From Negativicutes bacterium (GTDB lineage: Bacteria > Bacillota > Negativicutes > Anaeromusales > Anaeromusaceae), in the NCBI GenBank assembly GCA_009929485.1, contig SAAJ01000010.1:1-64000 (forward strand): a DNA stretch of 64,000 bases. The letters run 5' to 3'. Position 1 is the stretch's first letter. Every line of letters begins with the position of its first letter. The notes beneath the pieces were generated by a model. That model saw only the letters and a list, made by a program, of their open reading frames with translations. It did not search any database and had not been told where the DNA came from. The position numbers and the translations under genes are program-made. Shown here one piece after another: positions 1-64,000 of this stretch.

Positions 1-98
1 GGGGTTCCACCTGTTCCCATCTCGAACACAGCAGTTAAGCCCACATACGCCGAAAGTACTTGGCTGGAAGCGGCCTGGGAGGATAGGTAGTTGCCGGT
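1..98 (+). rRNA. rrf: 5S ribosomal RNA, 3' portion (5' end outside window)
   Basis: The window opens inside a 5S rRNA gene. The conserved stretches CCTGTTCCCAT, CGAACACAG, AGTTAAGCCC and the 3' TTGCCGG are all present in the right order and spacing. About 15-20 nucleotides at the 5' end are missing because the window begins there. A tRNA gene follows four bases later, as expected for the end of an rRNA operon. The exact 3' end is estimated. Confidence 0.93.
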
Positions 99-102
99 TT
101 AT

Positions 103-178
103 TCCTCGATAGCTCAATCGGTAGAGCACGCGGCTGTTAACCGCGGGGTTGTAGGTTCGAGTCCTACTCGAGGAGCCA
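103..178 (+). tRNA. tRNA-Asn (anticodon GUU)
   Basis: A full cloverleaf can be drawn: acceptor stem TCCTCGA (103-109) with TCGAGGA (168-174), anticodon stem CGCGG (129-133) with CCGCG (141-145), anticodon GTT at 136-138, and T stem GTAGG/CCTAC around TTCGAGT. The CCA tail (176-178) is encoded in the DNA. It lies directly behind the 5S gene and is probably processed from the same rRNA operon transcript. Confidence 0.97.
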
Positions 179-187
179 GTTTTATCG

Positions 188-214
188 AAGCCGTACATTA
201 GTACGGCTTTTTTT
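188..214 (+). terminator. Rho-independent terminator of the rRNA/tRNA operon
   Basis: A perfect 9-bp stem, AAGCCGTAC and GTACGGCTT, closes on the loop ATTA and runs into an unbroken T tract. It sits 10 bases after the tRNA CCA end. Confidence 0.93.
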
Positions 215-227
215 AGTTGCTCTATTC

Positions 228-256
228 TTGCATCTAGGCTTTTCTTGCTGTAAAAT
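228..256 (+). promoter_or_regulatory. Candidate sigma-A promoter of the hydrogenase cassette
   Basis: TTGCAT (228-233) and TAAAAT (251-256) are separated by 17 bases, placing a start near 263. The first cassette gene begins at 293. The -35 element is imperfect, so this is a reasonable but unproven call. Confidence 0.5.
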
Positions 257-264
257 TAGCCAGA

Positions 265-278
265 GTGAAAAGTATCAC
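265..278. promoter_or_regulatory. GTGA-N6-TCAC dyad, candidate Crp/Fnr-family operator
   Basis: GTGA (265-268) and TCAC (275-278) form a perfect dyad with a 6-base spacer, the spacing used by Crp/Fnr-family regulators. It lies between the predicted transcription start and the Shine-Dalgarno sequence (AAGGAG, 279-284). A bound protein there would block transcription or translation. The regulator is not in this window and the assignment is inferred from the pattern only. Confidence 0.35.
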
Positions 279-292
279 AAGGAGCGTTATAA

Positions 293-544
293 ATGATTGA
301 AATTGCCATTTGTGTAGGAAGCGCCTGTCATTTGAAGGGCTCTTACCAAGTGATGCACGCGTTTAAATCTCTTTTGGAACTGCACCGTTTGGAAGGACGA
401 TTGGTGGAGCTAAAAGGAGCTTTTTGTCAGGGAGACTGTACAGAGGGTGTCGTTGTTCATATCAATGGAGAGCGAATTACCCGAGTTTCACAAGATAAAG
501 TGTTTGAACTTTTTCAAGCAAAGGTGCTGGGGAGACAGTCATGA
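293..544 (+). CDS. Thioredoxin-like [2Fe-2S] ferredoxin (NuoE/HydC-like small subunit)
   Basis: An 83-residue protein with four cysteines in the pattern C7-x4-C12 and C45-x3-C49, the [2Fe-2S] signature of the NuoE C-terminal/thioredoxin-like ferredoxin family. It probably passes electrons to or from the hydrogenase-like protein encoded next. The full NuoE N-terminal helical domain is absent, so this is the stand-alone ferredoxin fold. AAGGAG lies 8 bases before the ATG. The stop overlaps the next start (ATGA), which implies translational coupling and a shared complex. Family assignment is firm; the redox partner is inferred from the neighbours. Confidence 0.85.
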   Translation: MIEIAICVGSACHLKGSYQVMHAFKSLLELHRLEGRLVELKGAFCQGDCTEGVVVHINGERITRVSQDKVFELFQAKVLGRQS

Positions 545-2250
545 ATATTATCCGTACGCTCAAGGTTAACTGCAAAGACTGCAATCGCTGTGTACGATCT
601 TGTCCGGTAAAGGCTATTGGCGTAAGCCGGCATCATGCGTATGTGTTGGAAGAACGGTGCATTCTCTGCGGGAAGTGTGTTGCCGAATGCCCGCAAAATG
701 CCAAGCAGATTCGCAATCAACTCACTGATGTACAACGCTGGCTTCAAGGAAAACGGCCGGTGTATTTAAGTTTAGCTCCTTCATTTCCCGCATTTCCGGT
801 TCTTGGTGCGGCGGAAACGCTGCCGGAACGTTTAGTTGCGTTAGGCTTTGCGGCCGTAGAGTGCACTACTGTGGGAGCGGATCTCATTATGGAAGAGTAT
901 CGGCATTTGGTAGAAACTAAGTCTCATCCGATTCTTTCTTCCTGTTGTCCTGTAACTGTCGATTTGGTTAATAAGTATTATCCTCAAGTTTCATCTTGGC
1001 TGGCGCCTGTGATTTCCCCCATGCAGGCTCATGCAAAGGATATAAAACAACGCTGTCCTGATGCTAAAGTTGTTTTTGTCGGTCCTTGTTTAGGGAAAAT
1101 GGGAGAATTGAAGGAACCTTTTAATTCGGTAGATGCTGTGCTAACTTTTTCACAGATGCAGGAATGGCTGCTGCAAAGCTCCGAAAATGCATTGGCGCAG
1201 GAAAATTGCTGGCGTGAAGGCGTTCATACTCGATCCTTTCCGCTCAGCAGCGGTATTACCCGCTCGTTTTTGGCTTGGGACGGCATGAGTGAAGACGTGG
1301 TTATTGCCGATGGCTTGGAACGTTGCACAGAACTGTTGCAAGGCTTGTGCCGACATGAGGTTCGGCCTCGTTTTGTAGAGCTCTTAGCTTGCCCTGGAGG
1401 ATGCTTAGGCGGCCCTCTGGGTGGTCAAGCTGATTGTCTGGCAGCGCGGCGCGAAGCCATTTTGCAGTATTGGCGCAAGGTAGAAGCCGAGCAGCCTTCG
1501 TTGACCAAGGAAAGGCCTTCTTTGGGCGTGACAAACGAAGTGGAATTGGGAAGAACGCAATTGCCAAGACCGACACAGTTTGCGGCGCCGCCAGAGACGG
1601 AGATTCGGGCGATTTTGAGCCAAATCGGCAAATATACCCAAGCTGATGAGCGGAATTGCGGCGCATGCGGCTATTCAACGTGCCGCGAGAAAGCTACTGC
1701 CGTATATTACGGCGTAGCGGAAACGACCATGTGCGTGCCGTATATGCGCTCCAAGGCGGAATCTTTTGCAAAAATTATTGTACGCAATTCTCTTAACGCT
1801 ATTATTGCCGTGGATTCCGATATGATCGTCCAGGAGTGCAACCCGGCGGCGGTGCATATGTTTTCAGGAAGACAGGCGTTGCGGCGGGGGCGTCCCTTAG
1901 GAAGTTATTTTGCGCCTGATCTTTTTATGGAGGCCTTGCAAAAGAATACAAAGCTGATTGGCAAGCGCGTCGAGTATCCAGAGCACAAATTGGTAACCGA
2001 GCAAATGATCTTGCCGGTTCCGGAGCACAATTTGGTTATTGGTATTATTACTAATGTAACAGCGCAAGAAAAGCGTCTTCAAGACTGGGAAAAAACGAAG
2101 GCGGAAACGATGGACAAAGCCAACGCCATTATTCGGCAGCAAATGCATGTCGCTCAGGAAATTGCCGGACTTTTGGGAGAAACAACAGCGGATACCAAAG
2201 TGGCGCTGCTTGAACTAATGTATCTGCTTCACGCCAAGGAGGAGCGGTAA
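541..2250 (+). CDS. [FeFe]-hydrogenase-like sensory protein with C-terminal PAS domain (HydS/HfsB-like)
   Basis: This 569-residue protein has two [4Fe-4S] ferredoxin clusters (C11, C14, C17, C21 and C40, C43, C46, C50). An H-cluster domain follows at about residues 75-310, with L1 SSCCP (C135, C136), L2 GPCLGKMGE (C183, K186, E189) and L3 LACPGGCLGG (C284, C288). Next comes an extra four-cysteine Fe-S domain (C373, C376, C381, C398) and a PAS-like domain at about 410-510, ending in a helical tail. Hydrogenases with this architecture belong to the putative sensory groups (C/D) and are typically encoded beside a PP2C phosphatase, as here. All H-cluster cysteine ligands are present, so H2 binding or turnover is plausible. 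Expected cytoplasmic. Signalling by PAS to the phosphatase is inference. Confidence 0.85.
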   Translation: MNIIRTLKVNCKDCNRCVRSCPVKAIGVSRHHAYVLEERCILCGKCVAECPQNAKQIRNQLTDVQRWLQGKRPVYLSLAPSFPAFPVLGAAETLPERLVALGFAAVECTTVGADLIMEEYRHLVETKSHPILSSCCPVTVDLVNKYYPQVSSWLAPVISPMQAHAKDIKQRCPDAKVVFVGPCLGKMGELKEPFNSVDAVLTFSQMQEWLLQSSENALAQENCWREGVHTRSFPLSSGITRSFLAWDGMSEDVVIADGLERCTELLQGLCRHEVRPRFVELLACPGGCLGGPLGGQADCLAARREAILQYWRKVEAEQPSLTKERPSLGVTNEVELGRTQLPRPTQFAAPPETEIRAILSQIGKYTQADERNCGACGYSTCREKATAVYYGVAETTMCVPYMRSKAESFAKIIVRNSLNAIIAVDSDMIVQECNPAAVHMFSGRQALRRGRPLGSYFAPDLFMEALQKNTKLIGKRVEYPEHKLVTEQMILPVPEHNLVIGIITNVTAQEKRLQDWEKTKAETMDKANAIIRQQMHVAQEIAGLLGETTADTKVALLELMYLLHAKEER

Positions 2251-3404
2251 TGCTGTTTCATGCGGATGTGGCGGTTCGGCAGCTTAATAAGCACGGCGAA
2301 GAGCTTTGCGGCGATCATGTAAACATTACGCGTACGGCGGATGACACCTTTATCGTTCTTTCCGATGGCTTAGGGAGCGGCGTTAAGGCTAATATTCTTG
2401 CTATTTTAACAACGAAAATTGCGTCTTCCATGTGCCGCAAGGGCATCGCCATGGAAGACGTGGTAGCCACGATAACAGAAACTTTGCCTGTTTGCCGTCA
2501 GCGAAAAATTGCTTATTCTACCTTGCATTTGATTCATTTGCAGGCGGATGGGCAGGCGAAAATTGTAGAATTTGATTGTCCGCAGACGTTCTTGTGTCGT
2601 GACGGCGTTGTGATTCCCGTACCTACGGAGGAAAAGGAAATTGCCGGTCGTCTTGTGCGCGAAGGATCACTGAGGTTGGTGGAAAATGATCTCCTTGTTG
2701 CCGTCAGCGACGGCGTCATTCACGCCGGCATCGGCGGCTTGCTGAATCTTGGCTGGGGGTGGGAAGGAATTGCCGAGCAATTGCGGCAGATCATGCTTCA
2801 ACCTGCGCCATGTGCGCGAGAAGTCAGCCAGAGTTTGATTTCCTGTTGCGAAGGCTATTATACGGGAAAACCAGGAGATGATTCTACGGTTGTAGCTGTA
2901 AGACTGCATCCGCCGCGTTGCCTTACGCTGATGGCCGGTCCTCCTCAAGATCGCCGCGCCGACTCCCGCGTAGTTTGGCGCTTGCTGAGCCAAACAGGGA
3001 AGAAAGCTATTGCCGGGGGTACGACGGCTCGGATTGTTAGCCGCATTACGGGACGTGAGCTGCGAGTGCTTGGCGTGTATGAGGACCCGCAAATACCGCC
3101 GACAGGAAAACTCGATGGTGTTGATCTGGTAACAGAAGGTTTATTGACGTTAAATGCCGTAGGAGAACGCTTATTATCTGAAGAGGGATTGCGTGCTTCT
3201 CGCAAACGGGATGGGGCGACTCTTTTGGCTCAGGAATTATTACAAGCAGATCGCATTACTATTTTGGCAGGCAAGGCGTTGAACGAGGCGCATGCACAGG
3301 CGCTGCACCTGCCGTTCCAAGTTCATTTAAAAAGTCAGGTGCTGCAGCGTTTAGCGGGGCAACTGGAAGCCCTGGGAAAAGCGGTGGTGTTGGAATGGTT
3401 TTAA
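2250..3404 (+). CDS. PP2C/SpoIIE-type serine/threonine phosphatase of the hydrogenase cassette
   Basis: Residues 1-220 form a SpoIIE-type PP2C domain with the metal-binding aspartates in GDHV (D22), SDGLGSG (D39), VAVSDG (D154) and PGDDST (D210, D211). The remaining roughly 160 residues form a second region that I do not recognise; it is conserved-looking and starts at the segment CLTLMAG. The start codon overlaps the stop of the preceding sensor gene (TAATG), so the two are made together. PP2C proteins beside PAS-hydrogenases, such as HfsC in Thermoanaerobacterium, are thought to relay the H2 or redox signal by dephosphorylating an unknown target. No cognate kinase or anti-sigma factor is encoded nearby. 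Confidence 0.87.
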   Translation: MLFHADVAVRQLNKHGEELCGDHVNITRTADDTFIVLSDGLGSGVKANILAILTTKIASSMCRKGIAMEDVVATITETLPVCRQRKIAYSTLHLIHLQADGQAKIVEFDCPQTFLCRDGVVIPVPTEEKEIAGRLVREGSLRLVENDLLVAVSDGVIHAGIGGLLNLGWGWEGIAEQLRQIMLQPAPCAREVSQSLISCCEGYYTGKPGDDSTVVAVRLHPPRCLTLMAGPPQDRRADSRVVWRLLSQTGKKAIAGGTTARIVSRITGRELRVLGVYEDPQIPPTGKLDGVDLVTEGLLTLNAVGERLLSEEGLRASRKRDGATLLAQELLQADRITILAGKALNEAHAQALHLPFQVHLKSQVLQRLAGQLEALGKAVVLEWF

Positions 3405-3487
3405 ATAGATTGGTGACTAGAAAGCGATAACGCTATTTGTAATGCAATGAAATGTGAATTGAATGAAAGAGGGTAGGTTCTAAAATC

Positions 3488-4990
3488 ATGGCGCATATAA
3501 CAGAGATTGTTTCGATTCGGCGGAGCGTATTGGCAGAATTGGCAAAATTAACTCGCGAGGGTAATTTAGTTGCTGAAATTGAAAATTCAGCGTTTAGTTT
3601 GGTCAGTGAAAACGGCAGCCGTTATCGTTGTTGCGTGCATAAAGAAAGGGCTGTGTTAAAGGAGCGCTTTAATTTGGCTATGGGGCAGGAAGTGGACATG
3701 CCCCTGGCGGAAGCTGCGCAGCGTACTTTGGCGGGGGAGTACGCCCAGATGCCGATTATCAGCGTCTTGCCTGAAGCCTGCGATCAATGTCCGATTGATA
3801 AGTTTTTCGTTACCAATGCCTGCCGTAACTGCATTGCCCACAATTGCAAAAACAGCTGCCCGAAAAACGCGATTATGATTGTGCAAAACCAGGCGTATAT
3901 CGATAAAACCAAGTGTGTGGAATGCGGTATGTGTAAGAAATCTTGTTCCTATGGCGCGATTATTGAAGTTAACCGTCCTTGCGAGGGCGCTTGCGAGCTC
4001 AAAGCCATCAAGGCTGGCTCTGATCGTAAAGCGGTTATTGATTATGATAAATGCGTCCAATGCGGCGGCTGTAAAGTCGCATGTCCTTTTGGAGCGATTT
4101 CCGATAGAACGTATTTGGTGCAGGTTCTGCGGGCCATTGATGCGGGGAAACAGGTGCATGCTTTGCTGGCCCCGGCTTTTATCGGGCAGTTTGGGGCTAA
4201 GGTGCAGCCTGGTCAAGTCATTGCGGGTTTGAAAAAAATCGGTTTTTCCGAAGTAGAAGAAGTTTCTTTTGCCGCTGATATCGTCACGCTTGAAGAAGCG
4301 AAAGAATTTGCTGAAACGGTGCCGCAAGAACGTCCTTTTATGACTACTTCGTGCTGCCCGGCTTTTGTGGGCATGGTGGATAAGCATTTGCCTCAAGTGA
4401 AAGAATTAGTGTCAAGCACGGTTTCCCCCATGATTGCCGCAGGCAAAGTAGTCAAGGAAAGAAATCCTGAGGCGGTTACTGTCTTTGTTGGGCCTTGCGT
4501 GGCCAAAAAATACGAAGCGGAAGTCAAAGGCCAAGGGGTCATTGACTATGTGCTGACCTTTGAGGAGCTGCAAGGGATTTTTGAGGGGCTGGAAATCGAT
4601 TTAAGCGCCATGGAGGCAGTTCCTTTTCAAACAACGGCTTCGCGGGACGGCAATATTTTTGCCAGAGCAGGCGGCGTGGAGCAGGCTGTTAAAGATACGG
4701 CGGCTCAACTGGCGCCAGACCTTGAAGTTTGCTCGCAACGCAAAGAAGGCTTGGGCGAATGCCGGATGCAGCTGTTGCTGATGAAAGCAGGGAAAGTTCC
4801 CGGGAATTTCTTTGAAGGCATGGCTTGCCAAGGCGGCTGCGTCGGCGGTCCGGGCTCTATTGCGGATTACCGAGTTACCAGCAAGCTGGTTGATAAATTT
4901 GGCGGCTCGGCGCAAGTGACCACGGCTCCTGAAAATGAGGCGGCCAAGGAAGCGGCGCAACAGCAAAAAAACTGGCATCATCACGCTTGA
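3488..4990 (+). CDS. [FeFe] hydrogenase, group B-like, monomeric with several ferredoxin domains
   Basis: A 500-residue hydrogenase. Residues 95-205 carry at least three [4Fe-4S]-type cysteine clusters, including C143/C146/C149/C153 and C189/C192/C195/C199. The H-cluster domain has L1 TTSCCPAFV (C289, C290), L2 GPCVAKKYE (C337) and L3 MACQGGCVGGPG (C447, C451). The Q in L3, and F instead of W after L1, are features of group B rather than the bifurcating or prototypical group A enzymes. It catalyses reversible proton reduction with reduced ferredoxin as likely donor. An 83-bp gap with a weak ribosome site separates it from the phosphatase gene, so it may have its own promoter. The maturation genes hydEFG are not in this window. 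Confidence 0.9.
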   Translation: MAHITEIVSIRRSVLAELAKLTREGNLVAEIENSAFSLVSENGSRYRCCVHKERAVLKERFNLAMGQEVDMPLAEAAQRTLAGEYAQMPIISVLPEACDQCPIDKFFVTNACRNCIAHNCKNSCPKNAIMIVQNQAYIDKTKCVECGMCKKSCSYGAIIEVNRPCEGACELKAIKAGSDRKAVIDYDKCVQCGGCKVACPFGAISDRTYLVQVLRAIDAGKQVHALLAPAFIGQFGAKVQPGQVIAGLKKIGFSEVEEVSFAADIVTLEEAKEFAETVPQERPFMTTSCCPAFVGMVDKHLPQVKELVSSTVSPMIAAGKVVKERNPEAVTVFVGPCVAKKYEAEVKGQGVIDYVLTFEELQGIFEGLEIDLSAMEAVPFQTTASRDGNIFARAGGVEQAVKDTAAQLAPDLEVCSQRKEGLGECRMQLLLMKAGKVPGNFFEGMACQGGCVGGPGSIADYRVTSKLVDKFGGSAQVTTAPENEAAKEAAQQQKNWHHHA

Positions 4991-4993
4991 TTT

Positions 4994-5022
4994 TTGCCAA
5001 ATTCGTCGAAATATGATATCAT
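4994..5022 (+). promoter_or_regulatory. Candidate sigma-A promoter of yebC
   Basis: TTGCCA (4994-4999) and TATCAT (5017-5022) are 17 bases apart, followed by a ribosome site (GGGAGGGG) before the ATG at 5057. The promoter starts just behind the hydrogenase stop codon and no terminator separates the two genes. Confidence 0.5.
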
Positions 5023-5056
5023 TATTCCCGCTTAGTATTGCTGGGAGGGGAAAACT

Positions 5057-5794
5057 ATGTCAGGACATTCCAAGTGGGCTAATATTAAACATAAAAAGGG
5101 AAAAATGGATGCCATTCGCGGCAAAATTACTACCAAAATAGCTAGGGAAATCACGGTTGCCGTGCGCATGGGCGGCGCGGATCCAACAGGTAACATGCGT
5201 TTGAAACTGGCTTTAGGCAAGGCCCGGGAAAATAATGTTCCCAAAGACAACATTCAAAGGGCTATTCAAAAAGGTCAGGGCGCTCTGGAAGGCAGCAACT
5301 ACGAGGAGCTGACTTATGAGGGGTACGGCCCAGGGGGCGTAGCGCTGATTGTGGAAGTCATGACTGACAATCGCAATCGCACTGCTGCCGATTTGCGTCA
5401 TCTTTTTTCGAAAAATGGCGGCAATATGGGTGAAAGCGGCTGCGTATCCTGGATGTTCAAACGCAAAGGCCTGTTTACCCTGGAAAAAGAAGAATCTTTT
5501 GATGAAGATGCATTGATGATGACGGTCCTTGAAGCCGGAGCTGACGATATGTCAGTAGAGGACGAAGAAGTGGAAGTGCTTACTTCTCCAGAGGCTTTTG
5601 CCGCAGTACAAGAAAAACTGGAAGCGGAAAAAGTGACGATTCTGTCCGCGCAGTTGGGCTTGTTTCCAGATACCCGCATAGCGGTGGAAGGCGACGAAGC
5701 AACCAAGCTGATGAAGCTATTGGAGGCTCTGGAAGACCATGATGATGTACAGGAAGTATATGGAAACTTTGATCTTCCGGAAGATGCAATCTGA
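5057..5794 (+). CDS. yebC: YebC/PmpR (TACO1) family protein
   Basis: This 245-residue protein begins with the family hallmark SGHSKWANIKHKK and keeps the usual full length and three-domain layout. Members have been described both as DNA-binding regulators and, more recently, as translation factors that help ribosomes through difficult peptide sequences. The gene stands directly upstream of ruvC, as in many bacteria, but a terminator separates it from the ruv genes here. The acidic patch near residue 160 (EDEEVEV) is typical of the family. Confidence 0.95.
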   Translation: MSGHSKWANIKHKKGKMDAIRGKITTKIAREITVAVRMGGADPTGNMRLKLALGKARENNVPKDNIQRAIQKGQGALEGSNYEELTYEGYGPGGVALIVEVMTDNRNRTAADLRHLFSKNGGNMGESGCVSWMFKRKGLFTLEKEESFDEDALMMTVLEAGADDMSVEDEEVEVLTSPEAFAAVQEKLEAEKVTILSAQLGLFPDTRIAVEGDEATKLMKLLEALEDHDDVQEVYGNFDLPEDAI

Positions 5795-5801
5795 TTTTGG
5801 G

Positions 5802-5825
5802 GCGGCGCGAAGCGCCGCTTTCTTT
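5802..5825 (+). terminator. Terminator after yebC
   Basis: GCGGCGC and GCGCCGC form a 7-bp GC stem around a GAA loop, followed by the T-rich tail TTTCTTT. It begins 8 bases after the yebC stop codon. Confidence 0.75.
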
Positions 5826-5854
5826 ACTGTTAGCAGGAGTTTCCTGAAATAAAG

Positions 5855-5868
5855 CGAATCTATGTTCT
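5855..5868. promoter_or_regulatory. LexA (SOS) box-like sequence upstream of ruvC
   Basis: CGAATCTATGTTCT matches the Firmicute LexA consensus CGAACRNRYGTTYC at ten of thirteen defined positions, with a perfect right half-site. It lies about 40 bases before the ruvC start. ruvAB is under LexA control in Bacillus, which makes the location sensible. Three mismatches keep confidence low. Confidence 0.4.
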
Positions 5869-5907
5869 TGTACGCTGCGTAGCGTTGCAAGGAGGGGCTT
5901 TAGTGTT

Positions 5908-6402
5908 ATGCGTATTTTGGGAATTGACCCAGGAACGGCGATTTGCGGCTATGGCTGCGTAGAATGGATACAGGGGCGGCTGCGCCCTATTGCTTATGGC
6001 GCTATCCGTACGGGCCCTGAACTGCCCTTGGAAAAACGCTTACTGTTGATTCATGAACGACTGCAAAAGTTACTGACAGAGCTTCAGCCGGAGCGAATCG
6101 GGGTTGAACAGTTGTTTTTTAATCGGAATGTAACTACGGCCATGGCAGTAGGACAGGCCCGTGGAGTTATTTTATTAGCCGCTGCACAGGCGAATTTGCC
6201 TCTTGAAGAATATACGCCAGGGCAGATTAAGCAAGCGGTAACAGGCTATGGAAAAGCGGATAAAGGACAGGTTACAGGTATGACGGTGCGCCTTTTGGGC
6301 TTGAAGGAAACACCCAAGCCGGATGATGTGGCGGATGCTCTGGCTATTGCTATTTGTACGGCCCATTGCTGTGAACAGCGCAATGTTTGGCCGAGGAGGT
6401 AA
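5908..6402 (+). CDS. ruvC: Crossover junction endodeoxyribonuclease RuvC
   Basis: A 164-residue Holliday-junction resolvase that nicks two opposing strands of a four-way junction. The four acidic catalytic residues are visible: D7 (GIDPGT), E67 (GVEQLFF), and D140 and D143 (PDDVADA), with the spacing found in E. coli RuvC. AAGGAGG precedes the ATG. It is first in a tight ruvC-ruvA-ruvB operon that continues into queuosine genes. Many Firmicutes use RecU in its place, so a complete ruvCAB set is notable but normal for Clostridia and Negativicutes. Confidence 0.97.
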   Translation: MRILGIDPGTAICGYGCVEWIQGRLRPIAYGAIRTGPELPLEKRLLLIHERLQKLLTELQPERIGVEQLFFNRNVTTAMAVGQARGVILLAAAQANLPLEEYTPGQIKQAVTGYGKADKGQVTGMTVRLLGLKETPKPDDVADALAIAICTAHCCEQRNVWPRR

Positions 6403-6408
6403 CAAAAA

Positions 6409-7017
6409 ATGATCGGATTTCTTCGGGGCCGGGTAGCGCAGCTACAGCCGGAAAGCTGTTTTTTGGATGTTCAGGGTGTCGGCTATCGTTTGGCTGTTTC
6501 TGAACAAACCAGACGTACCTTGTCAATGGGAGAAGATGCGATGCTCTTTACCCATTTGCAGGTTCGGGAAGATGCTTTATCTTTGTTTGGTTTTTCCCAA
6601 GAAGAAGAGTACGAACTGTTTTTGCATTTAATCGGGGTCAGCGGTATTGGACCTAAATCGGCTCTGGCTATTCTATCAGCGATTCAGCCTCAGGAATTGC
6701 GCCGTGCGGTATGCCAAAAACAGACTGCGTTATTAGTAAAACTTCCTGGCATAGGTAAAAAAACAGCTGAACGGCTTGTTTTAGAACTAAAGGATAAGTT
6801 GGGAGGCATTCCTGACTGGGATGAGACGGGTGCACAGGCAGTTTTAGTTCAACCTGACGCAGCGTCTTCCTTGGACGAAGCCTTGCTGGCTTTGGAATCG
6901 CTAGGCTACGGACGCAGTGAGGCCATGGCCAGTCTGCGTAAATTTGCCTCTGAATCGTTGGCGGTGGAGGAATTAATCCGTAAATCCTTGGGTGATTTAA
7001 GCGGTGGGAGGCAGTGA
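6409..7017 (+). CDS. ruvA: Holliday junction branch migration complex subunit RuvA
   Basis: This 202-residue protein starts MIGFLRGRV and has tandem helix-hairpin-helix motifs ([14 protein letters not shown] and [19 protein letters not shown]) that grip junction DNA. A C-terminal domain that contacts RuvB follows a flexible linker. It lies 6 bp after ruvC and overlaps the ruvB start, so the three are co-translated. It forms the tetrameric scaffold on which RuvB motors act. Confidence 0.97.
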
Positions 7018-8051
7018 TGGAAGAAACGCGCATCATTGGCGGCGATGAACTAACGGGAGATACTTGGCAGTATAGCCTGCGCCCTAAACGTCTCCAAGAA
7101 TATATTGGACAGGATCAAGTCAAACAAAATCTTTCTATTTTTATTCAGGCGGCTCTGGCTCGCCAAGAGGCGTTGGATCATGTGTTGTTTTACGGCCCGC
7201 CTGGTTTAGGGAAAACTACCTTAGCTGGTATTATTGCGAATGAATTAGGGGTGCAGCTGCGCATTACCTCCGGACCGGCTATTGAACGACCTGGGGATTT
7301 AGCGGCCCTTCTCACCAATCTGGGAGAGAAGGATGTTCTCTTTATTGATGAAATTCACCGTCTTTCACGGCATGTTGAGGAAATACTCTACTCGGCGATG
7401 GAAGATTACGCTCTGGATATTATGATTGGCAAAGGACCTTCGGCGCGCTCCATTCGTCTGGATTTGCCTCCGTTCACTTTAATCGGCGCCACAACGAAAG
7501 CGGGGGCCCTGGCTTCGCCGCTGCGGGATCGTTTCGGCGTCATGTGTCGCTTGGAATATTACACCCCGGAGCATTTGTCTCATATTGTAACCAGGGCGGC
7601 TTCGCTGCTAAACATAGAAATTGAGGAGCGGGGCGCTTGGGAGATTGCGCGTCGTTCCAGGGGTACGCCGCGGGTGGCTAACCGTTTGTTGAAACGCGTG
7701 CGCGATTATGCGCAAATTGCCGGAGACGGCATTATTACCTCAGAAGTCGCTGATAAGGCGTTGGCTATGCTGGAAGTGGACGCAGCCGGCTTAGACCGCA
7801 CGGACCGGGCTATGCTGGAAGCGATTATTCATCGCTTCGGCGGCGGACCGGTGGGCCTAGATACCTTGGCGGCAGCAATCAGCGAAGAAACAGAAACGGT
7901 GGAAGACGTTTACGAACCGTTTTTGCTGCAGCTTGGGTATTTACAGCGGACTCCCCGAGGGCGTACCGCTACGATGCAAGCGTACGAACATTTGGGGATT
8001 CCCTTTCCAGGCAGCGCTCCTGCCCAGCAGGACGAGTCGGCTTTGTCTTAA
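7017..8051 (+). CDS. ruvB: Holliday junction branch migration ATPase RuvB
   Basis: A 344-residue AAA+ motor with Walker [10 protein letters not shown], Walker [10 protein letters not shown] and sensor GATTKAG, followed by the RuvB winged-helix C-terminus. It pumps DNA through the RuvA-bound junction. A GTG at 7014 is in frame, but it would sit only two bases from GGGAGG (7006-7011). The ATG at 7017 is better spaced and overlaps the ruvA stop. Confidence 0.97.
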
Positions 8052-8065
8052 GGAGGCTTTCGGTC

Positions 8066-8614
8066 ATGAATGTATTACTTCATATTTGTTGCGGCCCTTG
8101 CGCTATTTACCCCTTGCAGGCCTTGCGGGCGGAGGAGGGCGTTACTTCGGTAACCGGTCATTTTTTTAATCCCAATATTCACCCGTATAAGGAATTTCAA
8201 AGGCGCTTAGACACGCTGCGCTCCTGGGCGCAAGAGGAAAAGTTGGAGCTTTTGACAGATACGCGCTACTTGTTGGAAGAATTTCTGAGCGGCGCTTTAC
8301 AGCGGGGCGCGAATCGCTGTAGCTTTTGTTATGAAATGCGGTTGTTTGAAACAGCCAAACAAGCAAAAGAACATGGCTTTGACGCCTTTACGACAACACT
8401 CTTGGTTAGCCCTTATCAAAATCAGGATACAATAGCCGCCGCCGCAGAGCTAGCGGCTAAGGAATATGGCATCCCGTTTTTGCGCCGCGATTTTCGCAGC
8501 GGCTGGCAGGAAGGCGTGCGCATTAGTCGCGAGCGGGAAATGTATCGCCAGCCGTATTGCGGCTGCGTGTTAAGCGAGCGGGATCGCTACGAGAAAAAAC
8601 CAAAAAATGAATAA
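8066..8614 (+). CDS. queH: Epoxyqueuosine reductase QueH
   Basis: A 182-residue member of the QueH (formerly DUF208) family, which carries out the last step of queuosine synthesis: reduction of epoxyqueuosine in tRNA. It is a non-homologous replacement for QueG. Conserved cysteines are seen in HICCGPC (C8, C9, C12), in RCSFC near residue 93 and in YCGC near the C-terminus; these bind Fe-S and zinc/iron in the family. It lies 14 bp after ruvB and one gene before queA and tgt, a clear functional cluster. Confidence 0.93.
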   Translation: MNVLLHICCGPCAIYPLQALRAEEGVTSVTGHFFNPNIHPYKEFQRRLDTLRSWAQEEKLELLTDTRYLLEEFLSGALQRGANRCSFCYEMRLFETAKQAKEHGFDAFTTTLLVSPYQNQDTIAAAAELAAKEYGIPFLRRDFRSGWQEGVRISREREMYRQPYCGCVLSERDRYEKKPKNE

Positions 8615-8662
8615 AAAGAGTTTTTTACAAGTTGCAAGCGCCAGAGGCGGCAAGGAGTAACT

Positions 8663-9976
8663 ATGAAAAAATCTTCATTTCTGCTTTTTTTGACTTCCTT
8701 TATCCTGGTGTTCATGACGCCGGTTGCACAGGCAGCTCCACAGCCGCTTGTTCGGGTTGGATTGTGGACTGGTCAGCAAAGCGTTGTTGTCGGCTCCTCC
8801 GTGGCTTATGCGGTGGAAACAGAGCAAGAACAACCGAAGTGGGCTAGTTTTAAAGCTGGCGAGCAGGTTGTGATTGCCTGGAAGCCGAACGGTATGACTG
8901 TCAACGGCAAGACGCTGCGCGGACAAACCTTGTATTTGCGCAGCAATACGGAATCTGCCCGGTGGGAAGTCAATCGCAAGAAATATCGCGGCGATATTGT
9001 TTTGCGTCAGACAACAGGCAAAACCGGCTTGACGGTAGTCAATGAAGTTCCTATGGAAGAATATCTTTACGGTATTTTAGGCAAGGAAATTTCAGCCGGA
9101 TGGCCGGCGGAAGCCGCTAAAGCTCAGGCTGTTGCGGCGCGAAGCTATGCGCTGAATCTGATGTTGTCCGGCGATCGGCACCGCCAAGACGGCTATGATC
9201 TTTGCGCTACCGTGCATTGTCAAGTTTATGGAGGCGTCGATGCGGAAGCGCCGGATATGATTCAGGCTGTTGCCGCCACTAAAGGCCTTGCCGCCTATTA
9301 TAATGGTCAACCGATTCACGCCTATTTTCATGCTTCCAGCGGCGGTCATACGGAAGATAGTGAAAATGTCTGGGGTAATGCGTTGCCGTATTTGCGGGGA
9401 GTTGCTGATGTGGACGCTCAGGCGCTCGGCAGCGCCTGGGAAAAACGCTTTAACGCGCGAGCGCTGGAAACCTTGTTGACTCAGAAGGGCAAAGGCGTAG
9501 GCGTCCTAAAATCGTTAGATTTGTCTCCCCTGTCGAAACCAGGGGCTGATCGAACCGAATCTGGCCGCGTGCGTCAACTGCAGGTAGCGGGAGATAAACG
9601 CAGCCTTAGTCTCAGCGGCGTACAAATGCGCTCGTACCTGGATTTACCTAGCGCCTTATTTGATATTCGAGTCGTGCGCGCGTTGCCTTCCGAACTGGAC
9701 GTATCAGTGGAAACCTCCTACGGGGCTACGGTGGAAAAGAAAATGCCTGTATCTCTTAAAGAACCAGCCGAGTCTGGACGTTGGAATGATCCCGCCAGAA
9801 TTCATCGGATTATTCGTCCAGCAGACGATATTGTCATTTTCAGCGGCCATGGCCGCGGGCATGGCGTCGGTATGTCGCAATGGGGCGCTCGCTTGTTGGC
9901 GGAAAAAAACAAATACGATTATAAACAAATTCTCCAGTATTACTACCAGGGGATTATGCTGAAAAAGGCGTATTGA
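8663..9976 (+). CDS. SpoIID/LytB-domain protein, secreted
   Basis: A 437-residue protein with a clear signal peptide (KK, hydrophobic core to about residue 20, cleavage near AQA). The SpoIID/LytB core includes [27 protein letters not shown] and the C-terminal glycine-rich [15 protein letters not shown]. SpoIID proper is a lytic transglycosylase acting on stem-free glycan strands during engulfment. Paralogues such as LytB act in vegetative wall metabolism. I cannot tell whether this is the sporulation protein: its position between queH and queA, away from spoIIID/spoIIQ genes, suggests a vegetative LytB-like wall role. It may share the transcript with its neighbours. Confidence 0.85.
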
Positions 9977-9996
9977 CGCCAAAAGGGGAACAAATC

Positions 9997-11016
9997 ATGA
10001 ATGTCCAAGATTTTGACTACTACTTGCCTGAAGAATTAATCGCGCAGACGCCGCTGGCGCAGCGGGACGCTTCACGCCTAATGGTTTTGCCGCGTCAGCA
10101 GGGAGCCTGCTCGCATCGGCATTTCTTTGAGCTGCCGTCGTTGCTTCGCAAGGGAGATTTGCTTGTTTTTAATGATACCCGTGTCATACCGGCTCGTCTC
10201 CGCGGGCGAAAAAGAGATACAGGCGCTAAAGTAGAAGTGTTTTTACTGAAACGGCTGGATTTGGATCGTTGGGAGACGCTGGTCCGCCCTGGCCGTAAGC
10301 TTCGTCCAGGCACGGAGGTTGTATTTTCCGATGAATTATCTGCTGTTATTGAAGACACGACCGAATTTGGCGGACGTATCGTGCGTTTTTGCTGGCAAGG
10401 AGTTTTTGAAGAAATCTTGCAGCGTTTGGGGGAGGTCCCTTTACCGCCCTACATTCACGAAAAACTTCCGGACCCGGAACGATACCAGACTGTCTACGCC
10501 AGAGAAAATGGTTCAGCAGCAGCGCCTACAGCGGGACTGCACTTTACGCCGGAGTTGTTGTCTCAGCTGCGCGAGCAGGGAATTCAGACGGCCTATGTGA
10601 CGCTTCATGTTGGGTTGGGTACGTTTCGGCCTGTCGCTGTTGAATCCATTCAAGACCATGTTATGCATAGCGAACAGTATGCTATTTCTGCGGAAACCGC
10701 TGCGTTGGTCAATGAAACCCGTCGGCAGGGAGGACGCGTGATTGCCGTAGGCACGACGGCGGTACGCACGCTGGAAACAGCTGGTCAAAGCGGTCAGTTG
10801 CAACCTTGCAGCGGCTTTACGAACATCTTCATTTATCCTGGCTATGAGTATAAAATTATCGACGGTCTCATTACTAATTTTCATTTGCCTAAATCTACCT
10901 TGCTGATGCTGGTAAGCGCCTTGGCCGGGCGGGAGCGCGTACTGGCGGCTTATAAAGAAGCCGTAGAACAGCGTTATCGCTTTTTCAGCTTTGGCGACGC
11001 TATGTTTATTTTATAA
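9997..11016 (+). CDS. queA: S-adenosylmethionine:tRNA ribosyltransferase-isomerase QueA
   Basis: This 339-residue protein transfers and rearranges the ribose of SAM onto 7-aminomethyl-7-deazaguanine in tRNA, giving epoxyqueuosine. Family motifs include [12 protein letters not shown] at the start, [13 protein letters not shown] and the C-terminal [15 protein letters not shown]. The ATG at 9997 is preceded by AAAAGGGGA and gives the standard N-terminus; an upstream in-frame start at 9973 overlaps the previous gene and adds non-family residues. It is followed by tgt 21 bp later. Confidence 0.97.
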
Positions 11017-12150
<1,134 letters not shown>

Positions 12151-12212
12151 AAGGATTTTTTTAGTTTGTGTTGAATAGGGAATAGGTAGTTCTGAAAGCG
12201 AGGTGAACATAC

Positions 12213-12512
12213 TTGTCAGAAGAAACTCTGCAGATGCTCTTTAGCTATGCACCGATTATTTTAGTGGGGTTGGTTTTCTACTTCATGTTGTATCGGCCCC
12301 AGAAGAAACAGGAGAAGACCCGTCACGAAATGCTGGACAACCTTAAAAAAGGTGACAGAGTCGTTACGATCGGTGGCGCTTATGGAACCATTACTGCCAT
12401 CACTAAGGACAAAGTGACGTTGAAGGTAGCGGAAAAGGTAGAGATCGAATTTGCGCGTACCTCCATCGCCAGCAAGCCCAACGGCAGCACCGGCAATGGC
12501 GAAAAAATTTAA
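12213..12512 (+). CDS. yajC: Sec translocase accessory subunit YajC
   Basis: This 99-residue protein has a short N-terminus, one transmembrane helix at about residues 8-27, the family signature FYFMLYRPQKKQ and a basic/charged cytoplasmic domain with GDRVVTIGG. It associates with SecDF. It starts with TTG behind GAGGTGA. The end overlaps the following folate gene by 17 bases, and secD and secF come after that. Confidence 0.93.
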   Translation: MSEETLQMLFSYAPIILVGLVFYFMLYRPQKKQEKTRHEMLDNLKKGDRVVTIGGAYGTITAITKDKVTLKVAEKVEIEFARTSIASKPNGSTGNGEKI

Positions 12513-13092
12513 CACCCTAGAGGCAAAGCAGGCGGCGAGACGTCATTTCGCCGCCTTGCGCCGTTCTCTAAGCCAGTCAGTAAAACAGGAGCGCAGTGCC
12601 GCGCTTTGCCAACAGATTGCAAACAGTTCGCCTTGGTCTCAGGCGGGAAAAATACTATTTTACTGGCCTCTTGCGGGGGAAGCGGATGTGCGGTTATTGC
12701 TGCAGCAAGCGCAAAAGCAGGGAAAACAGCCTTATTTGCCTTTGCTGGACGAGCAGCGTCCTGGTTTGATGGAAGCCGCAGCCTACACTGGCGAAGCGTG
12801 CTTGCAGCAAGGGGAACATGGCATCTGGCAGCCGCAGAGTACGAGCGTTCTTGTGCCGGAAGAGCTGGACCTGATTTTAATCCCAGCCTTGGCGTTTGAT
12901 GTTATTGGCTATCGCTTGGGCTTCGGCGGAGGATATTATGACCGCTATCTCTTGCGTACGCAAGCAATCCGTTTGGGTGTTTGCTGGGAATGCTGTTTTT
13001 CTTTAAAACCATTGCCCAGAGAAAAGCACGACGTACCGGTACATTACATAATGACAGAAGAACGATGTCATATGGTAAATAAATTTTTCTAA
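12496..13092 (+). CDS. 5-formyltetrahydrofolate cyclo-ligase
   Basis: A 198-residue enzyme of the 5-FTHF cyclo-ligase (MTHFS) family, converting 5-formyl-THF to 5,10-methenyl-THF with ATP. The family signature GYRLGFGGGYYDRYL is at about residues 140-154 and a basic N-terminal region binds ATP. The ATG at 12496 lies inside yajC in another frame and lacks a good Shine-Dalgarno sequence, so translation probably depends on coupling to yajC. A TTG at 12451 is a less likely alternative. Its position inside the yajC-secD-secF block is unusual. Confidence 0.9.
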   Translation: MAKKFNTLEAKQAARRHFAALRRSLSQSVKQERSAALCQQIANSSPWSQAGKILFYWPLAGEADVRLLLQQAQKQGKQPYLPLLDEQRPGLMEAAAYTGEACLQQGEHGIWQPQSTSVLVPEELDLILIPALAFDVIGYRLGFGGGYYDRYLLRTQAIRLGVCWECCFSLKPLPREKHDVPVHYIMTEERCHMVNKFF

Positions 13093-13108
13093 CAAGGAGG
13101 AAGGACTA

Positions 13109-14314
13109 GTGAGATGGTCTTATTTCGGCAAGTTTTTGGCCATCATTGCCGCTATATTGCTGGTGGCTGGAGTATATACGCTTCCTTTAGCGCTGTCCAT
13201 CAAGCAAGGCCTTGATTTGCAAGGCGGCACTCATGTTGTCATGGAGGCTGTGGATACGCCGGAAGCCAAGGTGGACGATGATTCCGTCCAGAGAGTAGTA
13301 AAAATTATCGAACGCCGCGTGAATGAACTGGGCCTTACAGAACCCATTATTCAACGGCAGGGAGAGCGGCGCATTATCGTTGAACTTCCGGGCGTTAAAG
13401 ATCCTGAAAAAGCGATCGAAATGCTGGGGAAAACAGCGCTGCTGGAGTTTCAGGATGAAGCCGGTCATACCGTTCTAAGCGGTATGGATCTTAAAGATGC
13501 CAAAGCACAAATCGACCAGGGAAAACGGAATTTGGTCGGTTTGGAGTTTTCCGACGAGGGCGGTAAAAAATTTGCTGACTTGACGCGGAAAAACATCGGC
13601 AAAAAAATCAGCATTCTTTTGGATAAACAAGTGCTGACCAGTCCGGTAGTAGAGGAAGTCATTCCTAACGGCAAAGCCGTTATTACCGGCCAACGCAGTA
13701 TTGAAGAAGCGCAGCAGTTGGCTATTTTACTGCGTTCTGGTTCGTTGCCTGTTAAGGTGGAAGTACTGGAAACCAGAACCGTCGGCCCAACGCTGGGTGA
13801 GGATTCCAAGCAGAAAAGTCAGTTTGCCTTTACTGTCGGCGTAGGCGCCGTTGTGCTCTTTATGGGACTTTTCTATCGCATTCCCGGTATGGTGGCCAAT
13901 GTGGCTTTGATACTGTATGTACTCATGCTGTTATTGGCGCTTAAGCTGCTGAATGCAACCTTAACATTGCCAGGTATTGCCGGCATCATCTTGTCTGTCG
14001 GTATGGCGGTTGATGCGAACGTTTTGATCTTCGAACGTTTTAAAGAAGAATACCGCAGCGGCAAGTCTCTGCGCGCCGCTATGGATGCAGGCTATAACCG
14101 AGCTTTTATGACCATCTTGGACTCGCATATGACCACGCTGATTGTTTCGGTTATCTTGTTCTTTACTGGTACAGGGCTCTTGAAAGGCTTTGCCATTACT
14201 CTTGGCCTAGGTATCATCCTCAGTTTGTTTACAGCAACCGTGGTAGCTCATTACATGCTGAAGCTGCTCTTTAAGAGCAAGCCCTTTCAAAATCACAAAA
14301 TGTTTGGCGCATAG
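13109..14314 (+). CDS. secD: Protein translocase subunit SecD
   Basis: This 401-residue membrane protein has an N-terminal transmembrane helix (about 7-28), the SecD motif GLDLQGGTHVV (residues 34-44), a large extracytoplasmic P1 region and five further helices. The RND motif VGMAVDANVLIFERFKEE falls in helices 4-5. It uses the proton or sodium gradient to pull secreted proteins across the membrane. It starts with GTG behind AAGGAGG. secF follows at once; in Bacillus the two are fused, here they are separate. Confidence 0.96.
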   Translation: MRWSYFGKFLAIIAAILLVAGVYTLPLALSIKQGLDLQGGTHVVMEAVDTPEAKVDDDSVQRVVKIIERRVNELGLTEPIIQRQGERRIIVELPGVKDPEKAIEMLGKTALLEFQDEAGHTVLSGMDLKDAKAQIDQGKRNLVGLEFSDEGGKKFADLTRKNIGKKISILLDKQVLTSPVVEEVIPNGKAVITGQRSIEEAQQLAILLRSGSLPVKVEVLETRTVGPTLGEDSKQKSQFAFTVGVGAVVLFMGLFYRIPGMVANVALILYVLMLLLALKLLNATLTLPGIAGIILSVGMAVDANVLIFERFKEEYRSGKSLRAAMDAGYNRAFMTILDSHMTTLIVSVILFFTGTGLLKGFAITLGLGIILSLFTATVVAHYMLKLLFKSKPFQNHKMFGA

Positions 14315-14329
14315 GAGGTGACGAAGAAA

Positions 14330-15229
14330 ATGAAGTTCGATATTATCGGCAAGCGCTATTTTTGGTTTGCCTTGTCTCTTTTAATTATGGTCCCTGGTCT
14401 GCTTTCTATTGCAGTACAAGGATTCAATCTGGGAATTGACTTTACCGGCGGTACGCTGTTGGACTTGAAATTCGCTCGTCCCGTCACTGTCGCCGAAGTT
14501 CGGGAAGTCATGAAAGACGTGCATATGGAAAGCAGCACCATTCAGCTTGTAGCGAATGAGCAAGTGGACGCAGCGCCGAATGTGTTTATACGTACCGGCG
14601 TGCTGACCGAAGAGCAGCGCAGTGACATTATGGCGGATATGACTGCTAAACTGGGGCATTATGATCTCATGCGCGTAGAAAAAGTGGGGCCGACGATTGG
14701 TGCGGAACTGGCAAAGAATGCAGTTATTGCCTTGCTTTTGTCGTGGGCGACGATTATTGCGTATGTTACTTACCGCTTTGAGTTTAAATTCGCCATTTCC
14801 GGCATTTTGGCCTTAGTGCATGACGTAATAGTCGTGTTAGGTGTATTCTCAATCTTTCAGATTGAAATTGACAGCGCCTTTGTGGCGGCATTGCTGACTA
14901 TTGTCGGTTTTTCCATCAACGACACTATTGTTATTTTTGACCGTATTCGGGAGAATTTGAAAAATCATCGCAAGGCTGAAAATATTCACGAGTTAGTGAA
15001 TCGCAGTATTTGGCAAACGATGACTCGCTCCGTTTACACGGTTTTGACGGTGTTGTTTGTTACCTTGGCTCTGTATCTTTTTGGCGGAGAAACGACCAAG
15101 AATTTCTCCTTGGCCATGTTGATCGGCTTTGCCAGCGGGGCGTATTCTTCCATCTTTTTTGCCAGCCCTCTATGGGTTACCTTTAAAGACCATGAAGGAA
15201 ACAAACGCAAGTCTGCGAAAGCTTCCTAA
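14330..15229 (+). CDS. secF: Protein translocase subunit SecF
   Basis: A 299-residue partner of SecD with six predicted helices. The SecF motif GIDFTGGTLL is near residue 35 and the conserved VGFSINDTIVIFDRIREN is in helices 4-5. The ATG at 14330 is chosen because the GTG at 14318 is embedded in the AGGAGGTG ribosome site. A strong terminator at 15246 ends the que-tgt-yajC-secDF transcript. Confidence 0.96.
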   Translation: MKFDIIGKRYFWFALSLLIMVPGLLSIAVQGFNLGIDFTGGTLLDLKFARPVTVAEVREVMKDVHMESSTIQLVANEQVDAAPNVFIRTGVLTEEQRSDIMADMTAKLGHYDLMRVEKVGPTIGAELAKNAVIALLLSWATIIAYVTYRFEFKFAISGILALVHDVIVVLGVFSIFQIEIDSAFVAALLTIVGFSINDTIVIFDRIRENLKNHRKAENIHELVNRSIWQTMTRSVYTVLTVLFVTLALYLFGGETTKNFSLAMLIGFASGAYSSIFFASPLWVTFKDHEGNKRKSAKAS

Positions 15230-15245
15230 TAGCCAAGGCGTACTA

Positions 15246-15284
15246 GGACTGCATACCAAAGAACTTGGTGTGCAGCCCTTTTTT
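15246..15284 (+). terminator. Terminator after secF
   Basis: A 14-bp hairpin with one mismatch and one G-T pair (GGACTGCATACCAA with TTGGTGTGCAGCCC) is followed by TTTTTT. It starts 17 bases after the secF stop. Confidence 0.92.
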
Positions 15285-15302
15285 CATGTAATCCCTTTCT
15301 TT

Positions 15303-15343
15303 TTCTCATTTGGAGAAAGGTATTCTCAATTCAAGAGAGAATA
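15303..15343. promoter_or_regulatory. Tandem short dyads upstream of recJ
   Basis: Two adjacent inverted repeats, TTCTC-N5-GAGAA (15303-15317) and TATTCTC-N9-GAGAATA (15321-15343), share the TTCTC/GAGAA core. They lie 55-95 bases before recJ. They could be paired operator sites or a leader hairpin; no regulator can be named. Confidence 0.3.
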
Positions 15344-15397
15344 GTAGTATCAATCAGCACTAACGTGGTTGCTGTATTTTCTTTAATCAGGTGATAA

Positions 15398-17485
15398 ATG
15401 TTGAAAAAATACTGGCAGATCGCTTCTGCCGAACGAAAAAAAGTTGAAATGCTTGCAGCCGCTTTAGGGCTGGATGTGCTTTTGACCAGATTATTGGTGT
15501 TACGCGGTATCAATACGGCAGAGGCGGCTCGAGATTTTTTATTTGGCACCGTAGACTCCTGTCCTGATCCTTGGCAAATGAAGGATATGGATCACGCAGT
15601 GGCACGGACCCTGCAGGCAATTGCCAAGGGAGAACATATTGTCGTTTATGGCGACTATGATGTGGACGGGGTAACGGCGACGACTCTTTTGACAAGGGTG
15701 CTTCGTCAATTGGGAGCTTTGGTGAAGACATATATTCCAGATCGCCAGGAAGAAGGCTACGGCGTTCATTTGGAAGCGTTGCGCAAACTGCGGCAAGATG
15801 GTTGTTCGTTAGTCATTACGGTGGATTGCGGCATTTCCGCCATACAAGAAGCCTCGGCGACAGGCATCCCCGATTTAATCATAACCGATCATCATGAACC
15901 AGGACCCACCTTGCCGGAAGCTGTCGCGGTTTTAAATCCGAAACGACAAGACTGTTCATACCCAGATAAAAGCTTGGCTGGCGTAGGGGTAGCGTTCAAG
16001 CTGGCGCAGGCTTTATGGAAAAAGCTGCAGCCGGCAAAGCCTCTTCCAGGCTATTGTTATGAACTAGTTGCGGTCGGCTCGGTGGCGGATATGGTTCCCC
16101 TCCAGGGGGAAACGCGTCTTTTGGTGCGGGAAGGACTGAAGCGGCTAGCAAAGCCGGAATGCTGCGGCTTGGAAGCATTGTTGAAGGTCAGCAGCGTTAA
16201 AACACCAGTTTCCGCTGGAAACATTGCTTTTTCGCTGGCGCCGCGCCTGAACGCCGCCGGCAGAATGTCGTTGGCTCAAAGCAGTCTGCAATTGCTGCTG
16301 AGTGCCGAACCGGAAGAAGCGGAAATGCTGGCGCAGGAACTGGATGAAGAGAATAAACTGCGTCAGGAGACGGAGCGCAGCATTGTAGAAGCCGCTCTTT
16401 GGCAATGCGAAGAGGCTTCACTGGCCTCGCAGAAGGTACTTCTTGTAGCAGGCGAAAACTGGCATCCCGGTGTCATCGGCATTGTTGCGTCTAGACTGGT
16501 AGAGCGCTACTATCGTCCCACGATCGTGCTCAGTTTGAGCGAAGATGGCTGGGCTAAAGGCTCTTGCCGGAGTATCCCTGGCTTTGATATGCATGAGGCC
16601 TTGCAGGGTTGCAGCCATTTACTGGAGCGTTTTGGCGGACACAAACAGGCGGCAGGCTTGACGATGCGGGCTGAAAAGGTGGCTGCGTTGCAAGAGGCCA
16701 TGAATCAACAGGCGGAGCAGATGCTGCAACAAGAGGATTATGTACCAAAGGTGTCTGTGGATGCTGTCGTTTCCTTAGACATGGTGAATGAAGCCTTGTT
16801 AGAAAAGCTGGAGCTCTTAGAACCTTACGGGATCGGCAATCCGCGTCCTCGGCTGTTGCTCCAAAACCTTCACTTGCAAGGAGAGGCTCGGTGTTTGGGA
16901 AAAGAAAAGGAACACTTAAAACTGACAGTCCGGCAAAATGAAGCGACTTGTTCGGTTTTGGCTTGGCGTCAGGGAGAAAAAGCGTGCTATTTGCCTCAAG
17001 ATACCTTGTTAGACGTAGTTGCAACGCCAGAGGGCAATGTTTGGCGAGACGAGCTGCAGGTTCAGCTTGTAGCCGAAGATTTTGCTCCCTCCAGGCAGGA
17101 AGAGAACCAAACAAAGATATTAGATTATCTAGCGCCGGATATGGCCGGACTGCGTCAGCTTTATGCGGCCATGCGTCATTGTTTGCAGCTTTCTAATTGC
17201 CAAGAAGGATTGACGCCGGAACAATTGCGACGCCAACTGCAACAGCACTGTCGTTTGCCAGTAGCTTCGTCGGCTTTGGCCCAGGCTTTAGACGTTTTTT
17301 CTGAAGTCTGTCTGATTGCTTATGCCGGAGAGACCGCTAAAATAGCCTTGTTGCCGGCGCCTGAAAAACGTCTGGACATTACCAGCACCCAGGGATATGA
17401 ACAAGGTTGCCTGCTGCGCCAAAAAGTGCTGGATAAATGGCTGCAGCGCGTGGAAATACAAGGGTTGTCACAAACATGGATTTGA
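15398..17485 (+). CDS. recJ: Single-stranded-DNA-specific 5'-3' exonuclease RecJ
   Basis: A 695-residue DHH-family nuclease. DHH motifs are visible as YGDYDVDGVTA (near residue 86), VDCGIS, and TDHHEPG (near residue 165). The DHHA1 domain ends with GGHKQAAGLT, and an OB-fold plus C-terminal domain follow. It resects DNA ends for recombination and trims in base-excision repair. It is shorter than the 786-residue B. subtilis protein, mainly at the C-terminus. The ribosome site (CAGGTGATAA) is modest. It is followed 12 bp later by rel. Confidence 0.96.
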   Translation: MLKKYWQIASAERKKVEMLAAALGLDVLLTRLLVLRGINTAEAARDFLFGTVDSCPDPWQMKDMDHAVARTLQAIAKGEHIVVYGDYDVDGVTATTLLTRVLRQLGALVKTYIPDRQEEGYGVHLEALRKLRQDGCSLVITVDCGISAIQEASATGIPDLIITDHHEPGPTLPEAVAVLNPKRQDCSYPDKSLAGVGVAFKLAQALWKKLQPAKPLPGYCYELVAVGSVADMVPLQGETRLLVREGLKRLAKPECCGLEALLKVSSVKTPVSAGNIAFSLAPRLNAAGRMSLAQSSLQLLLSAEPEEAEMLAQELDEENKLRQETERSIVEAALWQCEEASLASQKVLLVAGENWHPGVIGIVASRLVERYYRPTIVLSLSEDGWAKGSCRSIPGFDMHEALQGCSHLLERFGGHKQAAGLTMRAEKVAALQEAMNQQAEQMLQQEDYVPKVSVDAVVSLDMVNEALLEKLELLEPYGIGNPRPRLLLQNLHLQGEARCLGKEKEHLKLTVRQNEATCSVLAWRQGEKACYLPQDTLLDVVATPEGNVWRDELQVQLVAEDFAPSRQEENQTKILDYLAPDMAGLRQLYAAMRHCLQLSNCQEGLTPEQLRRQLQQHCRLPVASSALAQALDVFSEVCLIAYAGETAKIALLPAPEKRLDITSTQGYEQGCLLRQKVLDKWLQRVEIQGLSQTWI

Positions 17486-17497
17486 CGAGGTGCGCAT

Positions 17498-19708
17498 ATG
17501 CTCAACGGACCAGAGCTTTGTATTGAAGATATTATTCAAAAAATCAAAACCTACCAACCCGATGCCGTGAGCGAACAAGTGCAAGAAGCGTATGAGTTTG
17601 CCAAAGAAGCTCATGCCGGGCAAACCCGCGTTTCCGGAGAGGAATACATTATTCATCCTTTAGGGGTTGCCAATATTTTAGCGGACCTGCAGATTGATGC
17701 GGTGACGATCATCGCTGCGTTGCTTCATGACGTGGTGGAGGATACTACGTTTTCCCTGGAGGACGTGGAAAAACGCTACGGCAAGGAAGTGGCGATGCTT
17801 GTTGACGGCGTCACCAAATTGAGCCGAATTGAGTATAAATCCAAAGAAGAGCAGCAGTTGGAAAATTATCGCAAAATGTTTTTAGCCATGGCAAAGGATT
17901 TGCGGGTGGTTTTAATCAAACTGGCGGACCGTCTGCACAACATGCGCACGCTGAAATATATGAGCGAAAGCAAGCAGAAGCGAATCGCCCAGGAAACCTT
18001 GGAAATTTTTGCTCCTTTGGCGCATCGCTTAGGTATTTCCAATGTAAAATGGGAACTGGAAGATTTAGCTTTCCGCTATTTAGAACCGGAACAGTACTAT
18101 AGTTTGGTGGAAAATGTCAAACAAAAACGGCGCGAGCGGGAACGGTTGATTAATGACGCGATCGCCATGCTGCAGGAACGATTGGCGCTTGTTGATATTG
18201 CCGGTGAAATTCAAGGGCGGCCTAAGCATTTCTACAGCATTTTCCGTAAAATGCAAAAAGATAACAAAGAATTAAGCCAGATTTATGATTTGCTGGCTAT
18301 TCGCATTCTTGTGGACAATGTGAAAGATTGCTACGGCGCGCTGGGCGTGGTGCATACTCTCTGGAAACCGCTGCCAGGGCGCTTTAAAGACTACATTGCC
18401 ATGCCTAAATCCAATATGTACCAGTCCCTTCATACCACCATTATTGGTACCGAAGGACAGCCGCTGGAAATACAAATTCGGACGAAAGATATGCATCGTA
18501 TTTCCGAATACGGTGTAGCCGCTCACTGGCGGTATAAAGAAGGCGGCCGCGGACCTGGCAAGGAGTTTGATCAGAAGCTATCCTGGGTGCGGCAGCTTTT
18601 GGAATGGCATCAGGATCTGCGGGATCCGAGAGAATTTCTGGAAACTGTCAAAATGGACGTTTTCGCTGATGAAGTGTTTGTGTTTACGCCTCGCGGCGAT
18701 GTGTTAGATTTGCCTACGGGCTCAGTTCCTATTGATTTTGCCTATCGTGTGCATACCGATGTGGGACACCGCTGCGTAGGCGCAAGGGTCAATGGCAAGA
18801 TGGTGCCATTGGAGTACAAGCTGACGAATGGGGACATTGTAGAAATTATCACGGCTAAACAAGGGAATGGTCCCAGCCGGGATTGGCTTAACATTGTCGG
18901 TTCTTCGGAAACGCGCAACAAGATACGCAGCTGGTTTAAAAAGGAAAAACGCGAAGAAAATATTATTAAAGGCAAGGAGCAGCTGGAGAAGGAAGTTAAA
19001 AAGTTTGGCTATGAATGGAAGGAAATCGTAAAAAGCGATCGCCTCCAGGAAGTGGCTAAAAAATTCAACCTTACCGGAGGCGACGAAGACCTGTTTGCCG
19101 CTCTTGGTTATGGCGGCTTGACGGCGCATGCTGTACTGACTAAGCTGCTGGAAATATACAAAAGGGACACGAAAAAAGCAGTTCCTCAAGATATTACCGA
19201 GCTGTTGAATGAAATCAAGCCCAAAGTAGTGAAATCGAAAGTGAGCCAGGGCATTCTTGTAGGCGGCGAAGGCGGCTATATGGTGCGCCTGGCGCGCTGT
19301 TGCAACCCGGTTCCCGGTGATGCGATTGTCGGTTATATTACGCGGGGCCGAGGCATTACCGTCCACCATGCGGAATGCAATAACGTTCTTAGCAACCGCG
19401 AAGAATATGAGCGCATGATCTCCGTCAGCTGGGATATTGGGCAAGGACAGACCTATAAGGTCATGGTAGAAGTAACTTGCGCGGATCGGCCAGGTCTTCT
19501 GTCGGAACTGATGATTATTCTTTCTGAAAGCAAAACCAACGCCAGCTCGGTCAACGCCAGGGCGCACAAAGACAAAACAGCTACGGTGACTTTTATTCTT
19601 GATATTACCAACACAAGCCAGTTGGAGAGCATTATGACGAAGCTGCGCCGGGCCAAGGACGTGTACAGCGTCTATCGGGTCAAGCAAAGCAAGGGAGGCA
19701 TTGTGTGA
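17498..19708 (+). CDS. rel: Bifunctional (p)ppGpp synthetase/hydrolase Rel
   Basis: A 736-residue long RelA/SpoT homologue. In order: HD hydrolase domain (LLHDVVEDT near residue 75), synthetase domain with the RFKD motif ([13 protein letters not shown], about residue 295), TGS domain (about 385-450), helical region, a zinc-finger-like CCNPVPGD region and a C-terminal ACT domain. RFKD (RxKD type) in the synthetase marks enzymes with both activities. It controls the stringent response on starved ribosomes. It overlaps dtd by 4 bases, the standard Firmicute arrangement. Confidence 0.97.
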
Positions 19709-20154
19709 GAGCCGTTGTACAGCGTACAAAATCTTCCAGCGTGACCGTAGACGGCCGCTTGGTTGGCGCCATCGGCCCGGGCTTGACGGTGCTTTTAGGA
19801 GTAGGAGAAGGAGATACGGCTAAAGATGCGGTGTATTTGGCCGATAAAATTGTTGGCTTGCGAATTTTCCATGACGAAGCAGGGAAAATGAATTGTTCCC
19901 TTAAAGATGTAGGCGGTTCTTTATTGGTTATTTCCCAATTTACCTTGTATGGAGACTGCCGCAAAGGACGGCGTCCTGGGTTTGACCAGGCCGCGCCGCC
20001 GGGGGAAGCAAAAGCTCTTTATGAATATTTTTTGTCTCTTTGTCGAGAAAAGGAGCTGACGGTGGCCGCCGGGGAGTTTCAGGCGGAGATGCTTGTGGCT
20101 TTGGAAAACGACGGACCGGTTACTATCTTGCTGGATAGCCGAAAATTATTTTAA
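19705..20154 (+). CDS. dtd: D-aminoacyl-tRNA deacylase
   Basis: This 149-residue homodimeric enzyme removes D-amino acids and glycine mis-attached to tRNA. The two active-site motifs are present: SQFTLYGD at about residue 77 and NDGPVT near residue 133. It starts with a GTG overlapping the rel stop, so it is translationally coupled. The rel-dtd pair is widely conserved. Confidence 0.96.
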
Positions 20155-20180
20155 GATACATGGGTAAGGAGAACCAAGGA

Positions 20181-20801
20181 ATGGAAATTATTCAACTGCC
20201 AGTAGGGCCTTTGGGTACGAACTGTTATATTGTGATTAGCAAGGAAGAGCATGTGGCGATGGTCATTGATCCTGGCGGCAACGGCGGTGATATTTTGCGC
20301 AACCTGCGCGAAAAAAACGCTGTCTTAACCTATATTGTCAATACCCACGGCCATGCAGACCATATTGCGGCTAATGGTATTTTAGCGGAAGCTACCGGCG
20401 CATCTGTGCTGATTCACGAAGCAGATGCTGCAATGTTGACAAGTCCGCACCGAAATCTTTCGACCTTTATTGGTGATGCGGTTATTTTAAAACCAGCCGA
20501 CTCGTTTCTTAAAGCAGGGGACGTATTGACGCTGGGAGCGCTTTCTTTTACCATTTTAGAAACGCCGGGTCATACGCCAGGCGGTCTCAGTCTTTACGGC
20601 GAAGGCGTTTTGTTCAGCGGGGACACGCTTTTTGCAGAATCCGTAGGCCGAACTGATTTTCCCGGCGGTTCCCATCAACAATTGCTGGCAAGCATTCAAG
20701 AACAGCTTTTTGCGTTGCCGGGAGAAACCAAAGTATTACCAGGCCACGGGCCCAGCACGACTATCGGCTGGGAAAAAGAGCATAACCCGTTTATTTTTTA
20801 G
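20181..20801 (+). CDS. MBL-fold metallo-hydrolase (glyoxalase II-like)
   Basis: A 206-residue metallo-beta-lactamase-fold protein with the binuclear metal motif THGHADH (residues 55-61), a later H in ETPGHTPG, D in FSGDTLF and H in LPGHGP. The fold matches YcbL/glyoxalase II-like hydrolases found next to rel-dtd in many Firmicutes. The substrate is unknown; a thioester hydrolase role is likely but not proven. The ATG at 20181 fits the family start MEIIQLPVGPLGTNCYI. Confidence 0.87.
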   Translation: MEIIQLPVGPLGTNCYIVISKEEHVAMVIDPGGNGGDILRNLREKNAVLTYIVNTHGHADHIAANGILAEATGASVLIHEADAAMLTSPHRNLSTFIGDAVILKPADSFLKAGDVLTLGALSFTILETPGHTPGGLSLYGEGVLFSGDTLFAESVGRTDFPGGSHQQLLASIQEQLFALPGETKVLPGHGPSTTIGWEKEHNPFIF

Positions 20802-20828
20802 GCAAACAGCCGAAAGGGTGTGGAGTTT

Positions 20829-21278
20829 ATGCAACTTGATATGACAGATGTGCGGAAAACTTTTCGCGAACGGCAGTTTAAGCTGACGCCGCAAAGACAA
20901 ATTATTTTGCAAGCCTTTCTAAATCATCAAGATGAACATCTTTGCGCGGAAGACGTCCATCAAATCGTGCGCCGCGAAGCGCCGGAGATCGGTTTGGCTA
21001 CTGTTTATCGTACGCTGGATCTGCTGAGCGAACTGGATCTGCTGCAGAAAATGGACTTTGGCGATGGCCGCAGCCGCTATGAAATCAATGGGCCGGACAC
21101 CGGACATCATCACCATCATTTGATCTGTGTTTCCTGCGGCAAAGTAAAGGAATTTGAAGACGATCTTCTGGATTCTTTAGAAGCGGTCATTTCAGAACGC
21201 AGCAAGTTTCAAATTGTTGACCATCAGGTCAAGTTTTACGGTTATTGTCAGGAGTGCCAGAAAAAGAATGATGCTTGA
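20829..21278 (+). CDS. fur: Fur-family metalloregulator
   Basis: A 149-residue winged-helix repressor with the DNA-recognition segment LATVYRTLDLL. The metal-binding histidine run (HHHHHLICVSCG, residues 93-104) and the structural zinc pairs C100/C103 and C140/C143 are present. Fur, Zur and PerR share this layout. The position next to heme gene hemZ favours iron (Fur) or peroxide (PerR) sensing. The start at 20829 gives the usual N-terminus; a GTG at 20820 is also in frame. hemZ overlaps its end by 11 bases. Confidence 0.88.
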   Translation: MQLDMTDVRKTFRERQFKLTPQRQIILQAFLNHQDEHLCAEDVHQIVRREAPEIGLATVYRTLDLLSELDLLQKMDFGDGRSRYEINGPDTGHHHHHLICVSCGKVKEFEDDLLDSLEAVISERSKFQIVDHQVKFYGYCQECQKKNDA

Positions 21279-22740
21279 TGGATATATTCGTACAACAGCA
21301 GACCAAGGAGATGACCGCGCCGTACAGGATGTAATGAGCCTGTACGGTATTCCTCTTGTTAAGGAAACTACTGCCAACACCTTGGTCGTAGGCAGCGAGC
21401 TGTTGCCGGATCGGGTGGTTACGTCCCTTGCCTGGCAAGGAAAAACGTGGCAAGAGACGCATGAAATCGTCATTTTTCATGCGCAAGATCAGGCTGCGCC
21501 TGGGCGGGTGGTGCGGCGCAATCTGGCTTTATTGCTGGAGCAGGCCGTACAGCTTCCTCGCAGTTCGTGGGGGATACTGCGAGGCGTTCGGCCGGGGAAA
21601 ATAGTCCGGCGTCTCTTCGATGAAGGATATACCAAGGCGGATATTGCTGCGGTTTTCGAACAAGAATACTTGGCAGCGCCGGAAAAAGCGGCTCTGCTGC
21701 TGGAAATAGCCCTGCGGCAGCGAGATATTCTGCCGCCGGAAACACCCCGCTCTGTTGGGGTATATGTGGGGATTCCTTTTTGTCCCAGCCGCTGCTTATA
21801 CTGTTCGTTTCCTTCGTTTGTATTACCGCCCCAAGAGAAGCTGCAGATTTTTATGCAAGCCCTTAAGGCGGATATTGTGAGCGCCGGCCATCTTTTGCGT
21901 CAGCAGCTCTTGCAGATGGAGACCCTCTATATCGGCGGCGGTACGCCGACAAGTCTGCCAGCCAAGGAACTAGAGCAGCTTCTTTCTTGGATCCAGGAGT
22001 ACTTGGGCAGGCCGAAGCTAGGGGAGTGGACGGTGGAAGCAGGACGCCCGGACAGTCTGAATGCAGAGAAGATTGCCGTGCTCAAAGGCTTTCCAATTTC
22101 GCGTTTGAGCTTAAATCCGCAATCAATGCAGGAAAAAACGCTGCAAAGGATTGGACGGAAGCATAGTGTACAGGATATAATAGAAATGTTCGCCTCTTTG
22201 CGGCAAAACGGTTTTAGCAATATAAACATGGATATTATTCTGGGTTTGCCTGGTGAAACGCCAGCTGATGTGCAGCATACGCTGCGGGAAATCGCTAAGC
22301 TTTCCCCAGAAAGCCTGACGGTTCATACATTGGCTCTTAAGCGGGGATCCGCGTTGGCGGAAAAGCTGCTTTTGCAGGAAGAAGTACCGTTGCCTGACGC
22401 CGCTGCGGTGGCGGAGATGATTGAAGCCTCGAAAAATGGCGCTAGAGCGATGGGGATGGCGCCATACTATCTTTATCGCCAAAAGCAGATGGCAGGCCAG
22501 TTTGAAAATATCGGCTACGCCAAAGAGGGACGCGAATGCGCTTATAACATTCGCGTTATTGAAGAACGCCAGAGCATCTTGGGAATTGGCCCTCATGCAA
22601 CAAGTAAAATTGTTGAACCAGACGGTTATCGACTGCATAATTGTTATCATGCCAAGCAGGTAGACTGCTACATACGCGATATCGATCGCTACATTGCAAA
22701 CCGTGAAGACGCATTTAGGCGTTTTGCGGGAAGGGAGTGA
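21268..22740 (+). CDS. hemZ: Radical-SAM coproporphyrinogen III oxidase-like protein HemZ
   Basis: This protein of about 490 residues has an N-terminal region of roughly 160 residues typical of HemZ, then the radical-SAM motif CPSRCLYC (C-x3-C-x2-C), GGGTPT for SAM binding and the HemN-like core. HemZ is reported to act in anaerobic oxygen-independent coproporphyrinogen decarboxylation, though some HemN-like proteins are heme chaperones. Two adjacent ATGs (21268, 21271) lie inside the end of fur, so expression is coupled to the iron regulator. Confidence 0.88.
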   Translation: MMLDGYIRTTADQGDDRAVQDVMSLYGIPLVKETTANTLVVGSELLPDRVVTSLAWQGKTWQETHEIVIFHAQDQAAPGRVVRRNLALLLEQAVQLPRSSWGILRGVRPGKIVRRLFDEGYTKADIAAVFEQEYLAAPEKAALLLEIALRQRDILPPETPRSVGVYVGIPFCPSRCLYCSFPSFVLPPQEKLQIFMQALKADIVSAGHLLRQQLLQMETLYIGGGTPTSLPAKELEQLLSWIQEYLGRPKLGEWTVEAGRPDSLNAEKIAVLKGFPISRLSLNPQSMQEKTLQRIGRKHSVQDIIEMFASLRQNGFSNINMDIILGLPGETPADVQHTLREIAKLSPESLTVHTLALKRGSALAEKLLLQEEVPLPDAAAVAEMIEASKNGARAMGMAPYYLYRQKQMAGQFENIGYAKEGRECAYNIRVIEERQSILGIGPHATSKIVEPDGYRLHNCYHAKQVDCYIRDIDRYIANREDAFRRFAGRE

Positions 22741-22745
22741 CCAAT

Positions 22746-24014
22746 TTGCTGACAAGCGCACCTCGAGGTACTAAAGACATTTTGCCTGCAGCCAGCGCGC
22801 AATGGCAAAAGCTAGAGAAAACCATCCGCCAGCTGTGCAGCCGTTTTGGCTACCAGGAAATTCGCACACCTGTTTTCGAACATACAGAGCTGTTCATTCG
22901 GGGTATTGGCGAGACCACCGATGTGGTGGAAAAAGAAATGTATACCTTTACTGACCGCGGCGAACGCAGCCTGACTTTGCGTCCGGAAAATACGGCTTCC
23001 GTCGTGCGGGCGTATCTGGAAAACAAATTGTATGGTGAAGCTGAACAGCCCACCAAACTGTTTTACATGGGTCCTATGTTTCGCTATGACCGTCCGCAAG
23101 CAGGCCGTTATCGCCAATTTCATCAATTTGGCGTAGAAGTCCTCGGCGCAGCAGCGCCAACGGTGGATGCAGAAGCTATTGCGTTAGCTATCCAGCTTTT
23201 CCAAGGACTGGGACTTACAGAACTCACTTTATTCATTAATTCCGTGGGCTGCCCGACATGCCGGCCTGCTTATCGGGAGCAACTGCAGAACTATTTGCGG
23301 CCGCAGTTGGATTCACTGTGCCCGGACTGCAAAAGCCGCTTTGACCGCAATCCGATGCGCATTCTGGACTGCAAAAGCGAAGCTTGCCGCCAGGCCAGCC
23401 AAGGAGCGCCGCAGATGCTGGATTGCCTCTGCGAAGAATGCCATGACCATTTTGCCGGTCTAAAAGCGTTGCTGGATGCTGCTGAGATTCCGTACAGTAT
23501 CAACACCAATCTGGTGCGCGGCCTGGATTATTACACCAAAACCGCTTTTGAAATTCAGTACGCTCCTTTGGGCGCGCAAAGCGCCGTCTGCGGCGGCGGC
23601 CGCTATGACGGACTTGTAGCCCAATGCGGCGGTCCGGATACTCCTGGTATCGGCTTTGCTGTCGGCTTGGAACGTTTGCTGCTGGCGTTGGAAAAGCAGG
23701 AACTGCTTCCAGCTGCAACTCGCTGCAGTGACGTGTTTATCGCTCCCTTGGGGAAAGAACAGACGCCGATGGCCTTTGCGCTGCTGTTGCAGCTGCGTAA
23801 AGAAGGTCTGACTGCGGACATGGATTTTCTGGGACGCAGCTTGAAGGCGCAGCTTAAACAGGCTAATCGCCAAAAGGCGCGCTTTGCGCTGCTGCTGGGC
23901 GAGGAAGAACAGGCCAATCAGCAAGTGCTGTTGAAGGATTTGGAAACCAGCGAACAACGCTTGGTAAATGCCCAGGAGGCAATTAACGCCATAAAAGAAG
24001 AGATGGGGGAATAG
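22746..24014 (+). CDS. hisS: Histidyl-tRNA synthetase
   Basis: A class II synthetase of 422 residues. Motif 2 is seen in [17 protein letters not shown], the histidine A motif as [14 protein letters not shown], and motif 3 as [12 protein letters not shown]. The C-terminal anticodon-binding domain is complete. The TTG at 22746 is preferred because it sits 8 bases after AAGGGAG and gives the family start [10 protein letters not shown]; a GTG at 22737 overlaps the ribosome site. No T-box leader fits in the few bases upstream. Confidence 0.96.
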
Positions 24015-24018
24015 CAAG

Positions 24019-25809
24019 ATGTTAGATACAATGACAGGCTGGGTGCGCACACACAGCTGTAACGATTTACGGGCAGATCACCAGGGCCAGGAGGTTATTC
24101 TTTGCGGCTGGGCTGCTAGACGCCGCGATCACGGCGGCTTGATCTTCGTGGATCTTCGGGATCGCTCCGGCATGGTTCAGCTGGTTTTTGCTCCGGAAGT
24201 GGGCGAAGAGGCTTTTCGCAAAGCGGAAACCGTGCGTTCCGAGTTCGTTTTAGCGATAAAAGGCGAAGTGCGCAGCCGCGACGCTGCTACGGTAAATTCC
24301 AACATGGACACCGGCGCTGTTGAAGTATTCTGCCGGGAATTGCGCATTCTCAATGCCGCTAAAACGCCGCCGTTCTACATCCAAGATGATGTGGACGTTG
24401 ATGAAATGGTGCGTTTGAAATATCGTTATTTGGATCTGCGTCGGCCGGAAATGCAGCGTAACCTAATGTTGCGTCATCGCGTGACCAAAGCCATGCGCGA
24501 CTTTTTTGACAATCAGGGCTTTTGCGAAGTGGAAACGCCCATGTTGACGAAAAGCTCTCCTGAAGGCGCGCGTGACTATCTTGTGCCTAGCCGCGTGAAT
24601 CCAGGTCGCTTCTATGCGTTGCCGCAGTCTCCGCAGTTGTTCAAACAGCTGCTGATGGTAGCGGGCATGGAAAAGTACTTCCAGATCGTACGCTGCTTCC
24701 GCGATGAAGATTTGCGCGCTGATCGTCAGCCGGAATTTACTCAGTTGGACGTTGAGATGTCCTTTATTGATAGAGAACAAATTCTGTCGATGATGGAGCG
24801 TTTGGTAGCCCATCTTTTCGAAGAAGCCCTGGGTGAAACCATTGCTACTCCTATGCTGCGCATGACCTATGACGAGGCGATGAGCCGTTACGGTTCGGAC
24901 AAGCCGGATTTGCGCTTTGAGATGGAACTTATTGATGTGTCCGAGGTTATCCGCGGTTCGAACTTCAAAGTGTTCGAAAGCGTGCTGCAAAACGGCGGAC
25001 AGGTCAAAGCGATTAACGTCAAAGGCTATGCAGGCATTCCGCGGCGCGAACTGGACGGCTTGGTGGATTTTGTGGCTCCCTACGGCGCCAAAGGTCTGGC
25101 TTGGATGTGTTTCCAAGCAGACGGCATCAAATCGCCGATCGCCAAATTCTTCAGCGAAGACATGCTGGCTGAATTGGCTAAAGCTGCCGGCGCCGTCGAA
25201 GGCGATTTGCTGCTGATGGTAGCGGATAAACCCTCTGTTGTAGCCAATGCCTTGGGACATTTGCGTTTGGAAATGGCGAAACGTCTTAACTTGATTGACG
25301 AAAACAAGTTGTGCTTCTTGTGGGTAGTTGACTTTCCGATGTTCGAGTACGATGAAGAAGAAAAACGCTGGGTGGCGATGCATCACCCCTTCACCTCGCC
25401 TCGGGACGAAGATATGGAATTCTTGGAAAGCGATCCAGGACGTATCTATGCGAAAGCCTACGACATGGTGCTCAACGGCACGGAAATCGGCGGCGGCAGC
25501 ATCCGTATTTACCAACGTCCGATTCAGGAAAAGGTATTCAAAGCCATTGGCTTGACGCCGGAAGAAGCATATAGCAAATTCGGCTATCTCTTAGACGCTT
25601 TTGAGTACGGCACTCCGCCCCATGGCGGCATTGCATTTGGTTTGGACCGTCTGGTAATGCTTATGGCGAAACGTCCTTCCATCCGCGACGTTATTGCTTT
25701 CCCCAAAACGCAAAGCGCCAGCTGCGCTATGACGCAAGCGCCCAGTGACGTGTCTGAACGTCAGCTGCGGGAATTGCATATTAAGTCGACCGTTATTGCT
25801 AAAAGCTAA
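24019..25809 (+). CDS. aspS: Aspartyl-tRNA synthetase
   Basis: A 596-residue bacterial-type AspRS: N-terminal OB anticodon domain ([11 protein letters not shown] at the start), class II motifs ([18 protein letters not shown], and [11 protein letters not shown] near the end) and the inserted GAD domain around residues 290-420. It follows hisS by 4 bp, the conserved Firmicute hisS-aspS pair. Whether it also charges tRNA-Asn cannot be decided from this window, as neither asnS nor gatCAB is here. Confidence 0.97.
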
Positions 25810-25859
25810 GGTTTCTTTTCTTTCAGCCAGGCTTCAAAGCGCAGAAAACCAGGCGACAC

Positions 25860-25888
25860 TTGTCAAATAGCGATAATTCTGCTATTAT
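25860..25888 (+). promoter_or_regulatory. Sigma-A promoter of 6S RNA
   Basis: TTGTCA (25860-25865) and TATTAT (25883-25888) are separated by exactly 17 bases, giving a start near 25895. This is one of the best promoters in the window and serves the non-coding RNA that follows. Confidence 0.8.
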
Positions 25889-25894
25889 GAAGTT

Positions 25895-26098
25895 GAAGAA
25901 AAGAGCAACACTCTTAACCCGACTGTGTGCGTATGCTGCCTGGTATGTTTTGAGCCAACACTTTTACGACGGGAGTCCGGTCTCTGAATAAGACGTGCAG
26001 GCCCTTTACGGGGATCCATTGATTTTTCAGGAGGGCACCCACCTGCTAACGCAGGTTCAAAACTAGTGGGCGAGACGGCATGGTGGGGTTAGTTTTTT
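25895..26098 (+). ncRNA. ssrS: 6S RNA
   Basis: The 390-bp gap between aspS and tcdA holds a structured RNA gene. This is the site of a 6S RNA (bsrA) in Bacillus. Its ends pair: TAACCCGACTGTG (25915-25927) with the segment at 26079-26091, thirteen pairs with one mismatch and two G-T pairs. The 3' arm resembles 6S from other Firmicutes (GAGGGCACCCACCTG, AGGTTCAAAACT, GACGGCA). A T-run follows at 26093. 6S RNA mimics an open promoter and traps sigma-A RNA polymerase in stationary phase. The precise ends are estimated. Confidence 0.83.
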
Positions 26099-26112
26099 CA
26101 TAACAATTTTTT

Positions 26113-26140
26113 AGACTCGACAATTTTGTCGAGTCTTTTT
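26113..26140 (+). terminator. Terminator downstream of 6S RNA
   Basis: A perfect 11-bp stem, AGACTCGACAA with TTGTCGAGTCT, closes on two bases and is followed by a T-run. It separates the 6S RNA unit from tcdA. Confidence 0.93.
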
Positions 26141-26199
26141 ACCTATTATGAGAGCTCTATGTTGTGTTTTCTTAGATCATGCAGGAGGCTTCTTTAACT

Positions 26200-26916
26200 A
26201 TGCATCGTTTTTCACGCACCGAAATGCTTATAGGTTCTCAAGGATTACAGACCTTGCAAAATTCCGCTGTGGCCGTTTTTGGCGTCGGCGGCGTTGGCTC
26301 CTTTGCGGTAGAAGCCTTGGCGCGAGCAGGGATTGGTCAACTGACGTTAATTGATCATGATGTGGTTAGCCTAACGAATTTAAACCGACAGCTGCCGGCT
26401 TTATCAAGCACCATCGGGCTGCCTAAAGCCGCCGTGCTGAAAGAGCGAATTTTGGATATTAACCCGGATTGTCAAGTGGAAGTCATTCTAGAAGCCTATG
26501 GAGAAGAAAAAGGAGACTGGCTGCGGCCTGAACGTTGGAATTTCATTGTGGATGCCATCGATTCAATGGATGCTAAAATTGATTTGCTTGTCCGCGCCCA
26601 TCGTCTCGGCATACCCATTGTCTCGAGCATGGGCGCAGGCAATAAGCTGGACCCTGAGGCTTTTCATATTGTAGATATTGCTAAAACCCACACTTGCCCT
26701 ATGGCCAGAAACGTCAGACGTCTTTTGAAACAAGCAGGAATCACTAAAGGAATTCCTGTGGTGTTTTCTACGGAAAAGCCCTTTGCTTCGGCTGACGCCG
26801 AGCCGGAAGAAGCCCATTTGCGCCGCCAGGTGCCGGGAAGCATTTCCTTTGTTCCCTCTACGGCGGGGCTGTTATTAGCCGGCTATGTTGTGCGTTCCTT
26901 GCTGCGTTTAGCATAG
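26200..26916 (+). CDS. tcdA: tRNA threonylcarbamoyladenosine dehydratase TcdA (YrvM, ThiF/E1-like)
   Basis: A 238-residue E1-like protein with the nucleotide-binding FGVGGVGSFAVEALARAG and substrate-adenylation region DHDVVSLTNLNRQ. TcdA cyclises t6A at position 37 of ANN-decoding tRNAs. The ATG at 26200 is used because an earlier in-frame ATG (26179) precedes the CAGGAGG ribosome site. The order aspS-6S RNA-tcdA-rarA matches Bacillus (aspS-bsrA-yrvM-yrvN). Confidence 0.93.
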   Translation: MHRFSRTEMLIGSQGLQTLQNSAVAVFGVGGVGSFAVEALARAGIGQLTLIDHDVVSLTNLNRQLPALSSTIGLPKAAVLKERILDINPDCQVEVILEAYGEEKGDWLRPERWNFIVDAIDSMDAKIDLLVRAHRLGIPIVSSMGAGNKLDPEAFHIVDIAKTHTCPMARNVRRLLKQAGITKGIPVVFSTEKPFASADAEPEEAHLRRQVPGSISFVPSTAGLLLAGYVVRSLLRLA

Positions 26917-26936
26917 GAACAAAGGAGGCTGTTATT

Positions 26937-28268
26937 TTGGATTTGTTTTCATTGGCTGAAGAGAAGAACACGAACCGCAAACCACTCGCCGTGCGCATGC
27001 GCCCGCAAAAGCTATCTGAACTGGCAGGGCAGGAGCATCTTCTTAGTCCCGACTCTTTTCTGCGGCGTATGATTCAGGCGGATACGCTGCCCAGCCTGGT
27101 TTTGTACGGTCCCTCCGGTACAGGAAAGACGACATTGGCGGAACTGATCGCCACTACTACCGGAGCGGTTTTTGAGCGCCTGAACGCGGTAACTGCGGGC
27201 ACGGCGGATTTGCGCAAAGAACTGGCGGCAGCGCAGGAACGACGCCAGCTCTATGGCAAAGCTACCATTCTTTTTGTCGATGAGTTTCATCGTTTTAACA
27301 AAGCCCAGCAGGATGTGCTGCTGCCTTATGTAGAGGATGGGCGGATTACGCTGATCGGCGCCACGACGGAAAACCCTTATTTTGAAATTAACGGGCCCTT
27401 GCTTTCGCGCATGCGGGTTTTGCGTCTGAAGCCGTTGACTCCGCAACAACTGGAAGCTCTGCTTAAGCGGGCCCTGGAAGATAAAGAGCGCGGTTTGGGC
27501 AAAAGACATTTGCAGGCGGAAGCTTCTCTTTGGAGCGGTATTACCGGCTTAGCCGGCGGCGACGCACGTACCGCCTTGAATCTTCTGGAGCAATGCGCCG
27601 CCATGGTGGAAGATGAGGCAACGCTGAATTTGGCGGTGTTAGAAAAAGTTGCCGACGAAAAGCTGCAGCGTTTTGACAAAAACGGCGACGCTCATTACGA
27701 TACAGTATCCGCGTTTATTAAGAGTATGCGAGGCTCCGATCCAGATGCGGCAGTACATTATTTGGCCCGGCTGTTGGCTGCAGGGGAGGATTTGCAATTT
27801 ATTGCGCGGCGCATCGTAATTTGTGCGGCCGAAGACGTGGGCAACGCCGATCCCCGGGCGCTGGTACTGGCTATGGCGGCGGCTGAGGCGGCCCGTTTTG
27901 TAGGCTTGCCGGAAGCGCGCATTCCTTTGGCTCAGGCGGTCGTCTATATTGCGACGGCGCCCAAAAGCAATGCCTCTTATCTGGCTATTGACGCAGCCTT
28001 AGGAGATGTGCGTCATCAGGAATGCGGCAGCGTTCCGCTGCATCTACGAGACGCTCATTATCGCGGCGCCGCCCATTTTGGTCATGGCGCGGAGTATCGC
28101 TATAGCCACGATTTCCCCGGCCATTGGGTAGATCAAGAGTACTTGCCGGAGCCGCTGCAAGGCCGGCGTTACTATGAAGCCGCTCTGGGACCGGAAAAGA
28201 CGCGCTGGGACGAGACAAAACGCCGTCAAGGGCGGGCCGAGGGGACCGGAACAAGAGTAACGGAGTAA
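26937..28268 (+). CDS. rarA: Replication-associated recombination protein RarA (MgsA)
   Basis: A 443-residue AAA+ ATPase with Walker A GPSGTGKTT, Walker B ILFVDEFHRFNKAQ, sensor GATTENPYFEIN and the C-terminal tetramerisation domain of the family. It acts at stalled replication forks. It starts with TTG at 26937, 8 bases behind AAAGGAGG. The last codons (from about 28249) fall inside a dispersed GGAGTA-type repeat, so the C-terminal tail (GTRVTE) appears to have been supplied by that repeat. Confidence 0.94.
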   Translation: MDLFSLAEEKNTNRKPLAVRMRPQKLSELAGQEHLLSPDSFLRRMIQADTLPSLVLYGPSGTGKTTLAELIATTTGAVFERLNAVTAGTADLRKELAAAQERRQLYGKATILFVDEFHRFNKAQQDVLLPYVEDGRITLIGATTENPYFEINGPLLSRMRVLRLKPLTPQQLEALLKRALEDKERGLGKRHLQAEASLWSGITGLAGGDARTALNLLEQCAAMVEDEATLNLAVLEKVADEKLQRFDKNGDAHYDTVSAFIKSMRGSDPDAAVHYLARLLAAGEDLQFIARRIVICAAEDVGNADPRALVLAMAAAEAARFVGLPEARIPLAQAVVYIATAPKSNASYLAIDAALGDVRHQECGSVPLHLRDAHYRGAAHFGHGAEYRYSHDFPGHWVDQEYLPEPLQGRRYYEAALGPEKTRWDETKRRQGRAEGTGTRVTE

Positions 28269-28280
28269 CAGAGGGATACG
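28249..28280 (+). repeat. GGAGTA-type dispersed repeat, copy 1 (degenerate)
   Basis: The sequence GAACAAGAGTAACGGAGTAA followed by CAGAGGGATACG resembles the copies at 31648-31680 and 50649-50687. It straddles the rarA stop codon (28266-28268). Confidence 0.5.
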
Positions 28281-28326
28281 AAATAATAAGGAATAGTTGC
28301 AAAAGATAAACCTGACTTAGCTTTAA

Positions 28327-28355
28327 AACAACCTCAGATTGGGGTTGTTTTTTTT
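28327..28355 (+). terminator. Terminator after rarA
   Basis: AACAACC pairs with GGTTGTT around a nine-base loop and is followed by eight or more T residues. The -35 element of the next promoter overlaps its descending arm. Confidence 0.85.
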
Positions 28356-28373
28356 CTTGTTATTTGCTATAGT
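28345..28373 (+). promoter_or_regulatory. Candidate promoter of the iscR-iscS-iscU-mnmA operon
   Basis: TTGTTT (28345-28350) and TATAGT (28368-28373) lie 17 bases apart, about 50 bases before the regulator start. The -10 element falls within a palindrome (28360-28385). Confidence 0.5.
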
Positions 28374-28385
28374 AAAAGCAAATAA
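28360..28385. promoter_or_regulatory. Palindromic candidate operator of the IscR-like regulator
   Basis: TTATTTGCT (28360-28368) and its exact reverse complement AGCAAATAA (28377-28385) are separated by eight bases. The dyad of 26 bp is close in size to known IscR-type operators and covers the candidate -10. Autorepression by the Rrf2-family regulator encoded immediately downstream is the simplest reading. Confidence 0.5.
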
Positions 28386-28422
28386 AACCAATCGTATTAG
28401 TCGGAAAAGAAAGGGGATTGCC

Positions 28423-28866
28423 GTGAAGCTATCAACCAAAGGACGTTATGGCGTATCCGCCATGTACGATTTAGCCGTTCATTACGGTCAGGGGCCCATT
28501 TCTTTAAAAAATGTCGCACAGCGTCAAGAAATCTCCGAGCATTACCTGGAGCAGCTGATGGGGACTTTGCGCAAAGCCGGCTTCGTTAAAAGCGTTCGCG
28601 GCGCACAAGGCGGTTACAGCTTAACCAAGACGCCCGAAGAAATTTCGGTAGGCGATATTATCCGCGTGATGGAAGGGCCTATTGCTCCTGTAGACTGTTT
28701 GCTCTCAGGCAAAGAGGATAACAAATACTGTACTAAAGCCTGTACTTGCGTCACCCGCGGCGTATGGGCTAAAGTTGGAGACAGCATTACGCAGGTGTTG
28801 GATTCCATCACTTTGCAAGATTTGTGCAACCAGGTGGAAAATGAGGCAGGAAAACCGCAGCTTTAA
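28423..28866 (+). CDS. iscR: Rrf2-family Fe-S cluster regulator, IscR-like
   Basis: This 147-residue winged-helix protein has the N-terminal signature LSTKGRYGVSAMYDLA and the wing-region residues GAQGGYSL. The Fe-S cysteines are C92, C103, C107 and C109, where IscR has three. Bacillus CymR lacks these cysteines, so an IscR-type [2Fe-2S] sensor is favoured over CymR. It starts at GTG 28423 behind AAAGGGG; an ATG at 28339 would put the coding start inside the terminator. It heads the iscS-iscU-mnmA operon and probably represses it when Fe-S supply is adequate. Confidence 0.87.
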   Translation: MKLSTKGRYGVSAMYDLAVHYGQGPISLKNVAQRQEISEHYLEQLMGTLRKAGFVKSVRGAQGGYSLTKTPEEISVGDIIRVMEGPIAPVDCLLSGKEDNKYCTKACTCVTRGVWAKVGDSITQVLDSITLQDLCNQVENEAGKPQL

Positions 28867-28913
28867 CCTGCGGCTTCATAGGGGAAGGAAAATAAAGGGG
28901 AGGCTTTATTCAC

Positions 28914-30119
28914 ATGAAACAGGTATATTTGGATCATTCTGCAACAACACAGGCTCTGCCGGAAGTGGCAAAACTTGTAAGTCATTATATGACCGAAGAC
29001 TTTGGTAATGCATCCAGCGTACATGCTTTTGGTCGTACGGCGCGGCAGGCTGTTGACGAAGGCCGTCAGCAGGTAGCGGCCCTGATTAACGCCCAGCCTG
29101 GAGAAATCTTCTTCACCAGCGGCGGTACTGAGTCTGACAACTTGGCCATTAAAGGCATTGCTTCAGCTAATCGCAAAAAAGGCAATCATATCATTACTAC
29201 GGCTATTGAACATCATGCCATTTTGCATCCTTGTGAATATCTGGAAAAACAAGGCTTCCAGGTTACCTACCTGCCTGTGGACGAGTACGGCATGATCCGT
29301 TTAGAGGATTTGCAGCAGGCCATTACGCCGCAAACCATCTTGATTAGCGTTATGTTCGCCAATAACGAAGTAGGAACCATTCAACCAATTCGTGAAATTG
29401 GTAAAATCGCTCGCGAAAAAGGGATTATTTTTCACACTGACGCGGTACAGGCTACAGGCAATGTGCCCATTGACGTGGTTGATATGAATATTGACCTGCT
29501 GACCTTGTCGGGGCACAAACTGCATGGTCCCAAAGGCATCGGCGCTCTCTTTATCCGACGCGGCGTCCGTATTGACGCGGTACAGCACGGCGGCGGTCAA
29601 GAACGCAAACTGCGTCCCGGAACGGAAAATGTCCCCGGCATTGCCGGCTTAGGTAAAGCTGCGGAAGCAGCAAAAGAGGAAATGGCGGACAAAGTGGCTC
29701 GGATTACGGCTCTGCGTGATCGCTTAATGCGCGGCATTGAAGAACGCATTCCTGAAATCAAGCTGAACGGCCATCCGACACAGCGCATGCCTGGTAATGT
29801 TAATTATAGCTTCCGCTATGTAGAAGGTGAATCCTTGCTGCTGAGCTTGGATATGAAGGGAATTGCCGCTTCCAGCGGTTCTGCTTGTACTTCCGGCTCC
29901 CTGGATCCGTCCCATGTGCTTTTAGCGATGGGGTTGAGTCACGAAATTGCTCACGGTTCGCTACGGCTGACTTTGGGCAGAGGCACTACGGAAGAAGATA
30001 TCGATTATGTTTTGGAAGTATTGCCGCCGATCATTGAACGCCTGCGCAGCATGTCCCCCTTGGCGGCTAATGCGGGCGCCATGTTGGAAAGCAATCCTTG
30101 CCAAAATTGTCGCTCCTAA
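28914..30119 (+). CDS. iscS: Cysteine desulfurase IscS/NifS
   Basis: A 401-residue PLP enzyme that releases sulfur from cysteine as a protein persulfide. The PLP lysine lies in LSGHKLHGPKG and the catalytic cysteine in SSGSACTSGSLDPSHVL (about residue 325), the group I arrangement. The C-terminus ends in CQNCRS. It supplies sulfur to IscU for cluster assembly and to MnmA for tRNA thiolation, both encoded directly after it. Confidence 0.96.
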   Translation: MKQVYLDHSATTQALPEVAKLVSHYMTEDFGNASSVHAFGRTARQAVDEGRQQVAALINAQPGEIFFTSGGTESDNLAIKGIASANRKKGNHIITTAIEHHAILHPCEYLEKQGFQVTYLPVDEYGMIRLEDLQQAITPQTILISVMFANNEVGTIQPIREIGKIAREKGIIFHTDAVQATGNVPIDVVDMNIDLLTLSGHKLHGPKGIGALFIRRGVRIDAVQHGGGQERKLRPGTENVPGIAGLGKAAEAAKEEMADKVARITALRDRLMRGIEERIPEIKLNGHPTQRMPGNVNYSFRYVEGESLLLSLDMKGIAASSGSACTSGSLDPSHVLLAMGLSHEIAHGSLRLTLGRGTTEEDIDYVLEVLPPIIERLRSMSPLAANAGAMLESNPCQNCRS

Positions 30120-30149
30120 TGTGTTTTACCTTGAAAGGAGAATTGAATT

Positions 30150-30527
30150 ATGTATACCGAAAAAGTAATGGATCATTTCAGCAATCCCCGCAATGTTGGT
30201 GAAATTCCTGATGCCAATGGAATCGGCGAAGTTGGCAACGCCAAATGCGGCGATATTATGCGCATTTACTTGAAAGTCAAAGACAATGTGATCGAAGATG
30301 TGAAATTTAAAACCTTCGGCTGCGGCGCCGCTATCGCTACGAGCAGCATGGTCACGGAAATGGTTATCGGCAAAACGCTGGAAGACGCCTTGGAGATTTC
30401 CAATCAGGCAGTAGCGGAAGCTTTGGGCGGCTTGCCGCCGGCTAAAATGCACTGCTCCAATCTGGCAGCCGATGCTCTGCACGAAGCCATTAAGGATTAT
30501 ATGAGCAAGCAGCCCAAGGAAGCTTAA
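30150..30527 (+). CDS. iscU: Fe-S cluster assembly scaffold IscU/NifU
   Basis: A 125-residue scaffold with the three cluster-binding cysteines in NAKCGD, FGCGAA and MHCSNLA. It corresponds to the N-terminal domain of NifU. It carries the nascent [2Fe-2S]/[4Fe-4S] cluster between IscS and target proteins. The many Fe-S enzymes in this window (hydrogenases, HemZ, TrhP, QueH) are potential clients. The stop TAA is directly followed by the GTG start of mnmA. Confidence 0.95.
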   Translation: MYTEKVMDHFSNPRNVGEIPDANGIGEVGNAKCGDIMRIYLKVKDNVIEDVKFKTFGCGAAIATSSMVTEMVIGKTLEDALEISNQAVAEALGGLPPAKMHCSNLAADALHEAIKDYMSKQPKEA

Positions 30528-31625
30528 GTGCTTAACGCAAAGACAAAAGTGGTTGTCGCCATGAGCGGCGGTGTGGATAGTTCCCTCACCGCCGCCCTTT
30601 TAGTGCAGGAAGGGTACGAAGTGATTGGCGTCACCATGCAATTATGGACAGAGGATGTTCCTGTTGATGATCCCAATCATCGCGGCTGCTGTTCTTTATC
30701 CGAAGTGGAAGATGCGCGTCGCGTCGCGCAGACTCTGGGAATTCCGCATTATGTGATGAACTTCCGCGACGATTTTCATCATCTGGTAGTAGAGTATTTT
30801 ATCCGCGAATACACTGCTGGACGCACGCCTAATCCCTGCATTGCCTGCAATCGCCATATCAAGTTTGAGCGCCTTTTGACCAAGGCGGCAGCCTTGGGGG
30901 CTGATTATGTGGCTACCGGCCATTACGCGCGCGTTATAAAAGACGAGCAATCTGGACGGGTGCTGTTGTGCAAGGGCGTGGATACTACCAAAGATCAGTC
31001 GTATGTGTTGTATCATTTAAATCAACAGACACTGCAGAAGTTTTTATTTCCTCTGGGCGGCATGGAAAAAACAAAAACAAGGGAATTGGCGCGGCAGTTT
31101 AATCTGGTAGTGGCGAACAAACCGGAAAGCCAGGAAATCTGCTTTATTCCTGATGACGATTACAAGCGCTTTTTGCGCGAACATGCGCCGCAGTCGCTGA
31201 GGCCCGGAGATATCGTAACCCAAGACGGGCAAGTTTTGGGCCGCCATGAGGGACTGCCGTTTTATACGATCGGCCAGCGCAAAGGGCTGGGTATCGCTGC
31301 GGCGCATCCTTTGTATGTCGTGGAAATAGATGCGGCCCATAATCGTGTGGTCGTTGGACCACCCGAAGCAGTATACGCTTCGGAACTGCTTGCAGATGAC
31401 TTAAACTGGATTGCCATAGACGGCCTTGAAAAGCCACTGCAGGTACATGCAAAAATTCGCTATGCCGCACATGAAGCGCCGGCGATGGTTTTTCCGGAAG
31501 CCAACGGCATGGTGCGGGTGAAATTTGAACAACCGCAGCGAGCGATTACCCCGGGGCAGTCTGTTGTTTTTTACCATGGTGAAAAAGTGGTTGGCGGCGG
31601 TGTCATCCACAAAGCCTGTTTGTAA
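30528..31625 (+). CDS. mnmA: tRNA-specific 2-thiouridylase MnmA
   Basis: A 365-residue enzyme that makes 2-thiouridine at position 34 of tRNA-Lys, -Glu and -Gln. The PP-loop AMSGGVDSS is at the N-terminus and the two catalytic cysteines are in NPCIACNRH and SQEICFI. It starts with GTG immediately after the iscU stop; the Shine-Dalgarno (AAGGAAG) is within iscU. In Bacillus the equivalent iscS-mnmA pair is also adjacent. Confidence 0.96.
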   Translation: MLNAKTKVVVAMSGGVDSSLTAALLVQEGYEVIGVTMQLWTEDVPVDDPNHRGCCSLSEVEDARRVAQTLGIPHYVMNFRDDFHHLVVEYFIREYTAGRTPNPCIACNRHIKFERLLTKAAALGADYVATGHYARVIKDEQSGRVLLCKGVDTTKDQSYVLYHLNQQTLQKFLFPLGGMEKTKTRELARQFNLVVANKPESQEICFIPDDDYKRFLREHAPQSLRPGDIVTQDGQVLGRHEGLPFYTIGQRKGLGIAAAHPLYVVEIDAAHNRVVVGPPEAVYASELLADDLNWIAIDGLEKPLQVHAKIRYAAHEAPAMVFPEANGMVRVKFEQPQRAITPGQSVVFYHGEKVVGGGVIHKACL

Positions 31626-31647
31626 AGGAAGCATACGAAGTAAATTG

Positions 31648-31680
31648 AACAGGAGTAAAAGGAGTAGATGGAGGATACGC
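31648..31680 (+). repeat. GGAGTA-type dispersed repeat, copy 2
   Basis: ACAGGAGTAAAAGGAGTAGA (31649-31668) is identical over 20 bases to the reverse complement of 50770-50789 and close to 50649-50668. It continues with GGAGGATACG, like the other copies. The copy lies 22 bases after the mnmA stop. Confidence 0.75.
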
Positions 31681-31740
31681 AAGAGAAGAACGGGGCAACG
31701 GTTTTGAACAGAAATAGGGATGGTGCGGTTAGACTGCACC

Positions 31741-31915
31741 GGCGGCAATGATTGTATTTGAGACTTTTATTGGAGCAAGCCGGTCCGAAGGACGAAAAAG
31801 CTGGCTAAGACGGATTACAGTTTCGCTTGTTTGAGCACAGCGAGTTAAGAAACTGCCGACTTAGTCAGTTTTTTTGAGGCGCGCGCAAATCGTGTCTCAA
31901 ATGCAATTATGCCGC
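31741..31915. repeat. Nested inverted-repeat element (possible MITE or structured RNA)
   Basis: The outer arms (31741-31764 and 31894-31915) match at about 20 of 23 positions as inverted repeats sharing GTCTCAAAT. Inside is a second stem: AAAAAGCTGGCTAAGACGG (31795-31813) pairs with 31856-31875 with one mismatch and two G-T pairs, and the T-rich end looks like a terminator. Further inside, CAGTTTC pairs with GAAACTG and CGCT with AGCG. A small hairpin (GGTGCGG/CTGCACC) lies just outside at 31722-31740. Nothing here resembles a protein gene. Whether it is mobile or transcribed cannot be told from one copy. Confidence 0.7.
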
Positions 31916-31953
31916 TCCGCAATAATCAAGAGGCTGACGGGCTGACCTTCCCT

Positions 31954-31982
31954 TTGACACGTCCTGGCTGGTCGGGTATAAT
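31954..31982 (+). promoter_or_regulatory. Consensus sigma-A promoter of alaS
   Basis: TTGACA (31954-31959) and TATAAT (31977-31982), both perfect, are 17 bases apart. Transcription should begin near 31989, leaving a leader of only about 36 bases, too short for a T-box riboswitch. Confidence 0.93.
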
Positions 31983-32024
31983 TTTTAAGAATAAGCCATC
32001 TGTAATGAGCGGAGGATGAAGTAC

Positions 32025-34637
32025 GTGAAATCTATGACAGGTAATGAAATTCGCACACGCTTTCTGGAGTTTTTTAAATCAAAAGAGCATTTGGTAATGC
32101 CCAGTGCTCCCTTGATTCCTCATGATGATCCTACGTTGTTGCTAGTCGGAGCCGGCATGGCGCCCTTTAAGCCGTTTTTTACCGGCAAGATCAAGCCCCC
32201 CCATACGCGCATCACCAGCAGCCAAAAATGCGTCCGTACCGGCGATATTGAAAATGTAGGCCGTACCGCGCGGCACCAGACCTTTTTTGAAATGTTGGGC
32301 AATTTTTCCTTTGGCGATTATTTTAAACGGGAAGCCATTGTTTGGGCTTGGGAATTTTTAACCAAAGAATTGGAACTTCCTGCTGATCGTCTGTGGATTA
32401 CCATCTATACGGAAGACAATGAAGCCTATGACATCTGGCATGATGAAATCGGCATTGATCCAGAGCGCATTGTGCGCATGGCTGATAATTTTTGGGAAAT
32501 CGGCCCTGGCCCCTGCGGCCCTTGTTCGGAAATACATATCGATTTAGGGGAAGAGCGCGGCTGTGGTCCTGAGTGCAAGCTAGGCTGCGACTGCGATCGG
32601 TTTTTGGAAATCTGGAACCTCGTTTTCACGCAGTATGACCGGGATGACGAAGGAAATTACCATCCTTTGGCTAAGAAAAACATTGATACTGGCGCCGGCC
32701 TGGAACGGTTGGCTTCGGTGCTCCAGGGCAAGCCTTCCAATTTTGAGACGGATTTGCTGTTTCCTTTGATTGCGCATATGTCAGCCTTGTCTGGCGTCGC
32801 CTACGGCGTTGATAAAAAGAATGACATTTCGCTCAAAGTCATCGCCGACCATGCGCGCAGCATGGTCGTCATGATCAATGACGGCGTATTGCCGTCTAAC
32901 GAAGGCCGCGGCTATGTGCTGCGCCGAATTTTGCGTCGCGCCTTGCGTCACGGACGCTTGTTGGGCGTAAAGAAAGCCTTTTTGGCCGACTGCGTGGACG
33001 TAGCTGCAAATATTTTCAACACGGCCTATCCGGAGCTGTTGGAAAAAGCAGACTACATCCGCAAGGTAGTAAGCCAAGAAGAAAGTCGCTTTCAGACTAC
33101 ATTGGTTACTGGCGAAGAACTTTTATCGCAAGAAGTGGCTTCCTTGCGTACTAAAGGGGAAAATCAACTGCCGGGTGAAACGGCTTTCCGTTTGTATGAT
33201 ACCTATGGTTTCCCTTGGGAACTTACGGAAGAAATGTTGTTTGACGAAGGTATGACCCTCGACAAAGCCGGTTTTGATGCTGCCATGGAAGAGCAGCGCT
33301 TGCGCGCCCGCGCCGCGCGTCATGAAAACGAGCGTACTTTTGTGTTGGAACTGACAGGTCTGCAAACCGATGGCCTGCGTATAGACGCTGCAGCGCAGCA
33401 AGGACGCATTTTGCGTATCTGGAAAGAAGGCGTTGTGGTTGAGGAAGCCGGCGATGGCGAAGAAGTCGCTGTGCTTTTGGATGTCACTCCTTTTTACGCG
33501 GAAGGCGGCGGCCAGATCGGCGACAGCGGCCGTTTGGAAACAGCCCTGGGCAAAATGGAAGTGCAAAGCGCCAAAAAATTGGCTAACGGTGCAATTTATC
33601 ACCAAGGATTTGTGCAAGAAGGCATGCTGCGGACCGGTGAAACCGTGGAAATACGCCTAGATGCAGCGAAACACCAAGATGTTGCCCGCAACCATACGGC
33701 AACCCATTTATTGCATCATGCGCTGCGCAAGGTTCTAGGGGAGCATGTGCATCAGGCAGGCTCTTTGGTAGAAGCGGATCGCCTGCGTTTTGACTTTGCG
33801 CATTTTGCGGCGGTTACGTCGGAAGAACTGGCAGCCGTAGAAGCCCTTGTTAATGAAGCCATCTTGGAAAACCGCGCTGTCTCTTGCTTGGAGACAAGTC
33901 AAGAGATCGCCAAAGACATGGGCGCCATGGCTTTGTTTGGTGAAAAATATGGCGACGTGGTTCGGGTAGTTGTTATTGACGAGGTCAGTAAAGAACTTTG
34001 CGGCGGCAGCCATGTAAACAATACCTCGGAAATCTCCCTGTTCCAAATCGTCGGCGAAGCCAGCACGGGCGCCGGCGTACGCCGCATTGAAGCGGTGACG
34101 GGGCGTGCAGCTTATGCGCGCATGCAACAGCAGCGCTCCTTGCTGTTAGAAACAGCAGCTATTTTGAAAACCCAAGCGCCTGAAGAAGTTCCCGCCCGCG
34201 CCGCCCAGTTGCAGCAGGAACTTAAAGCGCTTGAAACCGTAATAGCCGACAAGGAAGCTCAGGCAGCGCAGACGCAGCTTCAGGCGCTGCAACCGGAAAT
34301 GATCGGCGAGGTAGAAGCCGTGATTGCCCAAGTGGAAGTTCCAAACCAGGAATTATTGCGCTCCTTAGCCGACCAATTGCGGGATCGCATGAAAAAAGGC
34401 GTTGTGCTCTTAGCCAGCGTACAAGAAGACAAAGTCAGCTTGGTGGCGATGGCGACCAAAGAAGCGGTGGCCGCTAAAGCGCATGCAGGCAATTTAGTGA
34501 AGGAAGTAGCCAAAATCGTTGGCGGCGGCGGCGGCGGCCGGCCGGATATGGCGCAAGCTGGCGGCAAGGATCCGGCTAAACTGGCTGAAGCGCTTTTAAA
34601 AGCCAAAGAAACGCTGCGCCAGCAGCTGGGTCTCTAA
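32025..34637 (+). CDS. alaS: Alanyl-tRNA synthetase
   Basis: An 870-residue class II synthetase with an N-terminal catalytic core (TGNEIRTRFLEFFKSKEH near the start, TSSQKCVRTGD), the editing domain with metal ligands in NHTATHLLHHAL and CGGSHVNNT, and a C-terminal DHHA1-type domain ending in a glycine-rich GGGGGGRPDMAQAGG. The GTG at 32025 is chosen because it lies 9 bases from GGAGG (32011-32015); the ATG at 32016 touches the ribosome site. It probably leads a transcript running into ireB and ruvX. Confidence 0.96.
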   Translation: MKSMTGNEIRTRFLEFFKSKEHLVMPSAPLIPHDDPTLLLVGAGMAPFKPFFTGKIKPPHTRITSSQKCVRTGDIENVGRTARHQTFFEMLGNFSFGDYFKREAIVWAWEFLTKELELPADRLWITIYTEDNEAYDIWHDEIGIDPERIVRMADNFWEIGPGPCGPCSEIHIDLGEERGCGPECKLGCDCDRFLEIWNLVFTQYDRDDEGNYHPLAKKNIDTGAGLERLASVLQGKPSNFETDLLFPLIAHMSALSGVAYGVDKKNDISLKVIADHARSMVVMINDGVLPSNEGRGYVLRRILRRALRHGRLLGVKKAFLADCVDVAANIFNTAYPELLEKADYIRKVVSQEESRFQTTLVTGEELLSQEVASLRTKGENQLPGETAFRLYDTYGFPWELTEEMLFDEGMTLDKAGFDAAMEEQRLRARAARHENERTFVLELTGLQTDGLRIDAAAQQGRILRIWKEGVVVEEAGDGEEVAVLLDVTPFYAEGGGQIGDSGRLETALGKMEVQSAKKLANGAIYHQGFVQEGMLRTGETVEIRLDAAKHQDVARNHTATHLLHHALRKVLGEHVHQAGSLVEADRLRFDFAHFAAVTSEELAAVEALVNEAILENRAVSCLETSQEIAKDMGAMALFGEKYGDVVRVVVIDEVSKELCGGSHVNNTSEISLFQIVGEASTGAGVRRIEAVTGRAAYARMQQQRSLLLETAAILKTQAPEEVPARAAQLQQELKALETVIADKEAQAAQTQLQALQPEMIGEVEAVIAQVEVPNQELLRSLADQLRDRMKKGVVLLASVQEDKVSLVAMATKEAVAAKAHAGNLVKEVAKIVGGGGGGRPDMAQAGGKDPAKLAEALLKAKETLRQQLGL

Positions 34638-34774
34638 AGGCCTAGGTAAAAAACTAATTCCTGAAAAAGATAGCAGGGAATGGCAATGGATCGTCGAATA
34701 GAATTATTATATTAAGTTTAAGGGGCTCGCTGATTACAAGCAGCTCCCTAACGGCGCGAAAGGAGGATGGAACG

Positions 34775-35047
34775 ATGTCGGATCATGAGCAGAATGTATC
34801 GCAGGATACGATGATGTTTCGCGCTGGCAGCGAAGGAAATCATGTTGCCGCCCTCACCATTGCTACCGTCTGTCAGGCCTTGAAGGAAAAGGGGTACAAT
34901 CCTATCAATCAACTGGTGGGGTATCTTTTATCTGGAGATCCTACCTATATCACCAGTCATCGCAACGCTCGCGCCTTAATTCGCAAATTGGAGCGAGATG
35001 AAATTTTGGAAGAATTGGTCCGGGCCTATGTGAAGGAAATTCAATAG
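34775..35047 (+). CDS. ireB: IreB-family regulatory phosphoprotein
   Basis: This 90-residue protein matches IreB (formerly DUF965, YrzL) over its whole length, with the C-terminal [19 protein letters not shown]. In Enterococcus, IreB is phosphorylated on N-terminal threonines by the PASTA-domain kinase IreK and tunes cell-wall stress responses. Here the threonine in QDTMMF (T12) is the likely site. The conserved alaS-ireB-ruvX order is kept. The kinase and its phosphatase lie outside this window. Confidence 0.92.
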
Positions 35048-35059
35048 TCAGTATCAAGG

Positions 35060-35100
35060 GGCAGGGAGCATGCAAAGTGCGTGGCTCCCTGCCGCTTTTT
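35060..35100 (+). terminator. Terminator-like hairpin between ireB and ruvX
   Basis: GGCAGGGAGC (35060-35069) pairs perfectly with GCTCCCTGCC (35084-35093), then GCTTTTT. The ruvX ribosome site begins directly after the T-run, so this may be an attenuator with partial read-through. Confidence 0.7.
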
Positions 35101-35116
35101 AGGAGGAAGATGTGTT

Positions 35117-35539
35117 GTGCGCAGTATGGGCTTGGATGTAGGAGATAGAACCATAGGCATAGCGGTGAGCGATTTATTGGCTCTAACGGCGCAAGGCGTA
35201 GAGGTCATACGGCGTACTTCCCCGCAAGCTGACTTTGCAAGACTGACTGTTTTATGTCAGGAATACGAAGTGGGTACCATTGTTGTGGGTCTGCCCAAAA
35301 ATATGAACGGTACTATAGGCCCCCGCGGCGAGTTAGTCCAGGAATTTGCCGCTCAGCTGCAAGAGCAGCTGCCGGACGTTAAAATTGTTTTTTGGGATGA
35401 ACGCCTTTCCACGGTGGCGGCGGAAAAAGCGCTTATTGAGGCGGATGTGCGTCGCAATAAACGGCGTAAAGTGATTGATAAAATGGCGGCCATTATTATC
35501 CTGCAAGGCTGGATGGATCTGCAGAGCCGCAGCGGTTGA
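35117..35539 (+). CDS. ruvX: Putative pre-16S rRNA nuclease / RuvX (YqgF)
   Basis: A 140-residue RNase H-fold protein with GLDVGDRTIGIAVSD at the start, VGLPKNMNG and the acidic residues in FWDERLSTVAAEKAL. The family is assigned to maturation of the 16S rRNA 5' end and has also been linked to Holliday-junction resolution. The GTG start at 35117 lies 9 bases after AGGAGGA. The -35 of the next promoter overlaps its stop codon. Confidence 0.9.
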   Translation: MRSMGLDVGDRTIGIAVSDLLALTAQGVEVIRRTSPQADFARLTVLCQEYEVGTIVVGLPKNMNGTIGPRGELVQEFAAQLQEQLPDVKIVFWDERLSTVAAEKALIEADVRRNKRRKVIDKMAAIIILQGWMDLQSRSG

Positions 35540-35564
35540 CAGGCTATGCCGTGTAAGATACAAT
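35536..35564 (+). promoter_or_regulatory. Sigma-A promoter of the DUF1292 gene
   Basis: TTGACA (35536-35541) and TACAAT (35559-35564) are 17 bases apart. The -35 includes the ruvX stop codon, so the small acidic-protein gene has its own strong promoter. Confidence 0.85.
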
Positions 35565-35597
35565 GGCAATAGCAATAAGAGAAAGAGGTGAGCGCCC

Positions 35598-35927
35598 ATG
35601 ACAGATGAAAAATTCAACCCTGAAGAAATGGAAGAAGATGAGGATGTTGTTGTTGTCATGACCGATGAGGAAGGCAACGAATTTTACTACCGCGAAGAAT
35701 TAATCGTGGAAGTCGGCGAAAAGCGCTTTGCTGTTCTGGCACCGATTAAAGTGGATGAAGAAGGCGGCTGCACCTGCGAATGCGGTTGTGAAGACGAAGA
35801 TACGGATGTCTTCATCGCACGTATTGATGTGGATGAAAATGGCGAAGATGTCTATACCGATCCAACGGACGAAGAGTTTGACGAAGTTCGCAAAGCTTAT
35901 GAAGAACTGGCGGACGACGAAGAGTAG
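35598..35927 (+). CDS. DUF1292 family protein (YrzB-like), cysteine-rich variant
   Basis: A 109-residue, very acidic protein of unknown function, consistently found between ruvX and mltG in Firmicutes. The core (VVVVMTDEEGNEFYYREE) matches DUF1292. The middle carries an alternating cysteine run, C58-x-C60-x-C62-x-C64 (GGCTCECGCEDED), flanked by acids; this could bind a metal. There is no signal peptide or membrane helix. It has its own promoter and terminator, so it is an independent one-gene unit. Confidence 0.85.
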   Translation: MTDEKFNPEEMEEDEDVVVVMTDEEGNEFYYREELIVEVGEKRFAVLAPIKVDEEGGCTCECGCEDEDTDVFIARIDVDENGEDVYTDPTDEEFDEVRKAYEELADDEE

Positions 35928-35935
35928 AATGCCTG

Positions 35936-35964
35936 AAGCAACCGGAAACGGTTGCTTTTTTTTT
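35936..35964 (+). terminator. Terminator after DUF1292 gene
   Basis: AAGCAACCG and CGGTTGCTT form a perfect 9-bp stem with a GAAA tetraloop, followed by a long T-run. Confidence 0.95.
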
Positions 35965-35981
35965 GTTGCTGTGTGTATAAT
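35952..35981 (+). promoter_or_regulatory. Candidate promoter of mltG
   Basis: TTGCTT (35952-35957), inside the preceding terminator, and a perfect TATAAT (35976-35981) lie 18 bases apart. The downstream gene starts at 36056. Confidence 0.5.
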
Positions 35982-36055
35982 AAAACCCGTGACAGTAAGA
36001 AACGAATTTAAGACTTTTAAAATAGAATTCTAAAGGCGGAACACGAGGTGTTGGA

Positions 36056-37063
36056 ATGAAGGATCGACTTTGGGAAAAAGGATTTCGGGGCAAAAGTCTC
36101 TGGATTATTTTGGCGGGCATTACGGTCTTTTTTTTCACCGTGCTTATTAGCGCCTTTTTGGTGCTGCAGTCGCCGCCTTCCAGGACTACTGATGCTGTAT
36201 TGACTGTAAAAGACGGCATGAGCGCCGGTGAGATTGCCAAAGAGCTGGAAAGCCAGAAGGCTATTCGCAGCATTTGGCTGTTTCAAGTATTGGCTAAGTT
36301 CAGCCGTTTAGATCACTCCCTTCAGGCTGGCGAATACGTTTTTGCTCCAGGCATGAGTACGCGAGAGGTAGTGGCGAGACTGGCGGCCGGAGAAACGCGT
36401 TACGCCAATCTTACCATTCCAGAAGGATATACGGTGCGGCAGATTGCCAAATTGCTGCAAGAGCAAAAACTTGGCAATGGAGACCGGTTTTTGCAGTTAG
36501 CCCGCCTTTCCGGTCCTGCTGCAGGAGAGAGCGTGCAATTTCGAGCGGAAGGCTATTTGTTTCCGGATACTTACCGGATTTCGCCGGGAATGAAAGAGGA
36601 AGACCTAGTTGCCAAGATGCAGAAGGAATTTGATAAACGCTTCGGCTCTTTGCTGAAAAGCGGCAATGCCAGCGGCCTTGCGCCAACACAGGTTGTCGTG
36701 CTTGCTTCTTTAGTGGAAAAAGAAGCGCAGCGCCCGGAAGAGCAGGCTGTTATTGCCAAGGTGTTTTTGAACCGACTGCAGCAAAACATGCCGCTGCAGT
36801 CTTGCGCTACAATTCAGTACTTACTGGGATATCCCAAAGAAGAATTAAGCTTGCAGGATACGCAAATTCCTTCACCGTATAATACCTATCTAAATCCTGG
36901 CCTGCCGCCAGGGCCGATTGCCAATCCCGGGTTAGGCGCTCTTAAGGCCGCTTTGAATCCAGCCCAGACGGATTACTTGTATTTTGTTGCAGATAAGCAG
37001 GGTAAGCATCATTTCAGTCGGACCTATGAAGAACACTTGGCCGCCATTGAGCAGGTGCGGTAA
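36056..37063 (+). CDS. mltG: Endolytic murein transglycosylase MltG
   Basis: A 335-residue YceG-like protein: N-terminal cytoplasmic basic segment, one transmembrane helix at about 17-38, then an extracytoplasmic catalytic domain. The catalytic glutamate lies in LASLVEKEAQRPEEQ, and NPGLPPGPIANPG is the conserved C-terminal motif. MltG cleaves nascent glycan strands and is thought to release them from the synthase. Its stop codon overlaps the start of trmR (TAATG). Confidence 0.95.
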   Translation: MKDRLWEKGFRGKSLWIILAGITVFFFTVLISAFLVLQSPPSRTTDAVLTVKDGMSAGEIAKELESQKAIRSIWLFQVLAKFSRLDHSLQAGEYVFAPGMSTREVVARLAAGETRYANLTIPEGYTVRQIAKLLQEQKLGNGDRFLQLARLSGPAAGESVQFRAEGYLFPDTYRISPGMKEEDLVAKMQKEFDKRFGSLLKSGNASGLAPTQVVVLASLVEKEAQRPEEQAVIAKVFLNRLQQNMPLQSCATIQYLLGYPKEELSLQDTQIPSPYNTYLNPGLPPGPIANPGLGALKAALNPAQTDYLYFVADKQGKHHFSRTYEEHLAAIEQVR

Positions 37064-37668
37064 TGAATGAATTGTTACTTGAAATGAGAACCTTTGCAGA
37101 TCAACAAGGCGTTCCAGTGCTTCGCCAAGAAGCGGAACGCCTCTTGCGTTTATTGATGGAACGCTATCAGCCGCTGCGTATTCTGGAAATTGGTACGGCT
37201 ATTGGCTATTCGGCGCTGCTGATGGCGCAGTTAGTTCCAAACTGCCGCATTCTCACTTTGGAAAAAGACGAAGAACGCATTCGCGATGCCCAGCGCTTTT
37301 GGCAGCGCGAGCCTGGCATCAGTGAACGTATCCGCCTTTGGGAAGGCGATGCAGCTGAACGGTTAAGCGCTTTGAACGAAACGTTTGATTTTGTTTTTAT
37401 TGACGCTGCCAAAGGGCATTACCTAAGCTATTTGCAACAAGTACTGCCGTATTTGCGTCAGGGCAGCGTTATTTTAGCTGACGATGTGTTGTTTTACGGC
37501 CAAGTATATGGTCCCTGTCCCCGTCGTATGCGCACCATCGCCAAGCGCATGCGACAGTATTTAGAGTTTGTACAAAATACGGACCAATTCCAGACTACTC
37601 TTTATCCGGAAGGCGACGGTCTGGCGGTCTCGATTTATAAAGGAGCAGAAACTAATGAAATTACCTGA
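37063..37668 (+). CDS. trmR: tRNA 5-hydroxyuridine methyltransferase TrmR (YrrM)
   Basis: A 201-residue class I SAM methyltransferase of the O-methyltransferase-3 family, with motif I LEIGTAIGYSALLMA, LEKDEERI and the metal-site aspartate in FIDAAKGHY. In B. subtilis, TrmR methylates 5-hydroxyuridine-34 to 5-methoxyuridine. The next gene encodes the hydroxylation partner TrhP and overlaps trmR by 14 bases, which strongly supports the assignment. Confidence 0.9.
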   Translation: MNELLLEMRTFADQQGVPVLRQEAERLLRLLMERYQPLRILEIGTAIGYSALLMAQLVPNCRILTLEKDEERIRDAQRFWQREPGISERIRLWEGDAAERLSALNETFDFVFIDAAKGHYLSYLQQVLPYLRQGSVILADDVLFYGQVYGPCPRRMRTIAKRMRQYLEFVQNTDQFQTTLYPEGDGLAVSIYKGAETNEIT

Positions 37669-38890
37669 GCTGCTTGCCCCTGCAGGCAATTTGGAGAAAT
37701 TAAAGACCGCCCTTCTTTTTGGCGCTGATGCGGTATATGTAGGCGGAAAAAACTTCAGCCTTCGTGCGCAAAGCGACAATTTTGACTTTGCTGCGCTGCA
37801 GGAGGGCGTACAATATGCTCATGAACTTGGCAAAAAAGTCTATGTCGCCCTCAATGTTTTTGCCCATCAAAAAGAGTTGCAGGGAATTGCCGCCTATTTG
37901 CCAGAACTGCTGGACGCTAAGATTGATGCCGTTATTGTCGCCGACCCCGGCGTTTTTCGTTTAGTACGCCAAGAAGCGCCAAACCTGGCCGTTCATATCA
38001 GCACCCAGGCCAACACGGTTAACGCCTCGGCGGCCTGCTTTTGGCAGGAGTTGGGAGCCAAACGCGTTGTACTGGCGCGGGAAGTGACGTATAAGGAACT
38101 TTTGGATATCCGCAGTCAGGCGGAGGTGCAATTGGAAACCTTTGTACACGGAGCGATGTGCGTATCCTATTCCGGGCGTTGTTTATTAAGCAATTATTTT
38201 ACCGGCAGAGACGCCAACCGCGGCGCTTGCACACAGCCTTGCCGCTGGAAATACGCGTTGCAGGAAGAAACTAGACCCGGTCAGTTTTATCCTGTTGAAG
38301 AAGACGCTCATGGCACTTATTTTATGAATTCCAAAGATTTGTGCTTGCTGCCGCACTTGCCGGCGTTAGTGACTGCCGGTGTTGACAGCTTGAAAATTGA
38401 AGGACGCATGAAGAGTATTCATTATGTCGCTACGGTGGTGCGCGTCTACCGTCAAGCGCTGGATCTTTTCGCTAGGAATCCCGAAGAATTTGCAATCCCT
38501 CCGGAATGGCTGGAGGAATTGCAGTTGGTATCCCAACGAGCGTATACGGACGGCTTTTTTCAAGGTCCGGCTGCCGGCGACGCCCAAATTCACGCAGTAG
38601 AGAAGGAGAACGCCGCCAAAGTGTTTTGCGGCGTGGTGACCGGCCACAGCGGTTCGGACTTGCTCGTGGAACAGCGCGGTCGTTTTGCCGTAGGAGATTG
38701 CTTGGAGGCGCTGCCGCCGACTGGTGAGCGGCAGCAACAATGCTTGCGTTTTTTATGGGATGCGAAAAGCGGCGCTGTCTTGGAACGGGCGCCTCATGCT
38801 CAACAGCAACTGCGTCTGGCTTGGGATGGGCTTCTGCTGCCGGTTGGAACGCTGCTGCGGCGTGTTTTGTCGCCTGGAGAGGAGGCTTAA
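37655..38890 (+). CDS. trhP: tRNA 5-hydroxyuridine synthesis protein TrhP (peptidase U32 family)
   Basis: A 411-residue U32-family protein. The four Fe-S cysteines sit in CVSYSGRCLLSN and GACTQPCRW, with the preceding FVHGAMC motif and the DLCLLPHL region typical of YrrO/YegQ. Family members hydroxylate uridine-34 using prephenate-derived chemistry. Bacillus has two adjacent genes (yrrN and yrrO); this organism has one. The ATG at 37655 follows AAGGAG and gives the family start MKLPELLAPAGN. TrhP and TrmR together make 5-methoxyuridine. Confidence 0.9.
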   Translation: MKLPELLAPAGNLEKLKTALLFGADAVYVGGKNFSLRAQSDNFDFAALQEGVQYAHELGKKVYVALNVFAHQKELQGIAAYLPELLDAKIDAVIVADPGVFRLVRQEAPNLAVHISTQANTVNASAACFWQELGAKRVVLAREVTYKELLDIRSQAEVQLETFVHGAMCVSYSGRCLLSNYFTGRDANRGACTQPCRWKYALQEETRPGQFYPVEEDAHGTYFMNSKDLCLLPHLPALVTAGVDSLKIEGRMKSIHYVATVVRVYRQALDLFARNPEEFAIPPEWLEELQLVSQRAYTDGFFQGPAAGDAQIHAVEKENAAKVFCGVVTGHSGSDLLVEQRGRFAVGDCLEALPPTGERQQQCLRFLWDAKSGAVLERAPHAQQQLRLAWDGLLLPVGTLLRRVLSPGEEA

Positions 38891-38892
38891 GT

Positions 38893-39114
38893 ATGTCGGA
38901 ATCTGTTGATGCAAGCGTTTATTTGCGAGTACAGCCTCAAGATGTTAATTTTGTCAATCGTATTTTTGAAGGCTGTGAATATCTTGGCGTTGTTACCACC
39001 TTGGAACCCAAAGGCGGTCTTTTGGTCATTCGGGCTACGCCGGACACACGCCTTGAGGTGCTGGACATTTTGGCGCATCTGCCTGTTCCTTGGCAGCTTG
39101 TGGAGAAAGTATAG
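38893..39114 (+). CDS. DUF4911-like small protein, unknown function
   Basis: A 73-residue protein beginning two bases after the trhP stop, behind GGAGAGGAGG. The sequence alternates hydrophobic and charged residues (VYLRVQPQDVNFVNRIFEG, then GLLVIRATPDTRLEVLDIL), suggesting a small alpha/beta, ACT-like fold. It has no cysteines other than one, no signal and no membrane segment. It appears to be a DUF4911-type protein; function is unknown. Tight spacing to trhP suggests a role linked to tRNA hydroxylation, but that is only inference. Confidence 0.7.
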   Translation: MSESVDASVYLRVQPQDVNFVNRIFEGCEYLGVVTTLEPKGGLLVIRATPDTRLEVLDILAHLPVPWQLVEKV

Positions 39115-39177
39115 GCAAGCAGCAAGGTTTTGTGTTACAATGTCCTATGATACTTTGCGTGCAAAGGAGCTGACGAC

Positions 39178-39642
39178 GTGCGCATACTGGTTTTGCACGG
39201 TCCTAATTTGAATCAATTAGGGCGTCGGGAGCCAACCATATATGGAACTTTGACTTTGCAGGAAATTAACCGCAGAATTGAAGAAAAAGCCGCTTCCCTA
39301 GGCGTTGCAGCGCAATGCCTCCAGTTCAGCCACGAAGGGGATTTGGTGGACGCCATTCATCAGGCTCAGGAAACAGCGGATTATATCATCATCAATGCCG
39401 CCGCCTACACCCATTACAGCATTGCCTTGAGGGATGCGCTGGCCAGCGTGTCCGTACCGGCGATCGAGGTGCATCTTTCCAACATTCACCGCCGCGAGGA
39501 GTTTCGGCATCATTCCGTGCTGGCAGCGGTTGTTATCGGTCAGATTTCCGGTTTTGGGGTCTATAGTTATTTAGCGGCGGTTGAAGCGGCGCACGGTCTT
39601 TGGCAGGAAGCAAAGAAAAAGGAAGCCGATGCTAATGAATGA
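39178..39642 (+). CDS. aroQ: 3-dehydroquinate dehydratase, type II
   Basis: A 154-residue enzyme of the shikimate pathway. Type II motifs are present: LVLHGPNLNQLGRREP with the active-site tyrosine shortly after (IYG), INAAAYTHYS, and VEVHLSNIHRREEFRHHS. It starts with GTG at 39178 behind AAGGAG. The order aroQ-aminopeptidase-efp is the conserved Bacillus yqhS-yqhT-efp block. It supplies chorismate, from which prephenate, a co-substrate linked to TrhP chemistry, is derived. Confidence 0.96.
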   Translation: MRILVLHGPNLNQLGRREPTIYGTLTLQEINRRIEEKAASLGVAAQCLQFSHEGDLVDAIHQAQETADYIIINAAAYTHYSIALRDALASVSVPAIEVHLSNIHRREEFRHHSVLAAVVIGQISGFGVYSYLAAVEAAHGLWQEAKKKEADANE

Positions 39643-40729
39643 ATTGCGTTTGCAACGGCTGCGTCGACATCTTGCTGAAGCTGGCCTGGACGCTGTTTGG
39701 GTTGGTAATGCGCAAAATAGACGTTATTTAAGCGGTTTTAGCGGTTCTGCCGGCCTACTGCTCCTTACAGCTGAGACGCAGCAATTGTTTACAGATTTTC
39801 GTTATCACGAGCAGGCAGCGACTGAGGCGCCTCTATACGAGCTTTGTCTATATAAGGGCGCTGCAGCGAAGGCGATTGCAGAAATTGTTTGCCGCAAAGG
39901 CATTCGCCGTCTCGGTTTTGAAAGCAAGCATTGTACGGTGGCCGCTTATAAGGAACTTCAAGCGTTGCTGCCGGTGGAATGCGAATTAATTGATACTGAA
40001 TTAGAGCCTCTCCGTTTTGTCAAAGATGAAGAGGAATTAGAAGCTATTCGTGAAGCCGTACGCATTGCGGATGCGGCGTTTACGCACATTCTTGGCTATT
40101 TGCGTCCCGGCTTAGAGGAACGACAAGTAGCGGCTGAGCTGGAGCAGCATATGCGCTGTCTTGGCTCGGAGCGTCCGGCTTTTGATACCATTGTCGCCTC
40201 TGGTGTGCGCGGCGCTTTGCCGCACGGCGTTGCTTCCGAGAAAAAACTAGCTGTTGGCGACTGGATAACTATGGATTTTGGCGCCGTCTACAGGGGCTAT
40301 CATTCCGACATTACCCGCACTGTTTGCTTGGGACCTGCTACAGAGCAGCAAAAAGCCGCTTATTCTCTAGTGCTTGCAGCGCAAAAGGCGGGAGTTGCAG
40401 CCATTCGCCCTGGCAAATTGGGCTGCGAGGTTGATGCCGTATCCAGAGATATTTTAACCAAAGCTGGTTATGGAGAGTATTTTGGCCATGGTTTGGGGCA
40501 TTCGCTGGGCTTGGCCATTCATGAAGAACCCCGCTTGTCTTCTTTAAACACGCAGCAGGTGCTGCAGGAAAATATGGTGGTTACGGTGGAACCGGGTATT
40601 TATCTGCCTGGGCAGTACGGAATCCGTATTGAAGACACCGTCCGCGTTTCTGACGCAGGAGCCGTCGTTTTGACGGAAAGCGACAAGGAACTGATAGAAA
40701 TCGCTTGTAAAATGGAGGATGAACCATGA
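39635..40729 (+). CDS. Xaa-Pro aminopeptidase/dipeptidase (M24, YqhT-like)
   Basis: A 364-residue M24 metallopeptidase: creatinase-like N-terminal domain (about 1-130), then the pita-bread fold with metal ligands in [17 protein letters not shown] (two Asp), [14 protein letters not shown] (His), [11 protein letters not shown] (Glu) and GIRIEDTV (Glu). It releases residues before proline. It starts at ATG 39635, overlapping the end of aroQ by 8 bases, and its stop overlaps the efp start. The exact subfamily (PepP or PepQ) is uncertain. Confidence 0.92.
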
Positions 40730-41283
40730 TTTCAACTAATGATTTTCGGACTGGCACAACAGTGGAAATTGACGGCGGCGCTTGGCAGGTCGTTGACTTT
40801 CAGCACGTAAAACCAGGAAAAGGCGCCGCCTTTGTGCGGGCCAAGCTCAAAAACCTGAAAACAGGCGCTGTTGTAGAACGCACCTTCAACGCCGGTGAAA
40901 AAATGCCTAAAGCTCATGTAGAAAACCGTCCTATGCAGTACCTGTATGAAAACGACGGCATGTACACCTTTATGGACAATGAGACCTTTGACCAAATTGA
41001 GTTGACTCGCGAGCAGTTGGGCAACGGCCTGAACTTCCTCAAGGAAAATATGAATATTGGCGTCAGCTTTTTCCAAGGAAACATCATTGGAATTGAACTT
41101 CCCAATTCGGTGGAGCTGGTTGTAGCGGAAACCGAACCTGGCATTCGTGGCGATACGGCTACAGGCGGCACCAAAATTGCTAAAATGGAAACAGGTTATA
41201 ATGTCAAAGTTCCTCTGTTCATTGAAACCGGCGAAGTACTGCGTATTGATACGCGTACTGGCGACTATATCGAACGCGCTTAA
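40726..41283 (+). CDS. efp: Translation elongation factor P
   Basis: A 185-residue, three-domain factor that rescues ribosomes stalled at consecutive prolines. The tip of domain I carries lysine K32 in [14 protein letters not shown], the residue that is modified in most bacteria. The C-terminal signature [20 protein letters not shown] is intact. The start overlaps the preceding peptidase stop, and that gene's product also deals with proline peptide bonds. A terminator follows. Confidence 0.97.
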
Positions 41284-41294
41284 TTGGCGCATGG

Positions 41295-41340
41295 CCTCCC
41301 GCTGTGAAATGATCTTCGTTGCTGCGGGAGGTTTCCTTTT
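41295..41340 (+). terminator. Terminator after efp
   Basis: CCTCCCGC (41295-41302) and GCGGGAGG (41324-41331) form an 8-bp GC-rich stem, followed by TTTCCTTTT. Confidence 0.75.
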
Positions 41341-41358
41341 GTCCGCAGGAGCGGCGGT

Positions 41359-41387
41359 TTGTAAAAAGAAGTAGGGTCTGTTATAAT
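41359..41387 (+). promoter_or_regulatory. Sigma-A-type promoter of the Asp23 cluster
   Basis: TTGTAA (41359-41364) and a perfect TATAAT (41382-41387) are 17 bases apart. The Asp23 gene starts at 41434 behind AAAAGGAGG. Confidence 0.72.
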
Positions 41388-41433
41388 TGAAGAAAATTTC
41401 CGATGCGCTTCATAAAAAAGGAGGCTGCTGCAG

Positions 41434-41829
41434 ATGCAAACACGCAAAGAAAAGGGCGAGCAAAACGAAGTGGGAACCATTCGCATCGCTGATGAGGTCG
41501 TAGGAATTATTGCCGGCATGGCAGCTACGGAAATCCCCGGAGTCGCTGGCATGAGCGGTGGTTTGGTCGGTGGAATCGCCGAAATGCTGGGTAAAAAGAA
41601 CTTGGCTAAAGGCGTAAAAGTGGAAGTGGGCGAAAAGGAAGCCGCTGTGGATCTGTACGTCATTATGGAATATGGAGTCAGATTGCCTGATATTGCAATT
41701 CAGGTACAGGAAAATGTGAAGCACGCCATTGAATCTATGACTGGCCTGGAAGTGGTAGAAGTGAACGTTCATGTGCAAGGCGTCGGTTTTACCGCCGAAG
41801 GACGGGATGAAGATAGTCGAGTGCGATAA
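41434..41829 (+). CDS. Asp23/Gls24 family envelope stress protein
   Basis: A 131-residue soluble protein with the Asp23/Gls24 core: IRIADEVVGIIAGMAATEIPGVAGM and, later, VDLYVIMEYGVRLPDIAIQVQENV. Members coat the inner face of the membrane and are tethered by AmaP, encoded 15 bp downstream. In staphylococci this set responds to alkaline shock; in other Firmicutes it is constitutive. The cluster stands between efp and nusB, the usual Firmicute location (yqhY). Confidence 0.94.
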   Translation: MQTRKEKGEQNEVGTIRIADEVVGIIAGMAATEIPGVAGMSGGLVGGIAEMLGKKNLAKGVKVEVGEKEAAVDLYVIMEYGVRLPDIAIQVQENVKHAIESMTGLEVVEVNVHVQGVGFTAEGRDEDSRVR

Positions 41830-41844
41830 AAGGGAGGAAAAGCC

Positions 41845-42384
41845 ATGGGAATTCTTGATCGCATTTTGCTTTTGCTCTGTATAGTAACTTTTGCTTTGCT
41901 GATGCTGTCTACCGTTTTGGCAGCGTTTACTATTGTACCGTTTGAATGGCTGGATGATGCCTTGGCGCTTCTCTATGGACACTGGGAAGCGGCTGCTGTC
42001 GCTGCGGTGTTTTTCTTGGCGTCTGTGCGGTTGCTTTTCACAGGCATGACTAGCGGCGAGCCGCGCGATACCATGCTTTGTCAAACGGAAAACGGTCAAG
42101 TGCGTGTTGCCATTTCCGCCGTGCGCAGCTTGGTGGAGCGTGCGGCCCGCCAGATAAAAGGCGTCAAACAAACAAAAATTCGTCTGGAAAATGGTCGGCA
42201 GGGCATGAATATTTACTTGCGTATTGTTGTGCTGCCAGACCTGATTGTTCCTGAACTCACGGCCGAGCTGCAGCAGCGCGTACGAGCTACCTTGCAGGAA
42301 ACTTTGTTAGCAGAGGTTCATGATATCCAGGTACTCGTAGAAGAAATTGCTGCCGAAGGCAAAGTGCGGGCGCGTGTGGAATAG
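41845..42384 (+). CDS. amaP: Alkaline shock response membrane anchor protein AmaP
   Basis: A 179-residue protein with two N-terminal transmembrane helices (about residues 5-30 and 47-67) and a cytoplasmic domain that resembles Asp23 itself (ISAVRSLVERAARQIKGV, then LRIVVLPDLIVPELTAELQQ). It recruits Asp23-like proteins to the membrane. The gene begins 15 bp after the Asp23 homologue and is followed by the DUF2273 gene, the standard three-gene set. Confidence 0.9.
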   Translation: MGILDRILLLLCIVTFALLMLSTVLAAFTIVPFEWLDDALALLYGHWEAAAVAAVFFLASVRLLFTGMTSGEPRDTMLCQTENGQVRVAISAVRSLVERAARQIKGVKQTKIRLENGRQGMNIYLRIVVLPDLIVPELTAELQQRVRATLQETLLAEVHDIQVLVEEIAAEGKVRARVE

Positions 42385-42403
42385 GGTTGGAGGAGAAGGA
42401 AAC

Positions 42404-42643
42404 ATGAACATGGAATTTGATCGGGAATGGCTGCTGGCCTTCTGGCAACGCCATAGCGGCAAAATAATTTGCTGTACCATCGGTCTTCTTTTCGGCGTAC
42501 TGGTTTTGGCTCTGGGCTTTTTCCGGACGTTGTTTCTTTTTCTGTGCATCGGTATCGGTTTTTTTGTAGGCAAACGCCTGGATAACAAAGAGGATCTGCT
42601 AGAACTGCTGGATCGCATTTTGCCGCCAGGTTATCGAAGATAG
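42404..42643 (+). CDS. DUF2273 small membrane protein
   Basis: A 79-residue protein with a single long hydrophobic segment (about residues 20-48, interrupted by FFR), a conserved N-terminal FWQRHSGKI and a C-terminal acidic helix (DNKEDLLELLDRIL). DUF2273 proteins accompany Asp23 and AmaP and probably join the membrane-bound complex. The ATG at 42404 follows GGAGGAGAAGGA. Function beyond this association is unknown. Confidence 0.88.
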   Translation: MNMEFDREWLLAFWQRHSGKIICCTIGLLFGVLVLALGFFRTLFLFLCIGIGFFVGKRLDNKEDLLELLDRILPPGYRR

Positions 42644-42666
42644 GAAACATCCCAAAGGAGTAATAT

Positions 42667-43080
42667 ATGAGTCGACGTTTAGCGCGAGAATTGGCTATGC
42701 AAGCCTTGTATCAACTGGATTTTCAAACAGAATTAGAGCCGCTGGCGGCGCTGGAAGCAGCGGCATTTGAGCTGGAAGTTACCCCTGGTGCTGTCGATTA
42801 TGCCAAACGACTAGTAGAAGGCATTTGCGCACATAGTGAGCAAATTGACCAGCATTTGAGCAGCACCTCTTCGCAATGGAAACTGGAACGTATGGCGGCA
42901 GTGGATCGCAACATATCCCGTATTGCCGTATATGAACTTTTGTTTGGCGAAGAAGAAATGACGCCTGGTATCGTCATCAATGAAGCTGTAGAAATTGCCA
43001 AGAAATATGGAGATAAGGATTCTGCACGCTTTATTAATGGAGTGCTCGGTTCTCTGGCTAAAACTAAAGAATCGTCATGA
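42667..43080 (+). CDS. nusB: Transcription antitermination protein NusB
   Basis: A 137-residue all-helical protein with the family start SRRLARELAMQALYQLDF and the conserved C-terminal INEAVEIAKKYGDKDSARFINGVL. With NusE (ribosomal protein S10) it binds boxA RNA and prevents early termination in rRNA operons. It overlaps the next gene by 4 bases. Confidence 0.96.
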   Translation: MSRRLARELAMQALYQLDFQTELEPLAALEAAAFELEVTPGAVDYAKRLVEGICAHSEQIDQHLSSTSSQWKLERMAAVDRNISRIAVYELLFGEEEMTPGIVINEAVEIAKKYGDKDSARFINGVLGSLAKTKESS

Positions 43081-44039
43081 AGGCTGTTTTAGGCATAGAT
43101 ACCAGCTGCTATACTACTTCGGCCGTTTTGCTGGGTTTGAACGGCAGTTTGCTGGCGGCAGCCAGACGGCTGCTGCAGGTGCCGCAAGGCAAACGCGGCT
43201 TGGCTCAATCGGAGATGGTATTTCAGCATGTCCGAGCGTTGCCGGAGCAGTTGGATTCTATTTGGCGCCGCTTTCCTGAGGCAATTTGCTGCGCCGTAGG
43301 CGCGACGTGTTGTCCGCGAGACATAGAAGGCTCGTATATGCCGGCTTTTTTGTGCGGTTATGGCAGTGCTAAAGCGGTGGCGTTGAGCCAAAAAATTCCT
43401 CTTTTTCCCCTTAGCCATCAGGCTAATCATCTTTGGGCCGGCATTTGGTCCGCAAAGATGCCCCAAGAGGTGCAGGATTTTTTGGCGGTTCACGTATCTG
43501 GAGGAACGACAGACCTTTTGCAAGTAAAACGCTGCGGCGCTCAACTGAAAATTAAGCAATTGGGCGGTAGCGCCGATTTGCATGCAGGACAACTGCTGGA
43601 TCGTCTTGGAGTAGCTTTGGGCCTGCCGTTTCCGGCAGGCCCTCATTTGGAAAAACTAGCTTCAGGATTTCATCAGGAAGCTCCAGAAGTTCCGGTAGCG
43701 GTTCAAGGACTGCAGCTTAGCCTTTCGGGACCGGAAACGCATTTAAAAAAGCTGCTGCAAAAAGAATTATCTCCGCCCTTGCTTGCTGCGGCGGCTGAAA
43801 ACCTATTGGGAGAGACTCTGTTTCGTCTCCTGCGGCGTGCTGTGCGGCAAACCGGCGTGCGTGTTATTTTAGGCGTAGGCGGCGTGTTGGCAAATACGCG
43901 TATTCGCGAACATAGCTTGGGCCGGTTGCAAGCAAAACTGGGTTGTCATATCTATCTGCCGGAACCATGCTGGAGCGGCGATCATGCTCTTGGAGCCGCC
44001 TATCAGGCCGCGTTAGCATTGCAAGAGCAGGAGCAATAG
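43077..44039 (+). CDS. TsaD/Kae1-family paralogue (O-sialoglycoprotein endopeptidase-like)
   Basis: A 320-residue ASKHA-fold protein related to TsaD, the enzyme that adds threonylcarbamoyl to tRNA. The N-terminal phosphate loop is GIDTSCYTTS. The metal-binding pair is H114-x3-H118 (SHQANH), and the conserved VSGGTTDL and late GDHALGAAY are present. It is clearly more divergent than housekeeping TsaD, which normally sits with tsaB/tsaE elsewhere. A paralogue between nusB and xseA is seen in some Clostridia and Negativicutes. Its substrate is unknown. Start and stop overlap or abut neighbours, so it is co-expressed with nusB and xseA. Confidence 0.8.
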   Translation: MKAVLGIDTSCYTTSAVLLGLNGSLLAAARRLLQVPQGKRGLAQSEMVFQHVRALPEQLDSIWRRFPEAICCAVGATCCPRDIEGSYMPAFLCGYGSAKAVALSQKIPLFPLSHQANHLWAGIWSAKMPQEVQDFLAVHVSGGTTDLLQVKRCGAQLKIKQLGGSADLHAGQLLDRLGVALGLPFPAGPHLEKLASGFHQEAPEVPVAVQGLQLSLSGPETHLKKLLQKELSPPLLAAAAENLLGETLFRLLRRAVRQTGVRVILGVGGVLANTRIREHSLGRLQAKLGCHIYLPEPCWSGDHALGAAYQAALALQEQEQ

Positions 44040-44074
44040 CCAGGTTCTGCCGGCTTTACGCAAAGGAGAGAACC

Positions 44075-45283
44075 ATGGGAATTTTGACAGTCAGCGACGT
44101 GACTGCCTATGTTAAGCGTTGGATGGACAAGGACGCTCTCCTCTCTTCCGTATATGTACGGGGAGAGGTTTCCAATTTTAAGCGTCATTCTTCAGGCCAC
44201 TGCTACTTTACTTTAAAGGATGCCGGCGCTGTCTTGCGGGCGGTTCTTTTTCGCAGCCGCGCGCAATATCTGAAATTTGAGCCGCAAAACGGTATGCAGG
44301 TTATTGTCAGCGGTCGCCTAAGCGTTTTTGAAAGAGACGGACAATATCAGCTGTATGGTGATCGTATGACACCGGACGGCATTGGCGAGCTGAGTCTTGC
44401 TTATGCGCAATTGAAGGACAAGCTGGAACGCGAGGGCTTGTTTCAAAAAGAAAAAAAACGTCCGTTGCCGCTATTGCCGCGAGCAGTAGGCATCATTACT
44501 TCCCCAACAGGAGCCGCTGTACGCGACATTCGCACCGTGGCTAAACGTCGCTTTGCCGGCATTCCCCTTATTTTATCTCCTGTTGCAGTGCAAGGACCGG
44601 CTGCTGCTGGAGAAATTACGGCAGCCATTCGCCTGTTGGCGTCGCATCCGTTGATTGACGTGCTTATCGTCGGTCGAGGAGGCGGTTCCATTGAAGAACT
44701 CTGGGCTTTCAACGAAGAGATCGTCGTAAGAGCTATTGCCGGATCATCCATTCCAGTCATTTCCGCAGTGGGTCATGAGACCGATTTTACACTGGCTGAT
44801 TTTGCAGCGGATATGCGGGCGGCAACGCCTTCGCAAGCGGCAGAATTTGCCGTTCCGGATCGTGTGGAATTGGAGCGGCGTTTGCAGCAAGGACAAATTC
44901 GCTTGCGCCAAGCTCTTGCTAACGATTTATTGCGCCGCAAGCAGCACTTGCGCCAACTTTGGAAAGCCTCCGTATTTACCAAGCCGGAACGGCTGTTGGC
45001 GCCGCAACGACAAAGCTTAGATGGCTTGCAAGAACGTCTCGTACGGGCTGCAGCAAGGCAATGTGAGGAAAAAAGGCGGCAATGGCTGCTGGTTTCTCAA
45101 AAGCTGGCGCTTTTAAACCCCTTGGGCATGCTGCAACGCGGTTACGCTTTTTTAAGCCTTGAAGAAACGGGCGAGCCTATCCGGTCCGTTGAGCAAGTGT
45201 TCGTTGACTCTCAGCTTAACGCTCGTGTGCAAGACGGCGCTTTGCGTCTGCGTGTCATGGAAATAAAAAGAGGTGACAGTTGA
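44075..45283 (+). CDS. xseA: Exodeoxyribonuclease VII large subunit
   Basis: A 402-residue nuclease subunit: N-terminal OB fold (VYVRGEVSNFKRHSSGHCYF), catalytic domain with GIITSPTGAAVRDI, VGRGGGSIEELWAFN and SAVGHETDFTLADFAAD, then a long coiled-coil. It degrades single-stranded DNA from both ends with the small subunit XseB. The ATG at 44075 is preceded by AAAGGAGAG; an upstream in-frame start would overlap the previous gene extensively. Confidence 0.96.
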   Translation: MGILTVSDVTAYVKRWMDKDALLSSVYVRGEVSNFKRHSSGHCYFTLKDAGAVLRAVLFRSRAQYLKFEPQNGMQVIVSGRLSVFERDGQYQLYGDRMTPDGIGELSLAYAQLKDKLEREGLFQKEKKRPLPLLPRAVGIITSPTGAAVRDIRTVAKRRFAGIPLILSPVAVQGPAAAGEITAAIRLLASHPLIDVLIVGRGGGSIEELWAFNEEIVVRAIAGSSIPVISAVGHETDFTLADFAADMRAATPSQAAEFAVPDRVELERRLQQGQIRLRQALANDLLRRKQHLRQLWKASVFTKPERLLAPQRQSLDGLQERLVRAAARQCEEKRRQWLLVSQKLALLNPLGMLQRGYAFLSLEETGEPIRSVEQVFVDSQLNARVQDGALRLRVMEIKRGDS

Positions 45284-45549
45284 TGGCCAGAGCTAAAAAA
45301 GAAGTTCAAGAACCTTTAAAATTCGAAACTGCCATGGAGAAATTGGAAGACTTGGTGGAAAAGCTGGAACGAGGCGAGCTGTCTTTAGAAGAAGCGCTGA
45401 AAAGCTATCAGGACGGTATGGAGCTGGCGGCTGTTTGCCATAAACATTTGCAACAGGCGGAAGCGGTATTGAATGATTCCGTAGTTACGCAGGAAGACGG
45501 CGTTATCAAGGCAAGTCCCTGGACAACGCCACAGGAGGATGTTGAGTAA
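45283..45549 (+). CDS. xseB: Exodeoxyribonuclease VII small subunit
   Basis: An 88-residue coiled-coil protein with the family core FETAMEKLEDLVEKLERGEL and SLEEALKSYQDGMEL. Several copies bind one XseA. The ATG at 45283 overlaps the xseA stop and the TAA overlaps the ispA start, so the subunit is translated in coupling with both neighbours. Confidence 0.95.
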   Translation: MARAKKEVQEPLKFETAMEKLEDLVEKLERGELSLEEALKSYQDGMELAAVCHKHLQQAEAVLNDSVVTQEDGVIKASPWTTPQEDVE

Positions 45550-46433
45550 TGTGGAAAACCTATTGCAACGAACGCATCACGTTAATCGAAGAAGCATTAA
45601 ATCATTGGATTCCTGCGCAAGAGGGGCTTCTAAAGTTTCTTTTTGAATCCATGCGCTACAGTCTTTTTGCCGGAGGCAAGCGCCTGCGCCCGGTTTTACT
45701 GATGGCGGCGGCAGATGCAGTGGGCGGCGAGGGCCGGCGGTATTTGCGCGTAGCCTGCGCTTTGGAAATGATACATACATATTCTCTGATTCATGACGAT
45801 TTACCGGCCATGGATAATGACGACTATCGTCGGGGCAAGCTTACCAATCATAAGGTGTTTGGCGAGGGGATGGCAATTTTAGCGGGCGACGGTCTTTTGA
45901 CGGCCGCCTTTGAACAAATGCTGCTCCAAGAAGAGGTGGATGCTGCCTGCCTGACCCAAGTGGTAAGAGAAATTGCTGCTGCAGCTGGTCCGGCCGGCAT
46001 GGTCGGCGGGCAAGCGGTTGATCTGGCTGCTAGCGGCCAAGCTCAACCTTTAAACCAGGAAGAACTGCGTTTTATGCATCGCGCGAAAACCGGAGCGTTG
46101 TTCCGGGCCGCCCTGCGCGGCGGCGGTTTGTTAGCAGGCGCTACACAGGAGCAATTGGCCGCTTTGACTGTTTATGCTGAGGAATTTGGCTTGGCCTTTC
46201 AAATTACCGATGATATTTTGGATGTCACCGGCGACGAAGCTACAATCGGCAAACCTGTAGGCAGCGATGAACGCAATGAAAAAGAAACCTATGTGTCTTT
46301 ATATTCGCTGGACGGCGCCCGCCGCATGGCGGAAGAAAGCGTACAGCGCGCGTTAACGGCAATAGAAATCTTTGGCGCTGAAGCCGATGTGCTGCGGAGC
46401 TTGGCTTCGTATCTTGTATCAAGGGAAAAATAG
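45549..46433 (+). CDS. ispA: Polyprenyl (farnesyl/geranyl) diphosphate synthase
   Basis: A 294-residue trans-prenyltransferase. The two aspartate-rich motifs are LIHDDLPAMDNDDYRRG (first) and QITDDILDVTG (second). The residues before the first DDxxD and the length suit a C15 (farnesyl) product. It condenses IPP with DMAPP/GPP for undecaprenyl phosphate and quinone side-chain synthesis. It is encoded directly upstream of dxs, which starts the same MEP pathway. Confidence 0.94.
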   Translation: MWKTYCNERITLIEEALNHWIPAQEGLLKFLFESMRYSLFAGGKRLRPVLLMAAADAVGGEGRRYLRVACALEMIHTYSLIHDDLPAMDNDDYRRGKLTNHKVFGEGMAILAGDGLLTAAFEQMLLQEEVDAACLTQVVREIAAAAGPAGMVGGQAVDLAASGQAQPLNQEELRFMHRAKTGALFRAALRGGGLLAGATQEQLAALTVYAEEFGLAFQITDDILDVTGDEATIGKPVGSDERNEKETYVSLYSLDGARRMAEESVQRALTAIEIFGAEADVLRSLASYLVSREK

Positions 46434-46490
46434 CATGCAGGTTTGTTGCGAGTAGTTTTTACACTTGCTGTAGAAAGAAGGGACTTTCTT

Positions 46491-48398
46491 TTGCATTATC
46501 CGTTTCTTGATTCCATTCGCTCCCCCCGGGATATGAAAGGGTTTTCCTTACGGCAATTGGAAAAATTAGCCGTAGAAATTCGCCAGCTTCTGGTGGAAAC
46601 CGTTTCTCATACGGGCGGCCATTTGGCGCCTAACCTGGGCGTGGTAGAATTGACTTTGGCTTTGCATAAAGTGTTCGATACGCCTCATGACAAAATCGTC
46701 TGGGACGTAGGACATCAAGCATATGTCCATAAACTTTTAACAGGGCGGCGTGAGCAGTTTCATACGCTACGCCAAAAAGGCGGGCTCAGCGGCTTTCCCA
46801 AGCCTTGTGAAAGTCCCCACGACGCGTTTGGAACCGGGCATTCCAGCACGTCTATTTCGGCTGCCTTGGGGATGGCTTTGGCTCGGGACATGAACAAAGA
46901 AACCCACCAAGTTGTAGCCGTCATCGGTGACGGCTCTATGACCGGCGGGGAGTCCTTTGAGGCGTTAAACCATGCAGGACATCTCAAGACCAATATGATT
47001 GTTGTATTAAACGACAATGAAATGTCCATTGCCAAAAACGTAGGCGCTTTATCCTCCTATTTGGCAAAAATGCGGGTAGCTCCCACTTATACGCGGGTCA
47101 AGCAGGATGTCGAATTTTTGCTCAAACGCATTCCTGCCATCGGTGAGAGCATGCTGAAGACCGCGGAACGATTCAAGGACAGCGTCCGTTACATGCTGGT
47201 TCCGGGAATGCTTTTTGAAGAACTTGGGTTTACCTATTTAGGCCCTATAGACGGTCATGACCTGCCTCTTTTGATGGAAATGCTGGAAAAAGCCCGCGAT
47301 TTAGGGGGGCCTGTCCTTATTCATGCGCTAACGCAAAAGGGAAAAGGCTATGCGCCGGCGGAAAATCATGCAGACCGCTTTCACGGGGTCGGCCCTTTTT
47401 GCATTGATTCCGGCGAAGTGATCCATTGCGCCGGAGCGCCTTCCTATACAGAAGTGTTTGGCAATACTCTTGTCGAGTTGGCGCAGCAGGATAAGGCGAT
47501 TGTCGCCATTACAGCGGCCATGCCCGGGGGAACTGGCTTAAAGAGCTTCTCGCAAAAATATCCGGAGCGCTTCTTTGATGTAGGAATTGCCGAACAACAT
47601 GCCTTGACCTTAGCGGCTGGCATGGCTACGCAAGGAAAAAAACCGGTTGTAGCGCTGTACTCCACCTTTGCGCAGCGCGCTTATGATCAAATTCTTCACG
47701 ACGTCTGCCTGCAAAAATTGCCGGTAGTTCTGGCCTTAGACCGTGCAGGCTTGGTGGGGGAGGATGGCCCGACTCATCACGGCGTCTTTGACTATTCCTT
47801 TTTACGGCACATCCCGGACATATGCGTCATGGCGCCGAAAGACGAAGGCGAACTGCGTCAGATGCTTTATGCCGCTTTTCAATGGAATCGCACCGTTGCT
47901 TTGCGTTACCCTCGCGGCTGCGGTCTGGGCGCTTCCTTGAACAGGCCATTGGAACTAATGACGCTGGGGAAAGCGGAAGAGTTGGCTTTTGGCGAGGATG
48001 TCAGCATTTGGGCGGTTGGTACGATGGTAGCGCCAGCTGTAGAGGCAGCGCAAAAATTAGCTGCCGAAGGCATTCGAGCCGGTGTAGTTAACGCTCGCTT
48101 TGTAAAACCTTTGGACGAAAAATTGCTGACCCGCTTGGCCCAAGAATGCGGCCGCATTGTTACGGTAGAGGAAAATGCCTTAGCTGGCGGCTTTGGCAGC
48201 GCGGTTTTAGAATTTTTGGAACAGCAGGAACTCTACGATCTCCCTGTGCTGCGCCTGGGTATTCCTGATGCCTTTATTCCCCATGGCAAACGTCAGACGC
48301 TATTGCAGGAACTGGGTCTTGACGCTGCAGGCATTGCTGCAAAAGTGCGCAAGTTTGTTAAACAGGGAAAAGAATTGACGGAAGAAGGCCTTGCATGA
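46491..48398 (+). CDS. dxs: 1-deoxy-D-xylulose-5-phosphate synthase
   Basis: A 635-residue thiamine-diphosphate enzyme, first step of the MEP isoprenoid pathway. Motifs: [14 protein letters not shown], the ThDP-binding [18 protein letters not shown] and the transketolase-type [16 protein letters not shown]. The TTG at 46491 is best: it is 7 bases after AGAAGGGA and gives the family start with [12 protein letters not shown] further TTG at 46443 would add non-family residues. It overlaps tlyA by 4 bases. Confidence 0.95.
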
Positions 48399-49207
48399 AG
48401 AAAGAACGTCTGGACGTTCTGCTGGTCACAAAGGGGCATTTCCCCAGCAGAGAACGCGCTCGAGCTGCGATTATGGCCGGCATGGTACTAGCAAATGAGC
48501 AAAAAATAGAAAAGCCAGGTACTACGGTACCTGAAGACGCCACAATTCGCATTCTTGGAGACTCCATCGGCTATGTCAGCCGCGGCGGACTTAAGCTGGA
48601 AAAAGCGTTGCAGCATTTTTCACTGGATCTCAGCGGTAAAGTCATGGCCGATGTCGGAGCTTCTACAGGCGGATTTACCGACTGCGCCTTAAAACGCGGC
48701 GCAGTCAAGGTATACGCCATAGATGTCGGCTATGGACAATTGGCTTGGTCGCTGCGTACTGATGAGCGCGTTGTCAATATGGAACGCACCAACGTCCGGA
48801 ATTTGGCAGCGGATTCGCTGGGAGAAAAGGTTGACTTTATTTCCATAGATGTCGCTTTTATTTCCCTTGATAAAGTACTGCCTGTGGTACGGCAGCTTTT
48901 AGCTTCGCCTCATGGTGAAGTAATCGCTTTAATTAAACCTCAGTTTGAAGCTGGCCGCGAGCATGTTGGCAAAAAAGGCGTTGTCCGTGATCCGGATATT
49001 CATAAGCAAGTGATTCAAAAGGTATTGCAAATAGCGAGGCAACTTGACTTTACCCCATTAGGCCTGACCTTTTCACCGATTAAAGGACCGGAAGGAAACA
49101 TCGAATATTTGCTGCACTTGGGAGTTTCCGAAGAAACGGCAGCGGAAGACGTAAATGTGGACGCCATTGTGCACGAGGCTCATACGCATTTAAAAGAAAC
49201 TCGCTAA
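48395..49207 (+). CDS. tlyA: TlyA-family rRNA 2'-O-methyltransferase (YqxC)
   Basis: A 270-residue protein: N-terminal S4 RNA-binding domain ([20 protein letters not shown]), then an RrmJ/FtsJ-like SAM methyltransferase domain with [14 protein letters not shown] and [17 protein letters not shown]. TlyA methylates the 2'-hydroxyl of cytidines in 16S and/or 23S rRNA in actinobacteria; the annotation hemolysin A for this family is a misnomer. The dxs-tlyA-nadK-argR-recN order is conserved in Firmicutes. Confidence 0.92.
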
Positions 49208-49219
49208 GGAGGCTGCGGC

Positions 49220-50086
49220 ATGCTGCGAATCGGTATATTCCCTAATAAAAATAAACCGTTAGCCAGAAACATTTTAAATACACTGTTGCAGCTGATCACA
49301 GAACGAGGCGGCCAAGGCCTGCTGCCGGAATCTTTAGGGACCGAATGGCTGGGAGACCAGGCTGCTTGCCCTGATGAAACTTTGCGAGAACAGATTGACG
49401 TGGCGATTACCCTGGGCGGCGACGGCACCTTGCTTAGCGTTTCCAGAAGGCTGGCTTGCAGCGGCATACCCATTTTGGGAATTAACCTGGGACAACTTGG
49501 CTTTCTGGCGGATGTAGAGGTAGCGGAGCTGACCCAAAGCATGGATTGCCTTTTTTCAGGCAACTATACGCTGCAACAGCGCATTATGGTGGAAGCATGG
49601 GTGGAACGGAGTACAGAGCGGGAGTTTCTTTCTTACGCTATGAATGAAGTAGTAGTAACCAAAAGCGGCTTTTCCCGTTTGATCGATCTAGAAATAGCTA
49701 TGAAATGCGAACCTGTGACCAAATTCTCCGCCGACGGCGTCATCGTCGCTACGCCAACAGGTTCCACCGGATATTCGCTCTCTGCAGGAGGCCCTATTGT
49801 ACATCCTGAACTGGATGTGCTGCTATTGACGCCAATCTGCTCAAATACGCTGCATGCAAGACCCTTTGTCATTCCCGGACATGAAGAGCTGTGCATCCGG
49901 GTTCCTGCGCCGCAAGGGGATATTTTGGTTACCGCCGACGGGCAAAACGGGTATCATGTACAGCCGGGAGAAGCCATCTGCATTCGTCGCGCTTCAGCCA
50001 AAACGCCATTTATTCGCTTGCCGGGAACCTCCTATTACGAGGCGTTGCGCCGCAAACTCTGGAGAAATTATGAAGATCGCGATTAA
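49220..50086 (+). CDS. nadK: NAD kinase
   Basis: A 288-residue ATP-NAD kinase with the diagnostic GGDGTLL, the MNEVVV segment and the ATPTGSTGYSLSAGGP motif. It makes NADP, needed by the reductive steps of the MEP pathway encoded nearby. AAGGAGG precedes the ATG. The C-terminal 17 bases overlap the start of mnmM in another frame. Confidence 0.95.
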   Translation: MLRIGIFPNKNKPLARNILNTLLQLITERGGQGLLPESLGTEWLGDQAACPDETLREQIDVAITLGGDGTLLSVSRRLACSGIPILGINLGQLGFLADVEVAELTQSMDCLFSGNYTLQQRIMVEAWVERSTEREFLSYAMNEVVVTKSGFSRLIDLEIAMKCEPVTKFSADGVIVATPTGSTGYSLSAGGPIVHPELDVLLLTPICSNTLHARPFVIPGHEELCIRVPAPQGDILVTADGQNGYHVQPGEAICIRRASAKTPFIRLPGTSYYEALRRKLWRNYEDRD

Positions 50087-50636
50087 CGGTCTTGCCATCT
50101 GGCAGTCCCTGTTTTTATCCAAACTTACTTCGGTTCGTTTGGCTGTAGACGCTACTGCCGGCAACGGCTATGACACGTTGTTCTTGGCCGCCCATACGCA
50201 GCCGGACTGCCGCATCTGGGCTTTGGACATTCAAGCACAGGCGCTGGAAAAAACAAAGACGCGTTTGACAGAAGCTCATTTTGAGGATAAAGTATTTTTT
50301 TGTCGCCACAGCCATGCGGATCTGCTGAAAGTCATTCCGGAACCGCCTGACTGTATCGTTTTTAATCTTGGCTATTTGCCGGGAGGCGACCATACTATGA
50401 CGACGCAAGCGGCTACCACGCTGCCGGCGTTGGGACAGGCGATGCAGCTGTTGCGCCCCGGCGGCTGGTGCAGCGTTATGATGTATCCAGGCCATGAAGC
50501 TGGCAAAATTGAACGGGAGCTTCTTCTTACCTGGGCGTCCTCCTTGGAGCGTACGACAGCCAGCGTTAGTCATTGGCATATGGTGAATCATCAAGAAGGC
50601 GCTCCAGAGCTGCTCTTGTTAGAAAAGCCTTGTTAG
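50070..50636 (+). CDS. mnmM: tRNA 5-aminomethyluridine methyltransferase MnmM (YtqB family)
   Basis: A 188-residue class I SAM methyltransferase with motif I VDATAGNGYDTLFLA, the acidic ALDIQ and NLGYLPGGDHTMTTQA. These match YtqB (rRNA_methylase, PF06962), now assigned as MnmM, which methylates nm5U34 to mnm5U34 in bacteria without the MnmC methyltransferase. Its C-terminal HMVNHQEGAPELLLLEKP is typical. GGAGAAATT precedes the ATG. It would work with MnmA (this window) on the same wobble uridine. Confidence 0.85.
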   Translation: MKIAINGLAIWQSLFLSKLTSVRLAVDATAGNGYDTLFLAAHTQPDCRIWALDIQAQALEKTKTRLTEAHFEDKVFFCRHSHADLLKVIPEPPDCIVFNLGYLPGGDHTMTTQAATTLPALGQAMQLLRPGGWCSVMMYPGHEAGKIERELLLTWASSLERTTASVSHWHMVNHQEGAPELLLLEKPC

Positions 50637-50648
50637 AATGAGAACGGC

Positions 50649-50789
50649 ACAGGAGTAGAGGGAGTAAAGTGAGTAAATAGAGGGTACGCCGAAGGTCCAT
50701 AATGGAACCTTCGGTTTTTAAATATACTCTTCATAGCCAGCTTTTCCGCGCCCTCCATCGTGCCCTCACTCTACTCCTTTTACTCCTGT
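50649..50789. repeat. GGAGTA-type repeat arranged as a long inverted repeat (copies 3 and 4)
   Basis: The left arm (50649-50673, starting ACAGGAGTAGAGGGAGTAAA) and the right arm (50765-50789) are inverted repeats matching at 22 of 25 positions. Between them lies a hairpin terminator and about 45 unremarkable bases. The right arm is identical over 20 bases, in reverse complement, to 31649-31668. The left arm continues with AGAGGGTACG, like the other two copies. This looks like a small non-autonomous repeat element or a REP-like sequence. Confidence 0.72.
50689..50719 (+). terminator. Terminator after mnmM
   Basis: CCGAAGGTCC pairs with GGAACCTTCGG (one bulged base) around a short loop and runs into TTTTT. 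It lies within the inverted repeat element. Confidence 0.88.
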
Positions 50790-50817
50790 AAAAAAGCCGT
50801 ACCCATCTGGCTTTTTT
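50790..50817. terminator. Bidirectional terminator-like hairpin upstream of argR
   Basis: AAAAAAGCC and GGCTTTTTT flank a ten-base loop, giving A and T runs on both sides so that it could act on either strand. It abuts the right arm of the repeat. Confidence 0.6.
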
Positions 50818-50872
50818 CTGTTCTCTGAGTTCCTTTTCTATTGAATAAACCATCACTGCCGCGCTCTTTTTC

Positions 50873-50901
50873 TGGATAAATATTCATTTATAAGGTACAC
50901 T
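50873..50901 (+). promoter_or_regulatory. ARG box (50873-50886) overlapping the argR promoter
   Basis: TGGATAAATATTCA differs at one position from the ArgR/AhrC half-palindrome consensus TGAATWWWWATTCA. It covers the -35-like TGGATA; a -10-like TACACT (50896-50901) lies 17 bases on. This supports negative autoregulation of argR by arginine-bound ArgR. A weaker second match starts at 50841. Confidence 0.6.
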
Positions 50902-50967
50902 ATAAGCAAAGAACGTTATTTTTGATTATTGGGGCTTCTTAAAGATGGAGAAAGAGGTGCAAGGGCA

Positions 50968-51417
50968 GTGAAAATATTACGTCATGCGAAAATCAAGGAA
51001 ATCGTTGAACAACAAGTAATCGAAACTCAAGAGGAGCTGGCGGAGTCTCTGCGCAGCCATGGCATCGAAGTAACGCAGGCTACGGTATCCCGGGATATTA
51101 AGGAACTGCGTCTGATCAAAGTCCCCACTGGCGATGGTCGTTATCGCTATGCCTACCCGATGGAACAAAGCTTGCTTTTTTCTCAATCCCGCATGGAGCG
51201 GATGTTTCGCGATTCCGTAGTAGCCATTGATTACAGCGAGAATATTATCGTTTTAAAAACCTTGCCAGGAGGCGGGCAAGCGGTAGCCGCCACCATCGAC
51301 CATGCTAAATGGCCGGAAGTTATCGGCACCGTAGCTGGCGATGACAACATTTTAGTAGTGGTTAAACCCGCGCAAGCGGCGCCGACTGTTGCGGATCGTT
51401 TCCGAGGACTTCTCTAG
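50968..51417 (+). CDS. argR: Arginine repressor ArgR (AhrC)
   Basis: A 149-residue protein: winged-helix DNA-binding domain with TQATVSRDIKELRLIKVP (residues 36-53) and a C-terminal hexamerisation and arginine-binding domain ending GDDNILVVVKPAQAAPTV. The GTG at 50968 gives the standard length; an upstream in-frame codon at 50929 would add an atypical leader. An ARG box sits in its promoter. recN follows 12 bp later, as in Bacillus (ahrC-recN). Confidence 0.95.
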   Translation: MKILRHAKIKEIVEQQVIETQEELAESLRSHGIEVTQATVSRDIKELRLIKVPTGDGRYRYAYPMEQSLLFSQSRMERMFRDSVVAIDYSENIIVLKTLPGGGQAVAATIDHAKWPEVIGTVAGDDNILVVVKPAQAAPTVADRFRGLL

Positions 51418-51429
51418 AGGTGTCTAAAG

Positions 51430-53115
51430 ATGTTAAAACGTTTAGGAGTTACTCAGTTTGCTATTATTGAACAAGCTTCCCTTTCTTTTACAACTGGCTT
51501 CAATGTACTCACAGGTGAGACAGGCGCCGGTAAATCCATCTTAATTGATGCCTTGAACGCCGTTTTAGGCGGCAGAGCCTCTTTGGAATGGGTCCGCCAA
51601 GGGGCCGACGCATTTCGCGTGGAAGCTGTTTTTTCTCAACCCTGGGGGGAAGAAGTGGAGTCCCTCTTAAAGGAACAAGAAATTCCTCATGACGAAGAAG
51701 AGCTTATTCTTGTGCGGCGCTACAGCACCTCCGGGAAAAGCCGCTCTTTAATCAATGGCTGTCAAGTTCCTTTAGCCGTATTGCGCCAACTGGGCCTGCT
51801 GCTGGCGGATATGCATGGACAGCATGAAAATCAAACGGTTCTTGACTCGGCCTTTCAAAGGTCCCTTTTGGATTCGTTTGCACCGGAAATGATGCAGCTT
51901 CTTGGTTCTTACAAGCAATTGTACGATCGTTGGACGGCTATGGCTGCAGAAAAAAGAAAATTGGCAGCCCAAGAGCAAGAACGGGAACAGCGTTTAGATC
52001 TCTTGCGCTGGCAACTTCAAGAAATCAGTCAGGCTGCCTTGCAAAAAGGTGAAGATCAAGAATTGGCGCAACAAGAAAAGCGCCTTGCTAATGCGGAAAA
52101 GTTGGCCGCTTCGTTGGAACGAGCGGTTTTACAGTTGAATGGAAACGAGGAAGAGACGCCTGGGGCTTTGGCGTTGCTGTATAAAACTCGCCAAGAATTG
52201 GAGCAAGTCAATCGTTTTGATGATTGTCAAGAACAATGCAAAGTTCTAGATGATTTTTTATACCAATTGGAAGATGTTTCTGCTGTATTGCGTGAGCGCT
52301 TAGAAGAAATAGAATACAACCCGCAAAAGCTGGCCAAAATACAAGAACGCCTTTCTTTGCTGCAAAAGTTCAAACGCAAATACGGTCCGGAATTGGAAGA
52401 CGTTTTAAACTATGCAGCCCAGGCGCAAGAAGAACTGGATTCCTTGCTTTCAGGGGAAGGCCGCTTAACGGAGCTAAGTCGCGAATGTGAGGCGGCACAG
52501 GAAGAAGCCTGGATGCAAGCGCGTCTGCTGCACGCAAAACGGCGGCAGGCAGCTCCTTTGTTGGAAGAAAATTTAGCGGCTCACTTGCAGGATCTTGGTA
52601 TGACGCCAACGCTGCAATTTGCTATTGATGAAACGTCAGAACTAGGACCGGACGGTTGTGATCGCGTGGAATTGTTGTTTTCGGCCAATGCGGGAGAAGC
52701 GCCAAAGGCCTTGCAAAAAATCGCCTCCGGCGGCGAGCTTTCGCGTTTGGCGCTTGCTATCAAATCAGTCGGCGCCGCTTGCAGCGGTACGCCAACTATG
52801 ATTTTTGACGAAATCGACAGCGGCCTTGGCGGCCGGGCGGCTCAGCAAGTGGCGGACAAGATTGCCGCCATCGCCCAGAACAAACAAGTGTTATGCATTA
52901 CTCACCTGCCGCAGTTGGCTCTTGTTGCCGACCGTCACATTCACCTGGTGAAAGAAATGGTGGACGGGCGCACGCAAACACGACCAGTCCGTTTGGAAGA
53001 ATTTGAACGTGTAAACGAATTGGCGCGCATGTTCTACGGAGATGCGGTAACGCCGGAGCTTCTTTCCGCTACAGCCCGCTTATTGGAACAATATCAGCAA
53101 CAGGATAAAAAATAA
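51430..53115 (+). CDS. recN: DNA repair protein RecN
   Basis: A 561-residue SMC-like protein: N-terminal Walker A GETGAGKSILIDALNAVLGG, two coiled-coil arms (about 150-370), the ABC signature IASGGELSRLALAIK and Walker B MIFDEIDSGLGG near the C-terminus. It gathers at double-strand breaks early in recombinational repair. It is in one transcript with argR and ends at a good terminator. No SOS box is apparent before recN itself. Confidence 0.96.
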   Translation: MLKRLGVTQFAIIEQASLSFTTGFNVLTGETGAGKSILIDALNAVLGGRASLEWVRQGADAFRVEAVFSQPWGEEVESLLKEQEIPHDEEELILVRRYSTSGKSRSLINGCQVPLAVLRQLGLLLADMHGQHENQTVLDSAFQRSLLDSFAPEMMQLLGSYKQLYDRWTAMAAEKRKLAAQEQEREQRLDLLRWQLQEISQAALQKGEDQELAQQEKRLANAEKLAASLERAVLQLNGNEEETPGALALLYKTRQELEQVNRFDDCQEQCKVLDDFLYQLEDVSAVLRERLEEIEYNPQKLAKIQERLSLLQKFKRKYGPELEDVLNYAAQAQEELDSLLSGEGRLTELSRECEAAQEEAWMQARLLHAKRRQAAPLLEENLAAHLQDLGMTPTLQFAIDETSELGPDGCDRVELLFSANAGEAPKALQKIASGGELSRLALAIKSVGAACSGTPTMIFDEIDSGLGGRAAQQVADKIAAIAQNKQVLCITHLPQLALVADRHIHLVKEMVDGRTQTRPVRLEEFERVNELARMFYGDAVTPELLSATARLLEQYQQQDKK

Positions 53116-53123
53116 GCATTTTC

Positions 53124-53151
53124 AGCTCCTGCATTATGCAGGAGCTTCTTT
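53124..53151 (+). terminator. Terminator after recN
   Basis: AGCTCCTGCA and TGCAGGAGCT form a perfect 10-bp stem with a three-base loop, followed by TCTTTC. Confidence 0.85.
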
Positions 53152-53219
53152 CAACAGGAAGAACTTTTATAGTTTGATAGGGAAACGTTTTTTAAGAGCA
53201 AGATAGAGGAGGAAAAACG

Positions 53220-53891
53220 ATGCAGGAAGAACAACGCATTCGTATTTTTATTGGAGAGTTCGGCAGCGGCAAAACCGAACTGGCTCTAAACTACAGCGCC
53301 TGGCTGCGCGAGCAAGGTTTGAAAACGGCTGTAGTCGATTTAGATGTAGTAAAGCCATATTTTCGCACCCGCGAAAGCCAACAATGGCTGATGCAAAAAG
53401 AGATTGAGCTGGTAGCGCCGGAAACGCGTTTTACTCACAGCGATTTGCCGATATTGCCGCCGCAATTTCAACGTGTAGCCGCTGATTCGTCCTATCAGGT
53501 TGTGGTTGACGTAGGCGGAGGCGATGCAGCCATTGCGTTGGGGCAATATCAGAAGATGCTGGAACAGCAAGGTTATGAGGCGTGGATGATCATTAATACG
53601 CGCCGTCCTTTTACACAGTCTGTTGCGGAGATTTGTCAGCGCTCCCAGGAAATTACCAACGTTGCTAAGCTGCAGCTTAGCGGCTTAGTATGTAATACCA
53701 ATCTGGGCGCGGAAACAACCTGGGCGGAAGTGGAAGAGGGGATCGCCCTTGTCGAACAAGCCGCCCAAGAATTATCTTTGCCTTTGCGCATGGTCGTTGT
53801 ACCCCAGTGGCTTGCGGAAAAAGCCGCTGCGTTGCCGCACCGCGTTTTTGTTTTGGAGCCGCAGACACGCTATCCTTGGATGGAAATTTAA
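53220..53891 (+). CDS. P-loop nucleotide-binding protein of unknown function (SIMIBI/MinD-like)
   Basis: A 223-residue protein with a Walker A loop IGEFGSGKTE (residues 11-20), a Walker A'-like VVDLDVVKPYFRTRE and a Walker B-like VVVDVGGGDAAIALGQY. This places it among deviant P-loop NTPases related to MinD/CobB. No transmembrane helix or signal is seen. Similar stand-alone proteins occur near ferredoxin-oxidoreductase genes in some anaerobes, but no such gene is nearby here, so no function is proposed. It is a one-gene unit between the recN terminator and the NUDIX gene. Confidence 0.75.
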   Translation: MQEEQRIRIFIGEFGSGKTELALNYSAWLREQGLKTAVVDLDVVKPYFRTRESQQWLMQKEIELVAPETRFTHSDLPILPPQFQRVAADSSYQVVVDVGGGDAAIALGQYQKMLEQQGYEAWMIINTRRPFTQSVAEICQRSQEITNVAKLQLSGLVCNTNLGAETTWAEVEEGIALVEQAAQELSLPLRMVVVPQWLAEKAAALPHRVFVLEPQTRYPWMEI

Positions 53892-53978
53892 TTTTAAGGA
53901 GTCTTTGCTTTACTCACAATTCACGCCAAAACGGCTCTGAGCTAAGCAGTAATGATTCAAGAGAAGAGGTTATTGTCG

Positions 53979-54518
53979 ATGAATTTAAGAGAAGAACAAA
54001 TTGCTTCTAAAAATGTTTTTGTCGGGCGCATGCTGCATGTGCAGGTAGATGATGTGCGTCTGCCGGACGGGAGGGAGGCTACGCGCGAATTGGTGCGGCA
54101 TCCCGGGGCGGCTGCGGTTGTACCGGTACTGCCGGACGGACGGATCGTACTGGTTCGACAGTTCCGTTATCCTTTAGGGCGGGAAACGCTGGAAATCCCG
54201 GCAGGCAAGCTGGAACCCGGGGAAGATCCTCAAGAATGCGTATTGCGTGAACTTCAAGAGGAAGCTGGCTATAAAGCGGAAGTCATCAAGCATCTTTCTA
54301 CGATTTGCACGGCTCCTGGTTTTACGGATGAAGTGATTCATCTCTATGAAGCCAGCCAATTACAGCCAAGCCAGCTGCAGCCGGATGATGATGAGTTCTT
54401 GCAGGTGCAGGTATTCACGCCGGAAGAAATAAGGAAGATGATTCATTCCGGTGAAATTGAAGACGCAAAAACCATCGTATCGCTGCTTCTTTATGGGGCT
54501 AACGGAGGGAGTCTATGA
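53979..54518 (+). CDS. nudF: NUDIX hydrolase, ADP-ribose pyrophosphatase type
   Basis: A 179-residue hydrolase with the complete Nudix box (about residues 76-98: G-x5-E-x7-REL-x-EE-x-GY). The substrate-recognition pattern before it, VRQFRYPLGRETLEIPAGK, is characteristic of ADP-ribose pyrophosphatases. Products are AMP and ribose-5-phosphate. The ATG at 53979 is preceded by AGAAGAGG. The stop overlaps the next gene. The order nudF-endoQ-xerD-deoB-pdp parallels Bacillus nudF-yqxK-xerD-drm-pupG. Confidence 0.93.
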   Translation: MNLREEQIASKNVFVGRMLHVQVDDVRLPDGREATRELVRHPGAAAVVPVLPDGRIVLVRQFRYPLGRETLEIPAGKLEPGEDPQECVLRELQEEAGYKAEVIKHLSTICTAPGFTDEVIHLYEASQLQPSQLQPDDDEFLQVQVFTPEEIRKMIHSGEIEDAKTIVSLLLYGANGGSL

Positions 54519-55687
54519 ATCCCATATACGGGGACTTGCATATTCATGTGGGAAAGGCGCAAGGACGCTGGGTTAAAATTCCTACCTCCAAGAACCTCAC
54601 CAGCGAAAATATTTTAGAAGAGGCTGCCCAGCGCAAAGGGCTGCAGCTAATCGGCATTGTCGATGTGCTCAGTCCCTGGGTGGATGCCGATTGGCAGCAG
54701 TTGCTGGACGAAGGACGTCTGCGGTTGCTTCCAGGAGGCGGCTATCGCTACGAGGAGGCGCTGACGCTGTTGCCGGGAGCGGAAATTGAAACAGCCGAAG
54801 CAGACGGCTCTTTGGCGCATACACTTTTATTTCTGCCAAGTCTCGCGGAAATTAGGCAATTGCGTAAACTCTTGACTTCTCATATACGCAATCTTCATCT
54901 TAGCTCCCAGAATGCGCATCTTTCTTTAACGCAACTTTTGGAGCTGACTCATCCCCTAGAGCCTATTGTCATTCCCGCCCATGTTTTTACGCCGCACAAA
55001 AGCCTTTTCGGCTGCTGCACGAATCGTCTAGCTCAGTTATTACCGGAAAAACAGCTTTCTTGGCTGGATGCCATTGAACTGGGCTTAAGCGCCGATACTT
55101 TTTTGGCGGATTGCCTGCAAGAATTGAGCGGTTACACATTTTTGAGTAATTCAGACGCACATTCTTTGGATAAAATTGCCAGAGAATATAATGTTTTTTC
55201 TTTAAGGCAAATCGATTTTTCGTGTTTTCGCCAGGCTTTGCGCCGCCAGGGAGAAAATAAACTCCTAGCCAACTACGGTCTGGATCCTCAGTTGGGTAAA
55301 TACTATCGCACCGTTTGCACTCAGTGCGGCGCCCTCTGGGAGGCAGGGCAGAGCCAATGCGCCTGCAGCTGCCAACGCAGCACCAGAGGCGTCTGGGAGC
55401 GTATCCAAGCGATTGCTGATTGGACGAAGCCGCAGCATCCCGAACATCGTCCGCCTTATTATCACCAGATCCCGCTTTCCTTTGTGCCGGGCTTGGGTCC
55501 AAAAACCAAAACACAGTTGCTTCGGGCGTTTGGCAGCGAAATGAAGGTATGCCACGAGTCCAGCCTACGGGAGCTGACTGCTGTGCTGGGAGAACGAAAA
55601 GCTAAAAACCTTTGGCAGGTGCTGCAACGGGAAGTAACGTTCGCCCAAGGAGGAGGCGGCTCTTATGGTCGCGTACATTTATCATAA
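54515..55687 (+). CDS. EndoQ-like PHP-domain endonuclease
   Basis: A 390-residue protein of the family once catalogued as TIGR00375 (YqxK). The N-terminal PHP domain has the metal ligands D7, H9 and H11 in GDLHIHVGK, plus PAHVFTPH and NSDAHSLDK. A four-cysteine zinc ribbon (CTQCGALWEAGQSQCACSC) follows at about 267-285, then a helix-hairpin-helix-like VPGLGPKTKTQLLRAFG. In Thermococcales and Bacillus pumilus, EndoQ cleaves DNA 5' to hypoxanthine, uracil, xanthine or abasic sites. It is translationally coupled to the NUDIX gene. The end of the gene shares no terminator with xerD. Confidence 0.85.
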   Translation: MNPIYGDLHIHVGKAQGRWVKIPTSKNLTSENILEEAAQRKGLQLIGIVDVLSPWVDADWQQLLDEGRLRLLPGGGYRYEEALTLLPGAEIETAEADGSLAHTLLFLPSLAEIRQLRKLLTSHIRNLHLSSQNAHLSLTQLLELTHPLEPIVIPAHVFTPHKSLFGCCTNRLAQLLPEKQLSWLDAIELGLSADTFLADCLQELSGYTFLSNSDAHSLDKIAREYNVFSLRQIDFSCFRQALRRQGENKLLANYGLDPQLGKYYRTVCTQCGALWEAGQSQCACSCQRSTRGVWERIQAIADWTKPQHPEHRPPYYHQIPLSFVPGLGPKTKTQLLRAFGSEMKVCHESSLRELTAVLGERKAKNLWQVLQREVTFAQGGGGSYGRVHLS

Positions 55688-55803
55688 ATTTAGAATTATG
55701 TAAAAGGATTTTTCTTACAAACAGAGAATATACATAATATTATAGCTTTTATGGTTTTTGATCCAAAGAGGCTCAGCAGAATAATGCGAAAAGGGTGGTG
55801 GCA

Positions 55804-56691
55804 ATGGAGAATTATGTGCAGCATTTCATTTCGTATTTAGCGAGCGAACGGGGGTTGGCCCAAAATACGCTGGAATCCTACGGCAGGGATTTACGGTACT
55901 TCCAACAGTATTTAGAAAACAACCGGCTTACCTTCGCCACTGGCTCCACAAACGAAATTATCCGCACCTACCTGGATGAACTCAAAAAACAGGGGAAGGC
56001 TGTTTCTACAATTTCTCGCAATTTAGCTGCACTCAAATCCTTTTACCAATATCTGCTGAAGGAACAGCATCTAGATGCGGATCCGGCATCGAAAATTGAA
56101 TCGCCTAAGTTGGAAAAAAAGCTTCCTCAAGTACTCAGCGTACAACAGGTGGAATTGCTGTTGAAACAGCCTAATATCAATTTGCCCGCTGGTTTGCGCG
56201 ATAAAGCCATGTTAGAACTGCTTTACGCCACAGGCATTCGGGTATCAGAATTGATAACTATCAATGTAAATGATGTAAATTTGGAACTTGGCTATATTAA
56301 ATGCTTTGGCCGAGGCGCCAAAGAGCGTGTTGTGCCGCTGGGTTCTATCGCCTCCAAGTGCGTAACTCAGTATTTGCGTAAAGGTCGTACGGCGTTGGTA
56401 CGAAGCAAACAAGAAGAAGCTATGTTTGTCAACCACCATGGCCGACGCTTAACGCGGCAGGGCTTTTGGAAAATCATTAAAAAATACGCCTTAGAGGCTC
56501 AGATTGACCAAAAAATCACGCCTCATACGCTGCGCCACTCTTTTGCTACTCATTTGCTGGAAAACGGCGCAGATTTGCGTTCGGTTCAGGAAATGCTGGG
56601 GCATGCGGATATCTCTACTACGCAGATTTATACACATGTCACTAAAAATCGTCTTAAAGAGGTTTATGACAAGGCCCACCCGCGGGCTTGA
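55804..56691 (+). CDS. xerD: Site-specific tyrosine recombinase XerD
   Basis: A 295-residue recombinase: SAM-like N-terminal DNA-binding domain (YVQHFISYLASERGL) and catalytic domain with the R in YATGIRVSEL, the HxxR in TPHTLRHSFATH, the second H in MLGHADIS, and the nucleophile Y in STTQIYTHV. It resolves chromosome dimers at dif with a XerC partner encoded elsewhere. Upstream and downstream context (EndoQ, deoB) is the conserved Firmicute order, and no phage genes are near, so this is a housekeeping recombinase. Confidence 0.93.
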   Translation: MENYVQHFISYLASERGLAQNTLESYGRDLRYFQQYLENNRLTFATGSTNEIIRTYLDELKKQGKAVSTISRNLAALKSFYQYLLKEQHLDADPASKIESPKLEKKLPQVLSVQQVELLLKQPNINLPAGLRDKAMLELLYATGIRVSELITINVNDVNLELGYIKCFGRGAKERVVPLGSIASKCVTQYLRKGRTALVRSKQEEAMFVNHHGRRLTRQGFWKIIKKYALEAQIDQKITPHTLRHSFATHLLENGADLRSVQEMLGHADISTTQIYTHVTKNRLKEVYDKAHPRA

Positions 56692-56791
56692 AAAAGAGTC
56701 GCGCTAAAAACGCAGCTAGGCAGGGCCGACGCAGACTGTTTGTCAGTTTGCCAAGGCTCTGTCCTGTTTTATGACATAAGGAGGAACAAGC

Positions 56792-57979
56792 ATGTTTCGA
56801 CGTATATTTTTGGTAGTTCTCGATAGTGTCGGTATTGGCGCGCTTCCTGATGCGCCTCGTTACGGCGATGCGGGAGCCCATACCTTGGGACATGTCGCCG
56901 CAGCGGCAAAAGGACTGCATTTGCCGCAACTGCAACGACTTGGCCTGGGACTGATTGATAAATTGCAGGGAATTCCTCCCTGCGATCATCCATTGGCGTC
57001 CTACGGAAAAATGGCCGAACGCTCCGTTAACAAGGACACTACGAGCGGTCATTGGGAATTGGCAGGCACTCCTGTAATGGAAGCGTTTCCCGTTTACCCG
57101 CAAGGCTTTCCAGAAGAAATTACCGAGCCTTTCTGTCAGCATATCGGCCGCGGCATTTTAGGAAACAAAGCGGCTTCCGGTACGGTAATCATTGAAGAAT
57201 TGGGCGAAGAGCATCTGCGCACAGGCTTTCCTATTGTCTACACTTCCGCAGACAGCGTGTTTCAGATTGCAGCGCACGAAGAAGTAGTGCCGCTGGAGCA
57301 ACTATTTGAATGGTGCCAAATAGCGCGTCAAGAGATTTTGACAGGAAAGCACGCCGTAGGGCGGGTTATTGCCAGACCTTTTATTGGAACTCCCGGACAG
57401 TTTTCTCGTACGCCTCACAGGCATGATTACAGTCTGCCTATGCCGCAGCCTAATTTATTCAGCCGTCTGACGGCAGCTGGTTTGACGACTGTAGCGTTGG
57501 GGAAGATCGGAGATATTTACGCTGGTCAAGCCTTCAATTATGCTGAAGGAACGCTTAATAACGAAGATGGCCTGAAAAAATTGCAAACTTGGATTTGCGA
57601 TCATGCCTGGAGCGGAGTGACGGTTCTAAACTTAGTTGATTTTGACATGCTCTATGGACATCGCAATGACGCTAAGGGCTACGCGGCCGCTTTAGAAGCG
57701 GTGGATCACCGCCTGACGGAACTTTTGCCACAGCTTGCCGGAGATGATTTGCTGCTGCTCACGGCGGACCACGGCTGCGATCCGTTGCACCCCGGCACCG
57801 ATCACACGCGCGAATATGTGCCGCTGCTGGCGTATTCTCCGCAGCGTATTGGAACTTCCCTGGGAACCCGCAACACCTTTGCGGACGTATCGGCTACTAT
57901 TCTGGAGAATTTCCGTTTAGAGCCCTTAGAAGCGGGGCTTAGCTTTCTTAACTTGCTGCAAGGGAGACATCCTGCATGA
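56792..57979 (+). CDS. deoB: Phosphopentomutase
   Basis: A 395-residue alkaline-phosphatase-superfamily enzyme with RIFLVVLDSVGIGALPDA at the start, the active-site threonine in NKDTTSGHWE and metal ligands in LTADHGCDPLHPGTDH. It interconverts (deoxy)ribose-1- and -5-phosphate. It starts behind AAGGAGGAAC and overlaps pdp by 4 bases. The two enzymes salvage pentose from nucleosides. Confidence 0.96.
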   Translation: MFRRIFLVVLDSVGIGALPDAPRYGDAGAHTLGHVAAAAKGLHLPQLQRLGLGLIDKLQGIPPCDHPLASYGKMAERSVNKDTTSGHWELAGTPVMEAFPVYPQGFPEEITEPFCQHIGRGILGNKAASGTVIIEELGEEHLRTGFPIVYTSADSVFQIAAHEEVVPLEQLFEWCQIARQEILTGKHAVGRVIARPFIGTPGQFSRTPHRHDYSLPMPQPNLFSRLTAAGLTTVALGKIGDIYAGQAFNYAEGTLNNEDGLKKLQTWICDHAWSGVTVLNLVDFDMLYGHRNDAKGYAAALEAVDHRLTELLPQLAGDDLLLLTADHGCDPLHPGTDHTREYVPLLAYSPQRIGTSLGTRNTFADVSATILENFRLEPLEAGLSFLNLLQGRHPA

Positions 57980-59307
57980 AATCAATGACACAGCTGATCA
58001 CCGACAAAAAAGCAGGTCTGGCGCACACGGAGAAAGAAGTGCAATGGCTTGTGGAGAACTACACAAACGACCACATTCCGGACTATCAAATGTCAGCCTG
58101 GTTAATGGCGGTTTGTTGGCAGGGGATGACTTTTGACGAAACAAAAGCGCTTACTTTAGCTATGATGCGCTCCGGGACCTGTCTGCAGTTGCACAGTGTA
58201 GGCAGACCTCTGATAGATAAGCACAGTACCGGCGGCGTGGCCGATACGACCACACTGGTGCTCGCGCCCCTATTGGCAGCAGCCGGCGCTGGGGTTGCGA
58301 AAATGTCGGGCAGAGGACTTGGCTTTACCGGCGGCACCATTGATAAACTGGAATCCATTCCTGGCTTTAGCGCCACTTTACAAGAAGAGCAGTTTCTGGC
58401 GCTTTTGCAAAAGCAAGGGCTGGCGTTAACCGCGCAAAGCGCCTCCATTGCGCCGGCAGACGGAAAAATGTACGCCCTGCGGGATGTTACGGCTACTGTT
58501 GACAGCCTGCCGCTCATTGCCGCTTCGGTTATGAGTAAAAAATTGGCCGCTGGCGCTGAGCATATCTTACTGGATGTCAAAGTAGGCCAGGGAGCATTCA
58601 TGCAAACCAAAGAAGCCGCTGTTGAATTGGCGCGTTACATGGTAGCCATTGGCCTAGGCGCGGGACGCAATGTGAAAGCGGTCCTTACCTCCATGGAGCA
58701 GCCTCTGGGCTTAGCAGTCGGCAATGCCTTAGAAGTTGCGGAAGCCATTGAAATTTTACGCGGCCGAGGGCCGTTGCGCTTGCGCCAGGTATGCTTGCGC
58801 CTGGCGGCGGAAGCGCTCTGCTTGGCAGGAATGGCGAAAACGCAGGACGAGGCAGATTTACAGCTCGCAGCGTTGTTGGATTCGGGCAAGGCGTTGGAAT
58901 GCTTTCGCCAGTGGATTCTTTCTCAAGGCGGCGCAGATATTGTTGCCACCCCAACGCTGCTGCCGCGGGCGGCCTTAGAGGAAGAACTGCTCAGCCCCTA
59001 TTCCGGCTATGTACAGCAGATTCAAGCCCGCATCATCGGCGAAGCCTCTGTAGCCTTAGGGGCGGGACGCCGTTATAAAGGAGAAACGTTGGATTTGGCT
59101 GCAGGCCTTGTTCTGGCATGCGAGCAGGGAGATTTCGTGCAAAAAGGGCAGAAGCTTGCCACGCTGCATGCCGCTTCCGCCGAAAAAATGGCAGCAGCCA
59201 AGAATATGCTTTCCACAGCCTTTGTGCTGAGCGAAACGCCGCCTCTTTCTTATCCTGATGTGCTGGGCTGGGTTGATGCTGACGGTTTTCATGCAGAAGC
59301 CGAGTAA
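57976..59307 (+). CDS. pdp: Pyrimidine-nucleoside phosphorylase
   Basis: A 443-residue member of the DeoA/Pdp family with the signature DKHSTGGVADTTTLVLAPLLAAAG and the substrate-binding SGRGLGFTGGTIDKLE. It splits uridine, thymidine or deoxyuridine with phosphate; deoB then converts the sugar phosphate. The N-terminus and length fit pyrimidine-nucleoside phosphorylase better than the E. coli thymidine phosphorylase, but specificity cannot be read from sequence alone. Confidence 0.92.
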   Translation: MKSMTQLITDKKAGLAHTEKEVQWLVENYTNDHIPDYQMSAWLMAVCWQGMTFDETKALTLAMMRSGTCLQLHSVGRPLIDKHSTGGVADTTTLVLAPLLAAAGAGVAKMSGRGLGFTGGTIDKLESIPGFSATLQEEQFLALLQKQGLALTAQSASIAPADGKMYALRDVTATVDSLPLIAASVMSKKLAAGAEHILLDVKVGQGAFMQTKEAAVELARYMVAIGLGAGRNVKAVLTSMEQPLGLAVGNALEVAEAIEILRGRGPLRLRQVCLRLAAEALCLAGMAKTQDEADLQLAALLDSGKALECFRQWILSQGGADIVATPTLLPRAALEEELLSPYSGYVQQIQARIIGEASVALGAGRRYKGETLDLAAGLVLACEQGDFVQKGQKLATLHAASAEKMAAAKNMLSTAFVLSETPPLSYPDVLGWVDADGFHAEAE

Positions 59308-59324
59308 GGGCCCCTTTTTCGTAG

Positions 59325-59354
59325 TTGGACGTAGTTCTGGCTTTATGGTAAAAT
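59325..59354 (+). promoter_or_regulatory. Candidate sigma-A promoter of the TagA gene
   Basis: TTGGAC (59325-59330) and TAAAAT (59349-59354) are 18 bases apart, shortly before the start at 59386. There is no clear terminator after pdp. Confidence 0.5.
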
Positions 59355-59385
59355 GAATACGAATTTTTGAAACTACGAGGACGCT

Positions 59386-60126
59386 ATGAAGCAAGAACGA
59401 AGTTGTATTACCATATTGGATATTCCCATTGACCGGTTGGATATGAATCAAGCTGCTCAGCAGGTGCAGAAGTTTACAGAAGAGAAAGATTCCTTTCATT
59501 TGGTAGCTACCGCCAATGCGGAAATGATCATGCAGGCGCAAGACGATCTTGAATTAAAAGAAATTCTCTGTTCCGCCGCGTTAGTCGTGCCGGACGGAGC
59601 GGGCGTGGTTTGGGCTGCTAGACATTATAATACGCCTTTAAAAGAACGGGTTGCCGGCTTTGATCTGGCGCAGAGGCTCTTAAGTGACGGCGTAAAGCAG
59701 GAGTATGGCTTCTTTTTTCTTGGTGCGGCTCCGGGAATAGCGGAAGCAGCTGCCGCCAGCGCCAGGAAAACGCATCCGAACCTGCGCATTCTCGGCTGCC
59801 GGGACGGATTTTTTAAAGAAGAAGATGAAGCAAAGCTGATCGAAGACATTAATGCCTCCGGCGCTACTATTCTTTTTGTAGCTTTGGGGGTGCCCCGCCA
59901 GGAGAAATGGCTGCGCCGTCATGCTGCGCAATTGCGCGTACCTGTAGCGATGGGCGTGGGGGGAACCTTTGATGTTATGGCGGGCCAGGTAACCAGGGCG
60001 CCGCAGTGGATGCAAAAAGCAGGCCTGGAGTGGCTGTACCGTCTTTTATGCCAACCAAGCCGTTGCCTGCGAATGCTGGCTTTACCTCGTTTCATTTGGC
60101 ATGTTTGCAGTAGGAAAAACAGTTAG
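59386..60126 (+). CDS. WecG/TagA/CpsF-family glycosyltransferase
   Basis: A 246-residue GT26 glycosyltransferase with the family pattern VATANAEMIMQAQDD, LVVPDGAGVVWAAR, FFLGAAPGIAEAAA and VALGVPRQEKWL, then GVGGTFDVMAGQVTRAPQWM. The C-terminal amphipathic/basic segment can bind the membrane. TagA adds N-acetylmannosamine to undecaprenyl-linked GlcNAc in wall teichoic acid, and WecG uses ManNAcA in enterobacterial common antigen. The substrate here is unknown. It lies beside phospholipid and glycosyltransferase genes, so an envelope glycan role is likely. Confidence 0.88.
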   Translation: MKQERSCITILDIPIDRLDMNQAAQQVQKFTEEKDSFHLVATANAEMIMQAQDDLELKEILCSAALVVPDGAGVVWAARHYNTPLKERVAGFDLAQRLLSDGVKQEYGFFFLGAAPGIAEAAAASARKTHPNLRILGCRDGFFKEEDEAKLIEDINASGATILFVALGVPRQEKWLRRHAAQLRVPVAMGVGGTFDVMAGQVTRAPQWMQKAGLEWLYRLLCQPSRCLRMLALPRFIWHVCSRKNS

Positions 60127-60152
60127 ACAACCTCGAAGGTATATATTATAAT
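60123..60152 (+). promoter_or_regulatory. Candidate promoter of psd-pssA
   Basis: TTAGAC (60123-60128), overlapping the TagA stop codon, and a perfect TATAAT (60147-60152) lie 18 bases apart. psd begins at 60230. Confidence 0.5.
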
Positions 60153-60229
60153 TATTTGAGAATATGGGCCACTTAAAGAAAGCCCTTTTCTTTTTGCCCC
60201 GACGAGGGCAGGAGGTGAAACGAAGTATA

Positions 60230-60868
60230 ATGACAACAGGCCTCATTGTAAAAGAGGGGTACCGTTATATTGCCTTTTTATTTCTCCTTACCGTTATGGT
60301 TGCCTTCTTTGCCGAACCGGTATGGAGCATTTTGCCAGGCGTACTGACTTTGTTTGTAACTTTTTTCTTTCGCAACCCGAATCGTGTTATTCCAACTGGG
60401 GATAATTTGGTGCTTTCCCCAGCCGACGGCAAAGTGATGAGTGTTTGCGAAGTGACTGATGAAGAATTTCTTCATACCCAAGGCACAAAAGTTACGATTT
60501 TCCTTTCCGTCTTTGACGTACATGTCAATCGCAGCCCCATTGGAGGGGAAATCAAGTATCAGCAGTATGTATGCGGTCGCTTCAAACCAGCCTATAAAGC
60601 TTCGGCAGGCTGTGAAAATGAACGCCATGCCATCGGTTTGGATAATGGACGCTTGCAGGTATTGGTCACACAAGTGGCCGGTCTTATTGCACGGCGCATC
60701 GTCTCCTGGGTTACTCTCGGCAGCCAGCTGCATTCCGGCGAATGCTTCGGCATGATTAAATTTGGCTCCTGTACGGAAATCATCATGCCTGCTGCAGTGG
60801 AAGTGCTGGTCAAAAAAGGAGATCGCGTTTATGGCGGCAAGACCATCATAGGGAGGTTACACGAGTGA
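60230..60868 (+). CDS. psd: Phosphatidylserine decarboxylase proenzyme (short type)
   Basis: A 212-residue proenzyme with N-terminal hydrophobic segments (residues about 12-45). The likely catalytic set is D66 in SPADGK, H98 in FDVHVN and the self-cleavage site G179-S180 in KFGSCTEIIMP. Cleavage before the serine would give a small C-terminal subunit of about 33 residues with a pyruvoyl group. It makes phosphatidylethanolamine from phosphatidylserine. The ATG at 60230 is preceded by AGGAGG. Its stop overlaps the pssA start, so the two enzymes are coupled. Confidence 0.93.
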   Translation: MTTGLIVKEGYRYIAFLFLLTVMVAFFAEPVWSILPGVLTLFVTFFFRNPNRVIPTGDNLVLSPADGKVMSVCEVTDEEFLHTQGTKVTIFLSVFDVHVNRSPIGGEIKYQQYVCGRFKPAYKASAGCENERHAIGLDNGRLQVLVTQVAGLIARRIVSWVTLGSQLHSGECFGMIKFGSCTEIIMPAAVEVLVKKGDRVYGGKTIIGRLHE

Positions 60869-61557
60869 AGTATTGGATTCCCAATGCCGTTACAGCCCTC
60901 AACCTAGTTCTGGGCATGATTTCTCTCGGCTTTACGATGCAGGGAGATTTCGTACCGGCTGGTTTTTTTATCGTCGCCGCTATGATTGCGGACGGTTTGG
61001 ATGGCAGGGTGGCACGGGCGCTTGGAGTCAGCAGCGAGTTTGGCAAGGAACTTGATTCGCTTTGCGATCTGGTTTCTTTTGGCGTTGCTCCGGCATTGCT
61101 GGCCTATCAGTTTGCGCTAAAGGAGTTTGGCTGGATTGGGTTTTCTGTTGCGATCTTCTTTGCTTTATGCGGCGCTTTACGCCTGGCGCGTTTCAACGTA
61201 AACACCACTACGGTCAAAGGGTATTTCATGGGTCTGCCCATTCCGGCAGGCGGCTGCCTGGTAGGTACTTTTGTGGCTCTCGGCTACAAGCCCAGCGGCT
61301 GGACATTTCCCATTCTGATTGCTATTTTCGCCTATTTAATGGTCAGTTCGGTTCATTACCCTGATTTCAAGGGGAAGGGAAATGAGCAGATTCACGCCAT
61401 TCCCGTTATATTGACTGCTGTCATGGCCGGTTATATTCTCTGGCATTCCCTAGAGGCCATTGTTTTTGTCATTTTCTTCTCTTATGCATTTTTTGGCGTG
61501 CTAAATTTTGCCTATGGACTTTTTGGACGCCAACGGATAACAGCAGCAAAGCAATAG
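60865..61557 (+). CDS. pssA: CDP-diacylglycerol-serine O-phosphatidyltransferase
   Basis: A 230-residue integral membrane enzyme with about seven helices and the CDP-alcohol phosphotransferase motif D43-x2-DG-x2-AR-x8-G-x3-D64-x3-D68. It makes phosphatidylserine, the substrate of the Psd enzyme encoded directly upstream. It starts with GTG within the psd stop. The C-terminus ends in a basic, likely cytoplasmic tail. Confidence 0.94.
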   Translation: MKYWIPNAVTALNLVLGMISLGFTMQGDFVPAGFFIVAAMIADGLDGRVARALGVSSEFGKELDSLCDLVSFGVAPALLAYQFALKEFGWIGFSVAIFFALCGALRLARFNVNTTTVKGYFMGLPIPAGGCLVGTFVALGYKPSGWTFPILIAIFAYLMVSSVHYPDFKGKGNEQIHAIPVILTAVMAGYILWHSLEAIVFVIFFSYAFFGVLNFAYGLFGRQRITAAKQ

Positions 61558-61603
61558 ACGGACACCATCTTAGAATTTTGGTGTGCGAAAAGGAGCGTCT
61601 CCC

Positions 61604-62887
61604 ATGAACTATATAATGGATATTATCATGATCCCCATTCAAGCAATGATTGCTTTTTTCAGCGTGTACTATTTTGTTCTCGCTTGTTTTGGTTTTTGGA
61701 AGAAAAAAGAAAAGAAAAATTTCCAACCGAAACATACTTTTGCCATTGTGGTTTCCGCCCATAATGAGGAATCGGTTATTGGGCAATTAGTAGAAAATTT
61801 GCATGTCTTGCGCTATCCTAAAGAGCTTTATGACATCTTTATTATCGCAGATAACTGCACAGACGCTACCGCGAAAGTAGCCCGCGAATACGGCGCTATT
61901 GTGCATGAACGCTTTGACAAGGAAATACGTGGCAAAGGCTTTGCCATGGAATGGATGTTCGCGCGGCTTTTTAAGATGAAACGCCAGTATGATGCCGTTG
62001 TGGTTTTTGATGCTGATAATCTGGTGCATCCAAATTTTCTTTTGGAAATGAATAATCGTTTGCAAAAAGGGGAGACCGTTATCCAGGGTTACATGGATGC
62101 AAAAAACCCCACAGATACCTGGATTTCCGGAACCTTTGCCATTGCCTTCTGGCTGATCGATCATATTTGGCATTTAGCCAAGTATAATATTGGTTTATCC
62201 AGTGTTCTAGGCGGCACGGGCATGTGCATTTCCACTAGTGTCCTGCGCCGTTTCGGCTGGGGCGCTACCTGTCTGACGGAAGACATGGAGTTTACCATGA
62301 AGGTCTTATTGAAAGGCATTCGTACTACCTGGGCCCATGATGCCATTGTTTACGATGAAAAACCGCTAACGTTCAAGCAGGCTTGGAATCAGCGCAAACG
62401 CTGGGCACAGGGACATTTCGACATTGCCGGACGCTATATTCCCACCATGATTAAGGAGGGCATCCGCCGCCGCGATATTCGTCTGTTGGACGGAGTGCTG
62501 CACTTGGTACAGCCGCACTTTTTGCTGATGTCTACATTCTTCGTTATTGCCAGTTATGCTGGTGCGGTTTATCCTTTTTACACGAATATTTTAGAGCGAG
62601 TTTTACCTCTTGAAGTTTGGACTATTCTCGCTTTTGGCCAATATATTTTCCCTGTCATTATTTTGGCCAAGATTCGAGCAAATTGGAAGTGCTGGCTGTA
62701 TCTGCTGATGTATCCTGTCTTTGTCTACAGTTGGATTCCCATCACCTTCCTGGGCTTTTTGCATCGGCACGAGCGCGTTTGGAGTCATACGCAGCATACC
62801 CGTGCACTTAGCTATCAGGACATGCTGATGAAAGCCAATGATGAATTCGCTAACGAGCCGGTATTCAGCAAACAAGCAGCGAAATAA
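61604..62887 (+). CDS. Membrane-bound family 2 glycosyltransferase
   Basis: A 427-residue protein: one N-terminal helix (about 8-28), a GT2 catalytic domain with VSAHNEESVI, ADNCTDAT, the metal-binding VFDADNLVHP, the acceptor-site TEDMEF and the processive-type QRKRWAQGHF, then three or so C-terminal helices. The D-D-D-QxxRW set resembles N-acetylglucosaminyl and cellulose-type synthases, so it may polymerise an extracellular glycan. The substrate is not evident. It lies after pssA and ends at a strong terminator. Confidence 0.88.
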   Translation: MNYIMDIIMIPIQAMIAFFSVYYFVLACFGFWKKKEKKNFQPKHTFAIVVSAHNEESVIGQLVENLHVLRYPKELYDIFIIADNCTDATAKVAREYGAIVHERFDKEIRGKGFAMEWMFARLFKMKRQYDAVVVFDADNLVHPNFLLEMNNRLQKGETVIQGYMDAKNPTDTWISGTFAIAFWLIDHIWHLAKYNIGLSSVLGGTGMCISTSVLRRFGWGATCLTEDMEFTMKVLLKGIRTTWAHDAIVYDEKPLTFKQAWNQRKRWAQGHFDIAGRYIPTMIKEGIRRRDIRLLDGVLHLVQPHFLLMSTFFVIASYAGAVYPFYTNILERVLPLEVWTILAFGQYIFPVIILAKIRANWKCWLYLLMYPVFVYSWIPITFLGFLHRHERVWSHTQHTRALSYQDMLMKANDEFANEPVFSKQAAK

Positions 62888-62889
62888 TT

Positions 62890-62920
62890 CAAAAAGAGGT
62901 GAGTCTAACTCACCTCTTTT
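62890..62920 (+). terminator. Terminator after the GT2 gene
   Basis: A perfect 13-bp stem (AAAAAGAGGTGAG with CTCACCTCTTTTT) with a five-base loop and T-run. The A-run on the left arm would also let it work on the other strand. Confidence 0.95.
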
Positions 62921-62966
62921 TCTCCATTTCAACAACACAATCTCTTAGAAAAGAAAGGAAAATAGT

Positions 62967-63353
62967 ATGTATGACTTAACGATAAGCCTCGATTTTGAAG
63001 CCGCGCATTGTATTCGCGAGTACCCCGGAAAGTGCCGTCGTCTGCACGGCCACAACTGGCGTGTTGAGGTTAGCGTCTGCGGTGAGACCTTAAATGAACT
63101 GGGCATGCTTGTCGATTTTCATGATCTTAAGGACGCTGCCAAAGGGGTTCTTAATGAACTGGATCATCATTATTTGAATGAATTGGAAGCTTTCAGCCAG
63201 TTGAATCCTACAGCGGAAAATTTGGCTCGTTATGTTTATGAAAAACTAGAACAATTGCCCCTGCTGCGTCAGGGGGATGTGTTTCTGACGCAGGTAAAAG
63301 TTTGGGAATCGCTTCATTCCGCTGTAGCTTATACTAAGGCACGGGCAAACTGA
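62967..63353 (+). CDS. queD: 6-carboxy-5,6,7,8-tetrahydropterin synthase QueD
   Basis: A 128-residue PTPS-fold enzyme; the zinc histidines are H14 (AAHCI), H27 and H29 (RLHGHN), with catalytic cysteine C23. It performs the second step from GTP to preQ0, upstream of the QueA/Tgt/QueH steps encoded at 8-12 kb. queC, queE and folE/queF are not in this window. AAGGAAAATAG is the ribosome site. surE follows 16 bp later. Confidence 0.94.
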   Translation: MYDLTISLDFEAAHCIREYPGKCRRLHGHNWRVEVSVCGETLNELGMLVDFHDLKDAAKGVLNELDHHYLNELEAFSQLNPTAENLARYVYEKLEQLPLLRQGDVFLTQVKVWESLHSAVAYTKARAN

Positions 63354-63369
63354 TAGGAGGCGCCTCTCT

Positions 63370-64000
63370 ATGCGTATATTACTGACAAACGACGATGGAA
63401 TTGACGCCTCCGGCATTCGCGCTTTATGGCAAGAGCTTTCTCCTTGGGCGGATGTAATTGTTGCCGCCCCGGACCGAGAGCGAAGCGCTACCAGCCAGGC
63501 CATTACTGTGACCCATCCCATTCGCGTGGATCGCCATGTTGTAAAAGAAGACGGCATTAAAGCCTGGCGAATCGGGGGTACGCCTACAGATTGTGTGAAA
63601 ATTGCACTGGAAGCGCTCCTTAGCGAGACACCGGACCTGGTCATTTCCGGTATCAATCACGGCCCTAACTTAGGCACGGATGTGCTTTATTCCGGTACGG
63701 TCAGCGCTGCTATGGAAGGTTCCCTGCATGGTATTCCGTCCTTGGCGGTCTCTCTTAATGCTTGGAGCCATGGCGATTTCAAAAGCGCAGCCAAAATCAC
63801 GAGACGCATTCTGGAAACCATAATTCTACCGCATCAACTGCAGCCTGGAATGCTGCTGAACCTCAACATTCCGGCGCTGCCGGAAGCGGAGCTTAAAGGA
63901 GTCGCTGTTACCAAACTGGGTGTGCGCCAATATACAAATACCTTTGAACGTCGTCTTGATCCCCGCGGACGCATTTACTATTGGATGGGAGGCGAAGTGT
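63370..64000 (+). CDS. surE: 5'/3'-nucleotidase SurE (partial, 3' end outside window)
   Basis: The first 210 residues of SurE, cut off by the window edge. The N-terminus MRILLTNDDGIDASGI carries the metal-binding Asp-Asp; the phosphate-site serine is in RERSATSQAIT and the asparagine in SGINHGPNLG. It dephosphorylates nucleoside monophosphates and is often linked to stationary-phase survival. The typical family length is about 250 residues, so only about 40 are missing. GGAGGCGCC precedes the ATG. Confidence 0.95.
   Translation, partial: MRILLTNDDGIDASGIRALWQELSPWADVIVAAPDRERSATSQAITVTHPIRVDRHVVKEDGIKAWRIGGTPTDCVKIALEALLSETPDLVISGINHGPNLGTDVLYSGTVSAAMEGSLHGIPSLAVSLNAWSHGDFKSAAKITRRILETIILPHQLQPGMLLNLNIPALPEAELKGVAVTKLGVRQYTNTFERRLDPRGRIYYWMGGEV

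Follow-up and report, generated by a model that had tools for sequence, protein, structure and literature searches.

Comparative evidence for a C-terminal helix that may couple the H-cluster sensor HfsB to the phosphatase HfsC in hfsABCD cassettes

Introduction

How might an H-cluster protein hand its signal to a phosphatase encoded by the next gene? The question is raised by a four-gene locus of a Negativicutes bacterium, located near the start of the window, i.e. the whole 64,000-nucleotide stretch of DNA that was analysed. Signal transmission by sensory [FeFe]-hydrogenases is stated to be unknown (PMC11376134). An earlier note on this DNA proposed that H2 or redox state is sensed at an H-cluster and relayed through a PAS domain to the phosphatase, and regarded such systems as poorly described. 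This is true of their output, which is poorly understood, but the class has been catalogued as HydDB group C3 (PMC5037454) and knockouts have been published (PMC5707799, PMC11837493). What is new in the present analysis is the comparative evidence, drawn from sequences, on a possible coupling of sensor and phosphatase.

Results

An hfsABCD set of the canonical type

Table 1. Features of the hfs cassette (positions in the window).
Feature	Position	Strand	Description
Terminator-like stem	187-210	+	3' of tRNA-Asn, 5' of hfsA; 10-pair stem, then T run
hfsA	293-544	+	83-aa thioredoxin-like [2Fe-2S] protein; Cys C7, C12, C45, C49; PF01257
hfsB	541-2250	+	569-aa H-cluster sensor; PF02906, PF04060, PAS
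HfsB C-terminal coupling tail (KANAIIRQQMHVAQEIAGLLGETTADTK...)	2113-2247	+	best-conserved HfsB region
hfsC	2250-3404	+	384-aa SpoIIE-type PP2C phosphatase + C-terminal domain; PF07228
HfsC C-terminal alpha/beta domain	2925-3401	+	~160 aa; confident AlphaFold model, no PDB fold match
hfsD	3488-4990	+	500-aa monomeric [FeFe]-hydrogenase, group B1; TIGR04105

The four open reading frames are intact and follow each other on one strand in the order hfsA-hfsB-hfsC-hfsD (Table 1). The earlier note had described four genes in a row, the first three overlapping by 1-4 bases, and this was borne out, with a 4-base overlap (ATGA) between hfsA and hfsB and a 1-base overlap (TAATG) between hfsB and hfsC. 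An 83-base gap separates hfsC from hfsD, and no stem comparable to the terminator-like one at the head of the cassette was found in it. We infer that HfsA, HfsB and HfsC may form a complex, with a stoichiometry that is likewise presumed.

The gene identities put forward earlier were also right. HfsA matched 2Fe-2S_thioredx (PF01257) with 36.1 bits (cut-off 24.8), HfsB matched Fe_hyd_lg_C (PF02906) with 135.6 bits in addition to two 4Fe-4S motifs and the PF04060 FeS domain (34.8 bits, cut-off 23), and HfsC matched SpoIIE/PP2C (PF07228) with 54.8 bits (cut-off 25). HfsD scored 573.3 bits against TIGR04105 (FeFe_hydrog_B1, cut-off 450), and thus belongs to group B1. The PAS domain of the window HfsB was below the Pfam threshold (15.4 vs 23.1); PAS_8 was matched by 17 of the 17 members of the HfsB family alignment at E<=0.1 (best 2e-7).

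The cofactor residues are highly conserved. All four Cys of HfsA were kept in 61/61 aligned homologues from 58 loci, and the metal residues of HfsC (D22, D39-G40, D154-G155, D210 and D211) in 81/81. The H-cluster Cys 136/183/284/288 of HfsB are present in the window and invariant in 73/73 sequences, which argues that the cofactor is under selection. Equally invariant (73/73) is a Cx2Cx4Cx16C Fe-S motif, as defined in PMC8163306, formed by Cys 373/376/381/398 between the H-domain and PAS. The proton-transfer Cys (C299 of CpI) corresponds to C135 in the window HfsB and is retained there, as in 30 of the 73 HfsB sequences; its loss, a sensory-type trait of TmHydS and TamHydS, is accordingly absent from the window HfsB. 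Giant frames over hfsB in two genomes (G001 and G040) were traced to runs of N and contain no insertions.

Judged by its gene order, H-cluster Cys, Cx2Cx4Cx16C motif, PAS and adjacent phosphatase with intact residues, this locus is an hfsABCD set of the canonical type and would fall into HydDB group C3, the "phosphatase-linked" [FeFe]-hydrogenases, and the arrangement itself is therefore already known. The likeness to hfsABCD that had been pointed out earlier thus holds for gene order and domains: the sets of Thermoanaerobacterium saccharolyticum and T. thermosaccharolyticum are described in the same order of 2Fe-2S protein, PAS-bearing hydrogenase, phosphatase and ferredoxin-linked hydrogenase (PMC5707799, PMC11837493), whereas the present host belongs to another class and its HfsB keeps C135. 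HydS of Ruminococcus albus and TmHydS (M2f) resemble HfsB by description, with an H-domain, an extra Fe-S cluster and PAS, and R. albus HydS is likewise accompanied by a phosphatase subunit (PMC6776011). HydDB group C3 joins an H-cluster protein to a Ser/Thr phosphatase gene, with a function given as "putative"; it names the linkage only, and the analysis below adds the conserved tail, its joint inheritance with HfsC and the exchange of the sensor.

The HfsB tail is almost invariant and is inherited with hfsC

An hfsC orthologue (48-98% identity) was found in 18 of 40 genomes, the window's own included. In the 17 loci examined besides the window, hfsB lay 5' of hfsC in every case and hfsD 3' in 14, in the same order, and the cassette is thus not a chance arrangement. 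HfsD is exchangeable, its place being taken elsewhere by HydABC or by nothing. Many loci have hfsD or hydABC flanking hfsABC, and many others have no hydrogenase gene beside hfsC. The yebC-ruvAB genes 3' of the cassette are conserved in near relatives only and were taken as context. In some relatives hfsC is followed by a RuvC-degenerate TnpB and by a structured RNA; a search for guide matches of these TnpB-like neighbours within their own loci gave only 13-14-base matches or hairpin arms.

HfsB ends in a predicted helix of ~25 almost invariant residues, QMxVAQEIA(G/S)LLGETTAETK. The mean majority residue was 0.86 for the tail, 0.50 for the H-cluster domain and 0.42 for PAS, in loci gathered by HfsC peptide patterns and not by the tail. 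Within the relay suggested by the earlier note, PAS is indeed present, but conservation on the side of the phosphatase lies in this helix after PAS and not in PAS itself.

In 78/80 loci the gene immediately 5' of hfsC encodes the tail, the commonest junctions being -4 and -1 overlaps. Across the 398 genomes sampled from the window's phylum, tail and HfsC occurred together in 117, the HfsC C-terminal domain without the tail in 5 and the tail alone in 2 (both weak matches), a co-occurrence that is partly trivial for operon neighbours and comes from genomes that are not independent. Co-conservation, lack of which had been named among the grounds for rejecting the earlier interpretation, is strong. 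No natural HfsB-HfsC fusion was seen among the loci examined, a point against coupling of the two proteins, and hfsC frames of ~500 aa that looked like fusions proved to be upstream read-through or separate genes.

HfsC has a SpoIIE-like fold without an N-terminal regulatory helix of its own

The AlphaFold model of HfsC had SpoIIE (5mqh, E 3.5e-15) as its best PDB match, and its first PP2C strand starts at residue 4, leaving no N-terminal helical linker in cis. In SpoIIE and RsbU an activating helix or linker touches the switch helices (PMC5468089, PMC12143880). HfsC shares the PP2C fold and metal residues with these proteins, and we propose by analogy that it may be controlled by a helix acting on the switch helices; it differs from them in lacking an N-terminal linker in cis and in having an additional domain at the C-terminus. 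Its score against TIGR02865, the SpoIIE equivalog, stays below the cut-off (48.3 vs 490.8 bits).

The C-terminal domain (pLDDT 90.6) was present in 122/398 genomes, with the frame nearly always ~380-405 aa long. Foldseek found only weak Rossmann-like folds in the PDB, none at E<=0.001; no credible Pfam family was found, and PDB sequences searched with a profile gave no match at E<0.5. A likeness to methylglyoxal synthase (Foldseek probability 0.96, E 0.02) is a lead only. One genus has a stand-alone copy of the domain 3' of hydABC.

The tail persists when the sensor is replaced

In a Desulfomonile-type clade the place of the hydrogenase is taken by a membrane sensor with Cache, HAMP, REC (receiver) and PAS domains, which ends in the same tail directly before hfsC. 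Non-hydrogenase sensors with this tail at their end are those of L112, L138, L139, L268, L270 and L271. The swapped-sensor loci form one clade (support 100/100). The Desulfomonile-type loci keep hfsA upstream, and their HfsC includes the C-terminal domain. No PF02906 match was found in the three Desulfomonile-type genomes searched, all of them MAGs and at least two (2.7 and 3.3 Mb) perhaps incomplete. An A-(tail)-C core in a clade without recognisable hydrogenase suggests that H2 is one of the possible inputs and does not define the module.

Discussion

The model that we find best may be called a split RsbU, in which the HfsB tail would stand in, in trans, for the helix present in cis in SpoIIE and RsbU. 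Electrons from H2 at the HfsB H-cluster, or from the ferredoxin pool with HfsA as redox partner, would alter the state of the HfsB Fe-S chain and of the extra Cx2Cx4Cx16C cluster, and thereby shift PAS and the helix that follows it. The tail would dock on HfsC and move its switch helices at residues 45-78, creating or abolishing the second metal site. As output, HfsC would set how far a putative Ser/Thr phosphoprotein is phosphorylated, and this protein in turn would govern the balance of hydrogenase and fermentation. We judge it reasonably probable that HfsABC is a sensor-gated PP2C phosphatase of this kind, with the tail as activating helix. The logic of H-cluster to PAS to phosphatase, as a prediction, fits all the sequence evidence. 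For the split RsbU model, sequence comparison shows that metal and cluster ligands are intact, that the tail is invariant and co-inherited with HfsC, and that it is kept despite replacement of the sensor.

A candidate for the opposing kinase is encoded elsewhere in the genome (C36), where an RsbW-like ATPase gene adjoins that of a second, TamHydS-like H-cluster protein. TamHydS (M2e) itself is accompanied by a histidine-kinase-like ATPase (PMC8163306). Proteins of this type occurred in 33/37 genomes with hfsB vs 37/163 others; the gene lies here at a separate locus and lacks PAS, and it is proposed as an opposing arm only. A STAS protein encoded beside the hydrogenase genes was considered as substrate and rejected, since the four STAS genes identified in this genome all lie away from the hydrogenase genes found.

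HfsB could instead read mainly the redox state of ferredoxin or HfsA and not H2, the H-cluster being a vestige or an electron valve. The retention of HfsA where hydrogenase is absent, the proton-transfer Cys found in a minority of HfsB and the very low activity of characterised sensory enzymes (PMC11376134) agree with this, whereas the invariance of all four H-cluster Cys does not, and we hold this reading to be possible though rather doubtful.

We also think it unlikely that HfsABC acts directly on the catalytic hydrogenase encoded next to it (HfsD in the window, HydABC at other loci), by contact or dephosphorylation and without a sigma-factor or transcriptional pathway. The frequent presence of hfsD or hydABC beside hfsABC and the lone HfsC C-terminal domain near hydABC point that way, as does the raised hydrogenase activity after deletion of hfsB alone (PMC5707799). 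Moreover, in T. thermosaccharolyticum lacking hfsABCD, restoring hfsD alone gave the high-ethanol phenotype of delta-hfsB (PMC11837493), which implies that this phenotype depends on HfsD in the absence of HfsB, and not on HfsC, and counts against the split RsbU model. Many loci, however, have no hydrogenase gene beside hfsC, the Desulfomonile-type genomes keep HfsA, tail and HfsC without recognisable [FeFe]-hydrogenase, and deletions of hfsA or hfsB in Thermoanaerobacterium alter adhE expression besides hydrogenase activity (PMC5707799), the adhE transcript shifts suggesting some gene regulation; these deletion effects also speak for the split RsbU model.

That HfsABCD is a catalytic multi-subunit hydrogenase with an incidental phosphatase is most improbable: an hfs deletion does lower hydrogenase activity in Thermoanaerobacterium (PMC5707799), but HfsD is by TIGR04105 a complete group B1 enzyme on its own, the phosphatase residues are invariant, and hfsA and hfsC also occur with an unrelated sensor.

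The chances seem to us evenly balanced that the HfsB tail serves as a portable adaptor, a helix through which different sensors (H-cluster hydrogenase in Bacillota, Cache-HAMP-receiver-PAS membrane sensor in Desulfomonile relatives) are connected to HfsC phosphatases in trans, with HfsA-tail-HfsC as a general redox-linked signalling core. If true, this would answer how group C3 sensory [FeFe]-hydrogenases pass their signal on. An almost invariant helix of ~25 residues, kept across replacement of the sensor, brings the question within reach of a phosphatase assay with a peptide. The cassette was found in ~30% of the genomes sampled from the window's phylum, and deletion of hfsB is already in use to raise ethanol yield; knowledge of its output would thus be of value for fermentation and for H2 turnover by anaerobes.

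The hfs cassette and its conservation

Open reading frames and domain matches bear out the four neighbouring hydrogenase and phosphatase genes that the earlier note had placed near the start of the window, including their close packing. The overlaps are 4 bases between hfsA and hfsB and 1 base between hfsB and hfsC, and hfsD follows hfsC after a gap of 83 bases. The PAS domain of the window HfsB is sub-threshold; all 17 aligned relatives (17/17) match PAS_8. A terminator-like stem lies between the upstream tRNA and hfsA, and no stem of similar strength was found in the hfsC-hfsD gap. In several draft relatives hfsB lies less than 1 kb from the contig start, which fits an rRNA operon upstream there too.

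Coordinates of the window cassette and of related features in collected loci (L handles); the hfs genes were assigned with Pfam/NCBIfam
Feature	Coordinates	Length	Assignment
5S rRNA and tRNA-Asn	window 1-175		precede hfsA
hfsA	window 293-544	83 aa	thioredoxin-like [2Fe-2S] protein
hfsB	window 541-2250	569 aa	[FeFe]-hydrogenase H-domain, two N-terminal 4Fe-4S motifs, further FeS domain
hfsC	window 2250-3404	384 aa	SpoIIE/PP2C phosphatase
hfsD	window 3488-4990	500 aa	group B1 monomeric hydrogenase, above curated cut-off
TnpB-like genes	L085:11160-12716, L098:11200-12681, L101:7110-8603, L103:7423-8973, L140:11170-12690, L093:11183-12577, L097:9401-10795		directly after hfsC
C36 cluster	L067:5210-13921		candidate kinase arm
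Protein downstream of hfsC	L112:11206-12066, L138:5270-6136	286-288 aa	common to two Desulfomonile-type loci
Separate HfsC C-terminal domain	L185:7623-8102, L186:6945-7415, L187:7599-8075		directly after hydABC, one genus

The cassette is of a known kind, since HydDB catalogues group C3 as 'phosphatase-linked (putative)' (PMC5037454) and the same four genes have been named hfsABCD in Thermoanaerobacterium (PMC5707799). The likeness to hfsABCD proposed earlier thus holds, and the accompanying interpretation, with H2 or redox state sensed at the H-cluster and relayed through PAS to the phosphatase, is partly supported overall. Thermoanaerobacterium mutants without hfsA or hfsB have a higher ethanol yield and express more adhE, loss of hfsB alone increases hydrogenase activity, and the high ethanol yield requires wild-type hfsC and hfsD (PMC5707799). 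In T. thermosaccharolyticum, hfsD put back without hfsABC gives the phenotype of the hfsB deletion (PMC11837493).

Orthologues of hfsC occur in 18 of 40 genomes (near relatives, the window's own included); hfsB lies upstream in 17/17 examined near-relative loci and hfsD downstream in 14/17. Across 80 loci gathered by HfsC peptide patterns, the constant part is A-B-C, followed by hfsD, by nuoE-nuoF-hydA, or by neither. All eight cysteines of the H-cluster and the extra Fe-S site are present in 73/73 HfsB, the PP2C metal residues in 81/81 HfsC and the four cysteines in 61/61 HfsA. The proton-transfer cysteine is present in 30/73 HfsB, among them that of the window. Three relatives carry a divergent second hfsB copy with 34% identity (L036 on G033:C74, G009:C18 and G094:C1), with a matching hfsC copy in G033 and G009. 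In a same-species genome (L071, G040:C2) hfsB is read in two overlapping frames near residue ~380, which points to a frameshift or an error in sequencing; upstream, the remainder of the gene was unmatched there.

A TnpB relative of 464-518 aa is encoded right after hfsC in 7/80 loci; no such gene was found in the window genome at the threshold used. The RuvC-I aspartate is missing in 7/7 of these proteins and the other two catalytic sites vary. A conserved structured RNA lies 3' of the gene, with covarying pairs in five folded sequences and no Rfam match at gathering thresholds. These proteins resemble TldR RNA-guided repressors (PMC13418256).

The HfsB tail and its occurrence on another sensor

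Within its last ~40 residues HfsB carries the motif QMxVAQEIA(G/S)LLGETTAETK, and in the HfsB alignment conservation is 0.86 for this tail, against 0.50 for the H-domain and 0.42 for PAS. It directly precedes hfsC in 78/80 loci, usually with an overlap of -4 or -1. A 46-position profile of the tail matched 119 of 398 genomes from the window's phylum; the HfsC C-terminal domain was found in 122 of them and both in 117, and the two genomes with the tail only were weak hits. The window genome has one tail, its sole other hit being at chance level.

In Desulfomonile-type loci (L112, L138 and L139; a second search added L268, L270 and L271), hfsC is preceded by a gene for a 766-796 aa Cache-HAMP-receiver-PAS protein with no H-domain and the same tail at its end. 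This gene overlaps hfsC by 4 bases in L112, L138 and L139, and hfsA is retained upstream. No PF02906 match was found anywhere in the genomes of these three loci, which are MAGs and possibly incomplete. HfsC of the Desulfomonile-type loci forms one clade (support 100/100) among hydrogenase-linked HfsC in a midpoint-rooted tree. Across the 345 genomes searched from the phylum of these Desulfomonile-type loci, hfsC lies beside the tail gene in all seven tail-bearing loci (7/7), four with the Cache-HAMP-receiver-PAS sensor and three with HfsB. Retention of the tail when the sensor is exchanged is the main reason to place the coupling there rather than in PAS or the hydrogenase domain; we infer that the link to HfsC probably sits in the tail, subject to MAG incompleteness and the shared ancestry of the clade.

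HfsC and its proposed control

In the structure model the first PP2C strand of HfsC begins at residue 4, and HfsC therefore lacks a regulatory helix of the SpoIIE/RsbU type, which those proteins carry in cis. In SpoIIE this helix packs against the switch helices (PMC5468089), and in RsbU it makes an activating coiled coil (PMC12143880). The simplest reading is that the HfsB tail would supply the missing helix to HfsC in trans, so that HfsB and HfsC together would amount to a split RsbU controlled by H2 or redox state; docking, ligand and sign of control are presumed in this reading.

The C-terminal alpha/beta domain of HfsC is predicted with confidence (pLDDT 90.6), and a fold comparison with the PDB gave no match at E<=0.001. 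Although one genus has this domain as a gene of its own after hydABC, a role in hydrogenase docking alone is unlikely, since HfsC of genomes without a PF02906 match retains it.

An opposing kinase arm may be encoded at C36 of the window's own genome (G000). There the gene for a TamHydS-like H-cluster protein of 456 aa shares a cluster with genes for an RsbW-like ATPase, a DRTGG protein and a PHP protein, beside hydABC (nuoE/nuoF/hydA-type genes) and rex (a Rex-like gene). In all nine other loci checked, the TamHydS-like gene is flanked by those for the ATPase and the DRTGG protein, and the TamHydS-like protein occurs in 33/37 genomes with hfsB vs 37/163 without, the genomes not being independent. 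Four STAS genes were found in the window genome, and not one of them (0/4) adjoins the hydrogenase genes found there. The RsbW-like ATPase is an attractive candidate for the kinase opposing HfsC, which would make an H-cluster-tied kinase-phosphatase pair.

The cassette type is not new; the part worth testing is the hypothesis that the HfsB tail acts as an adaptor.
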